A stretch of 64,000 nt of DNA from Cyrtodaria siliqua (lineage: Eukaryota > Mollusca > Bivalvia > Adapedonta > Hiatellidae): positions 248,001-312,000 of the forward strand of contig JAWPHD010000298.1 in the NCBI GenBank assembly GCA_037043455.1, given 5' to 3'. The notes beneath the pieces are model-generated. The model worked only from the letters and a program-made list of their open reading frames with translations, did not search any database and had not been told where the DNA came from. This document shows positions 1 to 64,000 of the stretch, piece after piece. The position numbers and the translations under genes were made by a program. How positions within the stretch are numbered: the stretch's first letter is position 1; each line of letters starts with the position of its first letter.

Positions 1-1659
1 CACTGTGTTTTAGGGTATCATCATGCCATGTTTTATAATCTCACCTATGTGCCATGGTCACTGTGCTTTAGGGTACCATCATGCCATGTTTTACAATATC
101 ACCTCTGTTTCATGGCCACTGTGCTTTAAGGTATCATCATGCCATGTTTTATAATATCACCTGTGTGCCATGACCACTGTGCTTTAGGGTACCATCATGC
201 CATGTTTTACAATATCACCTGTGTTTCACGGCCACTGTGCTTTAGGGTATCATCATGCCATGTTTTATAATATCACCTGTGTTCCATGGCCACTGTGCTT
301 TACAGTATCATCATGCCATGTTTTATAATCTCACCTGTGTGCCATGGCCACTGTGCTTTAGGGTATCATCATGCCATGTTTTACAATATCACCTGTGTTT
401 CATGGCCACTGTGCTTTGGGGTATCATCATGCCATGTTTTATAATATCACCTGTGTGCCATGGCCACTGTGCTTTAGGGTATCATCATGCCATGTTTTAC
501 AATATCACCTGTGTGCCATGGCCACTGTGCTTTAGGGTATCATCATGCCATGTTTTACAATATCACCTGTGTTCCATGGCCACTGTGCTTTAGGGTATCG
601 TCATGCCATGTTTTATAATCTCATCTGTGTGCCATGGCCACTGTGCTTTAGGGTATCATCATGCCATGTTTTACAATATCACCTGTGTTTTATGGCCACT
701 GTGCTTTAGGGCATCATCATGCCATGTTTTATAATCTCCCCTGTGTGCCATGGCCACTGTGCTTTAGGGTACCATCATGCCATGGTTTACAATATCACCT
801 GTGTGCCATGGCCACTGTGCTTTAGGGTATCATCATGCCATGTTTTACAATATCACCTGTGTTTTATGGCCACTGTGCTTTAGGGTATCATCATGCCATG
901 TTTTATAACCTCACCTGTGTGCCATGGCCACTGTGCTTTAGGGTATCATCATGCCATGTTTTATAATCTCCCCTGTGTGCCATGGCCACTGTGCTTTAGG
1001 GTATCATCATGCCATGTTTTATAATCTCCCCTGTGTGCCATGGCCACTGTGCTTTAGGGTATCATCATGCCATGTTTTATAACCTCACCTGTGTGCCATG
1101 GCCACTGTGCTTTAGGGTATCATCATGCCATGTTTTATAATCTCCCCTGTGTGCCATGGCCACTGTGCTTTAGGGTATCATCATGCCATGTTTTATAATC
1201 TCCCCTGTGTGCCATGGCCACTGTGCTTTAGGGTATCATCATGCCATGTTTTATAATCTCACCTGTGTGCCATGGCCACTGTGCTTTAGGGTATCATCAT
1301 GCCATGTTTTATAATATCACCTGTGTTTCATGGCCACTGTGCTTTAGGGTATCATCATGCCATGTTTTATAATCTCACCTGTGTGCCATGGCCACTGTGC
1401 TTTAGGGTATCATCATGCCATGTTTTACAATATCACCTGTGTGCCATGGCCACTGTGCTTTAGGGTATCATCATGCCATGTTTTACAATCTCCCCTGTGT
1501 GCCATGGCCACTGTGCTTTAGGGTATCATCATGCCATGTTTTATAATCTCACCTGTGTGCCATGGCCACTGTGCTTTAGTGTATCATCATGCCATGTTTT
1601 ATAATCTCACCTGTGTGCCATGGCCACTGTGCTTTAGGGTACCATCATGCCATGTTTTA
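1..1659. repeat. 58-bp satellite array, about 28 copies
   Basis: Direct reading shows a 58-bp unit repeated head to tail from base 1, so the array begins outside the window, to about 1659, where the last unit runs into unique sequence. Units differ by a few substitutions (tataatctc / tacaatatc, gtgtgcc / gtgttcc). Variant units recur in patches, for example runs of the 'tctcccctg' type near 960-1210, which suggests local unit duplication. The short open frame at 255-593 is a by-product of the repeat and should not be taken as a gene. Confidence 0.97.
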
Positions 1660-2200
1660 GCCTTCTTCTGTTTTTGATGAGTGTACAAGATCTGCAATAC
1701 AAGACCATGATGTCTTTTTATAATGACCTTTATATATGGGTCAGATGACTATAGACATGAAGTGTACATATCTAGAGTTTAATGAAAAAATATAAAGAAA
1801 TGAAAAAATTGAAGTAAATGTTAAGTGTTTGTGATGCCGCCAGACAAAATGATCCCCATGTATAGCATTTTTCTTGAAAAGGTGACACACAAAAAAAAAA
1901 TAAATCGTAATTACATATAAATTTTAATATAGCAGTACTGTTAAACTGTAATTAAACACCCTTAGTACCAAAGCACAAACTGTTTTATCTTTACAGGTGG
2001 CCTGGGATTTTATTTTTTTTTAATATTTTTTTTTTTTATCCCTAACAAAATGTTTGCTCTATTGTTTGAGGCATTTGTTTCAGGCTATAGGTTTTTCAAC
2101 ATTACATTGACAATGTTGAAACACAGACCTAATAAAACTTTGTCTGTGGTTGAAAGTACATAAATACATTGTACAATATGTCTGTGGTTGAAAGTACATA
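1660..2200. other. AT-rich sequence without recognised gene
   Basis: Long A and T runs and no convincing coding frame. A ~28-bp phrase (tgtctgtggttgaaagtac) occurs twice, near 2141 and 2179, immediately before the MITE copy that follows. Confidence 0.6.
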
Positions 2201-2651
2201 AGGTCATACTACACCAATTCATTTTCCATAGGCCTACCTTATAGCTCTAAGCTCTGTACTGAGTTCCCTAATGTAGGAAGCTATATTTTTTATTACTTGT
2301 TTTGAAAGAACTATCTTAGTACATACAGAAGCCATACATTGAGTATGTTTTGAAAAAGCTGTTTGGGTCGGATGGTGCTGACCCACCTACTTGCATGTAA
2401 AAACATGAGGAAAATGTAAAATATACTTCTTTCTTTGATTATGCAACACATTATGAATACATTGCACAAATGTATGATTTAACCTTTATAAGTACTCTTC
2501 AAAAGTTGAATTTTAATTTTTTAGCAAGATTTTTTGGTTTGATTACCTTGACAACCAATCAAAATGAAGAGATTCTGTGTAATAGCTCCGAATTTACCCT
2601 GGAACTTTTTCCCTGCCCGCTGATTGGTTGGTAATTGGTGTAGTCCGATCT
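2201..2651. mobile_element. MITE copy 1 (TIR ACTACACCAATT)
   Basis: This 451-bp segment recurs at 3896-4357 with only scattered differences. It begins AGGTCATACTACACCAATT and its end, read in reverse complement, begins AGATCGGACTACACCAATT. That gives terminal inverted repeats with a perfect 12-bp core. No coding frame is present, so it is a non-autonomous DNA element. The target duplication could not be fixed, so superfamily is unassigned. Confidence 0.75.
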
Positions 2652-3895
2652 AAAGAGACATTCAAACCTGACTGAAGTTGTTTTTTTCTGGCTAAATTGT
2701 TTGATACATTCGATCTGAGAGAAATGATGTCATTCTTTTTAAGAAAAATATCCTTTTCGACAAAATATGAGGGCTTAAAAGAGCTTGGCTAAGGTAAAAT
2801 TCCTTCGGATTTTACGCGTAAATCCAGAATCTTCAAAATGCCATAACTCGACAACCGTTCCAATCTTTTGCTTCAAATAAAGTGATTTTAAATTGATTTC
2901 ATCAACAACATGTGATTTTCAACCAGTTGAAGCTATCTTGAAAATAATATCTACTCAAAAATGATATTTGTGATTTTTAGGGGTCAAAATAGCAGATTTT
3001 ACCATAAAACGCTACTGTTTTCATATGTATTCAAAATCTGCCTTCAAATGAATTAATTAACATTATTCAGCAGGTTCTTTATGTGAAACCATCAAGAAAA
3101 TGCAACTTTTCAATTTAGAAATGACAAAAAATAATTCTGAGACTATCCTCCCCAACTCCATTTTTAGGGGCATGCCATGTTTTACAATATGCTCATTACA
3201 CAAGATTGCCTGTTACTGTACTGTTTCTTGTATTTTTTCATTAGATATTGTTTATACCATCTTTACAGGTCATTTTCATGTAACCATGCAGCCAATAAGC
3301 ACTGTTTAAAGTACAGATCCATGAAAATTCATTAAAATGAAGGGGGTTGGGTAGAAAAAAACTTTTGAAAAACATACAAAAGGTCATATTTTTTGCCAAC
3401 TAAATAATTTAATTTGTAAAATGTATTAAACCGCATAACATATTTGCATATCGACACTAACCGTATAGAAGCAATGCACTCAAAGTCAGATGTTACCTCG
3501 ACATCTTTTTCAAAACAGACAAAAGCGGCTTTTCGACATCTTTTCGGACAGATGTAGATTGTCGCTTTCTGACATTTTTGCCAAACAATGTATGCAAAGC
3601 CCTCAGAAATGAATAAAACTTACTAGATATACCTTTAACTAGTCAAACATGTGCATTACAGGCTAATTTTGTATACCGGGTGTCAGGTATGGCTAATTTT
3701 GTGTGCACTACCCTCAATAAAGAATTTAAATTACCTATGTGACACCATAAAACTTTCAAATATTTAAAAACCATGAAAAGAGTTATAAGAAAAGTCAAAA
3801 TACACCATAATTCAACATTTCCCACACTTTCAAATCATTGTGTTAGGAAAAAAGTATGTCTACTTTCACTTTTACCCTATGCAGAATCCATCTTT
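2652..3895. other. Unassigned AT-rich spacer
   Basis: No coding frame with recognisable content. The open frames here are short and of low complexity. It lies between two copies of the same MITE. Confidence 0.5.
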
Positions 3896-4357
3896 AGGTC
3901 ATACTACACCAATTCATTTTCCATAGGCCTACCTTATAGCTCTAAGCTCTGTACTGAGTTCCCTAATGTAGGAAGCTATATTTTTTATTACTTGTTTTGA
4001 AAGACCTATCTTAGTTTTATCAAAAAAACATACAGAAGCCATACTTTGAGTATGTTTTGAAAAAGCTGTTTGGGTCGGATGGTGCTGACCCAACTACTTG
4101 CATGTAGAAACATGAGGAAAATGTAAAATATACTTCTTTCTTTGATTATGCAACACATTATGAATACATTGCACAAATGTATGATTTAACCTTTATAAGT
4201 ACTCTTCAAAAGTTGAATTTTAATTTTTTAGCAAGATGTTTTGGTTTGATTACCTTGACAACCAATCAAAATTAACAGATTCTGTGTAATAGCTTCGAAT
4301 TTACCCTGGAACTTTTTCCCTGCCCGCTGATTGGTTGGTAATTGGTGTAGTTCGATC
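3896..4357. mobile_element. MITE copy 2 (TIR ACTACACCAATT)
   Basis: Second copy of the element at 2201-2651, in the same orientation, with the same 12-bp terminal inverted core and a ~13-bp internal insertion (ttttatcaaaaaa) near 4016. The close similarity of the two copies indicates recent activity or a local duplication. Confidence 0.75.
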
Positions 4358-4596
4358 ATAAATACATCTTGGGAATTGTAAAGCATTATGATTGTATCAA
4401 TAGTAGTAGGAATGTAAAGTGGTAGTTTAGATAAGTAAGCATTACCATTATCTTTTGATAATTTGTTTTACAAACTCTCCTGTGAGAAAATGAAATTAGG
4501 AATTTTATTTTTTGAATTTGATAGTTTATTGTTGTTGTTTTCACCTCCTTCAAGATTTTAATTGAACTCTTCATTCTCTTTTCCTTTCCAACCATA

Positions 4597-4705
4597 TAAA
4601 ACATACAGGTCTCCTAGCAGGCTCAGATAAAACATACAGGTCTCCTAGCAGGCTCAGATAAAACATACAGGTCTTCTAGCAGGCTCAGATAAAACATACA
4701 GGTTT
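4597..4705. repeat. 31-bp tandem repeat, 3.5 copies
   Basis: The phrase acatacaggtctcctagcag recurs every 31 bp. The third copy has one change (tcttct) and the fourth is cut short. Confidence 0.9.
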
Positions 4706-5285
4706 TTATAAAGGTTGGTTTTTAGTAAATTAATGGTTTTTTAGGGTGAATTCTACAAAAATAGAGTAATTAACAGCTACATTTCCATGCTTTTATCAAT
4801 ATTTCTAACATAAATACCTTGTCTGATGAATATTACCCACTGTACATTGATACATGAATTTTTGTTTAGTTAATTGCTGTCTTCCCCGACCCTTTAGTTC
4901 TCACTTATCTTGAGTCTCAGAAATGCTACCAGACAAAGGCAATGGCAAAGGCAACAACATTCTGAAAAACTCAAGATGGCATTAGAAGTATTACATACAT
5001 AACTGTAAATTTCTAATAGCTTCAATCATTTGATTCTGATTAATTTAATGTAGAATGGATCATTTATTCAGTAACCAACAAACAGAAAAATAAAATAAAA
5101 AGGTTTCAAGAGAAAATTACAGGCTTTTAAAAGTTTTTCAGACAAAATAAAGGTTTTAATTTTTTGCTCATGCTCATTATAGGTCTTTATCATGACCCCT
5201 GCATTGTTTCCGGTGCCATCTCGCTCAAATCACTAGAGCAGTGGCAGAAAAACAATAAACATGGCTTCAGGGTAAATGGAGTGTC
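4706..5285. other. No gene recognised
   Basis: AT-rich unique-looking sequence. I see no coding frame, RNA gene or repeat structure that I can support. Confidence 0.5.
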
Positions 5286-5402
5286 TACAATAGAATTTGC
5301 AGGAACTCTGCAGTTCTGCAGGTGAGAAGGTTCTAGGCCCATTCTCCATATTTTATCTCGATGAAAATGGAGGATAAGCCTGTCAGGCGCCATATAATCT
5401 TT
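5286..5402 (-). repeat. Dispersed repeat, inverted match to 9731-9842
   Basis: The stretch containing 'ctgcagttctgcaggtgag' and 'ttctaggcccattctccata' is the reverse complement of sequence at 9731-9842. The short minus-strand frame across it is part of the repeat. Confidence 0.7.
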
Positions 5403-5811
5403 CATGTGTGCACCTTAAAACCCCAATTCAATTCAATTTTACTGAAATTCAATAGCGGTAGAAAAAGTACCAAATCGTCATTGAACTTCAAGCCCACACT
5501 AAAATTACACTCGATCACAGGTAATTGACGGGGCATTACCAATCGAACTACACAGGCAAGTTATGTGATGCAAGACATGATCAAAACCTAAAGCGCTAAT
5601 GGATGTCACATGACCAACAGAAACAAATATTTCGGTCCCAGCAAACCTTTTGTTTTCTTTAAATTCATAAATTTGTTATTATAGACTTATTTGGGACTTA
5701 ATATGCTCACATTTCCATGTATACATTTCACTGAATAAAATCAGACAGTTATTGCTTTTGCTGAATATATTTTTTACTTGCGGACATTATGTCCCTTTAA
5801 CAAAAGAGGAA
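5403..5811. other. No gene recognised
   Basis: Unique-looking AT-rich sequence with no supportable feature. Confidence 0.45.
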
Positions 5812-5985
5812 CTCGTTGGAACGGTCAGTGGCAAAAAAGGCAGCACCCTAAACCAGGTTCTAGGGTGCACCAAACCTCATTCATTCTATTTATTCATCCA
5901 AACAAAATGGGACAATGTAAACAAAAGAACCCCAAGCAGCCTCTTCTCATAACAAACTAAACAGTATTAACACCTGATAATACAC
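5812..5985 (-). mobile_element. 3'-tail fragment of Penelope-like family
   Basis: Contains the family tail phrases 'ggaacggtcagtggcaaa' and 'ccaggttctagggtgcacc' followed by 'gggacaatgtaaac', matching the 3' region of the minus-strand copy at 17229-19027. No reverse transcriptase coding is left. Confidence 0.75.
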
Positions 5986-6058
5986 CTGATGATTATGTAA
6001 ACTGATAATACACCTGATGATTATGTAAACTTATAATACACCTGATGATTATGTAAAT
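5974..6058. repeat. 28-bp tandem repeat, 3 copies
   Basis: The unit 'ataatacacctgatgattat' plus 'gtaaact' is repeated three times at 28-bp spacing. Confidence 0.9.
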
Positions 6059-6334
6059 ATAAAAAACAAAACCCGAGAAATTACGTCACGATTGTTTACG
6101 TCTTCATGTATATTTCATTTAGTGATTTAACTGTACATAATTTAACAGTCGTATACATAACACAGTCCTAAATACAATTAAGAATGGGATAATTAGCCGT
6201 GGGCTCGTTTTATGACATTTTAAACTGTTAATGCAGTCTACTTTAATACATGTACTTTCCTAATTAAGTGGCTCACCACTGTCTTGCCTTAGGTAATTAA
6301 CTTCTTTCCTATCCATAACTGCGTCTAAACATAA

Positions 6335-7390
6335 AACAAGAGCTGTCGGAAAACAACGCAGCTCGACTATTCGACTTTTCAGAGAATAATAAATTATATA
6401 GCTAGTATATACCATCAGAAAACAAGGCTAAAACAATGTGGATTGGGGGATGGGGCTTGTATAGAAACTCGGTCCGATATAAAATTATGTGATATTTTAT
6501 TTTTTTTATCTGTTTTAATCCAAAATTGCTGACATTTTAAAGAAATTTGTGGTTGAAAGGCAACTCGGGGAGGGAGATGATTTCTGGTAATTTTTATTGT
6601 GGCCTCATTTCATTTTTTTTTATTGATATTTCATCTGTGTATCTGAATTTAATCTAAATTGTTTTATATGTAAATGATTGCGTTTAAATTAAAATATTAA
6701 GGTGGGGAGGGGGGAACAAAAGCGACACAGAAATATGTATAATTTTTTATTTTTTTTAAAATCAGTTTCGAGTGGTGGGGAGGGAGGAGAGAGGCGGGGT
6801 GAGGGAGCAACATGTGTAAGAATTGACAAAAGCAACACAGAAATATGTATATATATATATTTTTAAAACAAATGAGTTTCGAATGGGTAAAACAAATGGG
6901 GGGGGGGGGGAGAGGGGTGCAAAATATCAATTTTACCAAGTTTAAAGAAGATTGGATAAGAATTACCCAAGTTAGAGTCTGGACAACATTAATTTCGTCA
7001 ATTTTTACTATACCATGGAACATAAAAACTAACTCTAGAATTACTGAAGCTATGTAACTCATTATTGATTTTGGCCGAGACATTGAGCCTACCGGTATAT
7101 ACAATTTGACCATGTTTGGAAAGGATAGGATAATAATTACCCAAGTTTGAGTCCGGACAATATTAATAACGTAAATTTTTACAATTCAAAGGGGCATAAC
7201 TCTGGAAATACTGAGGCGATGGGACTGATTATCAAACCTGGTCGAGACATTGTGATCATATATACAATCTGACCAAGTTTGGAGAAGACTAGAAAAAATT
7301 TACACACGTTAGAGTCCAGGCACATGCACGGATGGACAGGGGTAACACTATATGTCCTTCCACCATTCTTTGGATGCCAGAGCATAACAA
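6335..7390 (+). mobile_element. Non-autonomous repeat element with ~165-bp internal repeats
   Basis: Begins with 'acaagagctgtcggaaaac' and 'gcagctcgactattcgac', the same opening as the element at 33865-35203. Inside are three ~165-bp units marked by 'attacccaagttagagtc' near 6964, 7137 and 7306, plus a duplicated 'cacagaaatatgtat' block near 6725 and 6836. It ends in a 'ggatggacaggggtaac' phrase. There is no coding capacity, so this is a degenerate copy of an abundant family. Confidence 0.65.
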
Positions 7391-7539
7391 AAGGGGAAAC
7401 TATCCTAGAACATAACAGCATACTTTATAGAGTAAATATAGTTCATCTTTATAGCTACCAAATGAAATAAAGGTTCTGGCAATGTCTGTTGCGAAAATGT
7501 CAAACAACGCTGAACAAGTTATATGTTCGAGTACTGGTT

Positions 7540-8150
7540 CAATTTTTTAAACACATGCCAAATATATTTCTTTACTAAAATAGAGGCTAAAGGCCCTGAC
7601 ATTGTTTGGTAAAGATAAACTGTAAAAAAAAAGATGCTGGCGTGTTAACAAGGGAGAACATGAAATTTAAAATTAAAACAAGGGTCATAACTCTGTTGTT
7701 TAATCACCGAAATTAGTGATTTTCCAACTCGTTTAAGTTTTCATTGATATAAAGACCCTCATAACGTTTGATTAAGATCGTCTGCAAATAAAGACGCTAG
7801 AGTGTTAACAAGGCAGAATTTAACTTTTTTTAAAACAAATAAAAGGCCATAACTCTGTTTTTAATAGCAGATATTGCTGGTTTTCAAACATCTTTAAGCT
7901 TTATTGATATAAAGACCCTGACAAAGTTTGGTAAAGATAATTTGCAAAATAAAGGTGCTAACAGTGTTAACAGGACAGAATATAGAATTTTTATTAACTC
8001 AAGGGTCATAACTTGTCTGAGCTAACATTAACATAAAGACCCTGACAGAAATTCAAGTATTAGGGTGTTAATAACACAGTTTAACAGACGGACGGACAAA
8101 TATATCTTACGCCACCCCCAAAACATGTAACATAATCAGGGGCACTAACT
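7540..8150 (+). repeat. Degenerate tandem-repeat element
   Basis: Three or four diverged units share 'ataaagaccctgacaaagtt', 'gtgttaacaagg' and 'ggtcataactctg'. The block ends in 'agacggacggacaaatat', a terminal phrase of the same general repeat class as 6335-7390. No gene is present. Confidence 0.6.
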
Positions 8151-8301
8151 ATGTAACACATGCTTCAATCTTGCTCGTTCTCAACCATCTAAGATCCTAC
8201 TGAACATTGTTTACCGGTAACCTTAATTTCAGATTTGGTGAAAATCAGAAGCCGTTTACTAAAGTTACTGTATAAACAAACTGAAATTCCGATATTATCA
8301 A

Positions 8302-8469
8302 TGGACTGTCCTTTCTTTGAATTAAGACCATTATTCCATTTATGTGACAAAGGGGTGTTTTAGGGAAAATGACTGATCAGCAGCCGGACAATGTAAACGC
8401 TGATTAGCCTGCGAGTTTACAATGGACGCAAAGGCTATTATAGTCATGCTTAGCGGGTTAAGGGTTAAA
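8302..8469. mobile_element. 5'-truncated MITE (TTAACCCTTAACC type)
   Basis: Matches 15889-16068 (ctttgaattaagaccatt, ggctattatagtc) and keeps the right terminal repeat 'gggttaagggttaaat', but has no left terminal repeat. Confidence 0.7.
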
Positions 8470-9475
8470 TACAATTTAGTGAAAATAAAACATAGAAAAT
8501 ATAATACCTAAAATTTGAAATTCTCTTACTAAACATGATAAAAGTTTATGTACGTCCCGCTGGACAAATTGCCTTGACATAAGCTTGACTGTTGGCCAGT
8601 AAGTAAAGCCTAAAAGAACAAAAAATTGGTAAAGTTAATAAACCGCTAAGGTCAAGGTTATTTGTGCAATTGCTCTGGATAGTTCAGCTGTACCACCCAA
8701 TGCACAAGTATGATCCAGATTTTGGTGGCTCTAGGGCATGTAGTTTTTGAAAACAGATAAAAGATAAAAACTTAAGGTAAATTGTCAGTTTAATATTCAA
8801 ATTTGGGTGAACTAATGCATTTTGTTCTTGTCAAACAGACATTTTGTAAATTAAATCATTTACGTCAGTGTTCATGAGTCATATAATTAAGGTAATATCT
8901 GCCTACTGGTATTATTGAAAGAAGATCTATTTGCTGGGTGATTTAGTATGCCATAAATATTATTAAATATAGACACAAGGCACATTGGGTAAATCCTGTT
9001 ATGATGGTACTTATTAATGTTAAGACCATTTACGATTCACATAGTAAATTAACCTGAAGCAGTCTTGCAGATGAAAATATAGATCATAAACAGCCAGGCT
9101 ACGTCATATTACTGAGATGTAATAAGAGCTTTTCATGAATAAATTAACATAAACATTACAATATTTGTTGCCAGCACTTGAAATTGTGTATATTTTGACA
9201 TTGGAAACTCATTCAATTCAATAGTTTTATGATACACTTCATTTACGTCACAAAATCCACACAAGTACTGCAGACGGGTACTTTTGTTAATGCTTACTCG
9301 CCTACATCGGTCATTATTATTTTGCAAAGTTCTAACAATGATTTAAACGAAGAGGAAGTCGCCCACCAACTAAGCAGCCTAGTTAATGTCAACATATACA
9401 ACTCATTATGTTGTATTTATTTATAGGATGTTTTACATCATTTTTAGCATATGTCAGGCCATATATGATGTTCGA
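8470..9475. other. About 1 kb without recognised feature
   Basis: Mixed AT-rich sequence. The open frames near 9133-9426 overlap on opposite strands, have no family resemblance and are probably chance. Confidence 0.5.
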
Positions 9476-9479
9476 TTTT

Positions 9480-9645
9480 TTTCTGCTAGAGGCAGACCAC
9501 TCCATTTTGCCTGATTAGAACCAGTACTGTATACCTCCCGCTAAAGTAGGAATCAACACTCTCACTTGACAAGTCAAGCTCCCAGTGAGATTCCAACCAG
9601 CAGCGGTCAGATGCATGAAAGTTTTAGACGCAGCGTATTTACTAT
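9480..9645 (-). mobile_element. SINE-like fragment, minus strand
   Basis: The reverse complement reads 'ctactttagcgggaggtat', 'agtactggttc' and 'gtggtctgcctc' in that order. It matches the plus-strand segment at 21900-21975, which follows a tRNA-like B box. Confidence 0.6.
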
Positions 9646-9730
9646 CCCGGGCATGGAGACGCTCTTTATATATTGTAAATAAAATGGACAATTGAAATGG
9701 GTTTTACGGAACACTAACACATGAAAAGTT

Positions 9731-9842
9731 ATGTGGCGCCTAACAGGAATGAACATGCCAGGCTCATTCTCCATTTACATCAAGATAACATATGGAGAAT
9801 GGGCCTAGAACCTTCTAACCTGCAGAACTGCAGAGTTGCAAA
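9731..9842 (+). repeat. Dispersed repeat, inverted match to 5286-5402
   Basis: Shares 'tatggagaatgggcctagaa' and 'ctgcagaactgcagag' with the reverse complement of 5286-5402. Confidence 0.7.
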
Positions 9843-9962
9843 GTCATGTCACTAAATATCTATACACCATATTTCTTCTAATAGTATTGCCGGGACACTA
9901 TGCAAAATGCCAAGTGGGTGCTTTAAATAAAATGTAATTTTTTTTTATAAAATTAATTTACT

Positions 9963-11942
9963 TTTTAGCTCTATTGGCCGAAGGCCAGCAGAGCTTATGG
10001 GATGGCGAGTTGTCCGTCGTCCGTCCGTCGTCCGTCTGTTAACTTTTGCCTTGTGAACACTCTAGGGCCTTCATTATTTATCGAATCTTTACGAAACGTT
10101 ACCAGTGTCTTTATATCAATGAAAGCTCGGACAAATTCGAAAACCAGCCGGATCGGATAAATTTCACCGGAGTTATGGCCCTTGTTTTGCTGAAAAATGT
10201 CATATTAAGCCTTGTGAACACTCTAGCACCTTCATTTATTATTTGATCTTTACCAAACTTGCACAGATTGTTAATATCAATGAAAGCTCGGACAAGTTCG
10301 AAAACCAGCCAAATCAGATCAGTAACGCCAGAGTTATGGCCCTTGTTTTTTCTGAAAATTGCTATTTTCTGCCTTGTGAACGCTCTAACACCTTCCTTTA
10401 TTATTTGATCGTTACCAAACTTGCACAGATTGTTAATACTAATGATAGCTTGGACAAGTTTGAAAATCAGCCAAATTGGGTCAGTAACACCAGAGTTATG
10501 GCCCTTTTTTTCTTTCTGAAAAAGCCATTTTCTGCCTTGTGAACACTCTAGCACATTCATTTATTATTTGATCTTTACCAAACTTGCACAGATTGTTAAT
10601 ATCAATAAAAGCTCAAATAAGTTCGAAAACCAGCTAAATCGGATCAGTAACACTGGAGTTATGGCCCTTGTTTTTTCTGAAAAATGCTATTTTCTGCCTT
10701 GTGAACACTCTAGGGCCTTCAATATCAATCGGACCTTTACTTAACTTTGCCAGTGTCTTTATATCAATGAAAGCTCGGACAAGTTTGAAAACCGGCAAGA
10801 TCGAAATAATTTCACCGGAGTTATGGCCCTTGTTTTGCTGAAAAATGCCATATTAAGCCTTGTGAACACTCTAGCACCTTCATTTATTATTTGATCTTTA
10901 GCAAACTTGCACAAATTGTTAATATCAATGAAAGCTCGGACAAGTTCAAAAACCAGTTAGAACGGACCATTAACAGCGGAGTTGATGCCCTTGATTTAGT
11001 TAAAAATGCTATATTTTGCCTCATTAAGACGATAGGGCCTTCATCTTTCATCCAATCTTTACCAAACTTTACCATATTGTTTATATAAATGAAAGCTCGG
11101 ACAAGTTTGAAAACCAGCTAGATCGGACCCTTAACAGCGGAGTTATGGCCCTTGATTTAGTTAAAAATGCTATATTTTGACTCGTTAAGATGATAGGGCC
11201 TTTATCTTTCATTCGATCTTTAAGAAACTTTACCAGATTGTTAATATCAATGAAAGCTTGGACAAGTTTGAAAACCATCCAGATTGGACCATTTACATCG
11301 GAGTCATGGCCCTTGATTTTCTGAAATATGCTATATCTTGGCCTCATTAAGACGAAAGGGCCTTCATTTGGCCGGATTTCATTGAAACTTTGCAGGGATG
11401 ATCAGTACCAAGCCTAGTTGTACATAGTCACCGTGTTCCAGTTGAATGATTTAGGCGGAGTTATAGCCCTTTAAAGGTTTTAATACACAAACTTTGTTCT
11501 GACTAGTTCTCTTGAACCCCTGGCCGGATTTAAACGAAGCTTTTTAGGGATGATCAATTCCATGTCTAGTTGTGCAAGTCATTGCCGTATTTCAGTTGAA
11601 TGATTTTTTTGGCAGAATTATGGCCCTTTAAAGGTTTTAATACACAAACTTTGTTTGATCTACTTCTCCTGAACCCCTCGCCAGATTTCAATGAAACTTT
11701 GCAGGGTTGATCAGCACCAAGCCTAGTTGTGCATGTCGTCGTCACGTTCCAGGTTTACAGATATTTGGCAGAGTTATGGCCCTTTAAAAAAATTTGATAC
11801 CACAATTTTTTCCGGGCTATTTCTCCTGAACCCCTGGCTGGATATAGACGAAACTTGACAAGGATGATCAGTATCAGCCTAGTTGTGCATGTCATCGCCA
11901 TATTTCGGTGGAATGATTTTTGGCAGAGTTGTGACCCTTTAA
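9963..11942 (+). repeat. Long tandem-repeat element, left part (~162-bp units)
   Basis: Starts with 'agctctattggccgaaggcc' and 'tgtccgtcgtccgtccgtcg'. It then carries about eight units of ~162 bp marked by 'gccttgtgaacactct' (10048, 10209, 10370, 10534, 10697, 10858) or its variant 'gcctcattaagacga'. After ~11370 come three or four units of a related type marked by 'atggccctttaaaggtttta'. Open frames on both strands through this block are repeat by-products. It is interrupted at 11942 by a DNA transposon and resumes at 15568. Confidence 0.85.
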
Positions 11943-12508
11943 AGGGGCAACTGCCGTATAAAAGCCACTAGATGGAGCTGGGGCAGGTTTTTCATTTAAA
12001 TTTATACATGGTTACATCAGGGAGTCCTTTTTCAAAATCTTGAAAATTCCACCTCATAAAAAAAATATATATTTGGCACAGAAGTACACTGATATTAAAC
12101 ACTTGTATTGGTAAAAAAATATTTGTGTAAAAGCATTTATTATTCCTAGTTTCAAAGTTTATTTAAACCCAACTGACAGAAATTTGAAAATATGAGGGAG
12201 GAGCTTGTGGGGTCATGAACTGAGAAGTGTACACAAATACACGTGGTAGTGTTTACAGCAGACGACATGCACTAGTTAGGTAGTTGTTACATTACAGATG
12301 GAGAAACCTGAATGGAAAATGTATGAACACTTGAAGAAAATAGTATTACAGTTATTTTAATCCTGAACTTGTTTTATATAATAAACTTATCTTTCTTTAA
12401 CTTGGAACATTTCATTCATGTTGCAGAGAGGTATATATATTGCCTGTTGATTATTATAATAAGGTTTAAGATGTTCAAAAGAAAGAAAGTAGAATAAAGT
12501 ACCTTTAA

Positions 12509-12730
12509 CGATAACATTATTGTCTGGGTGTTTTGAGTATCCATACATGTATAATTCACCAGAAGTGTCCCATGTAAGGTAACGATAACGGTATTGTCTT
12601 GGTGTTTTGAGTATCCATATATGTATAGTTCACCAGAAGTGTCCCAAATGTAAGGTAACGATAACAGTATTGTCTTGGTGTTTTGAGTATCCATATATGT
12701 ATAATTCACCAGAAGTGTCCCATATAAGGT
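12509..12730 (-). repeat. ~76-bp tandem repeat at the 3' end of the P2X7-like gene
   Basis: Three units marked by 'caccagaagtgtccca' (12550, 12628, 12707) and 'gtcttggtgttttgagtatc'. On the minus strand the first unit contains the last codons of the neighbouring protein (…MGHFW, stop). The later units repeat this coding end downstream of the stop, so the duplication started from the gene's 3' end and now forms part of its 3' untranslated region. Confidence 0.85.
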
Positions 12731-13386
12731 ACATCTTTAGGGTTTGGATACAAGTGTCTCACTTGGTTTAGAACGCATTCTGGCATTATCTCTCTTTGTG
12801 TAAGTTCTACATGCGATTCACTCATGGACTGGTGTTTTCTTGCTAAATAAATAGGGTTGCTCCAGAGTCCTCGCCTGTCCAACATCACCCAAAACTTTTT
12901 GTAAAGCCTTTTTCTAATGACATTATTGCCAGGACGTGCAGTTAAACCCCTTCCAAGCCATGCTTGCGGATAAGCAGTTACACATGGAAGGTTCAAACAG
13001 TGTATGCAAGGAATGTTATGATCATTGTGTTCATTCTGGTCATGTCCTTGATTGTCTACATCATTTGGGCTGGGTAGAGAGGCACATGCATTTTGTAGAA
13101 CACCTTTGTCTTTGTTGTGCACCGTGTGAATCACCCTAGCAGTACTCTGAGATGGGACATTTGTATCTGTGTTTGTGGATAAGTACTGTCCATGTACGTG
13201 TGTTCCTGATAATAAATCATCTCTATCATGTCCATATTGAACACCAGAATCAGAATCAGAATCACCACTATGTACTTCTATATCCCACCCATGAAAATTG
13301 AATATTCCTTCAGTAATGTCCTTCTGTTCCTTTGTCATATATACTATGTACTTCCTTATTTTGTTATCTTCATCATGTCCAGCCAT
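12706..13386 (-). CDS. P2X7-ballast-like domain protein carried by the transposon
   Basis: A 226-residue protein counted from the ATG at 13386; an in-frame TTG three codons earlier is not a credible eukaryotic start. The N-terminal ~110 residues are acidic, rich in Asp, His and Ser and probably disordered. Residues ~127-226 resemble the cytoplasmic 'ballast' domain of vertebrate P2X7 receptors and its invertebrate relatives. They show a CxxCxxxxC cluster (C127, C130, C135), an aromatic YKKFW stretch, the segment REIMPECVLNQVR containing C204, and a conserved ending YPNP..VPYMGHFW with H224. In P2X7 comparable cysteines and a histidine bind zinc; applying this here is inference. It lies head-to-head with the transposase, 292 bp apart, and both are inside the TTAA element. 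The role is unknown; a DNA- or zinc-binding accessory protein or a regulator of transposition are possibilities. No membrane segment is visible, so it is not itself a channel. Confidence 0.7.
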   Translation of the reverse strand: MAGHDEDNKIRKYIVYMTKEQKDITEGIFNFHGWDIEVHSGDSDSDSGVQYGHDRDDLLSGTHVHGQYLSTNTDTNVPSQSTARVIHTVHNKDKGVLQNACASLPSPNDVDNQGHDQNEHNDHNIPCIHCLNLPCVTAYPQAWLGRGLTARPGNNVIRKRLYKKFWVMLDRRGLWSNPIYLARKHQSMSESHVELTQREIMPECVLNQVRHLYPNPKDVPYMGHFW

Positions 13387-13678
13387 TTCTAACAATAATT
13401 ATTTTAAATTGTAATTCCCAGCACAATATGTTCTTACAATATCCAAGTTATACACAGAACTGATCCCTGATCAGTACATTGTTTCACCAGACAAACTATA
13501 ATTGGCAATTAATTTTCATTAAACACAAACTTAATATATCATGAACTATTTGCTGACAGTGTGAATATATATGGCATTGATTTCTGTTTAGTCATCATAT
13601 TACATTTATTTTGGCGGTAAAGTTCATAGAAGTGCCAAACAGTGGAATTGAGAATAAAACAGTGAAATAGAGTAAAAC
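13387..13678. promoter_or_regulatory. Probable bidirectional promoter between the two transposon genes
   Basis: This 292-bp gap separates divergent start codons and contains no coding frame, so any promoters for both genes should lie here. It is AT-rich. No single TATA box can be assigned with confidence. Confidence 0.35.
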
Positions 13679-15418
13679 ATGGATAATCCTGTTGAACAGC
13701 CTGGATTAAATAGAATACGGGATGCTATGAGACTTCAAGCAAGGACATATCCGTCATGTTCTAAAGAAGCTAGAACAGAATCTAATCAACGACAGAAACA
13801 AAGACAAAGCAGTCTAAGGGGACGAATAGAATATTATTACAAGACAGAAAATGAAAAAATGGAGTTGCTCAACAAAATGGATAGATTGAAATTGTTTCTT
13901 GGAGAGGGAAAATTCAATGTAATTTCAACTTTTGAGCTCTTACACAGGGTTTTTGATTTTTTTATCAACACTAACATTCCATCAGAAAGAAATGGAGATA
14001 ATGCAGCAGACTTAGATGAGTCGGTATACATGTACCAGTACATAGACAAAGAAGATGCAGTTGATGAACAGCTGTTTGTTGGATCTGTCAGTTCCGTGAA
14101 AAATCTGGTGTCACAGGTTGAATCACATGCATCTAAATGTGAAAACAATATTAAAATAAAAGACAGTAAAAGAATACGCCATGTACTTTCTCTAAATATG
14201 GAATGTGAACAATCAAATCATTCATTTTCATGGACATCTTCACCACACATAGAACAGGGAAAATGTCTAGTCAATGCAAGGATTGCTCATGGCTATTTTA
14301 CTTCTGGTATGTTACCAAACCACTTAAATAAATTTTGCCAAGAAGCAAATATTGGTGAAATAGGCGATAAATACATGAAAGAGCTGCAAACATCATATGA
14401 AGAGGTAGTCTCCAGTGCGATCAGCAGATCCAAGGAACAAGTATTGCAAGAAGAAATAGCAACATCTGCAGCTGGTTTGTCTGAAAATGAAGATGTCACC
14501 GGAATAAACATCCTGACTGATGCAAGGCACTGTTGGAGAAAAAATGCCACATTTAGTGATGTTGTCTGCATTGGACAGGAGACAAAGAAAGTTTTAGATG
14601 TTGAAACAATATCAAAGAAAGTAGATGACCCCTGTTCTCAACGGCATGAACTTATTGGCGTGAAAAGAATTTATGAATACTTTGATGAGAATGATTGCCC
14701 AATCAATATCCATGCTCATGACAACAACAACCAGATTACCAAATATGTACGAGAGGAAAGAAGTCCGACACAGAATGCTATCGACACATGGCATATGACT
14801 AAATCCATAGCAAAGCAAGCTAAAAAAATTACATCAGGATTTAAATGTAACCATGGAAAACTTTGGCACGAGGAACTTTCAGACAAAGCAGCTGCAATAA
14901 GGACTCACATCTACCATTCTATGAAAAATAGTCAAAACAATGCTGATAAATTACGAGAAAATATTTTAAACTTTGTGGAACATTACCAAGGTCACCATGA
15001 CAGTTGCTTCCAAAGCTCAAGGTGTAGATCTGACCCGAATTATGAATGTTCAAAATTTATTCTAAAATGTGATAAAGCCGTAGCAATTTTGACTAACTTT
15101 TTGAAAAACTTGCCAGTATACAAAGAAGCTGAAAAATATAAATATTGTATGGATACTCACTATGTAGAGTCATTTAACAACGCCCTTCTGCAGTATGTGG
15201 ACAAACGAATTGTGTTTGGTGCTTCAAGTTATAAGTTAAGAATTAATTTAGCAACTTTAGATTGGAATGAGCATGCAAACAGAGAATCATCATCAGTTAG
15301 GGTAATGAGCTACAAAAGAAATCCTGAAATGACATACACAGTTCCAGTAAAAAAAAGGAAATTAAATAGTTTCAAAGAAATGATTTGGAGTCAATGGATT
15401 GATAAACTTTACTCCTAG
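13679..15418 (+). CDS. Kolobok-like DDE transposase
   Basis: A complete 579-residue uninterrupted frame with an ATG start. The N-terminal ~280 residues hold a charged helical region (about 35-75) without a recognised DNA-binding motif; I see no THAP domain. The catalytic-like core has D281 in TDARHCWRKN, D348 in HAHDNNNQITKYV, then D369TWH, and E497 in YVESFNNALLQ. This spacing and the '..D....I.KYVRE....DTWH..KS' stretch are what I recognise from Kolobok-type and related RNase-H-fold transposases. A Cys/His-rich insertion (HHDSCFQSSRC..DPNYEC, about 438-457) lies between the second D and the E. The intact frame and the matching TTAA termini suggest the element could have been active recently. 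The stop at 15418 lies 149 bp inside the right end. Alternative: a domesticated host gene, but the exact termini argue against it. Confidence 0.72.
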   Translation: MDNPVEQPGLNRIRDAMRLQARTYPSCSKEARTESNQRQKQRQSSLRGRIEYYYKTENEKMELLNKMDRLKLFLGEGKFNVISTFELLHRVFDFFINTNIPSERNGDNAADLDESVYMYQYIDKEDAVDEQLFVGSVSSVKNLVSQVESHASKCENNIKIKDSKRIRHVLSLNMECEQSNHSFSWTSSPHIEQGKCLVNARIAHGYFTSGMLPNHLNKFCQEANIGEIGDKYMKELQTSYEEVVSSAISRSKEQVLQEEIATSAAGLSENEDVTGINILTDARHCWRKNATFSDVVCIGQETKKVLDVETISKKVDDPCSQRHELIGVKRIYEYFDENDCPINIHAHDNNNQITKYVREERSPTQNAIDTWHMTKSIAKQAKKITSGFKCNHGKLWHEELSDKAAAIRTHIYHSMKNSQNNADKLRENILNFVEHYQGHHDSCFQSSRCRSDPNYECSKFILKCDKAVAILTNFLKNLPVYKEAEKYKYCMDTHYVESFNNALLQYVDKRIVFGASSYKLRINLATLDWNEHANRESSSVRVMSYKRNPEMTYTVPVKKRKLNSFKEMIWSQWIDKLYS

Positions 15419-15567
15419 CTGATCTGTAAGTACATTGTTTTATGTCGTCTGCTGTTTACATTGCTATTTTTAGAATCATTCACTGTAACTGACAGCCCAG
15501 CATAACTGGTGTAATTTGATAGCCACTCCTCCAATCTCTCCCTACCAGGGTAGGGAATTTTGCCCCT

Positions 15568-15775
15568 TTAAATGGTTTAATACACAAACTTTGTCCAGAT
15601 TAGTCTCTTCTGAACTCTTTGCCAGATTTCAGCGAATCTTGGCGAGAATGATCAGTAGTAAACCTAGTTGCACCTATCATTGCCATGTTCTGGTTGAATG
15701 ATTTTTGGCCCCTTATACATAAACTTTATCTTGAGCCAGTAGAGCGTCCACAGGCCCTCTTGGGCCTCTTGTTAT
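15568..15775 (+). repeat. Long tandem-repeat element, right part
   Basis: Continues the repeat interrupted at 11942 with 'tggtttaatacacaaacttt'. It ends in 'ccagtagagcgtccacag' and 'ccctcttgggcctcttgtt'. The same end occurs in reverse complement at 33001-33210, which confirms it as an element boundary. Confidence 0.85.
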
Positions 15776-15858
15776 GATTATTTTATTTATTTTTTGGAAA
15801 AGGTGGGAAGAGGGAGCGCTACTATTATAGGAGGTTTTATAAGGGGAAATACAGTATG

Positions 15859-16068
15859 TTTAACCCTTAACCCGTTACATATAATGGACTGTTCTTTCTT
15901 TGAATTAAGACCATTCCATTTATGTGACAAAGGGGAGTTTTGGGGGAAATGACTGATCAGCAGCCATTGTAACACTGATCAGCGTGTTACTCGCACTGCG
16001 GCAGGCTGATCTGGGTTTACAATGGATGCAAAGGCTATTATAGTCGTGTTGGCAGGTTAAGGGTTAAA
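15859..16068. mobile_element. 210-bp MITE (TIR TTTAACCCTTAACC)
   Basis: Left end TTTAACCCTTAACCCG and right end GGTTAAGGGTTAAA are inverted repeats. The interior matches 8302-8469. No coding frame. Confidence 0.8.
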
Positions 16069-16138
16069 TTAATGTATAAATACTTCAATATCTGGTTTTG
16101 AAACCAGCTTCAATAACACTGTAATATGAGGGTTCCAG

Positions 16139-17158
16139 CAGGGTTTCCCCCAGGATCATAAGGCATGTCGCATGCAACATGCCTTCCTGGAAAAGAAAGG
16201 AAAAACAACATGCTTTCATCAGAGCAACATCCCTTAAGATTTTCTTAATTTTCATGAATAACAGATTTAAAAGAAGAAAAATAGAATTTCTATGGTGATT
16301 CTTGTTCCATGGTTCATACAGACTTTTCAAACCTAAATTTAGGGCCTTTTTCGGGACATTTTCGCTAAATTTAGGGCCTCAATATTTATAGCATAATTAT
16401 GCATTTGACTAAAATTCCTGCTTACTGCTACAGTAAAACCCCTCTAAAGCGACCCCTAAAAGAAGATAGGTGGCAGCTTAATGCAGCATGATAGTATTGT
16501 AGAAAGCTCCTCTAATAGCTTTCTGCAAACTATAGTGCTGCATTAAGCAGTCATCTGTAAAAAAAAACACTAAATGTGTATATTGTAAGCGGTTGCATTA
16601 GCTTGGTTTTACTGTATTTATAGCCAATAAACCTGGACCTACCTAAGATTAAACAGTTTTCAGCAGTTTTTTAATTATACCCCACCCACTCCACCAAATA
16701 TTGGCCGCGATTTTTCAAAAACGGCCGTGCAAAAATGGCTGCACGGTTGGCTCAGTCGTTGGCTGGCTAATAACTTCCCCTCTGAAATATAACCGAGTAT
16801 GAAGCAAACTGAGTACGATGTACAATAGTACAAATCTAATTGCGTAGGAATTGTCGTTCTTGAATTCATTCTATTTTTAGAAATTTCGTAGGAGTTGTCG
16901 TTCTTGAATTCATTCTATTTTTAGAAGCAACAACACCTTGACAGCCCAAATAATGTGCGAAATGAAATTTAGGGCCACCAAAACTAATTTTTAGGGCCGT
17001 ATAGAGTAAATTAACCATGTCAGTTCCTATTGCACCAAAATCATAAAAGTATGTTATTTTGCCATTTTGCCATTAATAGGCACTATTTTTTTCAAGCCCA
17101 CTTTGGTAAATGTAATGTCAGAACAACATGCCTTCACAATTTTCTGGGGGAAACCCTG
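16139..17158. mobile_element. 1.02-kb CAGGG-ended, hAT-like non-autonomous element
   Basis: The left end CAGGGTTTCCCCCAG is exactly inverted at the right end, CTGGGGGAAACCCTG. The next bases also pair approximately, with aaggcatgt on the left and acatgcctt on the right. A 6-bp direct repeat TTCCAG flanks it at 16133-16138 and 17159-17164. CAGGG ends suggest hAT, but hAT normally makes 8-bp duplications. Inside are four 'tttagggcc'-type phrases and, at 16675-16790, a diverged reverse-complement copy of part of the element at 34654-34984. No transposase frame is present. Confidence 0.75.
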
Positions 17159-17228
17159 TTCCAGCATTGCCTAATTCCATAAATATTAAAATAAAGGTCA
17201 GGTTTCCACACTATTACATTAATGTCAA

Positions 17229-19027
17229 GAAGGATAAAAATATCGGACAGAGAAAGCAGCATTCAAGGACGACAGTCAACCACAAAACACAAAAACAAAC
17301 ACGCAAACAGACCAACGAAAAGGCAAAAGTAATAAAAAATGCAAACGACATCACAAACACAAAAGGGTTGACAATAGGTCTACCGCCTTGGAACGGTCAG
17401 TGGCAAAGTCGGCCACTGGGGGTTTAAACCGGTTCTAGGGTGCACCAAACCTCACACTAACCCTACTGTCATCCCATTAAAACAGGACAGTGTAAATAAA
17501 GAAATCCCCGCCATGATCTAAACTCTAACCAACAAGGCAGCATCAATAGGCAATATAAGTAAAACACAAAAATGCTCGTGTAAATATAATACAAAAAAAC
17601 AATAGCCTAGAAAGCCACAATGAAGGTACTCAATGACTTGGCAGAAGCCAGAGCAGTAAGAGAATACACCATTAAGGGCAGGACAAGAAAGAACATGGAC
17701 AAACATCAAACGCCACCGCCCCAATGGGCTTTAGGTAGGCGTCATCATAGGGTCCACAGCCTGTCCGGTCATCGTACAATTAAAGAGGAAAGCATAGTGG
17801 CGAACTGTAAAAGGGTCCACCACCAAGCATGCAGTATGTTGCAAAATGATAGGGTCATAACCTCTTTTGATAAACTTTTTAACAAGTTTAACAAAGATAG
17901 TATGAAAGTGATCATGACCAAGAGTCTTACGAAGTTTATAAATCACATCACCATAGAAGTCAGGTTGTGATAGTCCTTGTCGCAGAAGAGTCCTTAAATT
18001 ACATTTATATTTGGAAAGAAGATCAGGGTTACGATAATAAAATTTTGCAAAGGTTTTACGAAGTTTATGGTAACGGTAACCCTGATTGAGTAACTTTTTA
18101 GTTATACAAAGATTACGAATATTAAAGTCCTCAACTCGAGTACAAGCTCTAGAAAAACGAATAAGTTGAGACACATACACCCCATAAGAAGTTGCTCGGG
18201 GAACATCCCCATCCAAGTGGGGATAATTAACAATGTCAAAATTAAAATCATCTCTCTTGTCATAGATTTTGCTAATTATTTTACCATTTTTAATCGAGAG
18301 ATCTAAATCAAGAAAAGAAGCGTTATTATCAGATATATTTTCTTTATTAAGCCGAAGTTCTTTAGGATAAATATTATGAACCATAGTTGGAAAGAAAGGG
18401 TTGTCAATGTTCAGTATGTCATCCAGATACCGAGAGGTGTCATTAAAAGCTTCAATAACATCTGCCTGGGTATCTGGTGAAAGACTCAACATGAAATCCC
18501 TTTCATAGCAAAATAAAAACAAATCTGCGACAAGTGGTGCACAGTTCGTACCCATAGGGATACCAACAATTTGTCTATAAACGGTGGTACCATACCTGAC
18601 GAAAATATTATCTGATAGGAAGATGAGTGCTTCACAAACTTCATAGCAAGTCCACATAGTATAATTGTCTAAACTGCCGTTAGTGAAAAACGCTTTAATA
18701 TTATTACATGCCAAAAATGTAGTATTTTCTCTAGCGAATGTTTTTTGAATAAGAGAAATTAGCTTGTCTTTAATAAGATGATGTGGTAAAGTTGTATATA
18801 GTGTAGAGAAGTCATAAGTGCTTATTGATGAAACTTGACCTTTATTGAAAATTTTATCAAGAACGTCTCCTGAATTTTTTATAGACCAAAATAAATTAAT
18901 CCCAGAGTTTTCATAAGTTTTATCACAATATAGTTTAACGTGATCTTAAACGGCAGTAAGACAAGAAGTTAAAAGTTTGGAGATGTTTGTTGTGGTGCAG
19001 GCACTAGAATTAGAAATAAATACTTTT
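17229..19027 (-). mobile_element. Penelope-like retroelement copy A, 5'-truncated
   Basis: The longest copy of the most abundant coding repeat in the window. Read on the minus strand it starts inside the reverse transcriptase N-terminal region near 19027, where a different repeat abuts. It continues through the RT stop at 17731 and a ~500-bp 3' tail, and ends at the family's shared 3' terminus, 'ctgtccgatatttttatcc' on the minus strand. The tail carries a conserved phrase (cctagaaccggtttaaacc) seen at more than ten other places in this window. Confidence 0.85.
17731..18939 (-). pseudogene. Reverse transcriptase, Penelope-like, one frameshift
   Basis: The reading frame is open from about 18939 to the stop at 17731, roughly 400 residues. 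RT motifs in order: YDFSTLYTTLPHHLIKDKL (motif A region), then IPMGTNCAPLVADLFLFCYE, then SRYLDDIL (YxDD catalytic box), then FLDLDLSIKNGKI, then a long C-terminal part ending DPMMTPT. This motif set resembles Penelope-like elements rather than LINE or LTR enzymes; assignment to a subclade is not attempted. A single-base deletion near 18947, compared with the copy at 44447-44453, separates this frame from upstream family sequence. No GIY-YIG endonuclease is seen after the RT. Confidence 0.8.
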
Positions 19028-19370
19028 ATCTCTTGTTTGTGTTTGTTGCTTCCAAGGGATCCCCTTTTCAGTATTTATTGACATTCACAGTTAGCGTTTG
19101 TTTAGTGCTGTGTGGCGGCCATAAAAAGTCGCCCCGACAAAACAACAGTAGTGTTATTACTTTCTGGTCCTTTGGGATCATCAAGCCCAATCTTTGTGGC
19201 TTTAAAGCAGAATATCACTGAAGCCGGTGCCAGTAGGCGTGAGAGGTGTTACACTCTACATTACCACTCATGAACAGACTCAATCAAACCGAGTCTGCTA
19301 CTTTTATCTCTTGTTTGTGTTTGTTGCTTCCAAGGGATCCCCTTTTCAGTATTTATTGTACAATTGGAAC
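19023..19370 (+). repeat. Dispersed/tandem repeat R1 (~287-bp unit), plus strand
   Basis: A unit beginning 'cttttatctcttgtttgtg' at 19023 starts again at 19310, a period of 287 bp. The unit includes 'gcttccaagggatcccctt', 'aaagtcgccccgacaaaac' and 'gccggtgccagtaggcg'. Inverted copies lie at 20628-21030 and a direct copy at 62795-63320. Confidence 0.8.
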
Positions 19371-20627
19371 CCGATGTATACATAAAATGGATGGTTATTG
19401 TTATTAGGTTTCATTACCTAAATAACTGTTTTCTTGGTTTCGTTTTTATCGTTGTTATATTCTATTACCCATACAAGAGTTGTACGTGTTTGCAAATCAA
19501 AATTCAACAATAACATAATATTAAAATTTCGGTTCTACATGAATAGCTCTATTATAATACTATAATGGTTGTAAAAAAAAAGATTATTTAGACAGCTCTG
19601 TCGGGAGCGCACAGAACTTTGAATTAGTAAGATGGTTAGTATGGGTTAGGGACAGGAAAAACGTTGCTTTTTAGGTAATAAGCTCTGGAATTTTAGCGTG
19701 TTTTACACTTATTTTGTATAATACTGAAACAGGTGTCTAAAATAACTTCAATGAATCAATAATGCTCAAATCGTGTTGTTTGAATATAATATCCCCAATA
19801 CCCAATGTCCTGGAAGCCTTTTTGCCAGCGTCTTAAATGAGAATATGAAGAAACTAACAGACTGTGGATTCCGGTACTTCACTCACATACGGTCGCACTG
19901 CATTGCACCTGGCCGTTATGTTTCGAATCTAGAATGTGTGTCATGTCCCGAGTCTCAAAATCTGTTCAAAGATGCAGGCTAAAGATGAGCAGCTGGAGAA
20001 TTGAACATGGTCAAAAAGTGAGGCAAAATACAATCAGAAATACTTCACCCAAGGACAAACCCGGCACTCTCCCGCTGATCATGTATAACAACTACAGTGA
20101 GCCTGACCAAATCCTGTTAACTTCAGAGATCTGGCCGTTTCAAAATCCATGCAAGTGATTTACTTTGTTATTAAACATTCAAGCACAGATAGTTTTGCTA
20201 TTGTGTGTATGACTGCGTGAATGAAGACAACACAGGTCACCTGTACAAGCAGTGTGTAGGTGTCAAATGCTGACCTTCATTTCAGCTGGCCATGAAAGCT
20301 TCACCAATGAAGATATCATTCAAGTGCTGGAATCAAAATAATTTGAAACAAACTGAACTCAGGTATTCTCAAGGAAGAAACTTACACCCAGATTATGAAA
20401 GACACATACGATTATGGAAATCATGCTGCAAAAGAGGACGACGATAACATGTCCAGTGCTGAAGACATTGGTTGCATCATAAAAGAGACACCAGTTGTAA
20501 TAAGAACAATAGTGGGCAGGACTGTCAAATTTAACATACAATTTAGTGATTATATAGCTTAAAGAGTAAGTAAAACATGTATAAACACTTTATTTTTGGG
20601 CTGAATTCCATTTTATAAATACATACT
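19371..20627. other. 1.25-kb spacer between inverted R1 repeats
   Basis: Short open frames at 19773-20158 on the plus strand have ordinary-looking composition (for example HIRSHCIAPGRYVSNLECVSCPES), but I recognise no family. The spacer is bracketed by inverted R1 copies, so it may be the inside of a larger composite element. Confidence 0.4.
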
Positions 20628-21030
20628 GAAAGGACTCAGTTTTATCGAGTCTGTTCATGAGAGGTAATATAAGATGCAACACCTCTTAGACCTCCTAGCA
20701 CCGGCTTAAGCGATATTCTAATTGAAAGCAACAAAGATTGGTCTTGATGATCCCGAAGGACCAATAAATTATAACACTATAGGTTCGTAGTCGGACGACA
20801 TTTTACAGCGGACACACAGCACTAAACAAACGCTGTAGTGTGAATGTCAATAAATACCGAAAAGGAGATCCCTTGAAAGCAACAAACACAAACAAGAGAT
20901 AAAAGTAGCAGACTCGTACAACACCTCTCACGCGTTCTACCATCGACTGAAGCAGTATTCGACTTTAAAACCACAAAGATTGGGCTTGATTATCCCAAAG
21001 GACCAGTAATTATTAGCATTACTGATTTGT
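20628..21030 (-). repeat. Repeat R1, inverted copies
   Basis: Reverse-complement matches to 19023-19370: 'caacaaacacaaacaagag', 'acaccggctt'-type and 'gattgggcttgattatccc' phrases. One copy and part of a second are present. Confidence 0.75.
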
Positions 21031-21255
21031 ATTATAAATGGTGAATTTTTATAGCTAGTGTGCATGTCAATATTTAAATAGTGATAAGCTTATTTAAGGG
21101 CGCAGTTTGAACTCAAACAAGTAAAGGACAAATACTACATGTTAGACTGTACAAACGAAATGGAAAGTACAAACTGTACTTGTGGTAAAAAAAACACAAC
21201 CAATCGCTACCTCTTAACTTGTCCAATTAATTAATGTGGTTTTACATACCGTTAA

Positions 21256-21412
21256 CACATGATATTAGGTTATATTGACAAAGTAACCTCAGAGGGAGAT
21301 AAGATGAAGCATGATATTAGGTTATATTGACACAGTAACCTCAGAGGGAGATAAGATGAAGCATGATATTAGGTTATATTGACACAGTAACCTCAGAGGG
21401 AGATAAGATGAA
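21256..21412. repeat. 52-bp tandem repeat, 3 copies
   Basis: 'catgatattaggttatattg' recurs at 21258, 21310 and 21362, a 52-bp period with near identity. Confidence 0.95.
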
Positions 21413-21429
21413 GGATGATGTTTCCCATC

Positions 21430-21665
21430 CTACATGCCTCTGCCAAGTAGCAAACCCACGCGGGGCAAAGATCTGTAGCTCTAAAGCCAAGGCCTTATCT
21501 ACTGAGCTATCAAGGCTGTTGTTAACTTATCCAAGACATCCTGCCCCTACACGAAAATTTGCACGAGGGGCACCTGGGGTCTTCCTCCACTAATGGAAGC
21601 CGGAAAAGTCGCCATATGACCTTAGCTGTTGGAGTGACTATAAACTCCATTTCTGAATTCCAATT
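21430..21665. mobile_element. SINE-like element with conserved 'tcgccatatgacc' tail
   Basis: The plus strand contains 'ggggtcttcctccactaat', 'aagtcgccatatgacctta' and a short A/T tail, matching 61490-61625. At 21430-21510 the minus strand reads like a tRNA head (GATAGCTCAGTAGATAAGG, an A-box type sequence). It faces away from the tail, so the arrangement is rearranged or two fragments are joined. Confidence 0.65.
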
Positions 21666-21779
21666 CAATTGTCCAAGACATACTGACATGCTGATCATTT
21701 TACAGATCTACCCTGTAAGCTATCAATAGAATTTACTTTTTTTTGGTAAAATAATCTTTCGGATCAATCCAAATTTTAG

Positions 21780-22045
21780 TTGTTCATATAAGGCGCTTCC
21801 CTTGCGCTTCAGTGACCAGGATGGTAAAGTTGCAGCATTTGAAACCTTCTTGCCTCTTAGAGCTTCGGGTTCGAATCCCTCTGGAAGCTTAACTTGAGAG
21901 AAAATGTTAATTCTTAAGGATGGCGGGAGGTATCTAGTACTGGTTCAGGAAAACATGAGTGGTCTGCCTCCACCGTCACATATAGCCAAAAATGGTGGTG
22001 GTGGTGGTGGTGGTTGGGGTGGTGGTGGGGTGGGGGGGGAGTGTT
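21780..22045 (+). mobile_element. tRNA-derived SINE fragment and GGT/G-rich simple repeat
   Basis: A B-box-like sequence 'gggttcgaatccctctgg' near 21868 is followed by 'gatggcgggaggtatctag', 'tactggttcagg' and 'gtggtctgcctcc', the family also seen inverted at 9480-9645. A (GGT)n and G-rich run occupies 21990-22042. Confidence 0.6.
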
Positions 22046-22780
22046 CCTTTTGAAATCTGGGTGGCATTAAATGAAGGTTGTGTGCCCACTAGACCTAGAG
22101 CTAAATGGCATTATATTGGATTATGGCAAAACTGAATAGCCAAACAAAAAAATCTATAAATTAAACAATTCTAATCCACCCCTGGGGAATCTGTACGCAG
22201 CGAGCACAGGGTAATGAATTAGAATCAGATCGCTATCATGCAAGCCTATATTTGTATCATAAAAGTGTTATCTTTCGTACTTCAGCTATAGACATTGAAC
22301 TTGTAGTACGGTGAGTCGTAGGATACAGTAGCAATATTGCAGATAGTTTCTAAGTGCTTTAGTTTAAGTAGCTGAAATTTTGTAGGCACATTATATTGAT
22401 ATGACTTTCACATTACCCGTACAGCTTTGGTAATTGTTTTTCCACGAATTTGATACTTTGATGATTTTATATATACTTTCCACAACTTATGACAATAAAA
22501 TGGAATAACTTGATACAGATTATACAATTTACAGAACTGAACAGATAAGAATAATTATCGGGTATTATTTCATAATTTCATAATTTTTGAGTTTGAAATA
22601 GTCGGAAATTCATGAGAAGCCACACAGAATAAACACCATCAAAGTTTGTTTATAAATTGCATTGATCAAACCTTTTGTTTGATTGTTTGTTTGTTTGTAT
22701 GTGTTTTACGTCATTTACGTCGACTTTTTTTTTTTTAAAACCTTTTCGACTTTCGTACTATGCACTAACCTGTCAGAACA
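22046..22780. other. No gene recognised
   Basis: AT-rich with T and A runs and no supportable coding frame. Confidence 0.5.
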
Positions 22781-22784
22781 TTTT

Positions 22785-23180
22785 TCCTTTATAAACGGGG
22801 GCCGATATTCGGCCCATTCCCCTAGCAAAACAGACTATATTTTTCCCCTCTTTGGCTGAGAAAATTCCCCTAAAATATTTATTTTTTTGCTTAACATTAT
22901 TTCCTCCTGACTTTCTCAACATTTAATGTTTTTTGACAGTTTTATAGAAGACTGTTTATCTAATATATACCTCTTTTGCATATTTGGACACTGAAATCTT
23001 CAATTTCTGCCTAATATACTGTTCCCGCTATATCTCGAAATCACATTATGTTCTCCCCTTTATAAACTCGAAAATCACTATTTTTTTTCCCACATTGAAG
23101 GGCCTGGGCCTCTTCCCCTATTTCCGAAAAAAAGTCCTGCCTCTTCTTGCAATGTACAGATTCCCCAGGAGTGTATTCGA
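22785..23180. repeat. Degenerate repeat related to the hAT-like element at 34654
   Basis: The phrase 'tttctgcctaatatactg' at 23005-23022 closely matches the right end of 34654-34984 (tttctgcctaatacactg). The preceding bases (catatttggacac) match as well. The rest is unassigned. Confidence 0.5.
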
Positions 23181-23378
23181 GAATAAGTAAACAACATACC
23201 GCATATTCCTTCTCCATTCTTCAGTAAAGGCACTTAAATCATTTATTTGTTCCCAGCATCATTGGCTTCTGTAAGTCTCCAGTCTGTATCAGATAATAGT
23301 ATCAAATATTAAATCAATCAATTAACACAATCATAGAGAAGAATTCAATACATTAATCAGTTTTATATTTAATATTAA

Positions 23379-23693
23379 AGGGACACATGGTAATCTTTAA
23401 GTTTTTATCAAGCATTAAAATTAGTGTCTCGATTGATTAATTCAGTATCATTTTGACTTTAAACCTGTTTACATAAATTAAATAAGATTTTGAGTTTTCA
23501 AATTTCCTTCGTTATTCCACCATAGGTTTAAATATATTATTGGTGTAATTTAATTAACAGTTACTAAAATGCAAAAACAATTTGCTCTATAGGGTTCCTA
23601 TATTTCATATTAATGGATAAACAAATGCAAGATATGTAGGAAAAAAATGGGACTCCGTGAGTTTAACATGAATCAAGATTGCCTTGTGTCCCT
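23379..23693. mobile_element. 315-bp TTAA-flanked MITE
   Basis: TTAA at 23375-23378 and 23694-23697 flank a segment starting AGGGACACATGGTAATCTT. Its end, in reverse complement, starts AGGGACACAAGGCAATCTT, a 19-bp terminal repeat with two mismatches. An internal portion recurs at 37583-37705. The TTAA target and AGGG start resemble the large transposon at 11943-15567, so mobilisation by a related transposase is plausible but unproven. Confidence 0.85.
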
Positions 23694-23808
23694 TTAATAT
23701 TAACTGATAAATCAACTTTAATGTAAAGCTTGTAATACAGGAGAGTAAATCAAGCATATGTAGAATAATATCTCAAGTTGTGTTATAAGCAAGTATTAAA
23801 ATACATAG

Positions 23809-23940
23809 AGATTATTTAACTGCTGGAATCGATTATAGGGAAATCCTTCACGAGATGGTAGACGTGTGGTTCTTTTACAACACACGGCTACCATCGAGTG
23901 AAGGATTTCCATATAATCGATCACAACAGTTAAATAATCT
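23809..23940. repeat. 132-bp near-perfect palindrome
   Basis: The left arm (from 'agattatttaactgctgg') and right arm (to 'caacagttaaataatct') are reverse complements over ~60 bp with about eight differences, leaving a loop of only a few bases near 23874. This would form a strong hairpin. It could be a foldback MITE or a small-RNA precursor; no coding. Confidence 0.9.
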
Positions 23941-24199
23941 ATTTATTACATTTTTAATCACATTATGTATGATTTTATATTCGCTTTATTTAGCATTATT
24001 GGCGGATGACGTCGATGTCACCAACACGCTATAACTCAACGTTGCAGTTAGTTATTTTTGTGTTCAGGGTTAGTTATTAATATTTAGTGATTATGAATAT
24101 TTTTTCACTGAGAAATCCCAATCTTTCATCCATAGAAATGTAATAAAGTATATTAATATGATTTCTGAATTTTGTGTTTACTTCAATTCATTTCAGAAC

Positions 24200-24520
24200 A
24201 TTTTATTTCACATATATTTATTACAATTTGCATATGTTTATTACTTTTTGCATGTATTTATTCCATTTTGCATATATTCATTACTTTTTGCATATGTTTA
24301 TTACTTTTTCGCATTTTAAGCATTTAGGTAGAACAGTGTATACTTTGAACATTATGAATGGTATTTGGCAGAACATTGTCCTTTGTACATTATGAAATAA
24401 GTCATTTGGTAGAACATTGTCCTTTGTACATTATGAAATGAGTCATTTGGTAGAACATTGTCCTTTGTACATTATGAAATGAGTCATTTGGTAGAACATT
24501 GTCCTTTGAACATTATGAAT
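24200..24520. repeat. Two short tandem arrays
   Basis: 24200-24310 repeats 'tttttgcatatgtttattac'-type units. 24364-24520 repeats a 41-bp unit containing 'ggtagaacattgtcctttg' about four times. Confidence 0.85.
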
Positions 24521-24548
24521 AAGTTACTGCACAAAAATTCTGATGTCA

Positions 24549-24843
24549 GGCCACCATTAAAAAATTGTTTGTTTGCAGTTTCCGACCCATGGCTTTTAGG
24601 GGTGGGTCGGTAGGTAGGGATATATATATTTTTTTTAAAACATTTTTATTATTAACGTATGCTCATCGACGGCATGCAAATATCGTGTGCTTCACTAGTA
24701 TTATCCTTAGAGTTTTTTTTTTAAAAGGGTTTAGTTAAATATTAACAGAACATGCAAGAAAAATGAAAAAAAAATTGTTTGGGTCGGCGGATTTGCCGTG
24801 GGTCGGTCGCAAACTGCAAACAAACAATATTTTAATTTAGGCC
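24549..24843. mobile_element. 295-bp MITE with GGCC ends, 3-bp TSD (copy 1)
   Basis: The left end GGCC…ATTAAAA…ATTGTTTG is inverted at the right end, CAAACAAT…GGCC. The inner parts (gtttgcagttt, cgacccacggc) also pair, giving ~45-bp imperfect terminal repeats. TCA flanks it at 24546-24548 and 24844-24846. A second copy lies at 29749-30079. A 3-bp duplication fits PIF/Harbinger-type elements, but this is only a suggestion. It lies about 140 bp before the putative splice acceptor of the receptor gene. Confidence 0.85.
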
Positions 24844-24970
24844 TCAGAAAAAAAACTTCGAAAAGTGCCTTTAAATGAATACCCCTAGTCAGAAATATTA
24901 ATGAGTTCCCATATTTATTTATTTTTAATATATTCATTTTACTTTTCGAATATTTTATTCAATTATTTAT

Positions 24971-24981
24971 TTTCTTTGCAG
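24971..24981 (+). promoter_or_regulatory. Putative 3' splice site for the receptor 5' UTR
   Basis: The tract tttctttgcag, preceded by an AT/T-rich run, ends in AG at 24980-24981. It would start a 5' untranslated exon leading to the ATG at 25368. Inference only; no transcript evidence. Confidence 0.4.
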
Positions 24982-25367
24982 AAATCTAAAGCTAACACAT
25001 GAATTCCAAGAAGACAGAAGAGGCTGCTACACATACATTGTACATATCAGCCATAGATCAACACACATAGCCGGCAAGACACTCTGTGCATTGCAACAAC
25101 AATAAACTCAGTCAAGAAGTTCTTAATCCTGGATACTGCATCAATAATTGAGTCAGTAAAGAAATGCTGAAGACTGAATTAACCAACAATCATTAACCAG
25201 TAATTTGAAAAAAATAAATACATTCAGGTAATTAATAATGAAGATTGCATCAACAATGACTTTAAATTAAGAACATCTATAGACTTAATCGATTTACGAT
25301 AAAATGGTCAACCTGAGAATGTTTAGCCTGCATGAACAATTAATTCAGTGAAGTAATCCGAGGGAAA

Positions 25368-26903
25368 ATGTCGTTTGTCAACCAACCGCCAATTATACGG
25401 AAGGATCCTACGGATACTGAGATTACTTCCAAGAAGATCACGCTGATAGTGTTCATGTGTGTAATGAATGTTATAATGTTATTTGGAAACTCTCTTTCCA
25501 TTGCAACCATCTGTTATACTAAATCCTTACGAAAGCAAGTCTCGTATTGGTTTGTTTTAAACTTGGCCATAATCGACCTGATTGCATCAGTGACAGTCGT
25601 ACCATTAAATATTGTATGGGAATATCATGGAATATGGCCCCTCGACCATGCAACGTGTGATTTTTTTACATTTGCCGACATTGCTTTCAGCACGATATCG
25701 GCCTACTCTATCGTGTTGGTGTCTATAGATAAATACATGTATATTTCATATTCAATTCATTACTACCAAAGGATGACTAAGAGAAATGCTGGGATTTTAA
25801 TTTCGATAGTCTGGATTATTGTTTTCACTTTTGCCGCAATTCCCGTATTCACCAACGTTGCCATCAATGAAGAACAAAAAGACCAATATATAGAATTATC
25901 CAACGGAACGCGCACATGTATTTTTGTGATGACCGACAGTTTTGTTGTTATATCGGCTATCTTTAGATTTTTCATACCATTTGCCATACTGTGTCTTACA
26001 AGCCTCAAAACTGTTTGTATAGCACGGAAACACATCAGAAAAATTCAAGGTGTCACCAAGTCCACAACCTCGGATAAAAAAAAATCATTCAAGAATCAGA
26101 TTTTATCAAGTCAATCAGAGCCAAAATTAATTTACATGACATGTCAGAGTAATCAAAATAAATCACTTACTTACACTTCGTCACCAAACGTTCCCCAGGA
26201 AAATCCCACCTCCAACAATCGTGATCAAGCCCGCATTGGTTTCGATATTACAAACAAAGTAAGCCAGATTCCAGATTGCGGAGCAAATTGTACCACGAAG
26301 TGCAACACAGCAGAACCTGAAAATGCAAAAAATAAGAAACAATCAAAAAACCTCCAGGAAGATTCTGGCTCCATAAAAAGCAATGAAGTCGGTGTTAAGT
26401 CAGAATTAAGCAATCAAGCTCCCACTTTAGATTGCACAACAGCAATACATGAACAAATAGAAAATAACAATCAGTCAACAACGGATAACAATTTGACCAT
26501 CGTGCCGAGTAAATTGCCTGAACAAGAAAACAATGAATCTGAATGTAATAAAAACTGTGACTTATCAACACAATCAAAACATGTAAAAACAAGGACCAGC
26601 CATCTAAGACATAGCGACAGTATGAAAAGTATTGCAAGAAAGCGTTCACCTTATTGTAAACTTTTTGGAACTGTTAGTATAGTGATAGTTTTTTTTGTGG
26701 TGATGTTTGCACCATATTACTTCGCAACAATCACAGATATTTGGTGCCGCTGTCTCAAGGCATGGATTTACGAAGACATTCTCGCTGTATTGTACTATAT
26801 GCATTCATTTGTAAATCCATATATTTACATGGCAACAGATCGTAAATTTAAAGCTGCTCTTAAAATTCTTTGGGGAAAAATATGTTTAATATTTTATGTA
26901 TAG
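25368..26903 (+). CDS. Class A GPCR, biogenic-amine-receptor-like
   Basis: A 511-residue intronless seven-helix receptor, expected at the plasma membrane and coupling an extracellular ligand to G proteins. Landmarks: N41 in GNS (helix 1), D70 in NLAIID (helix 2), C97 and C184 for the conserved disulphide, D104 at position 3.32, D121-K122-Y123 in place of DRY, W149 (helix 4), P204 (helix 5), P449 in MFAPYY (helix 6), Y477 at 7.43 and N483-P-x-x-Y487 (helix 7). D3.32 and Y7.43 are the usual contacts for amine ligands, so an amine-type receptor is favoured; exact ligand unknown. The third intracellular loop is very long (about residues 215-430) and rich in Ser, Asn, Gln and Lys, as in muscarinic and some other amine receptors. 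Oddities: Arg 3.50 is Lys, and Trp 6.48 is Phe (F447), which may alter activation. NGT at 179 is a possible glycosylation site. The short tail has a Cys near the end. Confidence 0.93.
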   Translation: MSFVNQPPIIRKDPTDTEITSKKITLIVFMCVMNVIMLFGNSLSIATICYTKSLRKQVSYWFVLNLAIIDLIASVTVVPLNIVWEYHGIWPLDHATCDFFTFADIAFSTISAYSIVLVSIDKYMYISYSIHYYQRMTKRNAGILISIVWIIVFTFAAIPVFTNVAINEEQKDQYIELSNGTRTCIFVMTDSFVVISAIFRFFIPFAILCLTSLKTVCIARKHIRKIQGVTKSTTSDKKKSFKNQILSSQSEPKLIYMTCQSNQNKSLTYTSSPNVPQENPTSNNRDQARIGFDITNKVSQIPDCGANCTTKCNTAEPENAKNKKQSKNLQEDSGSIKSNEVGVKSELSNQAPTLDCTTAIHEQIENNNQSTTDNNLTIVPSKLPEQENNESECNKNCDLSTQSKHVKTRTSHLRHSDSMKSIARKRSPYCKLFGTVSIVIVFFVVMFAPYYFATITDIWCRCLKAWIYEDILAVLYYMHSFVNPYIYMATDRKFKAALKILWGKICLIFYV

Positions 26904-27176
26904 ATAGATATAAAATTATGTAATAGTTTATATCAATAACAAGAAATGTGGAAATTCCACGAAAACCAAGTTTACCGTAAGCTTTATACAAATCAGGGGC
27001 ACAGACTAACTCTATTTAGCTAGGAGCCAGCTGGGCCCCTGACTTAGAATTTTTAGGGGCCCAGTCCAAAAGTTAGGGGCCCAACAAAATACTATTTTAT
27101 TTTACCACTCTGGTGCATATTTATGAACAATTACATGCCATTACTCCGTGTTTATTGAATATTATAAACAACATAA
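26904..27176. other. Receptor 3' flank
   Basis: Probably 3' untranslated sequence. A 'ggggcc(c)' rich stretch at 27040-27090 looks like part of a dispersed repeat. The first good AATAAA hexamer I see is near 27440. Confidence 0.4.
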
Positions 27177-27338
27177 CAGGGGTTTAAAATTCCACTCGCC
27201 CGCTTGCCCAACACAACAATTTTGAGTGCAGGGCGAGAGACATTTTCTAGTATTTTAATACAATTTTGTTTTTCAGCATTCAAAATAACAATACTGAATA
27301 TAAGGGCAAGTTGCTTTTTGGAAAATTTGACACCCCTG
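27177..27338. mobile_element. 162-bp MITE-like element with CAGGGG ends
   Basis: The left end CAGGGGTTTAAAATT pairs with the right end AATTTGACACCCCTG (reverse complement CAGGGGTGTCAAATT), and 'gcttgccc' pairs with 'gggcaag' further in. No convincing target duplication was found, so the boundaries are provisional. Confidence 0.6.
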
Positions 27339-28129
27339 CATTACTGATCATTACAAGTCCAAGTTATCTATTTAATTATAAATAGTATTGTTAATGAGTT
27401 TTGTTATAAATGATCACAACTAGAATATGAAAATTATTGTAATAAAATATTAAAAATGATTAGATATTATTAAATTAATGTTTTATTTTGTTATAAATAT
27501 TTTATGTTGACATACAGTTTTAAAATTAATGTATGAGACCTTTTCTATCAACATGATTCTCTGCCATATATTATTGATGATTTCTAAAAGCACCGCATTT
27601 TATTAATTATAAGCGCCGCATTTTAGAATATCCAAAACCCGGAAGTGAAACCTAATTATTTCCCCTTCAAATTATAACACAAATTTATGATCATGTGTAA
27701 AATAAACACTACCATGTCTGTTTTAATGTTGATTTTATACCAGCAAATGTTACTTGTACTCTTGCACATCTAATTTTACATTGACAATCGAAGCGCAGAA
27801 TACCGTAACATGCAGATTTGTGGGAAACCGTATATCGCAACATCTCGAACATTGTCTTGTTTCCGCAGTGGAAAAATAAAAACAAACATTTGTTTCGTTA
27901 TTATTTTGTTAAGGTTTGTCTATTTCGGCCAAAAGTACGTAGTTCACGGGACCAAAGCAAAATCTGCGGGGTAAAATCTCCTCGAACTTAAATGTTTGTG
28001 TTGAATGATTACCCTTTTTTGGATTGAATATTTTTGGTCACCACATGGGCGCGTGAAAGTCAAATTTTGGTCGCCCAGACCATTTTTTACTCACCAAATG
28101 TTAGTTATACAATATTTCTTTCCATATAC
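27339..28129. other. No gene recognised
   Basis: AT-rich sequence with no supportable coding frame; 28005-28211 is open by chance and runs into the following repeat. Confidence 0.5.
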
Positions 28130-29545
28130 CCTACCTAACCACCAAGTTTCACTCCTAACTGAAGTTATTGTTCTGGAAACCATTTTTCTATTTTTAGTAA
28201 AAGTGAAATGACCTTGACCCAGTGACTCGAATGCAATGCCAAGATTCCTTTCCATAATTATAAGCTACCTACACAGCAAATATTATTGCCATATCTCATT
28301 CCTAACTAACATTTTGGCCAATAAACCTTTTTCTTTTTAGTAACAGTGACCTTGATCTGACCCCAGTGATCTCAAATGCAACCCGAAGCTTCCCTTCCAT
28401 ATCATATACCTACAATACAAGTTTTGTTTCAATATCTCATTCCTAACTAAAGTTATTACCCAGAAACCATTTTTCTATTTTTAGAAACACTGATTTGACA
28501 CCAGTGACCTCAAATGCAACCCCAAGTTTCCTTACCATAAAAAATACCTAGGCTACACAGCGAGTTGTGTTGCAATATCTCATGTCTAACAGAAGTTAAT
28601 GAGCAGAAACCATTTTTCTATGTTTAGTAACAGTGACCTTGACCCCAGTGACATCAAATACAATCCCAAACTTCCTTTCGTTATACGCTACCTTATTGAG
28701 TAGTTATTGAGCGGAAACCATTTTCTATTTTTAGTAACAGTGACCTTGAACCCAATGACCTCAAATATAAACCCAAACTTACTTTCCATATAAGCTACCT
28801 ACTCAGCAAGTTTGTTTTACGTTATTGAGTTGATAACAATTTTTCTATTTGATTAACAGTGACCTTGACCCCAGTGACCTCAAATGCAATTCCAGGCTTC
28901 CATTTAAGTACCCACACAGCAAGTTTATTTTCAATATCGCAATCCTAACATAAGTTATTGAGTGGAAAACATATTCTCCCTTTATTAACAGTGACCTTGA
29001 CCCCAATGACCACACAAGCAATACCATGCTTCCTGTCCATATAAACTACTAACAGTTATACAGCAAGTTTCGTCGTAATATCTCATTCACAACAAAAGTT
29101 ACTGAGTGGAAACCATATTTCTATTTTTAGGGACAGCAACTTGACCTTGATCTCTGTGACCTTGACTGCAATCATAAACTTCCTTTCCATATAAGCTACC
29201 TACACAGCAAGTTTCGTCATAATATCTCATTCCTAACAAAAGTTTTTGAGCGGAAACATTTTTTCTATTTTTAGCGATCATGACCTTGATCCCAGTGACC
29301 TCAAAATTAATGCTATCCCAAGCTTCCTTTCCACATAAGCTTCCTACAAAGCAGGTTTCGTTGCAATATCTCGTTCCTAACAAAAGTTATTGAGCGGAAA
29401 CTGTTTCTCAATATTCAGTAACAAAGACCTTGATCTTGACACCATTGATTCAATTGCAATCCCAAGGTTCCTTTCCATTTAAGCATACACAGCAAGTTCT
29501 GTCGCAATATCTCATTCCTAACCTAATTTATTGGGCGAAAACCAT
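28130..29545 (+). repeat. ~133-bp tandem repeat array, about 10 units
   Basis: Each unit contains 'ttctatttttagtaacagtg', 'ccttgaccccagtgacctc', 'cttcctttccatataagc' and 'caatatctcattcctaac'. Units are diverged and of variable length. Minus-strand frames through the array (for example 28845-29383) are repeat by-products. Confidence 0.9.
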
Positions 29546-29748
29546 GAGTTTGACACTGCCCGCTCCCCACAAATAACATTCGTCAATCTAATAACAAAGG
29601 AAAACAAAGGGTTAAAAATATCCATCTGAATAGTAGTAGTTTCCCCCAATGTCTCCATTGAAATGTCTATTTATGTTGGTCTGTTTTTACATCTATAGAT
29701 GAAATGCCTAAATTTGACGTAACGCCACCCAACAATCATTGCAACCAA

Positions 29749-30079
29749 GGCCACCATTAAAAAATTGTTTGTTTGCAGTTTCCGACCCACGGCTTTTAGG
29801 GGTGGGTCGGTAGGTAGGGATATATATATATTTTTTTAAAAACATTTTTATTATTAACACATGCCCATCGACGGCATGCAAATATCGTGTGCTTCACCAG
29901 TATTATCCATTTTTTTTTTTTTAAAAAAGGGTTTAGTTAAATATTAACAGAACATGCAAGAAAAATAAAAAAAAAAACTTGAGAAAAAATAAAATAAAAA
30001 AAATAAAAATTGTTTGGGTCGGCGGATTTGCCGTGGGTCGGTCGCAAACTGCAAACAAACAATAATAATAATTTAGGCC
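29749..30079. mobile_element. GGCC-ended MITE, copy 2, 3-bp TSD
   Basis: Same family and orientation as 24549-24843, with longer A-rich interior runs. CAA flanks it at 29746-29748 and 30080-30082. The two copies share nearly identical ends but different 3-bp flanks, which supports independent insertions. Confidence 0.85.
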
Positions 30080-30339
30080 CAAATTTCAACTGTCCTGAAA
30101 GCAGTTTGACATTTATATAAAAATGTACAATACTTGTTGCTGTGTCTGGAATAGTTCACAATGAGATAAAACATAAACGTGATAGAGGGTAATCCAAGGA
30201 ACAATCCCAGTATTTTGTTTTACAACTGAATAAAGGGTTTCAGTACTAGTAATATTATGGCCAAACTTATCCCAGTCATTATTTATCTTTACATCTGAAG
30301 ACGTTTGATAAAGTTCAGAAAAAAACTAGGACTATCACT

Positions 30340-30830
30340 TAAGGGGAATACTCCAGTTATGAAAACTTTTGAAGTGAAAGGTATGTATGAAGTTCATTAT
30401 ACAATATTAGAGATCAGAGTGGAAAGTTCTAGGTCAAACAAACGGTCATAATTCTGTAATAATTCGGCAATCAACCATATATGATGCAGAGGGACATGAG
30501 GTCATCAGTTGTTATGTGTATATGAAGTTTCAGAACAATCCATATGGAACTTTTCGAGAAAAATGTGTTGAGGGACATTACACAATATTAGTGTGGAAAA
30601 AGGCAAACAACAGGCAATTATTTTGTAATAAATTGGTCAATCAATAATGTGTGATGTAAAGGGACATAAGGTCATCAGTTGTTATGTGTATATGAAGTTT
30701 GGGAAAACCGTTACTGTTTAAGAAATAATTCAGTTACGCGACGCGACGTTACAGGACATGATGTTACGGACAGCGTGATTCCTATATAGCCCCCAATTCA
30801 CTTTGTGAAAGCGTGGGGTACAATAAAGAT
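30340..30830 (+). repeat. Tandem-repeat element, two ~177-bp units
   Basis: The phrase 'ggtcatcagttgttatgtgt' occurs near 30510 and 30671 with flanking similarity. The block ends in 'tagcccccaattcactttg', a terminal phrase of this kind of element. Confidence 0.65.
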
Positions 30831-30859
30831 GCTAGAGTGTCAAGAAAGCAAAATTTAGC

Positions 30860-31990
30860 ATTTTTAGCTCGACTTTTCGATGAAAAAAAAGTTCCATTAG
30901 TACTTTTTGCCTTATGCTCCAGACAAGAATTACAAGTATAAAATTACAAAGGGCAATAAGTCTAATTTGAATGAAGATTGGTTGTAGAACTCTGTATTTT
31001 CTCTCATTGCCCTTTATCGTTGTGTGAAGTTTCATTGCAGTCCCATTAGTAGTTTTTGATTTATGCCCCAGACAAGAATTATTCCAAAGGGCAATAACTC
31101 TATTTTGAATTAAAATAGAGTTATGGTTTTGTGCTCTGCACTTCCTCTCATTGTACTTTATTATTGTGTGAAGGAAGTTTCATTACAGTCACATGAGTGG
31201 TTTTGAGTTACGCTGTGGACAAGAATTATAAACTTGTATAACATTACAAAGGGCAATAACTCTATTTTGAATTTAAATAGAATTGTGGTTGTTGTGCTCT
31301 TCCTATTACTGCCTGTTATCATTGTGTGAAGTTTCATTTCAGTCTCATTAGTGGTTTTTGAGTTAGGCTCCGGACAAGAACTACAAGTATAATATTACAA
31401 AAGGCAACAACTCTAATTTGAATGAGGACACAGTTCTTGCATTATGCACTTCCCATCATTATGTGAAGTTTAATTGCAGTCCCCATGTCCCCATAAGTAG
31501 CTTTGAAGTTATGCTTCGGACAAAAATTCTAAATATAACATGACAAAGGGCAATAACTCTAATTTGTATGAAGACAGAGTTATAGTTCTTACACTTTGCA
31601 CTTCCTCTTATTGCCCTCTATCATTGTGTGAATTTAAGTTATGCTCCAGACAAGAATTCTAAGTATAAAATTACAAAAGACAATAACTCTAATTTGAATG
31701 AAGACAAGAGTTACGGTTCTCGCACTCTGCACTTCCTTACATTGCCCTCTATTATTGTGTGAAGTTTCATTGCAATCCCATCAGTAGTTTTAAAGTAATG
31801 CTCCCGACAAAAGTAGGTCGAACATAAGGAGGGACAAAGCTGCCCTCTATCATTACAAGTATGAAGTTTCATTGCAATCCCATCAGTAGTTTTAAAGTTA
31901 TGCTCCGGGCAAAAGTGGGAAGGACAGACGGACGGAAGGACAGACAAAGCGGCAAAGCTCCCCTGAAAGAAAAAATTCTGGGAGCATAAA
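30860..31990 (+). mobile_element. Non-autonomous element with ~150-bp internal repeats
   Basis: Starts 'tttttagctcgacttttcga' and ends 'ggacagacggacggaagg' followed by 'ctgggagcataaaaa'. Inside, about seven units carry 'ggcaataactctaatttgaa' and 'attgtgtgaagtttcattgc'. There is no coding capacity. Confidence 0.8.
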
Positions 31991-33000
31991 AAAAGATTTA
32001 TATCCTCGTCTGCATCCGGGTTAAAGTTTGTTGTAAGCTTGTATCTCCGAAACTACTTTACATTTCACACATGTATTTGGCACTATTAGACAACATTATA
32101 CAGCCCAGTCCTATAACTCAGAGCTCACATTGGCCATTTTCAAGTAATAGCCACACATTATTTAGTTAAAAGAAATGATAGCCATACCCCTCCCACATTG
32201 ATTTTTTTTTAATTTGTGAACCCTCTATACCTCCTCCAGGCAACCTATTTTCTAGATACAGATAGATTTACTTCTTTCATTCAAACAATATTTATTTCCC
32301 AGCACCAATTATATTTCAGTACACTATTAGGAAATTTATAATTAGGCAAATTCAGCAGTGTAAGATTGAGGTGTAGTGGCTTCATGTGTGACTGAGTGGC
32401 AAAGGTTAAATTAATATACAAAATGTAAAACAGCTCGCAAAAACAAAAATTTAAATTTTGGTCACGGTGTTGAACTGTTCTGGGACAAATAAGTATTACA
32501 AAACCTTGTTATTAGGGAGAATATCACAACATGTGTATATGTTGTGATACAATGTTTCAGTCTGAAAAACATTATTGTTTACTTCTGTACTTTTGTCATG
32601 TGACTAATATGTGACTAGCGTGTGCTTCCAAGTGAATAAAGAAAATATTCTATTGTAAATAAAAACAAAACACAACACAACTTTAACAAGAATTCAATCA
32701 GTAATAATATTAATTAAAAAAAATAAAAAAAATAATGATTACTGTAAACTCAGGGTTGATTAGTTTTGGAGTTGAATGTGAATGTAGAATTTCTGATATG
32801 CAACAGATTTTCAGATTGGTTAATCGCACCTAGAGATAAATATCACTGATTCTGATTGGCTACGTTTATAATTAGACCAAGCAAGTATGGTTTTGTACAC
32901 AAGCCTGCAAATACCATGCTAATTAGCAAATTAATAATCACTAACTGGCAATCATCGGGTTAAAAGATGTTTATTGCTGTCACGGGTCATTGTGGTCCAA
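31991..33000. other. About 1 kb without recognised gene
   Basis: AT-rich and low in coding signal. No repeat family could be assigned. Confidence 0.5.
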
Positions 33001-33210
33001 TATAAGAGGGCCTGTGGATGCTCTACTGGCTAAAGCTAAAGTTTTTGTATAAAAGGCCATAACTCTGTGAAAAATCATTCAACCAGAACATGGTGATGAC
33101 ATACGCAACAAGGCTTGGAACTGATCATCCCTGTCACGTTTCGCTGAAATCTGACCAGAGGTTCAGGAGAACTAGTCTGTACAAAGTTAGTGTATTAAAA
33201 CCTTTAAAGG
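33001..33210 (-). mobile_element. Right-end fragment of the 9963-15775 element family
   Basis: Begins 'tataagagggcctgtggatg' and contains 'gtgtattaaaacctttaaag', the reverse complement of 15568-15775. It therefore independently shows what the uninterrupted sequence around the TTAA insertion looks like. Confidence 0.85.
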
Positions 33211-33249
33211 GTCACATAACAGCATATGAACAAAAAAGGCACATAGCAC

Positions 33250-33712
33250 CTTTTACTTCTAATGTTACGATATATGGTTATAGGGTGTGGCTCTCAACAG
33301 TTTCCAATTTATGATCCATGGCCTATTTCCCCAGGGGTGGGGATGGACCCCAGAGCTGATGCTGGTTGTATGGATGTATCCGTCTGTACGTTCCCAGTAA
33401 GTGTATATATGGTTATAGGGTGGGGATCTCAACGGTTTCCAAGTTATGACCCATGGGCTATTTCTCTAGGGGCGGGGATGGACCATGGGGCTGATGCTGA
33501 TTGGATGATTGTATCTGTCTGTTCATGCCCAGTAAGTGTATATATGGTTTTAGGGTGGGGATCTCAACAGTTTCCAAGTTAAGACCCTTTGGTTAAGTCC
33601 CCAAGGGTAGAGATAGACCCCAGGGCCAATGCTGGTTGGATGGTTGTATCCATATAATAATTTTATTTATGGTTATATGGTGGGGATCTCAACAGTTCCC
33701 ATGTTATACCTA
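33250..33712 (+). repeat. ~133-bp tandem repeat, 3.5 units
   Basis: 'tatatggttatagggtgggg' recurs near 33269, 33408, 33540 and 33667, together with 'tctcaacagtttccaagtta' and 'ggatggaccccagagctga'. A further unit and a half lies at 35311-35480. Confidence 0.9.
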
Positions 33713-33864
33713 CATGTAGTGTTGTTCCGCATAATCGATTTAATCGATCATCAATCAGTTATGCCTTTGATCTGATTAATCTATTACAATTTTTCATGAT
33801 CGATTTTACTCGGTTGTTGAAAATTATGGCTTATTTCATTCTCTTGCACTAAAATATACAAGAA

Positions 33865-35203
33865 ACAAGAGCTGTCGGAGAACAGCGCAGCTCGACTATT
33901 CGATTTTTCAGAGAATAATAAATTTATAGCTATTATATACCAGTATATGAGTGGAGTGCGGGGTGGGGGTGTAGGAGAGGCGGAGTGGATGGTGGGTGGG
34001 AGTGGGGTTGGTGAGGGCAACATATATGTGTAAGAATTCACCAAAACAACACAGAAATATATAAAAAAAATAAGTTAAAAAAAAAAAATGTGTGGAGGTG
34101 GGTGGAAGGGTAGGAAGGAGCCCATGCCCCAATATGGGTGAAGTATGAATAAGATACATAATGCTATAAGAAATCCCAAACCAAAATTATAGATATATAC
34201 ATGCTCACATGCAAACCTAGATCTGCCTTTATTGCACATTTTATGAGCCATCACAATTTGGGTTCCATGGGAGCCCAGAATTTGCAGAAGACAAAATTAC
34301 TTATCCAACCCTTTTATACAACATACTATAAGGAAATCAATTCCAAAATTTAGTTCAGCTAGGACAAGAAATGTAAGAGATACAGACCTGTAAACACAGC
34401 TTACACGCAAAATTTGATGTGAAACAGACATATTTTAAGGGCTATCAGAATTTGGGTTCCATGGGAGCCTAAGGGTTACAGGAACCAAAATTACTTTAGC
34501 AGCCCTTAAGATAATGCTATAAGAAAGCAAATGGTCAAATTTGGTTGTGCTAGGGTAAGAATTGTAAGAGATATAGACTTTACAAGTCTATACATGCAAA
34601 ATTTGATGTGAAATGGGACACATTTTCTGGGCTATCATAATTTGGGTTCCATGCAGTGTATTAGCCAGCCAACCATGCAGCCGTCATTTGCACGGCCGTT
34701 TTTGAAAAATCGCGGCCAATATTTGGAGGAGTGGGTGGAGTAAAAAATAATCTTTTTTTCTGTGTTAAACAACACTTCCAAACACTTATTGTCTCCATAT
34801 TGTATACATTTATAGAAGAAAGATGATCTAAAATGCACCTTTATAACCTTTATCTGTGAAAATAAATTACCCCAGAGACACCTACTTGTCGCAAATTGGC
34901 GCGTAACGCGTGTAAGCAAATTGTTTTGCACACCCTGTTCGCATATTTGCACACCATATTCTTGAATTTCTGCCTAATACACTGGTTCCATGGGAGCCCA
35001 TGGGTTACAGGAACCAAAATTGCTTATGGCAGCCCTTAAGATAATGCTATAAGGAAGCCCATGGCCAAATTTGGTTGTGCTAGGATAAGAAATGTAACAG
35101 ATATAGACTTGTAAACACAGCTTACAGGCAAACCTGGATGTGGTACGCCGACCCCGGGGTGATTACATAAGCTCTCTTATTCTTCGAATAGTCGAGCTAA
35201 TAA
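33865..35203 (+). mobile_element. Non-autonomous element with inverted ends and ~186-bp repeats
   Basis: Begins 'aacaagagctgtcggagaac' and 'agctcgactattcga', and ends 'tcttcgaatagtcgagct', so the ends are inverted repeats (AGCTCGACTATTCGA). The interior has three or four units marked by 'aatttgggttccatgggagc' near 34256, 34447 and 34984. One unit is split by the insertion at 34654-34984. Same family as 6335-7390. Confidence 0.8.
34654..34984. mobile_element. 331-bp hAT-like MITE with 8-bp target duplication
   Basis: The left end CAGTGTATTAGCCAG and the reverse complement of the right end, CAGTGTATTAGGCAG, differ at one position. GTTCCATG flanks it exactly at 34646-34653 and 34985-34992. Removing it restores 'tttgggttccatgggagcc', the phrase seen in neighbouring units. 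The 8-bp duplication and CAG-type ends fit hAT. No transposase is encoded. Confidence 0.92.
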
Positions 35204-35310
35204 AATGAGTTATAATTCTGCAACAAGAAATCACATATTTATAGTGGGTATCACAACTTATTTTTTAAAATATGTTGGTCAGTTTCATTCAGTTCCATTA
35301 TTACCAGAAC

Positions 35311-35480
35311 AGTGTATAATATGGTTATAGGGTGTGGCTCTCAACAGTTTCCAAGTTATGACCCTGGGGCTATGTCCCCAGGGGTGGGAACAGACCAGGA
35401 GTTGATGTTGTATAGACATGGTTTAGGTTGGGATCTCAAAAGTTTCCAAGTTATGACCGAGTTTCCAAAAATACAACGTT
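35311..35480 (+). repeat. Outlying unit of the 33250-33712 repeat
   Basis: Contains 'atggttatagggtgtggctc' and 'caacagtttccaagttatga', matching the first unit of the array 2 kb upstream. Confidence 0.85.
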
Positions 35481-36020
35481 CCGTTTATGAACTTTTGGTA
35501 ATGATATAAAGGCCTACCAACTCTCACCAGTACTGCCTAAAAATCAAATGGAAGACCCTTTGTATGCTACATGCTGTCATATTTTTAAACTTCAGTTTAT
35601 TTGAACAAATACAGTGGTCTAGGAACGTCCCAGATATTGGGGTTCAGAAACTGCTTTGCTTGTTATCATGGTATTTAAATTTTTTATTACAACATTCAAA
35701 ATAAACTTTTAATATAAAAACAAAAATATTATATTTTTATTAATTATTGATTTAATTCCTCAGGGTATTAGATATATACCAAGTCTCTTCTTTTCAAATT
35801 ACATTTTAAAAAATTGATACGTGAAGTGGTGACCACCATGCTTCCCGCACCCACCCACATTTGCATCCTTATAAAAAATCCAGGGAAAGCCCTGGTTCTG
35901 GTTCTACCCAAGAGTAAGTGGATGGTCTGCCTCAACACAAAATGTTGGGCCCTTATAAGTTGGGAAAGGTCCACTGATTCTAAAAGTTGTGGGCCCTTTG
36001 GCCCCTTTAATAAAAAAGTT
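35481..36020. other. No gene recognised
   Basis: No supportable gene. The open frames near 35768-36029 overlap on opposite strands and have no family resemblance. Confidence 0.45.
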
Positions 36021-36029
36021 AGTGTCTAA

Positions 36030-36180
36030 CCCTGGATATCGGTAGAGCATCCGCTTCACATGCAAGGGGTCCACAGTTCAAACTCGCTGAGTGCCTACAT
36101 ATTTATGTGTAATTTTCCAATTACAATGGGACCCGTGTTCGAGTCCCGTACCAGCCACACCTTTTCTCCTTGGTTTACTT
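36030..36180 (+). mobile_element. Possible tRNA-derived SINE fragment
   Basis: 'ggtagagcatccgcttcac' followed by 'ccacagttcaaactcg', and later 'gtgttcgagtcccgtacc', resemble tRNA D-arm and T-arm sequence. The stems are poor, so this is at best a decayed tRNA-derived repeat. Confidence 0.35.
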
Positions 36181-36546
36181 CATTGGCAACGAGGATAATT
36201 CAGTGAAAGCATGGGATAGTGGCACCAGGTGATTTAAAAAGTAAAAGGGGCAGGGGTGTGCTGATATTTTCTACACGGTTGTTTGCTTAACCGGTAAAGG
36301 ACTCACCCTGTAAGCGAGTGGTTCCAGCACGTTTCCCCCTAGTGCATACAATACACGTCTGCGAACGGCAATTTTGATATGTGCCATCCTTCGTGTCTAG
36401 GGTGCATCTATAAACGTCCGAAAGTAAAAAAAGAACACAAAGACATCAATTTCAAATAAATGAGACTAGTTTTCCCCTCGGCCCTTGCCTTGGTTTACTT
36501 CAAACTTCGAAGTCAAACTCTGTCGAAAAATGCGACCTGAAATCGT

Positions 36547-37456
36547 GGGGCATACTCTGCCTACTTTATTAACATTATGACCCATAGTTCTATGGTAGGT
36601 ACAGAACACTACACTAAATTATGTTTGAGTTTACCTGCTTGAAGTTGTTGTGTTTTTGTTTTTTTATAAAAGAGCGCCAGAGCAGACAACCGGATGTTGT
36701 TATACTTTCGGCCCAAGTAATTTCAACCTTATGTGTTTCGGTCCGAGTCATTTCGAATACAGTCTATCTATCTATCTTCCTTTAATGCCAAACCCCTGCT
36801 GGGGACCTAGGCATGTATTTTAAAAATATATATAAAAGAAATTTAAGAAAAACATTGAAGTTTTTGGATGTTAGGTTTAAAAATAAAAACAAACATTGAA
36901 TTTATGGTGAGATATGTTTAATTCTGCTGACTGCAGAATTGAACTGTTCTATATTGGGTAATATAGGGATGTCAGGAGCTAATGAATTCCAGTGGAAGAC
37001 TGGGGCATACTCTGCCTACTTTATTAACATTATGACCCATAGTTCTATGGTAGGTACAGAACACTACACTAAATTATGTTTGAGTTTATCTGCTTGAAGT
37101 TGTTGTGTTTTTGTTTTTTATAAAAGAGCGCCAGAGCAGACAACCGGATGTTGTTATACTTTCGGCCCAAGTAATTTCAACCTTAAATGTTTCGGTCCGA
37201 GTCATTTCGAATACAGTCTATCTATCTACCTTCCTTTAATGCCAAACCCCTGCTGGGGACCTAGGCATGTATTTTAAAAATATATATAAAAGAAATTTAA
37301 GAAAAACATTGAAGTTTTTGGATGTTAGGTTTAAAAATAAAAACAAACATTGAATTTATGGTGAGATATGTTCAATTCTGCTGACTGCAGAATTGAACTG
37401 TTCTATATTGGGTAATATAGGGATGTCAGGAGCTAATGAATTCCAGTGGAAGACTG
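36547..37456. repeat. 455-bp recent tandem duplication
   Basis: 36547-37001 and 37002-37456 are almost identical, with differences at only a few positions (such as acctgc/atctgc and ctatctt/ctacctt). Each copy includes LINE 3'-end sequence on the minus strand. Confidence 0.95.
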
Positions 37457-37592
37457 TTCTGGGGAAAAAGGAGAATTTGTAGTAGTCAGCGGTTGCGTCA
37501 ATTAATTTGAAAGCAAGCGAGTGTGAATGTCGGGATTGTCTGTTCGTCAGTGTCATGTAGTCGTGTTGTATTCCCCAATTTTCATTGATCAT
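37356..37592 (-). pseudogene. LINE reverse transcriptase C-terminal end
   Basis: A 78-residue frame with FFPRTVFHWNSLAPDI and IEQFNSAVSRI, the typical last segment of jockey/CR1-type LINE polyproteins. Upstream coding is missing. It sits opposite to, and close to, the RT fragment at 37745-38360. Confidence 0.75.
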
Positions 37593-37705
37593 TTTGACTT
37601 TAAACCTGCTTGAATACCATTAAATAACATTTTGATTTTAATTTTATCGTCTTATTCTACCATAAGTTTAAATATATTATTGGTGCATTATTATCAACAC
37701 TTAAT
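37583..37705. repeat. Partial copy of the TTAA MITE interior
   Basis: 'tcattttgactttaaacctg' and 'aagtttaaatatattattgg' match the middle of 23379-23693. Neither terminal repeat is present. Confidence 0.7.
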
Positions 37706-37722
37706 AATATCAGGACCCGTCT

Positions 37723-38360
37723 ATGTATAATATCAGGACCTGTTTAAATACACATCACATTGCAGAGCCTGGACAGTCAACCTCTAAAAGTAAACTCTCA
37801 ACTAAGAGGCTGTACTCACTTATTAAAAACGCTAAACAAGACTCACAAAGTACATCACCACTTAAAGACCCAGTCACAGGAAACTTAAAAACAAACAACA
37901 CTGACAAGGCAACTATATTAAATAACCAGTTCCAATCAGTCTTTTCTAAAACTCCTCCGCTTTCTTTGAAACAGTCATGTCTTATAAACCTGAGATACTT
38001 AAACCCACTAAAATACTGTAAATTTCCACAGTCCAAGAATATTAACGTCACAATACCTGGAGTATTAAAATTGTTGGCAAACCTAAAAGCTGATAAAGCT
38101 GCTGGACCCGACCAGATCAAGCCCGTTGTTCTCAAAGAGCTGAGAAATCAGATAGCAGATATAATTACCATCATTTTTAACAAATCTCTGTCCACAGGTA
38201 CTGTTCCAAGCGACTGGACCAAGTCCAATGTATGCACCCTATTCAAGAAAGGCGACTCCAGTGAACCATCAAACTACCGACCAATATCCCTTACTTGCAT
38301 TCTATGTAAAACTCTGGAGCACATTGTAGCTTCTAACCTTTCCTCACACTTCAGAGAACA
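37723..38360 (+). pseudogene. Truncated LINE reverse transcriptase (N-terminal RT motifs)
   Basis: An open frame with KLSTKRLYSLIKNAK, then LKADKAAGPDQIKP, then VPSDWTKSNVCTLFKKGDSS and NYRPISLTCILCKTLEHIV. These are the first RT blocks of a jockey/CR1-like non-LTR retrotransposon. Similarity stops near 38360, before the catalytic YADD box, and the frame then runs into AT-rich sequence. The endonuclease is absent. Confidence 0.85.
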
Positions 38361-38439
38361 TACTGAAAGTTTTTCTATTTTCAGAAATTTTATTTTCTAC
38401 ATTATTTTTTTTAGTTATATGTGCTTGTGTTAATTTTAA

Positions 38440-38950
38440 TTTTAATTATGACTTTCTTCTCGTCCCATAGTACTGCAGTGCATTTTACATGCCATGCATG
38501 TTTTTTGTCAACTCTTATTGGGTAAAATATATGTACTTAATATAAATAAATAAAGAACATTAAATCTATCATACTCTCTCAAAACAAAGAAAAAACGGGG
38601 TTATCTACCTTAGTTAGGCAAACGAGATGAGGCTGCTTTTTCCTTTTCGAACAGAATCTCTTTTTTTTTTATTTAGTCATTCTGGCCAAGGGTTTTGAAA
38701 AGGAGTTTTTCAAAAATCCTTGTTCTGGCTTACTTTTTGGGTCGAGATATTCACAAGATTCTAACAAATATTACGTACCCACATCAAATAGTCTTATATG
38801 TTTTGTTTTTGTTCTATTGAAATAATTACTTTTTTTTTTATAAATGCTTAATTTGAATGCTATGTTTTATTATTAAATATTTTGAAATTGTCTTAATTAT
38901 TGTCTTAACACTTAAATGCTATTTTATACAAAGTAGGCATTTTGTTTAAC
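38440..38950. other. AT-rich spacer
   Basis: No coding frame or recognisable repeat. Confidence 0.5.
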
Positions 38951-38959
38951 TGTTAACTG

Positions 38960-39475
38960 AATACTATGTTTTGTAAGGACAAAAGCGAAATGGATAAATG
39001 AAGGTGAAACTATTTCAAATTATTTCTGCAGTCTAGAAAGTAGAAATTATGTTTCAAAATACATGAATCCTTTGATATCTACTTCTGGGAAGGCTTTAAA
39101 AACACCAAATGAAATTTTAAATGAAACAAGATCACATTTTAAAACATTAAACGAAGCTAAAGAAATAGAACATGTTAATTTGGATGAATTATTAAAATGT
39201 TTCAAAATACCAAATATAAATTAACATTTAAAACAATCAATAGAAGGAGCAATTACTTGCAGATATGCTTCAAAGTCTTAAACGGATGTCGAATAACACG
39301 AGTCCTGGTAACGACGGATTTACAGTTGAGTTCAATAAATTCTTCTGGGGTGATATTGGTCATTTTTTAGTTAGATCAATTAATTACGCCTATTCAAGGG
39401 GTGAACTCTCTATTACACAAAAACAAGATGTAATTGCATGCATACCAAAGGGTTATACGGGTAAGATATAATTAA
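38960..39475 (+). pseudogene. L1/Tx1-like LINE fragment before and into RT
   Basis: Translation gives KAKWINEGE and YFCSLESRNYVSKYM (pre-RT block), a stop near 39223, then SPGNDGFTVEFNKFFWGDIG and ITQKQDVIACIPKG (first RT blocks). These are characteristic of L1-type elements. Stops and frame changes show it is dead; traces continue to about 39600. Confidence 0.8.
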
Positions 39476-39756
39476 ACAATTGGAGACTATTTATCTATTA
39501 AATTCTCTTATAAACTAGCTTCATCATCCATAGCTTTTAGACTTAAACATGTTTTGTGCACTATTATTCATGAAGATCAAACTGTTTTTTACCAGGTAGA
39601 TTCATGTAAATAAATATACGACTTTTGTATGACATTTTATTCTACGCGGAAAATATTGCTTTTGATACTGTATCATGGTCCTTCATGTTCAAGGTTTTCC
39701 ATTTCGTACCTTCGATTATAATTTGTAATATCTTACTACTGAATCCTGTGTTAGTG

Positions 39757-40020
39757 CATACGCAAAATTCCGTTGTGGTGTAGCACCGATTTGCATTGAA
39801 ACAGGACGTTATGAACGCTTACCTATTGATGAGAGAAAATGTTTGCATTGTATTAATACAATTGTAGATGAAGAGCATGTGTTAATTAATGCCCATTGTA
39901 TGAGGATATCAGACAGGAGTACTTTGCAAACCTTTATGTTGATAATTCTGATCTAAGGTATAAACCGAATTCTGAGAAACTGCATGTTATATTAAGTTGT
40001 AAAGATAATAGGTTAATCCG
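39757..40020 (+). pseudogene. LINE C-terminal zinc-knuckle fragment
   Basis: The frame reads KFRCGVAPICIETGRYERLP, then ERKCLHCINTIVDEEHVLINAHC. The CxxC…H…C pattern is the usual end of some LINE polyproteins. It is out of register with the L1 fragment before it. Confidence 0.7.
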
Positions 40021-40500
40021 AACGTCAGCCAAAATCTGATGTGATATACTGAAGAAGAGAAGAGATCATTTATATAAATGATTATACGATTGATTGTACA
40101 TATAGACTTACATTTTTTACACACTTACATTATATTTTTAAATATCTAAAACGTTTTACCATAACAGATAATTTTAGTTAAATATTGATCGAAAGCTGTT
40201 TCATGTTACGTTTTATATTGATAATGTATGTGTATAATAGGTAAATTCATCTTGAAATAGTCTCTCATAGCTCTATATAGAGCCTCTCTTATTTGTTCAT
40301 TTACACTTTTGAATATGGTTTTAATATTTGTAATCGTAATTTGTATATATGAAGGTAAGAATTACATAAAATATATGTTATGTTATGTTATTGTAAATTG
40401 ATACATGTCAGAATGGTTCTACTTGTTGTCGTCAGGGCGACCTGTGATTCTTTGTGCCGAAGCATTAGCGATATTACTAAGAACCAATCCAAATATCACA
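40021..40500. other. AT-rich spacer
   Basis: No supportable feature. Confidence 0.45.
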
Positions 40501-40540
40501 GGTGTTAATATAGATGACAAAGAATATTTAGTTTCACAAT

Positions 40541-41590
40541 ATGCAGCTAAATCCTTCAGCGGATAAAATCAAATTAATTCAACACTTTTTTTACAAATTC
40601 CTTTGGAATAACTCGAGAGACAAAATAAAAAGAAATACCATCAAGCCTATGACTATGGTTTGTTTGTTTGTTTCTATGGCGGACTTAGAATGGTTAACTA
40701 CCTGCTTTAAAATAACATGGATCCGTCGATTATCTCAGACCGAAACTAAATATAGTCACCTAGTGAAAACTCTCTGTCCAATTATTATTAATATATATAA
40801 ATTCGACACAGATTACATTAAACTGAATTTAAATAGAATACATAATCCTTTTTGGAAGGATGTTCTAATTAGTACAAACGTTTTGCGGATCAAGTTAAAA
40901 CAAGATCTTGGCAACAGTTACACTCAGTTAGCATATGACATAACCCGGGTATTAAGGTCGGAGTTTCTAGTGTGTTTCAGAGAAGATGGTATGCAGGAGA
41001 AATAATTGTTATCAAAGACATTCTTAACAAAAATGGAAATCTTTATTCATATATAGAATTTAACGAACACTATAATATACAGTCAAACTTTTTTGAATAA
41101 GAAGGCATTATAACTTCTATCAGTATTTATTTGGCTAAATTGCACATTGTGCATCTAGCCTCTAACAGCCTCTAACAGCCCACTAATCCTATCGTTGTTT
41201 CAAAAAAATGAGAAAGGCTGGATACAATGATTAGGAACAATATATATCCCAATTCATTAAGAAAATGGAAAAATGAAGTTATTAGTGATCCACATTTTGA
41301 ATTTGAAAGAGTATATGCCTTGCCTTATACAATTACAAAAGATCCCAAATTACCCTGCTTCCAATGTAGAATTAACCATAGGATCACCTATGATCAAAAA
41401 TAATTATTATTAATAATAATATGTGCAGCTTTTACAATAATGCACCTGAAACTATCCAACACCTCTTTTAGACATGTAGAATAGTGAAAGAATTCTGGTT
41501 AAAACTCAAAAATTATATTACAGAAAAATGCAACACAGCAATTGTAATCTGGACAGAAACAGATATTTTTATTTGGAAATATCTAGAAAT
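40541..41590 (+). pseudogene. L1-like LINE C-terminal fragment
   Basis: An open frame to 41005 reads KIKLIQHFFYKFLWNNSRDKIK, then LKITWIRRL-like FKITWIRRL, then HNPFWKDVL. After frame changes, the following sequence reads LRKWKNEVI, then CFQCRINHRI, then APETIQHLF and EFWLKLKNYI. This is the post-RT part of an L1-type element with multiple breaks. It ends where the next retroelement begins. Confidence 0.8.
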
Positions 41591-41624
41591 AATCTTGAGT
41601 TAAAGCATCATGCAACCCAAAGAA

Positions 41625-44451
41625 AGATAAAAATATCGGACAGGGAAAGCAGCATTCAAGGATGACAGTCAACAGCAAAACACAAAAACAAACACGGAAA
41701 CAGACAAACGAGAAGGCAAAAGTAATAAAATATGCAAGCGACATCACAAACACAAAAGGGTGGACAATAGGAACGGTCAGTGGTATCAAAGCCACTGGGG
41801 GTTTAAACCGGTTCTAGGGTGCACCAAACCTCACTGTCATCTCATTAGAACAGGACAGTGTAAATAAAGAAATCCCCGCCATGATATAATCTCTAACCAA
41901 CAAGGCAGCATCAATAGGCAATATAAGTAAAACGCAAATATGCTCGTGTAAATATAACACAAAAAAAACACAATAGCCTAGAAAGCCACAATGAAGGTAC
42001 TCAATGAGTTGATAGAAGCCAGAGCAACAAAACTAAACCATTAAGGGCACGACAAGAAAGATCATAGACAAACATCAAACGCCATCGTCCGATTGAGCTT
42101 TAGGTAGGCGTCATCATAGGGTCCACAGCCTGTCCAGTCATCGTACAATTCAAGAGGAAAGCATAGTGGCGAACTGTAAAAGGGTCCACCACCAAGCATG
42201 CAGTACGTTGCAAAATGATAGGGTCATAACCTCTTTTGATAAACTTTTTAACAAGTTTAACAAGGATAGTATGAAAGTGATCATGACCAAGAATCTTACG
42301 AAGTTTATAAATCACATCACCATAGAAGTCAGGTTGTGACAGTCCTTGTCGCAGAAGAGTCCTTAAATTACTGTTATATTTGGAAAGAATATCAGGGTTA
42401 CGATAATACAATTTTGCAAAGGTTTTACGAAGTTTATGGTAACGGTAACCCTGATTGAGTAGCTTTTTAGTTATACAAAGATTACGAATATTAAAGTCCT
42501 CAACTCTAGTATAAAGCTCTTGAAAAACGAATAAGTTGAGACACATACACCCCATACATAAGAAGTTGCTCGGGGAACATCCCCATCCAAGTGGGGATAA
42601 TTAACAATGTCAAAAATAAAATCATCTCTCTTGTCATAGATTTTGCTAATTATTTCACCAGATCTAAATCAAGAAAAGAAGCGTTATTATCAGATATATT
42701 GGCTTTGTTAAGCTGAAGTTCTTGATGATAAATAGTATTAACCATAGTTGGAAAGAAATGGTTGTCAATGTTCAATATGTCATCCAGATACAGAGAGATG
42801 TCATTAAAGGCTTCAATAAAATCTGCCTGGGTATCTGGTGAAAGACTCAACATGAAATCTCTTTCATAGCAAAATAAAAACAAATTTGCGACAAGTGGTG
42901 CACAGTTCGTACCCATAGGGATACCAACAATTTGTCTATAAACGGTGGTTCCATACATGAGGAAAATATTATCTAATAGGAAGATGAGTGCTTTACAAAC
43001 TTCATAGCAAGTCCACATAGTATAATCGCTAAACTGCCGTTAGTGAAAAACGCTTTAATATTATTACAGGCCAAACATGTAGTATTTTCTCTAGCGAAGG
43101 TTTTTTGAATAAGAGAAATTAGCTTGTCTTTGATAAGATGATGTGGTAAAGTAATATAAAAAGATCGGACAGGGAAAGTAGCATTCAAGGAGGACAGTCA
43201 ACCACAAAACACCGAAACAAACACGCAAACAGACAAACAAGAAGGCAAAAGTAATAATAAAAGCAAACGACATCACAAACACAAAAGGGTTGACAATAGG
43301 GATACCGCCTTGGAACGGTCACTGGCAACGTACGCCACTGGGGGTTTAAACCGGTTCTAGGGTGCACCAGACCTCACACTTACCCTACTGTCATCCCATT
43401 AAAACAGGACAGTGTAAATAAAGAAATCCCCGCCATGATATAATCTCTAACCAACAAGGCAGCATCAATAGGCAATATAAGTAAAACACAAATATGCTCG
43501 TGTAAATATAATACAAAAAAAACAATAGAATAGAAAGCCACAATGAAGGTACTCAATGACTTGGCAGAAGCTAGAGCAACAAGAGAATAAACCATTAAGG
43601 GCACGACAAGAAAGATAATAGACAAACATCAAACGCCACCGTTCCAATGGGCTTTAGGTAGGCGTCATCATAGGGTCCACAGCCTGTTCGGTCATCGTAC
43701 AATTAAAGAGGAAAGCATAATGGCGAACTGTAAAAGGGTCCACCACTAAGCATGCAGTACGTTGCAAAATGATAAGGTCATAACCTCTTTTGATAAACTT
43801 TTTAACAAGTTTAACAAAGATAGTATGAAAGTGATCATGACCATGAATCTTACGAAGTTTATAAATCACATCACCAAAGAAGTCAGGTTGTGATAGTCCT
43901 TGTCGCAGAAGAGTCCTTAAATTACTTCTATATTTGGAAAGAAGATCAGGGTTACGATAATAAAATTTTGCAAAGGTTTTACGAAGTTTATGGTAACGGT
44001 AACCCTGATAGAGAAGCTTTTTAGTTATACAAATATTTCGAATACTAAAGTCCTCAACTCGAGTACAAGCTCTTGAAAAACGAATAGGTTGAGACACATA
44101 CACCCCATAAGAAGTTGCTCGGGGGACATCCCCATCCAAGTGGGGGTAATTAACTATGTCAAAATTAAAATCATCTCTCTTGTCATAGATTTTGCTAATT
44201 ATTTCACCATTTTCAATCGAGAGATCTAAATCAAGAAAAGAAGCGTTATTATCAGATATATTAGCTTTATTAAGCTGAAGTTTTTTAGGATAAGTTGTAT
44301 ATAGTGTAATCATAAGTGCTTATAGATGAAACATGACGTTTATTGAAAATTTTATCAAGAACGTCTCCTGAATTTTTTATAGACCAAAACAAATTAATCC
44401 CAGAGTTTTCATAAGTTTTATCACAATATCGTTTAACGTGATCTTTAACGG
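41625..44451 (-). mobile_element. Penelope-like copy B, interrupted by copy C
   Basis: Copy B occupies 41625-43152 and 44296-44451 on the minus strand. The halves join at 'gatgatgtggtaaagt' and 'tgtatatagtg', a continuous phrase in copy A (18776-18802). The RT frame is broken several times (pieces at 42100-42555, 42650-43018, 42973-43188) and contains a small deletion near 44310. It is a pseudogene copy that served as target for a later insertion. Confidence 0.88.
43153..44291 (-). mobile_element. Penelope-like copy C, 5'-truncated, nested in copy B
   Basis: A 1139-bp insertion starting with the shared 3' terminus (aatataaaaagatcggac on the plus strand) and ending inside RT coding. AAGT occurs on both sides (43149-43152 and 44292-44295), consistent with a short target duplication. 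The RT C-terminal frame 43654-44290 is open and ends in the same DPMMTPT as copy A. Confidence 0.9.
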
Positions 44452-44849
44452 AAAGCTTTACATTTATCAAAACAAGATACGACGTCACATTCCACAGCTT
44501 AACCTTTTTAAATCGTATATTAAATCAGAAGTATAATATGTTACATCTATAAATGTAAGGAAAAAGAAAGCCTCCCCATGTATACAGTTTCTGAATATAA
44601 TATGCATTGGTCATTACTCTTTTATAAATAGCCTATTTTGCTTCCATAAACTTGATGCATATTACGTGTATTTTTTGTAAGGTTTGTAGAGTGATGGCCC
44701 ACCCTGACCCTCACAAACCTATGTCGGGGTGAATAAACGGACCACCATTAACTTGGTGATCGAAAAAACAAATTGGTACTATGTTTTGTCGGAAAAAGCT
44801 TAAGGCTTATGTTTATATTGTTTATATATAACCGACTGGAAATAAATCT

Positions 44850-44926
44850 TATCTTGTATTGTATTGTCTTGTCTTGTCTTGTCTTGTATTGTCTTGTCTT
44901 GTCTTGTCTTGTCTTGTCTTGTATTT
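44850..44926. repeat. TCTTG pentanucleotide microsatellite
   Basis: About 14 copies of a 5-bp unit (gtctt), with occasional gtatt variants. Confidence 0.97.
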
Positions 44927-45538
44927 GCTTTATACTATTCTTATAATTGCAAGTTTTGAATAAAAACTAACGGGAGGCCGTTTAAGTCTCCAAAGAGAAG
45001 GATATTACGCAGATCTTGTTATTTTTTTTTATCCACACATGTTTTTCTTCAACCAATGTCTTGCTAACGAAATATCTCGCTCTCGAAATTAACTGCGGCT
45101 AGCACACAGAAGAACATTTCAAAAACTTATAACCGTGTTCAAAGCTAAAGAAAAAACACAAAAAACATGTGCCTCACAATAGTGTTAGTAACGTGTACCT
45201 TCGTTTGAAAGAGACATCAGTAACTACAACTCTTGAGGAACTCTGATGACTACGTAACACCGATACGGAGAACAGAGTTATTTTTCAAATCATTTGTCCC
45301 GTCGTCTTTGGGGTAACCATGTTTGTGAATCAGTATCCTTACAGGCATTTAAATGTTGTCTTCACACTGTATTTGTATGGTATCCCACTGAAAGGCATTT
45401 ACATGTTGTCTTCTCAATGTATGTGTGGGGTGTCCAAATGTCCCATTATTTTATTTATGCGGTTAAAGACCACTTTTCTTAATTCATGCTCGTGCGGCAA
45501 CCTTAGTGATTTGTAATTAAACCATTTCCGCGTGTGAT
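44927..45538. other. No gene recognised
   Basis: Overlapping frames at 45294-45516 include a repeated 'ggcatttacatgttgtctt' phrase but no family resemblance. Confidence 0.45.
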
Positions 45539-45539
45539 T

Positions 45540-46140
45540 TGTCATGATCACTTTCATACTATCTTTGTTAAACTTGTTAAAATGTTTATCAATCTTTGAT
45601 CGTGCGATGACCGGATAGGCTGTGGACCCTATGATGACGTCTACCTAAAGCCCAAAAGGACGGTGACGTTTGATGTTTGTCTGCAGTCTTGTCTTGTCGT
45701 GCCCTCAATGGTTATTATATTGTTGCTCTGGCTTCTGCCAAGTCATTGAGTACCTTCTTTGTGGCTTTCCAGGCTATTGTGTTTTTGTATTTATATATAC
45801 ACGAGCATCTTTGTGTTTTACTTATATTGCCTATTAATGCTGACTTGTTGGTTAGAGAAAGAAAAAAGTTTATGGCAAGGATTTCTTTATTTACGCTGAC
45901 CCGTTTTACTGGGTTGACAGTAGGGTAAGTGTGAGGTTGTGTGCACCCTAGAACCTGGTTGAAACCCTCAGCGGCCTTTTTTGCCACTAACCGTTCCAAG
46001 GCGGTAGACCTATTGTTATACCTTTTGTGTTTGTGAAGTCTTATTTGGCCTATTATTCATCTTTAAATTTGTTCTTTGTTTCTGTGTGTGGTTGACTGTC
46101 GTCCTTGAATGCTGCTTTTCCTGTTCGATTTGTATATCTA
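45540..46140 (+). mobile_element. Penelope-like 3' fragment, plus strand
   Basis: Starts in the last RT codons ('cactttcatactatctttgt', 'gttaaacttgttaaaatg'). It continues through 'ggctgtggaccctatgatga' and the conserved tail to 'cttttcctgttcgatttg'. No catalytic region remains. Confidence 0.85.
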
Positions 46141-46144
46141 TATT

Positions 46145-46470
46145 TACAGAACCAGAAACAATCAGGTCTAAACATGAGCAAATGATAGAAAGCCACAAAG
46201 AAGGTACTCAGTGACGTGCCTTCTTGTTTGTCTGTTTGCGTGTTTATTTCTGTGTTTTGTGATTGACTGTCCTCCTTGAATGCTACTTTCCCTGTCCGAT
46301 CTTTTTCTATTTCTTTGGCAGAAGCCAGAGCAACAAGAGAATAAACCATTGAGGACACGACAAGAGAAGACTGCAGACAAACATCAAACATCATCAAACG
46401 TCATCGTCCTTTTGGGCTTTAGGTAGACGTCATCATAAGGTCCACAGCCTGTCCGATAAGTCTGCATATT
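46145..46470 (-). mobile_element. Penelope-like tail fragment with an inverted 3' end inside
   Basis: Minus-strand tail phrases at 46180-46216 and 46310-46460 are separated at ~46217-46305 by a plus-oriented 3' end ('gcctt cttgtttgtctg' to 'tccctgtccgatc'). A small nested or rearranged copy is the simplest reading. Confidence 0.75.
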
Positions 46471-46788
46471 GTTGGTTAAAATGGCGCCACACAAACACGT
46501 ATAACTATTACACATGTACACGTTTCGCAGGAATGATCATGGAAGATCGACATGGTGGCAACAAGCTCATATCAAGTCTATTGTAGGTGCACAAAACATC
46601 AGAGCTATGACCTTGGACATTTCGTGAAAACTGTCTACCCAAGTGAGTTGACATCCATGCAGGAGGCTTGCATTTCTCTTCATGATTTCTTGAAGATCAT
46701 CCCAACAGTCATTCGCTGTTAGAGCAACTGCAAAACTGACCCAAACGCATTGTGCTTTTCAATCAGCCTTGACTCTGCGTATAAATGC

Positions 46789-47214
46789 TCATGATGTGTG
46801 ACAGTCTGTGAAGCTGTATGGGTAGTACGTAGTAGATGTCAGACCCATTAATCTAAACAATTTATATCTCATTATCTTTCTCCTTTTATTAGCCATCCCA
46901 GATTCAAACAGGACAACTGCTTGCATTTCTGAAACAAATTGTATTAGTATGATCAGTACGTCTGTGTCAGGAGAATGTACCACATTGGTGCCGATTGTTG
47001 GTGACAATTTGCTTAAAAGAACACTGTGTATAATCATTCTGGTGTCTGCTTCCTCCTGTGATGCAAATAGATCTTCCTGATATTTAGCCATGCCAGTTTG
47101 TAAATCTTCACTGGTAAGCAGGAAACATCTTCTCCAGACATAGTTGATTTCACGTTGTGGAGCTTTGGTACATATTTGTCTGTGATAAATATCATTTAAG
47201 GCAAATGAATCCAC
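46789..47214 (-). pseudogene. TE-associated 'EADTR…PDTDV' protein fragment
   Basis: A 141-residue frame with FASQEEADTRMIIHSVLLSK, then VVHSPDTDVLIILIQFVS, then LFESGMANKRRKI. I recognise this combination from a multi-copy, probably transposon-derived protein family of invertebrates. The acidic residues suggest a nuclease-like fold, which is inference. The usual continuation '(F)TGCD' is altered to FTDCH at the end, so this is a decayed fragment. Function unknown. Confidence 0.6.
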
Positions 47215-47389
47215 TGCAACTGCAAATGAATGCAGAATCCTTAAACAATCATATTATTACACATTAGTATACCTTTTTTTTCCACATATAATCACATAAA
47301 TCACATATAATAGGAGTAACGTGTTCTGGACGTATTCCACCGGTCACAAATGAGATTTTTGAGCTGTATCTTTCTGTCATCATGTCATG

Positions 47390-47580
47390 ACTGGTCGGCC
47401 TGGTGTCAGTATAATGTGACTGGGTGGGATATCATGGCATGTATCTACGGTGTGGCAGAACTATACAGTTGCGGCTTAACTTAGCTGCTAGACACCGTCG
47501 TGGTATGACTAAAGAAAGATTGTTAGAAGCGACACACACACACACGTACGCACGCACGCACGCACACACACACATTTGTT
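47390..47580 (+). mobile_element. SINE tail and CA/CG microsatellite
   Basis: 'gtcagtataatgtgactggg', 'gatatcatggcatgt' and 'attgttagaagcgac' match 54440-54610. The copy runs into (AC)n/(GCAC)n at 47535-47575. Confidence 0.75.
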
Positions 47581-48285
47581 TGGTGTCCATATAACTTAGT
47601 GAGCAGACAGCAATATTAAATTACATCGGGTAGGGATAAAATAAAACATTTGAGTTTTGTTTTAAAAGCGGAATTAATACTTTAATTGACGAATTGTAAC
47701 AAAGTGAAGTAAATCATTATTAGTACAATTTCATTTTCAAATAAGCGTTTAATAGGATGTTTTATATGTAATTACCTTTTATTTATGTACCCTTTTACAA
47801 ATACTTATTTAATTATTATTTATTTAGTTATTGATTTTGATGATAGATATATTGATTGATTGATTGATCTATTTATATTAAGAAAAAGACCGTAACTAAT
47901 GGTTTACGAAATTGTGGCCCGACCTATTGGAATATTTGGCAATACAATTTGTTTAAACAAATGCATTTTAGCCAATTTGGAGGATGTATTTTTAAAACGG
48001 TAACGTATTTTATTAGAGGTCACGCCCTTATGCCCCCACAATCAGATGGCAAACATACTTCATTGTGTAACATATACCATACTCTTTCGGAAGATCATAC
48101 CCTTCAACATCCCCACGGGATTGAGTGGGGTCTATTGGTAGCTTGCTTAAGGTCTAATGATAATACATGGAGGTTTCCAGATGCGAACTCAATATTCACA
48201 AGTCGTTCTTTGCTCATATGGTCATTAATATTCCTCTGTCAAAGCTTACGTTATATAAAGCCAACAGTTCGGATACTATAGCAGC
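47581..48285. other. No gene recognised; contains an empty-site paralogue
   Basis: AT-rich. The stretch 48120-48190 ('ggtctattggtagcttgctt', 'aaggtctaatgataatac') is duplicated around the retroelement fragment at 49657-49966. Confidence 0.5.
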
Positions 48286-48810
48286 ATTGTGAACCCTATG
48301 ATGACGTCTACCTAAATCCTTATAGGACGGTAGCGTTTGATGTTTGTCTTTAATATTGTATTGTCGCGCCCTTAACGGTTTGTTATCTTGTTGCTCTGGC
48401 TTCTGGCATGTCAATGAGTACTTACTTTATGGTTTTCTATGCTTTTTTTTTATATTATATATACATGATCTGTTTTACTTATATTGCCTATTAACGCTGT
48501 CTTGTTTGTCAGAGATTAGCGGGGATATCTTTTTTTACACTGTCCCGTTTATTGGGATGACAATAGGGTAAGAGTGACGTTTGGTGCACCCTAGAAACTG
48601 GTTTAAACCCCAGCGGCCTTTTTTGCCTTTGCCACTGACCGTTCCAAGGCGGAATCCCTATTGTCAACCCTTGTGTGTTTGTGATGTCTTATATTGCCTT
48701 TTATTCATCTTTATATTATATAGTTGTTCTTTGTTTCTTTGTGCGTTTGTGTTTAACTGTCGTCCTTGAATGCTACTTTTTCTGTTCGATTTTTATTTCT
48801 ACTTATCCTA
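48286..48810 (+). mobile_element. Penelope-like 3' fragment, plus strand
   Basis: From 'gtgaaccctatgatgacgtc' through 'ccgtttattgggatgacaat' and 'ggtgcaccctagaaactgg' to 'ctgttcgatttttatttc'. Only the tail is present. Confidence 0.85.
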
Positions 48811-49009
48811 GATATTCACCTCCCGATTTCAAATGATTACATACACACTAAATATATGATAAGAGAGATGATTTTAACTTCGATGTCGTTAACTGTCCAC
48901 ATTTAGATAGCGATTTAACTCGTGCTAAATCATATGAGGTTATATCTCACTGCTCATTCGTTTGACTTAAATATTAGAAATCAACTGTATTGCAAATTAA
49001 CTTGTTCTG

Positions 49010-49400
49010 TAGGTTTGGCTTCTGCCTAGACACTGAGTACCTTCTAGGCAGCTTTATATGATTGTTTTTATTCATATATACATGAGCATCTCTTTGTTTT
49101 ACTAACATGTGTACTAATATCACCTATCAATGTTGCTTTATCTGTTTGAGAATATAGCCTTGTGGGATTTGTTTTATTAACAACGTCCTGTTTTCTATTA
49201 GGATGGAAATAGTTAGGTTTGTTTCATCCTAGAATCCGGTTTAAATACCAGGGGTCTATTTTACCACGGACCGCTCAAGTCGGTACCCATATTGTCAACA
49301 CTTCTAAATTCGCCTATATCACGTCGGCTTTATATTTATTACTATTAGATAAGTGATGTATTTCTCTTTTTGTGAGGTGTTAGAGAAAAAAAAGCGTGTC
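49010..49400 (+). mobile_element. Old, diverged Penelope-like tail
   Basis: 'gagtaccttctaggcagctt', 'tttctattaggatggaaat' and 'tagaatccggtttaaatacc' are recognisable but much more diverged than the other copies. It is partly duplicated at 49990-50330. Confidence 0.65.
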
Positions 49401-49490
49401 ATGAGTTTTAAATAGTTGCTCCAACTAGCTGTGCAATGTCCTTGTAACCGGGTACAGGTCAGTGGCTAATAATCGATTCCTAACCGTATG

Positions 49491-49563
49491 CCCTCGACAG
49501 CTCAGTTGGTAGAGCGCTGGTATGGTAAACCAGAGACCCTGAGTTCGAATCCCGGTTGAGGAA
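49491..49563 (+). tRNA. tRNA-Thr(GGT)-like sequence, possible pseudogene or SINE head
   Basis: A 73-nt cloverleaf can be drawn: D stem GCTC/GAGC, anticodon stem CTGGT/ACCAG with loop ATGGTAA (anticodon GGT, Thr), T loop TTCGAAT and acceptor CCCTCGA/TTGAGGA with one mismatch. Weaknesses are C instead of T at position 8, two weak or mismatched T-stem pairs, no CCA expected in eukaryotes and no T-run terminator directly after it ('aatattttttcatc' follows a few bases later). GGT is not a usual eukaryotic threonine anticodon, which favours a pseudogene or tRNA-derived SINE. Confidence 0.5.
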
Positions 49564-49656
49564 ATATTTTTTCATCACCTGTTATATCCTTATAGAGAAA
49601 AAGTAGGTATTTGTTCCCATTGGAGGGAGTGAGGTCTATTGGTAGCTTGCTTAAAG

Positions 49657-49966
49657 AAATATAAAAGATCGGACAGGGAAAGTAGCATTCAAGGAGGACA
49701 GTCAACCACAAAACACAGAAACAAACACGCAAACAGACAAACAAGAAGGCAAAAGTAATATTAAATGCAAACGACATCACAAACACAAAAGTGTTGACAA
49801 TAGGGATACCGCCTTGGAACGGTCAGTGGCAAAGTAGGCCACTCGGGGTTTAAACCGGTTCTAGGGTGCACCAAACCTCACACTTACCCTACTGTCATCC
49901 CATTAAAACGATACAGTGTAAATAAAGAAATGCCCGCCATGATCTAATCTCTAACCAACAAGGCAA
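49657..49966 (-). mobile_element. Penelope-like 3' fragment inserted into a duplicated site
   Basis: Starts at the shared 3' terminus (ataaaagatcggacaggg) and is 5'-truncated after 'ctaaccaacaaggca'. Its flanks, 'ctattggtagcttgcttaa' and 'taaggtctaattgtaatac', are contiguous at 48128-48165. This shows both that it is an insertion and where. Confidence 0.85.
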
Positions 49967-49989
49967 TTAAGGTCTAATTGTAATACATC

Positions 49990-50340
49990 GCGGTTTCTAG
50001 ATGGAAATTGGTGGTGCACCCTAGAATCCGGTTTAAATACCAGGGGTCTTTTTTTCCACGGACCGCTCTGTACCGATTCGGTCAACCCTTTTAAATTCAC
50101 GTCGGCTTTTTAACTTTAAAACATCTCATATTTTTTTCATCTTAAAAGTCGTTCTTTGTTTCTGTGTGTGTTTGTGGTTGACTGCCGTCCTTGACTGCCG
50201 TCCTTGAATGCTACCTTTCCTGTTCAGTTTTTACATCTACTTTTATTACTATTAGATAAGTGATGCATTTGCTCTTTTTGCGAGGTGTTAGAGGACAAAT
50301 AAATACGTGTCGTGATTTTTAAATAGTCCTTATAGAGAAA
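49990..50340 (+). repeat. Second copy of the diverged tail, with inserted 3' end
   Basis: Repeats 'tagaatccggtttaaatacc' and 'tattactattagataagtga' from 49230-49360. A Penelope-like 3'-end piece (50140-50235, with 'gactgccgtccttga' twice) is inserted. Confidence 0.65.
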
Positions 50341-51150
50341 AAGTGGGTATCTATGTAAATATGCAGAATATATAATTTACTCAGAGTCTATATATTTTAT
50401 ATTAATTGTATATAATTGAGCTTTGAGATTTTCGACCACTAAAGTTATAAATATTGATGACGTTCAAGACCACAAATTTCCTTGCGTTCGATATCAAATA
50501 ATGCTCCTTAACAAATTAATATCGGTGACTGTTTCTTCTATACCCATGCCGAGTTACTATAACATCAAAGTACTCAATAAATAGAGGCTACGGATATTTT
50601 AAATGAAATCTATCTCTTCTTAGTGATTTATGGAAATATATATATAACATCAAACACGGGAACATTGATGGATATCAGACGACAATTGACAACTCATAAA
50701 ACATGTTTCTAAAATTAACACACAATAGCAAGGAAAGTGTATTAGAGCAGTCACCAAGTTTGAAAGTGACAAACGTTGTTGGAGAGGTACGGAGGACACA
50801 GATGGTGAATTAAAACAAAACAGGAATGCACTATGGATAGAGAAATAAATCGGACTGTGTGGCTTACCGTCTAAACTGCAGGTATGGTGAAATTGTTTTG
50901 TTGATTTTTACGCAAAAATATATTTAATTTCCCAAAAATTGGGAAAGATGTCAAAAGGCTATGTAAAATAGCCTACATGTTTGATTCCAAAATTATTTTT
51001 CTCCCAAATACAACATATTTGCATAAACACGACTTTATGACTAGTTCCGTAACGCTTTGTTATTTCTTATTAATTATAGATTGTTTGCTTTGTGTCAATT
51101 AATATGGCGTATTTGCTTTTGCATTTTGGAAAAAAGAAATTTAATAAAAT
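50341..51150. other. No gene recognised
   Basis: AT-rich. 50620-50700 resembles 61760-61885 ('agtgattta.gg.atatata', 'atcagacgac.attgacaa'), so part of it is a dispersed repeat. Confidence 0.5.
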
Positions 51151-51154
51151 ACAA

Positions 51155-51590
51155 TTATTATATTGATATTTACAAACATCTTTTCAACAAAAGTACTCTT
51201 TATTGCAATTATTATATTGACATTTACAAACGTCTTTTCAAAAAGAGTACTCTTTATTGCAATTATTATATTGACATTTACAAACGTCTTTTAAAAAAAA
51301 GACTCTTTATTGCAATTATTATATTGACATTTATAAACGTGTTTTCGACAAAAGTACTCTTTATTGCAATTATTATATTGACATTTACAAACGTCTTTTC
51401 AAAAAAACTACTCTTTATTGCAATTATTATATTGACATTTACAAACGTCTTTACAACAAAGTACTCTTTTTTGCAATTATTATATTGACATTTACAAACG
51501 TCTTTTCAACAAAAGTACTCTTTATTGCATTTATTATATTGGCATTTATAAACATATTTTCAACAAAAATACTCTTTATTCGACTTTTGT
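51155..51590. repeat. 54-bp minisatellite, 8 copies
   Basis: 'attatattgacatttacaaa' recurs every 54 bp from 51161. Because 54 is a multiple of three, an open frame runs through it (NYYIDIYKRLFKKSTLYC per unit). I regard this as repeat-driven and not as a gene. Confidence 0.95.
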
Positions 51591-53330
51591 ATCTTTTTTG
51601 AGAGAAGTGGCATCGTTTTCTCAGTGCATAAGGCGTTGGCTCTGTCAAAGGCATATCGGATGGAAAGCATACATCATCGTTCATGTCATCTGCCTCTGGG
51701 GTTGCTGTACCAATATAACTTAATACAACGTTTTTAAAGGACGCATCAACTCATTTCGTTCATTCATCATAGTTACCAATTTCCTTTTGATGGGATGAAC
51801 TTTATTTACGCTGTTCTGTCAATATGGCACTGTATAAAGGATAATAGTGAGGTTGTGTGCTTCACTTCAGTGACGTTCGGGTTCTATTATTGTACCAACA
51901 ATATTTTTTTATTGAAAACTTGTTTTTTTTTATAAAACTAGTTGTGTCAAACTATCAATAATTGAGACAAATTGTCCTGTAGAAGAAACTCCGGCATCCA
52001 AACGCAATAGCATGGTAGTTCCGCTCTATACCACAACTAAATCATATACACTAATTAAATAGATAATGAACTCAGCACAGAGAATGGTGAAGACGGGGTA
52101 ATCGAACTGGGAAGGTCAAGTAGGCAATACGGCCTGTTGGTTAGATTAAATCGCTTTAATATGTAAAAATGCGATGTTATATGTTTATTCACGAGTTCTT
52201 AAAATACTCTTGATAGAATATACCTAAAATCAATTACGAGTTATCTTTTTGATTCTTAATTCGACACTCCAGTCTTGGGATTTGGTGTGGCTAGTTAAAG
52301 CCGTTTACTTTGTTTCTATAGAGTTTGGATTCTCAAAATATATAAGTTGTATATATACCTCGTCATCAGAAGGTTTAGACACGGTGTCCATTATTATGGA
52401 TCCTTTGCTTATTTGAAAACTATTTTGGATCCTTTTATATATCTATATAAAATTGGGTGAGTGAGTTTTGAGTCAATGAAGGAATAAAGTAATGCACATG
52501 TTGTTGTTTCCTTCATTTAGCCAAAAAACAAATGGGTGGCATGACTATATACTTCATTATGCAGTATTACTAAGGGTAATGCATGTTAATATCTGGAGCC
52601 GGTAGGGGGCATGTATTGCTATGCAATACTAGAGTATCTTGTTTTTATTTGCATGCGACTAAATACAAATGACATGCGACACATACATCTAGGTACTAAA
52701 TTTAACGATCAATCAACACTTCAAGATTGACGTGTACCCCGTAAAGAAGAAAGAAAAGAGACACAAATACGTCTCATCTCACATGTGGTAAACCATACCG
52801 AACATGGCTGGAAATGGAAACAAAACTAGTCAAATAAAGCAATATTGCAAGTACGCTTGTACTGAATTAAAATTATTATATTCAAGGACAAGAATATTCA
52901 AGGACAAGAAGTCGTTTCTGAAAGGTACACATGCTATTTTTTTCTTAACTCGCGGAATCCCGTTAGCTTTTTTCTATATAATCTGCACATCTGCTTAGTT
53001 CAAAGCAAATTGATTTTGCATTATATTGCAATAATAATAAATTTAAACATATGATAGCGAAGACTAAATTGAAAAATCCAAATCTTATTACCGTTTATTA
53101 TATACAATACAAGCACAATTAACGTCAACATGATACTGGATTAATAAACAACGGAGGAACTAATTTTAAGGTTGACATTTTTTAATACAGATTACCTCTA
53201 GATCTCTAGATATAAATGGAGAAAGTTAAGACATTGATCAAGCTCCTTCTGAATTGAGATTATTATATTATTTAGTGGGAACATATATAACATACTTTGT
53301 CTCAACAAAGAACGTTTTCGTGATTAGAAG
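51591..53330. other. 1.7 kb without recognised gene
   Basis: AT-rich. Short frames such as 52804-52998 have no family resemblance. 51820-51860 has a faint resemblance to retroelement tail sequence. Confidence 0.5.
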
Positions 53331-53334
53331 GCGT

Positions 53335-53510
53335 GCCGCAACCAAAATTGATGGACAAGTTATTTTATGGAGATGTAATCAATAAACTTTGGAAGTCTGA
53401 ATAGTTTACTGACCACTTTATCAAGTTAATCAGGAAATTCGTTAGGGAACGATACGACCCTTTAGTATTGCAACTCACTTCATGCTTGGTAATTGACCCC
53501 TCTTCATTCA
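53335..53510 (+). pseudogene. Diverged Penelope-like RT C-terminal fragment
   Basis: Translation gives KLFYGDVINKLWKSE, then HFIKLIRKFVRERYDPLVLQ and LTSCLVIDPSS. It aligns with FYGDVIYKLRK, VKLVKKFIKRGYDPIIL and TACLVVDP of the 17731-18939 enzyme. It is shorter and more diverged than the other copies. Confidence 0.75.
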
Positions 53511-53970
53511 TTGGAACTGTCAATGGCAAAAAATGCCGTTGAGGGTTTAAACCAGGTTCTAGGGTGTATCAAATCTCACTCTTACCCTATTGTCATCCCA
53601 ATAAAACGGGACAGTGTAAATAAAAATATCCCCGCCAGGTTATGTTCTCTAACAAACAAGGCAGCGTTACTAGGCAATATAAGTAAACATTAATGATAAT
53701 GTACATATAATATAAAAAAGCATAGAAAGCCAAGAAGAAAGAACTCAATGACTTGGCAGAAGCCGGAGCAACAAGAGAACAAACCGCTAAGGGTACGCCG
53801 AGACAAGATTTAAGACAAACATCAGACGCTACCGTCCTATGAGGATTTAGCTAAACGTCATCATAGGACCCACAATCTGTCCTGTCCTCGAACAGTCAAA
53901 GAGGAAAGCATAGTGGGGAACTGTAAATGAGTCAACCACTATACATGCAGTGCGTTACAATGAAGTCGAG
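53505..53970 (-). mobile_element. Penelope-like tail fragment, minus strand
   Basis: 'aaaccaggttctagggtgta', 'aataaaacgggacagtgtaa' and 'caatgacttggcagaagcc' are present in minus-strand order. It is joined head-on to the plus-strand RT fragment, giving an inverted junction near 53508. Confidence 0.8.
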
Positions 53971-54339
53971 CTCCAAGTGGGAAGATTTGAACGAAAGTAA
54001 AATGCTTATAATTAGAATATCACATATCCTTGATCCTTTAATGACCAGAAATAATAATAATCCCCCACTTCCAAAAAAATAAATAAAACGTTTATTATCA
54101 ATTTATCTGATTTAGGAATAGTTATACAATATTTAGCCCAATATTATAACAAAAGAGAGATATAATCAACAGCGAGTTTATCTATGTTCAATATGGGTGG
54201 TTGTTAAAGTGTTTTTTTTTTTATTCATTTAATTTGTTACCCCTATGAAGGGTGGTATTTTTCATTGCCTGTTTTCTCTATCCTTGTAGGGTTTACATGT
54301 GACACATAAAATCACATTTAAACAGTTTACTCTTTCCTC

Positions 54340-54612
54340 ACCGCGCAGGTAGCGTAGGGCATGTGCGAGGTGTTAAATTCGATCCCCGACCGGATCTAAC
54401 TAAATACTTCTTAAAATGGTTATAGTAGTTCCTTTACTTGACGTTCAGCACATAAAGAGCAGTTCTGGGACTGTTCGGCCCGATGTCAGTTTAATGTGAC
54501 TGAGTGGGGTATCATGTCACGTGACTGTGGTATTTCATAAAAAATTGAGCGCTGAGCTCACCGTCGCGTTAGACTTAATTTAAAGATTGTTAAAAGCGAC
54601 GTGAAACCTCTT
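54340..54612 (+). mobile_element. tRNA-derived SINE
   Basis: A B-box-like 'taaattcgatccccgacc' near 54374 is followed by 'gtcagtttaatgtgactgag', 'ggggtatcatgtcacgtga' and 'gattgttaaaagcgacgtga'. The tail matches 47390-47530. Confidence 0.7.
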
Positions 54613-55370
54613 ATATTAATACTTTTTCCCCCAACTGGGAACTGTATTTAAAATATGCGCATGAAAACGAGTCACATACGGAAAGGCCTGACTCAGTTTA
54701 TTTGGTGTCTTCAATAATGACCGGTATCACGAGTTCGTGATTTATTTTTATGGCCACTACAAGCCTTTTCAACTCAGTAGATATGACTCACTGTGAATGT
54801 CAGATACTAGTACGTGTACTGTAATATTCGTACTACCTTTACTACTGTTTACATTAGCTAACCAGATTTTCTCAATTGCAGCGATGACGCATCTTCTTTA
54901 AGTTGTCGAATGTCTTAAAGTAGCTACCCCGCCTACAACAGCCACATTAATTACAAAATATCTACACCATTTCTGAACTTACTGACGACGAAGAAGATAT
55001 ACATGTAGTTACACACAAACTATATAGACACAATATAAACGGCTTTAACCAGCCAGGCTAAGCTCCAAAATTGGACGTCGAATTAATAGTTACCAACTCA
55101 TAAATCATTTTAGGCATATTCAATTACGTGTATTTTAAGAACCCGTTAATCAATCTTTACTTTTATCAACACATATACATTATTATATGACCTGGGCAGA
55201 GTTTTGTTGTGTAATTTTGCCGTTAGTTGGCGGGATAGCTAAACATTATGTACATTCTGCTCTAGCTCTGCTCGAATGTTATTTGATGATATGTAATCGT
55301 ACGTTGTTTCGGGTGTAAATAGAATAACACGACGAAGAGTTCGTTAAATATATAAATAAATATTCTTGCC
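54613..55370. other. No gene recognised
   Basis: Mixed unique-looking sequence with no supportable coding frame. Confidence 0.5.
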
Positions 55371-55375
55371 TATGG

Positions 55376-55853
55376 TTTAGCAGACTTTATACAGATTATC
55401 TGTATCCAGAACGGTAAATACTCTGTAAAGAAACAATGTAAACATATTATCTGTATCCAGAACGTTATATACTCTGTAAACAAACAATGTAAACAGATTA
55501 TCGGTATCCAGAACGTCATATACTCTGTACAATGTAAACAGATTATCGGTATCCAGAACGTTATATACTCTGTAAATAAACAATGTAAACAGATTATCGG
55601 TATCCAGAACGTTATATACTCTGTAAATAAACAATGTAAACAGATTATCGGTATCCAGAACGTCATATACTCTGTAAATAAACAATGTAAACAGATTATC
55701 GGTATCCAGAACGTTATATACTCTGTAAATAAACAATGTAAACAGATTATCGGTATCCAGAACGTCATATACTCTGTAAATAAACAATGTAAACAGATTA
55801 TCGGTATCCAGAACGTCATATACTCTGTAAATAAACAATGTAATCACACTCAA
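55376..55853. repeat. 51-bp minisatellite, about 9 copies
   Basis: 'cagattatcggtatccagaa' recurs every 51 bp, with one shorter unit near 55515. As 51 is divisible by three, two minus-strand frames stay open (for example TFWIPIICLHCLFTEY per unit). They are overlapping frames over the same DNA and are not taken as genes. Confidence 0.95.
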
Positions 55854-56279
55854 GATCTTGACAATATTAACATAAACATAATGGAATAAAATAGAATAGT
55901 GTTACTATGTTCTCTAATCAAATATACATCACATACCAACAATTATACAGTACACATTATCATACTAGTTATTCAAATGTGTTATGTGTCTATTAAATAT
56001 ACATGCCACAGTGGTCGTTCCTAACATTGTGGTTTAAAAAAACATGGCCGCTCAAGAAAACAACAATACATACATTTTACCCTTACTCTAGACAATCAAG
56101 ACTAGATGTAATTTTCGTCCGCCAATCTCTCTCAGTGGTGCAGGTAGTCAGGTTAGGTGCTGAGAGACATGCAACATGTTAATAAGCTGACAGATTGTCC
56201 ATCACATTTAAAACACAATTCAGCGCGAGAAAAACATATCAAAATGCAGAACGAATGAACATTATTCGTTTCAGCCACA

Positions 56280-56720
56280 ACATTTTTTTAAAAAAAAACA
56301 CTTTATTTTGCTTGCACTCCTTCATTTCCAAATCGATTTTTACCGAACTCGGTCAGATTGTGAATACTGTTTTAATGAAAGCACAGATGTTTAAAAATAT
56401 AGCTGGACTCCATAATTGCGGTCCTTGAATTAACTAGAAATGCTATATGTTTGCTTGTTATATCGCTAGCTTGAAGAAAGCGTGGACAAGTTAAACAACT
56501 AGTCATGTTGGACTAAAACAGCAGAGTTATGACCCTTGAATTATTCTTTTAAATAACAAGCCCTCTAGCTCTTTCATTTTAATCCGATCTTTTCCAGCTT
56601 GATAATTTTTTTATAAAACCTTTTAGAGCATGGGCACTTTTTTTCTCCCGATGAGATAACAGTCATTACGAAGCCTTATAGTCTTAAATAGGCCCTGTTG
56701 GGAGTCTTGTTTAAAATAAA
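56280..56720 (+). repeat. Degenerate copy of the ~162-bp repeat family
   Basis: 'gcagagttatgacccttgaa', 'gatcttttccagcttga' and the ending 'ggccctgttgggagtcttgt' are diverged versions of phrases in 9963-15775. Confidence 0.65.
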
Positions 56721-56734
56721 ACGGCTTGAATTTA

Positions 56735-56900
56735 TATATACATGTTCATTTTTTGTGTTTTACTTTTATCGTCTATTAATGGTATTGCTGCCGAGTTTTC
56801 TATTGGGATGGCAGTAGGGGAAGAGCGAGGTTTAGTGCACGGTTGAACTTGGTTTGTACTCCCGGTGGGAGTTTTGTCACTGACCTTTGGCGCGTGCGCG
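56735..56900 (+). mobile_element. Penelope-like tail fragment
   Basis: 'ttatatatacatgttcattt', 'ctattgggatggcagtaggg' and 'cgaggtttagtgcac' in plus-strand tail order. Confidence 0.65.
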
Positions 56901-57189
56901 CCCAACCCCCAACCACTCCTAAAATCTGACCAAGTATATTTACGCCTGCCATAAAAAGGCATACGCACCCCATATCCCTAAACTATGGCAAAATAAGTTT
57001 TTTTGCTTGTTAACTCAATAAAGAGTTAGGCCCCCCTAAAAAAATGGCACACAAGGTTTTATTTTGTTTGTTTTTTGCTTGACAACCTATTTTTAAAAAA
57101 CTTACGCCCCCACCCCCACTTATCATGAACTATGAAATCCTGGATCCGCCCCTCTGTTGTCAACGTATGTTTGTTGCGTCACATACTTT
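56901..57189. other. No gene recognised
   Basis: Contains C-rich 'cgcccccacccccactta' and 'ggatccgcccctct', often seen at element ends; not assigned. Confidence 0.4.
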
Positions 57190-57866
57190 GATTCTATTAT
57201 CCTTGTAACTTGTAATTGTTGTAGGTTATGTATTTATCCTTGTAATTGTTGTATGCTATGTAGGTATCGTTGTAATTGTTGCATGTCATGTATTTATCCT
57301 TGCAATTGTTGTATGTCATGTATTTATCCTTGTAATTGTTGTATGCTATGTAGTTATCCTTGTAATTGCTGTATGTTATGTATTTATCCTTGTAATTGTT
57401 GTATGTCATGTATTTATCCATTGTTGTATTTCATGTATTTATCCTTGTAATTGGTGTATGTCATGTATTTATCCTTGTAATTGTTGTATGTTAAGTATTT
57501 ATCCTTGTAATTGTTGTAGGCTATATATTTATCCTTGTAATTCTTGTATATTAAGTATTTATCCTTGTAATTGTTGTAGGCTATATATCTATTCTTGTAA
57601 TTGTTGTATGTCATGTATTTATCCTTGTAACTTGTAATTGTTGTAGGTTATGTATGTATCCTTGTAATTGTTGTATGCTATGTAGGTATCCTTGTAATTG
57701 TTGCATGTCATGTATTTATCCTTGTAATTGTTGTATGTCATGTATTTATCCTTGTAATTGTCGTATGCTATGTAGTTATCCTTGTAATTGCTGTATGTTA
57801 AGTATTTATCCTTGTAATTGTTGTATGCTATGTATTTATCCTTGTAATTGTTGTAGGCTATGAATG
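57190..57866. repeat. 30-bp minisatellite, about 22 copies
   Basis: 'tttatccttgtaattgttgt' recurs at ~30-bp spacing. A multi-unit block is itself duplicated: 57201-57400 and 57623-57822 match unit by unit, including the 'ccttgtaacttgtaattg' variant. Frames in both directions stay open over parts of it (YPCNCCMLCI / NNYKDKYMTY repeats). Confidence 0.95.
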
Positions 57867-58835
57867 CGTGTTTTTATTTGACGGCGTTTTTTTACTGCTT
57901 CATTCCTGTTGAATTGTATATATATTTGAATCAGTCACAACATCACTCGCAGCATCTCAAAAGTCACATATTTGTGTGCGACTGTGGGCTCTAGGGACTC
58001 AATGGATTTCATGAAAGCAAACAAGATTACAATTAATATAGATTTGGTTCATTTTGATCACCATATAATATTAATTTAAAACCATTTCGTTGTTGATAAG
58101 AACGTACTAATATTGACGTTGTATTTATAGAGTGAAAGTCCTTGAAATTCTTTTTTCAATTTGGTTGAAGAAGAACTTTTATTAGCCTCGTCATATGTCT
58201 ATTTGGGTAGAGGCCATCCCAATTGTCATCAGTTAGATTTACAATCGGGGTCGATTTAGTCCTAGCGATTGTTTTGAAATATCAACAAACACGAGCCCTT
58301 TGAACAAACATAAATCACTTCATCTTCTGAAGGTAATGGACAATAAATACAGATAAACGCCACCTTTGAAAAAGCTACATCAAAGTCAGGTAGCGAGCAC
58401 GTGAAAGTGGTTCTCATGTTGATATACAACTCAGATTTGCAAAAATACTTAAGTGAAACTAACCTTTAGGGCTTGGGACAACTTCTGACATTTGGAATAA
58501 CTGTGCTTTGGTGTTGCAAAATATTTCTGTTACTGGCTAAAACTAATTAAAAAAAAGCATGAATTACCACTGACAGATTTATCAGATTTGGGAACTAATA
58601 TAGAAATAATAAATAAAATGTTCAGCACATAATGAAATTGTTAGCAAAAAGTGTCACAAAACGTGTCACAAAAAATGTCACACACACAGGTTGTTTTGCC
58701 TTTGAAATAGTATATTTATATACCAGTCGATCTGTGTATGCATTAATGTAGATGGAACATATTTTCTGATTATTATAAGAAATAATGGAAATAATTAATA
58801 TCAAGAGAAATTTAAACCTGAATTTTATTTTGTTA
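57867..58835. other. About 1 kb without recognised gene
   Basis: AT-rich, no repeat structure or coding frame I can support. Confidence 0.5.
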
Positions 58836-58837
58836 GA

Positions 58838-59135
58838 AGTTATACTGCCCTGTTTAATTTGGATGCAAATGGGGGTTAGCATGAGGTTTGGTGCACTATG
58901 TTTAAAAAATGGTATGAAAGGAGAAATTGGGAAATCGCCGAACATGATGAATATAAAAAATATTGCAGACTCGGTTTTATTGAGATTGTTCATGAACGGT
59001 AATGAAACACCAAGTGTCCTTTTTTGCCATTTATCGCTCCAAGGCGGTACCGCTGTTGTCAACCGGTTTATGTTTGACGCGTCTCATCCTTGGCTTCTGT
59101 TTCTACTTGTAATTCTTTTTGTTTTGAATGTGTCT
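58838..59135 (+). mobile_element. Old Penelope-like tail fragment
   Basis: 'gcatgaggtttggtgcacta', then after an interruption 'tgtccttttttgccattta' and 'cgctccaaggcggtaccgc' plus 'gttgtcaaccggtttatg' follow the family tail order. The inserted ~110 bp contains an R1-like 'gactcggttttattgag' phrase. Confidence 0.65.
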
Positions 59136-59169
59136 TTTTGGATGACCGAGTTCTGAGAGTGCTACATTT

Positions 59170-61410
59170 CCTGTTGATTTTGTATCTACTTTGTATATAT
59201 TGTGTATCTACTTTGTATCTACTTTGTATATATTGTGTATCTACTTTGTATATTGTGTATCTACTTTGTATAATGTGTATCTACTTTGTATCTACTTTGT
59301 ATATATTGTGTATATATTGTGTATCTACTTTGTATATTGTGTATCTACTTTGTATCTACTTTGTTTATATTGTGTATCTACTTTGTATCTACTTTGTATA
59401 TATTGTGTATCTACTTTGTATCTACTTTGTATCTACTTTGTATATTGTGTATATATTGTGTATCTACTTTGTATATATTGCGTATCTACTTTGTATATTG
59501 TATATATAATGTGTATCTACTTTGTATATATTGTGTATATACTTTGTATATTGTGTATCTACTTTGTATAATGTGTATCTACTTTGTATCTACTTTGTAT
59601 ATATTGTGTATCTTCTTTGTATATATTGCGTATCTACTTTGTATCTACTTTGTATATATTGTGTATCTACTTCGTATATTGTGTATATACTTTGTATATT
59701 GTGTATCTACTTTGTATATATTGTGTATCTACTTTGTATATTGTGTATCTACTTTGTATATACTTTGTATATATTGTGTATCTTCTTTGTATATATTGCG
59801 TATCTACTTTGTATCTACTTTGTATATATTGTGTATCTACTTTGTATATTGTGTATCTACTTTGTATAATGTGTATCTACTTTGTATCTACTTTGTATAT
59901 ATTGTGTATCTACTTTGTTTATTGTGTATCTACTTTGTATAATGTGTATCTACTCTGTATCTACTTTGTATATATTGTGTATCTACTTTGTATATTGTGT
60001 ATCTACTTTGTATATACTTTGTATATATTGTGTATCTTCTTTGTATATATTGCGTATCTACTTTGTATCTACTTTGTATATATTGTGTATCTACTTTGTA
60101 TATTGTGTATGTACTTTGTATATTGTGTATCTACTTTGTATAATGTGTATCTACTTTGTATATACTTTGTATATTGTGTATCTACTTTGTATCTACTTTG
60201 TATATATTGTGTATCTACTTTGTATATACTTTGTATATATTGTGTATCTTCTTTGTATAATGTGTATCTACTTTGTATCTACTTTGTATATTGTGTATAT
60301 ACTTTGTATATTGTGTATCTACTTTGTATCTACTTTGTATATATTGTGTATCTACTTTGTATATTGTGTATCTACTTTGTATATACTTTGTATATATTGT
60401 GTATCTTCTTTGTATATATTGCGTATCTACTTTGTATCTACTTTGTATATATTGTGTATCTACTTTGTATATTGTGTATCTACTTTGTATATTGTGTATC
60501 TACTTTGTATAATGTGTATCTACTTTGTATCTACTTTGTATATATTGTGTATCTACTTTGTATAATGTGTATCTACTTTGTATCTTCTTTGTATATATTG
60601 TGCATCTAGTTTGTATATTGTGTATCTACTTTGTATATACTTTGTATATATTGTGTATCTTCTTTGTATATATTGCGTATCTACTTTGTATATATTGTGT
60701 ATCTACTTTGTATATTGTGTATCTACTTTGTATAATGTGTATCTACTTTGTATCTACTTTGTATATATTGTGTATCTACTTTGTATCTACTTTGTATAAA
60801 TTGTGTATATATTGTGTATATTGTGTATCTACTTTGTATCTACTTTGTATATATTGTGTATCTACTTTGTATATACTTTGTATATATTGTGTATCTACTT
60901 TGTATCTACTTTGTATCTACTTTGTATATATTGTGTATCTACTTTGTATCTACTTTGTATATATTGTGTATCTACTTTGTATATACTTTGTATATATTGT
61001 GTATCTTCTTTGTATATATTGTGTATATATTGTGTATATATTGTGTATCTACTTTGTATTTTGTGTATCTACTTTGTATATTGTGTATTTACTTTGTATA
61101 TACTTTGTATATATTGTGTATCTTCTTTGTATATATTGTGTATATATTGTGTATATATTGTGTATCTACTGTGTATATATTGTGTATCTACTTTGTATAT
61201 TGTGTATTTACTTTGTATCTACTTTGTATATTGTGTATTTACTTTGTATATACTTTGTATATATTGTGTATCTTCTTTGTATATATTGTGTATATATTGT
61301 GTATATATTGTGTATCTACTTTGTATATATTGTGTATCTACTTTGTATATTGTGTCTACTTTGTATCTACTTTGTATCTACATTTGATCTACTTTGTATC
61401 TACTTTAAGG
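59170..61410. repeat. 2.2-kb 9/11-mer satellite with higher-order repeats
   Basis: Composed almost only of 11-mers (tgtatctactt, tgtatatattg, tgtatatactt, tgtatcttctt) and 9-mers (tgtatattg, tgtataatg). A longer block containing 'tgtatcttctttgtatatat' then 'tgcgtatctactttg' recurs near 59610, 59790, 60044, 60409 and 60658, so higher-order units have duplicated. Stop codons are rare in every forward frame, producing overlapping frames up to 341 codons of YCVSTLYILCIYFV type. These are not genes. Confidence 0.97.
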
Positions 61411-61489
61411 ATACAAAATGCTACTAAAATTAGTTCAACAATATTTTTGTGAGGAAACTATCCAACTGGTTTGCGAAACGTCGGTGGTT

Positions 61490-61628
61490 CTACCCAGGTG
61501 CCCGCCCGTGCAGGTAAATTGCAGGGAGGAACACATAGAGTCTTCCTTCACCAATGGAAACTCGTCATATGACCATAGCTGTCCGTGCGACTATATAAAT
61601 CCAATTCAATTTAATTCAAAGCTATTTT
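61490..61628 (+). mobile_element. SINE tail
   Basis: 'gagtcttccttcaccaatgg', 'cgtcatatgaccatagctgt' and 'aatccaattcaatttaattc' match the 21540-21665 element. Confidence 0.7.
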
Positions 61629-61877
61629 AATACGTCAGCTTGTAAGGTTTAAATATGTTCAGCACTTTGTGTTGTGTGGTCAGGTACAAAGTTACGAGAC
61701 AATGTCCTACTCCATTTATAACAGCTTATGAATATTTAATATGAAACCCAGCCAGCTCTCCTAAGTGATTTACGGGGATATATATTTCAATGTGTGTTAC
61801 AATGTGAAATCAAATATCAAACAAGGTAACGGTCATTGACATTGTACTTTAAAATCAGACGACTATTGACAAATTAA

Positions 61878-62692
61878 TGTTCCCCGAGCAACTTCTTATG
61901 GGGTCTATGTGTCTCAATTTATTCGTTTTTCTAGAGCTTGTACTCTAGTTGAGGACTTTAATATTCGTAATCTTTGTATAACTAAAAGTTACTCCATCAG
62001 GGCTACCGTTACCATAAACTTCGTAAAACTTTTGCAAAATGTTATCATCGTAACCCTCATCTTCTTTCCAAATATAAAAGTAATTTAAGAACTCTTCTGC
62101 GACAAGGACTATCACAATCCGACTTCTGTGGTGACGTTATTTACAAACTTCGTAAGATCCTTCGTGACGATCACTTTCATACTATCTTTCTTAAACTTGT
62201 TAAAATGTTTATCAAAAGAGGTTATGACCCTATCATTTGCAACGCTCTGCATGCTTGGTGGTGGACCCAATTACAGTTCGCCGCTATGCTTTCTTCTTTA
62301 ATTATGCGATGACCGGATAGGCTGTGGACCCTATGATGACGTCTACCTAAAGCCCAAAAGGACGGTGACGTTTGATGTTTGTCTGCAATATTGTCTTGTC
62401 GTGTCCTCAATAGTATTTTTTTCTATGGCTTCTGCCAAGTCATTGAGTACCTTCTTTGTGGCTTTCTATGTAATTGTATTTTTTGTATTTAAATATACAC
62501 GAGCATCTTTGTGTTTTACTTATATTGCCTGTTAATGCTGCCTTGTCGGTTAGAGAATAGTTCATGGCGGGGAATACTTTAATTACACTGTCCCGTTTTA
62601 TTGGGATGAAGTAGCGTAATTGTGAGGTTTGGTGCACCCTAGAACCTGGTTTAAACCTCCAGCGGCCTTTGTTGCCACTGACCGTACCAATT
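61878..62692 (+). mobile_element. Penelope-like copy, plus strand, RT C-terminus plus tail
   Basis: Begins at 'gttccccgagcaacttctta' (VPRATSYGVYVSQFIRFSRA in translation), then loses frame near 61985 and again near 62245. It keeps the RT end, 'aggctgtggaccctatgatg' and the tail to 'ccactgaccgtaccaa'. No YxDD region, so it is 5'-truncated. Confidence 0.87.
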
Positions 62693-62795
62693 CAAGGCAG
62701 CAGTAATAGGCAATATAAGCAAATCACATACATGATCATGTATATATAATATAACAAAACAAAAGCATAGAAAGCCACAAAGTAAGTACTCAAGT
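62693..62795 (-). mobile_element. Short inverted Penelope-like tail piece
   Basis: 'caaggcagcagtaataggca', 'atatgatcatgtatat'-type and 'agaaagccacaaag' phrases are in minus-strand order. It joins the previous copy head-on. Confidence 0.7.
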
Positions 62796-63320
62796 TTCTT
62801 GTTTGTGTTTGTTGCTTCCACGGGATCCCTTTTACAGTATGAATCTACATTCAGGCGTTAGTGATGTTTGGTGGCTGTTAGTGATGTTTGGTGGCTGTTA
62901 GTGATGTTTGGTGGCTGTTAGTGATGTTGGTGATGTTTGGTGGCTGTTAGTGATGTTGGTGATGTTTGGTGGCTGTTAGTGATGTTGGTGATGTTTGGTG
63001 GCTGTTAGTGATGTTTGGTGGCTGTTAGTGATGTTTGGTGGTTGTTAGTGATGTTTGGTGGCTGTTAAAAGTCGCCCCGACTACAAATCAGTAATGTTAT
63101 TATTTACTGGTGCTTTTGGTTTATCAAGCTCACTGATTTTAAAGTAGAATACCGCTAAAGCCGGTGCTAGTGGGAGCGATAGGTGTTGCAGATTATGTTA
63201 CCTCAGCCGGTGCTAGTGGGAGCGATAGGTGTTGCAGATTATGTTTAACAGACACAATACAAACAAGTTTGCTATTTTTCACTCTTGTTACTTCTGAGGG
63301 ATCCCCATTTCAGTATTTAT
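62795..63320 (+). repeat. Repeat R1 copy expanded by an internal minisatellite
   Basis: Starts 'tttcttgtttgtgtttgttg' and continues with 'aaaagtcgccccgacta' and 'gccggtgctagtgggagcg' (twice), matching 19023-19370. It then starts a second unit at 'ggatccccatttcagtattt'. Confidence 0.85.
62845..63067. repeat. 20-bp minisatellite inside repeat R1
   Basis: 'gctgttagtgatgtttggtg' is repeated about ten times, with three longer units carrying an extra 'ttggtgatg'. It occupies the place where the other R1 copies have a single 'gtgctgtgtggcggcc' type segment. Confidence 0.95.
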
Positions 63321-63329
63321 TGGTAATAG

Positions 63330-63665
63330 GGGTACCGCCTTGCAACGATCAGTGTCAATAAAGGTTGCTAGGGGTGGTGTAGGGCGTGGTGTGTGTGTGT
63401 GTGTGTGTGTGTGTGAGGCTTATACGGGTTATAGGGTATACCAAGCCTTTTTACTATCCCCATATTGTCATCCCAATAAAACGGGGCAATGCAAATAAAG
63501 AAATACACGAACAACCTAGGCAGTATAAATAGGTAAATAAATATACCACAGAGATGATCATGTATATAAAATAAAAAAAGAAAAGCCTAGAACACCACAA
63601 TGTAGATACTCTTTGAGAATAAACCATCAAGGACACGATAGGACAACATTGAAAACAAACATTAA
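63330..63665 (-). mobile_element. Penelope-like tail fragment with GT microsatellite
   Basis: 'ggggtaccgccttgcaacg', (GT)n at 63391-63414, 'tcatcccaataaaacggggc' and 'aagcctagaacaccacaatg' follow minus-strand tail order. Confidence 0.75.
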
Positions 63666-64000
63666 ACGTTTAAGGGTGCCCACTGCTGAATTTAAGTATC
63701 ATAAGAATTTTTTAGTTTCCTGTTTTTTTATCAAGACTAACCTATTGCTAGTTAGTTTCACGAAAAAAAATGATGGGTCGGTGATTTAACTTTTTCGCAA
63801 AATTAATCTTTAGTAATACACTCTCACAGTGTGGTTTTAAATTCTGAATCAGCTGAAAATTGTGTATGGCAACTTATATGTATGTAGTGTGGTTTGCAGA
63901 ACAGGTATCGATTTTCCGTCTTTTTTAATGTAATAGTTCATACTTTAGGACGAAAAATTAAGGGTTGTGGTATTTTTATCACCATCTGAAAAATTATTAC
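63666..64000. other. Window end, no gene recognised
   Basis: AT-rich sequence without a supportable feature. Confidence 0.5.

Follow-up and report, generated by a model that had tools for sequence, protein, structure and literature searches.

A TTAA-flanked Kolobok-type transposon in Cyrtodaria siliqua pairs a predicted DDE transposase with a divergent KolX-like protein, a likely distant relative of the P2X7 ballast

Described Kolobok systems and the element considered here

By definition, Kolobok transposons have termini beginning 5'-RR and ending YY-3', and the cytoplasmic ballast of P2X7 has been described as derived from KolX, a Kolobok-encoded protein with seven conserved cysteines, giving the P2X7 C-terminus a transposon origin (Kojima and Bao, 2022; PMC9587614). 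The same work mentions piggyBac families whose C-terminus resembles KolX but is without most of the seven cysteines. In the ballast, also termed Nanor/ZCD, the positions conserved beyond vertebrates are R546, A549, Y550, Y/F553, W559, I/V568, P570, C572, R578, F/Y581 and P582 (Rump et al., 2020; PMC7016195). The literature consulted assigns KolX no function in the transposon.

Within a 64,000-nucleotide window of the C. siliqua genome, an element comprising two open genes arranged head to head, encoding a 579-residue transposase and a 226-residue KolX-like protein (hereafter KolX), was delineated (Table 1). It is probably best explained as a multicopy Kolobok-type transposon in which a predicted DDE transposase is accompanied by a divergent, four-cysteine KolX, itself a likely distant relative of the ballast and a likely accessory factor. 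As the pairing of transposase and KolX was published in 2022, the element adds a divergent example to a type already known. Likewise, a transposon origin for the C-terminus of P2X7, a question on which the initial annotation expected the element to bear, had already been reported (PMC9587614). New here are the reduced-cysteine KolX branch and its prevalence, together with a related 2.8-kb subfamily with no detectable KolX.

Table 1. Features of the element, in window coordinates
Feature	Position	Strand	Basis or remark
Kolobok-type DNA transposon	11943..15567	.	3,625 bp; termini, TTAA, empty site, co-linear genomic copies
TTAA target-site duplication, left	11939..11942	.	
TTAA target-site duplication, right	15568..15571	.	
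Terminal inverted repeat AGGGGCAA	11943..11950	+	
Terminal inverted repeat AGGGGCAA, inverted	15560..15567	-	
Subterminal inverted repeat, left arm	12250..12268	+	
Subterminal inverted repeat, right arm	15442..15460	-	
Internal minisatellite	12498..12723	.	three ~76-bp copies; overlaps KolX 3' end
KolX-like gene, 226 aa from ATG	12706..13386	-	ORF; 60-row family alignment; genomic copies
KolX conserved domain, residues 120-226	12709..13029	-	C127, C130, C135, C204 and ballast-like C-terminal motif
292-bp stretch between divergent start codons	13387..13678	.	presumed shared promoter region, from position only
Predicted DDE transposase, 579 aa	13679..15418	+	open ORF; Pfam Mutator PF20700, E 1.1e-16
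Predicted catalytic D281	14519..14521	+	invariant, 42 rows
Predicted catalytic D348	14720..14722	+	invariant, 42 rows
DTWH, C/DxxH superfamily signature, residues 369-372	14783..14794	+	W371 and H372 invariant; D369 and T370 in >=90%
Predicted catalytic E497	15167..15169	+	>=90% of 42 rows

The ends, target duplications and inverted subterminal 14-mer first noted for this element were confirmed, and the coordinates first given for it are exact. Allowing at most one mismatch, TTTAAAGGGGCAA occurs in the 64-kb window only at the two ends of the element, a result equalled in 2 of 100 shuffles, while the subterminal arms match at 17 of 19 bases, including 14 exact ones (at least 14 being reached in 4 of 2,000 Markov shuffles). 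An empty site was also seen. When joined, the flanks of the element align across the junction with adjacent units of a 157-bp tandem array; these neighboring units are free of any insert and have one TTTAAA each (at 11461 and 11618), a third, spanning 11664-11885, carries the variant TTTAAAAAAA, and the empty site appears again at 33191 on the minus strand.

The initial assignment of the larger gene to the Kolobok-like DDE transposases was borne out by its Pfam match and by the residues D281, D348, DTWH and E497, as revealed by a 42-row alignment into which 41 of 99 matches were taken. H435, H440, C443 and C449, invariant in these rows, lie between C/DxxH and the glutamate, where almost all Kolobok lineages other than Kolobok1 have a zinc finger, and would be the zinc ligands. 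The 42 rows include no invariant or near-invariant cysteine between D281 and D348, and the CCHC finger that follows the first aspartate in lineages P, E, D and 5 was not found. No Protein Data Bank entry matched the transposase by sequence.

With Kol0 and its KolX (PMC9587614), the element shares TTAA, RR...YY ends (here AG...CT), a DDE transposase with DxxH, a zinc finger between the second aspartate and the glutamate, and a ballast-related second gene, namely the divergent KolX gene recognized by a ballast HMM. The likeness to Kol0 consists of these features. By contrast, Kol0 KolX has seven cysteines, as opposed to the four kept here in at least 90% of rows, and the KolX of the window is missed by the Pfam P2RX7_C profile. 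KolobokP, a lineage present in bivalves, likewise has an accessory gene besides its Kolobok transposase, the two being encoded on opposite strands. However, KolobokP has long terminal direct repeats of ~450 or 660 bp, whereas the only direct-repeat family of at least 25 nt in the element is the minisatellite of three 76-nt copies, and KolobokP identity was rejected on this basis. The element further differs in that neither of its ORFs matches a nuclease family in Pfam and in that its transposase lacks a conserved cysteine between the first two aspartates. The piggyBac families with a KolX-like tail, compared by description only, also combine a TTAA target with a reduced-cysteine tail, yet the transposase considered here has Kolobok signature residues.

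Pairing of the two genes and the possible role of KolX

Copies were sought in the same 2.88-Gb genome. Because only the best candidates were scored (KolX, best 150 of 1,351; transposase, best 75 of 1,203; left end, best 40 of 1,089; PF20478, best 150 of 259), genome counts are lower bounds and are biased toward close relatives. The 8-mer AGGGGCAA was far too common to serve as a copy probe, yielding 31,281 forward and 31,790 reverse matches.

Among the best 75 of 1,203 transposase candidates, a head-to-head KolX was found at 38 of 42 loci of at least 70% identity and at 5 of 7 loci of less than 50% identity, in a count that took in 132 of 155 KolX matches and 66 of 87 transposase matches, the remainder being further pieces of copies already included or unlisted matches. 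In other sources, six KolX and transposase matches fell on equal-sized contigs, as compared to a mean of 0.6 (largest 4) when sizes were offset, with 98 of 99 transposase rows being used, one having no contig size. The initial annotation would have been contradicted by copies with the same termini but no P2X7-like gene. Within the family this is not so, as 37 of 41 left ends (from the best 40 of 1,089 candidates) lead into a KolX match in the expected orientation, a count based on 51 KolX rows from closer copies, three of these being second pieces outside the 132. Outside the family, however, the 2.8-kb subfamily has a similar left end and no detectable KolX at three loci (L059, L060 and L061). 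At 50-69% identity, 15 loci have no listed KolX, as judged from the sequence at four and from the lists alone at 11. The transposases at the four examined loci all contain stops, such that these loci may have been mobilized in trans. Judging from the 2.8-kb subfamily, KolX may not be strictly required, or it may act in trans.

The two genes would function together, with KolX probably being a zinc-binding transposition accessory. The transposase would bind AGGGGCAA and the subterminal repeats, excise the element and insert it at TTAA, while KolX would fold around a single zinc site comprising C127, C130, C135 and C204 and would assist in end binding, synapsis or nuclear delivery, with both genes presumably being expressed from the intergenic stretch. 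Members of the related subfamily would either do without KolX or receive it in trans.

It is also conceivable, albeit unlikely, that KolX is carried along as a passenger, or as a self-limiting regulator that may repress or tune the transposase, with movement being possible in its absence. This would agree with the existence of KolX-less relatives whose left end is similar, and with the absence of a purifying signal in within-family pN/pS, by which constraint on KolX was not shown. Yet the head-to-head pairing spans wide divergence, both below 50% identity and on equal-sized contigs in other sources, the KolX motif residues are conserved over 60 diverse proteins, and the stops at the four examined KolX-less loci point to possible movement in trans. 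The notion that KolX is a host gene was rejected, since its copies lie inside the element. Scanned viral contigs contained no KolX relative.

A family of nearly identical copies whose KolX has fewer cysteines, set beside a related subfamily without KolX, lends itself to the question of whether transposition was the original use of the ballast fold and of which ballast features (two zinc sites, nucleotide contacts) were ancestral.

Genomic copies and recent activity

Twenty loci were picked via KolX and are, therefore, counted separately from those chosen by transposase or terminus. Within these loci lie 21 copies, with an identity to the element of 89-99% over the aligned pieces. Eleven of the 21 align without a break across at least 3,617 of 3,624 bases; the others align in several pieces, with gaps or missing ends. 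TTAA flanks both sides in 14 of the 16 copies with both ends testable, two of the 16 being in tandem; five copies (L039, L040, L042, L050 and L052) lacked a testable end and were left out. Across 22 copies, median divergence from the majority sequence is 0.86% for the transposase and 0.61% for KolX. With so many near-identical copies in the genome, the element was likely active recently.

That the element is instead a non-mobile remnant whose intact look is due to chance seems rather improbable. While only 3 of the 21 other copies have a full-length, open and in-frame transposase, the window copy has intact ends and TTAA, both of its frames are open, as first noted, and its genes differ from the majority by only 0.35% (transposase) and 0.59% (KolX).

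KolX and the P2X7 ballast

The cysteine/histidine domain initially described at the KolX C-terminus was upheld in part. C127, C130, C135 and C204 are kept in at least 90% of the 60 rows and H224 is conserved, but H129, found between the first two cysteines, varies among relatives. One further cysteine belongs to the majority consensus and is absent from the window protein. Residues 120-226 were modeled with a pLDDT of 92 and a pTM of 0.83. Of 78 KolX matches, one alignment took in 59 and another 73.

The proposed likeness to the P2X7 ballast was backed by sequence profiles as a distant relation, although not by Pfam P2RX7_C (PF20478), to which the window protein has no match at E<=10. The best E value among the 60 members was 0.043, short of the curated cut-off of 23.5 bits; separate matches above this cut-off exist in the same genome. 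Protein Data Bank sequence searches at E<=10 with the KolX protein, an 8-row profile and a 60-row profile likewise found no match. By contrast, an HMM built from ballast pieces of the same genome and P2X7 gave the window protein 10.6 bits, relative to 7.4 bits for the best of 3,000 shuffles (2,165 scoring at all), with 58 of 60 members exceeding the best shuffle and 59 of 60 exceeding the best reversed sequence. When the HMM was built only from the 14 ballast pieces of this genome, 53 of 60 members surpassed all shuffles, including the window protein (9.5 bits vs. 8.6 for the best shuffle). Profile-profile comparison of KolX and ballast gave a P of 5.3e-5. In a column-permutation control, the real pair scored 31.7 bits and the permutations 12.4 on average; two of the 300 permutations came out higher, at 140.0 bits over 50 columns and 132.9 over 5, and are presumed to be aligner artefacts. 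A structural match, whose absence would have spoken against the initial annotation, was not reported, although only 3 and 10 chains were aligned.

KolX shares with the ballast, in order, C-I/V-T, N-x3-R-x3-Y, I-x-P-x-C, R, F/Y-P and Y-x-G, and keeps the arginines aligned with 546 and 578; it differs in having fewer conserved cysteines, no tryptophan at the position of 559 and no channel. Nine of the 11 positions of Rump et al. (2020) match, A549 and W559 being the exceptions, in a mapping made by hand in which six of the nine served as alignment anchors. The motif N-x3-R-x3-Y ... P-x-C-x5-R-x3-P ... Y-x-G, selected post hoc upon inspection, is present in three P2X7 sequences, 55 of 60 members and none of 300,000 shuffles. 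The window KolX is hence likely a distant relative of the ballast, and the reduced-cysteine KolX looks like a side branch rather than the source from which P2X7 obtained its tail with seven cysteines.

Convergence of a protein of other origin on a short zinc-binding tail motif is improbable: the likeness does peak in the ~28 C-terminal residues, Pfam P2RX7_C misses the window protein and structure comparison reported no match (just 3 and 10 chains being aligned), but the second block, N-x3-R-x3-Y, aligns in the correct order, 58 of 60 members outscore all shuffles with the ballast HMM, and the Kolobok plus KolX setting is that published for ballast-fold KolX (PMC9587614).

A far more speculative proposal, for which the chances are slim, would cast KolX as a zinc protein that responds to guanine nucleotides and thereby licenses the Kolobok transposase, with the GDP-binding ballast of P2X7 having begun as a transposon nucleotide switch. 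The P-element transposase contains a GTP domain within the transposase itself; KolX would then perform the same job in trans. R158, found in 60 of 60 rows, and R210, in at least 90%, which align with P2X7 R546 and R578, are conserved despite the reduced cysteine set.

The element and its transposase

The element, 3,625 bp in length, is bounded by the inverted ends AGGGGCAA, with TTAA on both sides, and also carries a subterminal inverted repeat. It is embedded in a 157-bp tandem array, and this array of ~157-bp units, divided by the element, served as the empty-site control. Joining of the flanks yielded an array unit that aligned through the junction with neighbouring units having one unbroken TTTAAA. 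The insertion is thus directly observed, and the TTAA-delimited transposon with inverted ends and subterminal repeat described in the initial annotation is borne out. The last KolX codons fall within a minisatellite, such that the end of KolX, the 226-residue product of the minus-strand gene, is duplicated inside the element; repeat alignments were obtained for this region in fetched copies as well. Positions of these and other features are listed below.

Features of the window
Feature	Position	Strand	Remark
Tandem array, unit ~161 bp	10047-11336
Tandem array, unit ~157 bp	11369-11945		resumes at ~15573, beyond element
Element	11943-15567
Minisatellite, three copies of ~76 bp	12498-12723		covers last KolX codons
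KolX gene	12706-13386	-	no Pfam match
Transposase gene	13679-15418	+	Pfam Mutator PF20700, 1.1e-16
Repeated related ORFs	17731-18714, 42100-42555, 43654-44313	-	from their look, presumably reverse-transcriptase-like; 17731-18714 without Pfam match at 1e-3
Single-exon rhodopsin-type GPCR, 511 aa	25368-26903	+	7tm_1, E 7.3e-39
Long low-complexity array, YLLCIYFV-type repeats	59286-61452	+	several frames open; by appearance not a gene

The plus-strand product had been read as a Kolobok-like DDE transposase, an assignment upheld by its PF20700 match and by conserved residues in an alignment of 42 rows. In that alignment, D281, D348, W371 and H372 are invariant, as are the predicted zinc-finger residues H435, H440, C443 and C449, with D369, T370 and E497 being nearly so. 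This layout is that given for Kolobok in the available text of Kojima and Bao (PMC9587614). No conserved cysteine was found between the first two aspartates in the 42 rows, which argues against Kolobok lineages P, E, D and 5. Named matches came from Mytilus, Pinctada, Pecten and Littorina, and also from lancelets, suggesting a bivalve host. The transposase is predicted to cut and paste at TTAA.

Genomic copies and the pairing of the two genes

Searches of the 2.88-Gb assembly, in which the window occupies positions 248001-312000 of contig C298, returned at least 155 matches to KolX and at least 87 to the transposase, counts drawn from the best-scored candidates and hence lower bounds biased to close relatives. 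At 20 loci chosen by KolX, 21 copies were found, with aligned pieces 89-99% identical to the element; 11 aligned as a single piece at full or almost full length, and TTAA flanked both ends in 14 of the 16 in which both could be tested. At one locus (L043, contig C16317), two copies lie in direct tandem with a single TTAA common to both, recalling the multimers reported for KolobokP.

Across 22 copies, the median divergence from the majority was 0.86% for the transposase and 0.61% for KolX. Besides the window copy, a full-length, open and in-frame transposase was seen in 3 of 21 copies and such a KolX in 16 of 21. Given this low divergence and these open frames, we infer that the family was recently active. 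Private changes appear neutral in both genes; shared changes comprise 24 nonsynonymous versus 16 synonymous in the transposase and an uninformative 10 versus 3 in KolX.

Copies sharing the termini and lacking KolX had been proposed as a test of the two-gene unit. Among the matches listed, 37 of 41 left ends chosen by terminus were followed, at no more than 2.5 kb, by a match to KolX in the expected orientation. Likewise among the matches listed, KolX lay head to head with the transposase at 38 of 42 transposase-chosen loci of at least 70% identity, the four exceptions having only a partial transposase match. Contig C1192 is an exception in both sets, and its copy looks internally deleted. At lower transposase identity, KolX was listed at just 2 of 17 loci (50-69%) and at 5 of 7 (below 50%).

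At four inspected loci without a listed KolX, none was detected by HMM. Comparison of two of these (L059 and L060) revealed an element of ~2.8 kb starting with TTAA-AGGGGCAACTG, the left end of which is 78.6% identical to that of the element over 98 aligned positions, while the right end differs. The transposase of both loci contains stops, and KolX is not detectable there; a further locus, L061, is related at the left end. The expectation that same-end copies carry KolX largely holds within the element's own family; the related subfamily, similar at the left end alone, has no detectable KolX, which suggests that KolX need not be present in cis. The retention of KolX beside divergent transposases, and hits to both on contigs of identical length in other sources, favour a role in the life cycle of the element, with KolX likely serving as a zinc-binding accessory.

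KolX and the P2X7 ballast

A sequence search identified 78 relatives of KolX. A 60-row alignment shows C127-x2-C130-x4-C135-x-T, N154-x3-R158-x3-Y162 and P202-x-C204-x5-R210-x3-P214-x6-Y-x-G-H. The long linker was of low confidence in a model of the whole protein, and residues 120-226, modelled separately, gave a pLDDT of 92 and a pTM of 0.83.

The likeness to the ballast, the cytoplasmic C-terminal domain of P2X7, stood in part. The window protein has no match to Pfam P2RX7_C (PF20478), weak matches being seen in 8 of the 60 members; no PDB sequence was matched, nor was a structural counterpart seen in comparisons with a small number of chains, and P2X7 alone gave modest scores. By contrast, with a ballast profile built from 14 genomic P2RX7_C pieces and three P2X7 sequences, 58 of the 60 members exceeded the best of 3,000 shuffles, of which 2,165 scored at all (window KolX, 10.6 bits; best shuffle, 7.4), as did 53 once the P2X7 rows were removed. 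Profile-profile comparison gave P 5.3e-5, a value weakened by implausibly high scores in 2 of 300 column permutations. Nearer the N-terminus, a further block lines up with the ballast in order; it is present in the HMM alignment of one compared sequence (P0119) and absent from that of the window KolX. We conclude that KolX is probably a distant homologue of the ballast, best matched in its last 28 residues and with a reduced cysteine set.

In the available text of Kojima and Bao (PMC9587614), the KolX protein of Kol0 elements is likened to residues 476-595 of P2X7 and has seven conserved cysteines, a few piggyBac families have a KolX-like tail missing most of these, and P2X7 is traced to a P2X4-like gene that became fused to KolX. 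Rump et al. (PMC7016195) report ballast domains throughout animals, including oyster and limpet, in a main text in which the stem 'transpos' is absent. The available portions of a Xenopus Kolobok study, describing TTAA and AG ends (PMC6004289), and of a bivalve transposon survey counting Kolobok elements (PMC10294476) mention neither KolX nor P2X7. No reduced-cysteine Kolobok KolX appears in the titles or abstracts surveyed on Kolobok, KolX or links between P2X7 and transposons.

P2RX7_C itself matched the genome at least 135 times. Many of these matches have identical scores and come in pieces the size of exons, which suggests a multicopy gene family or a different transposon that bears the domain.
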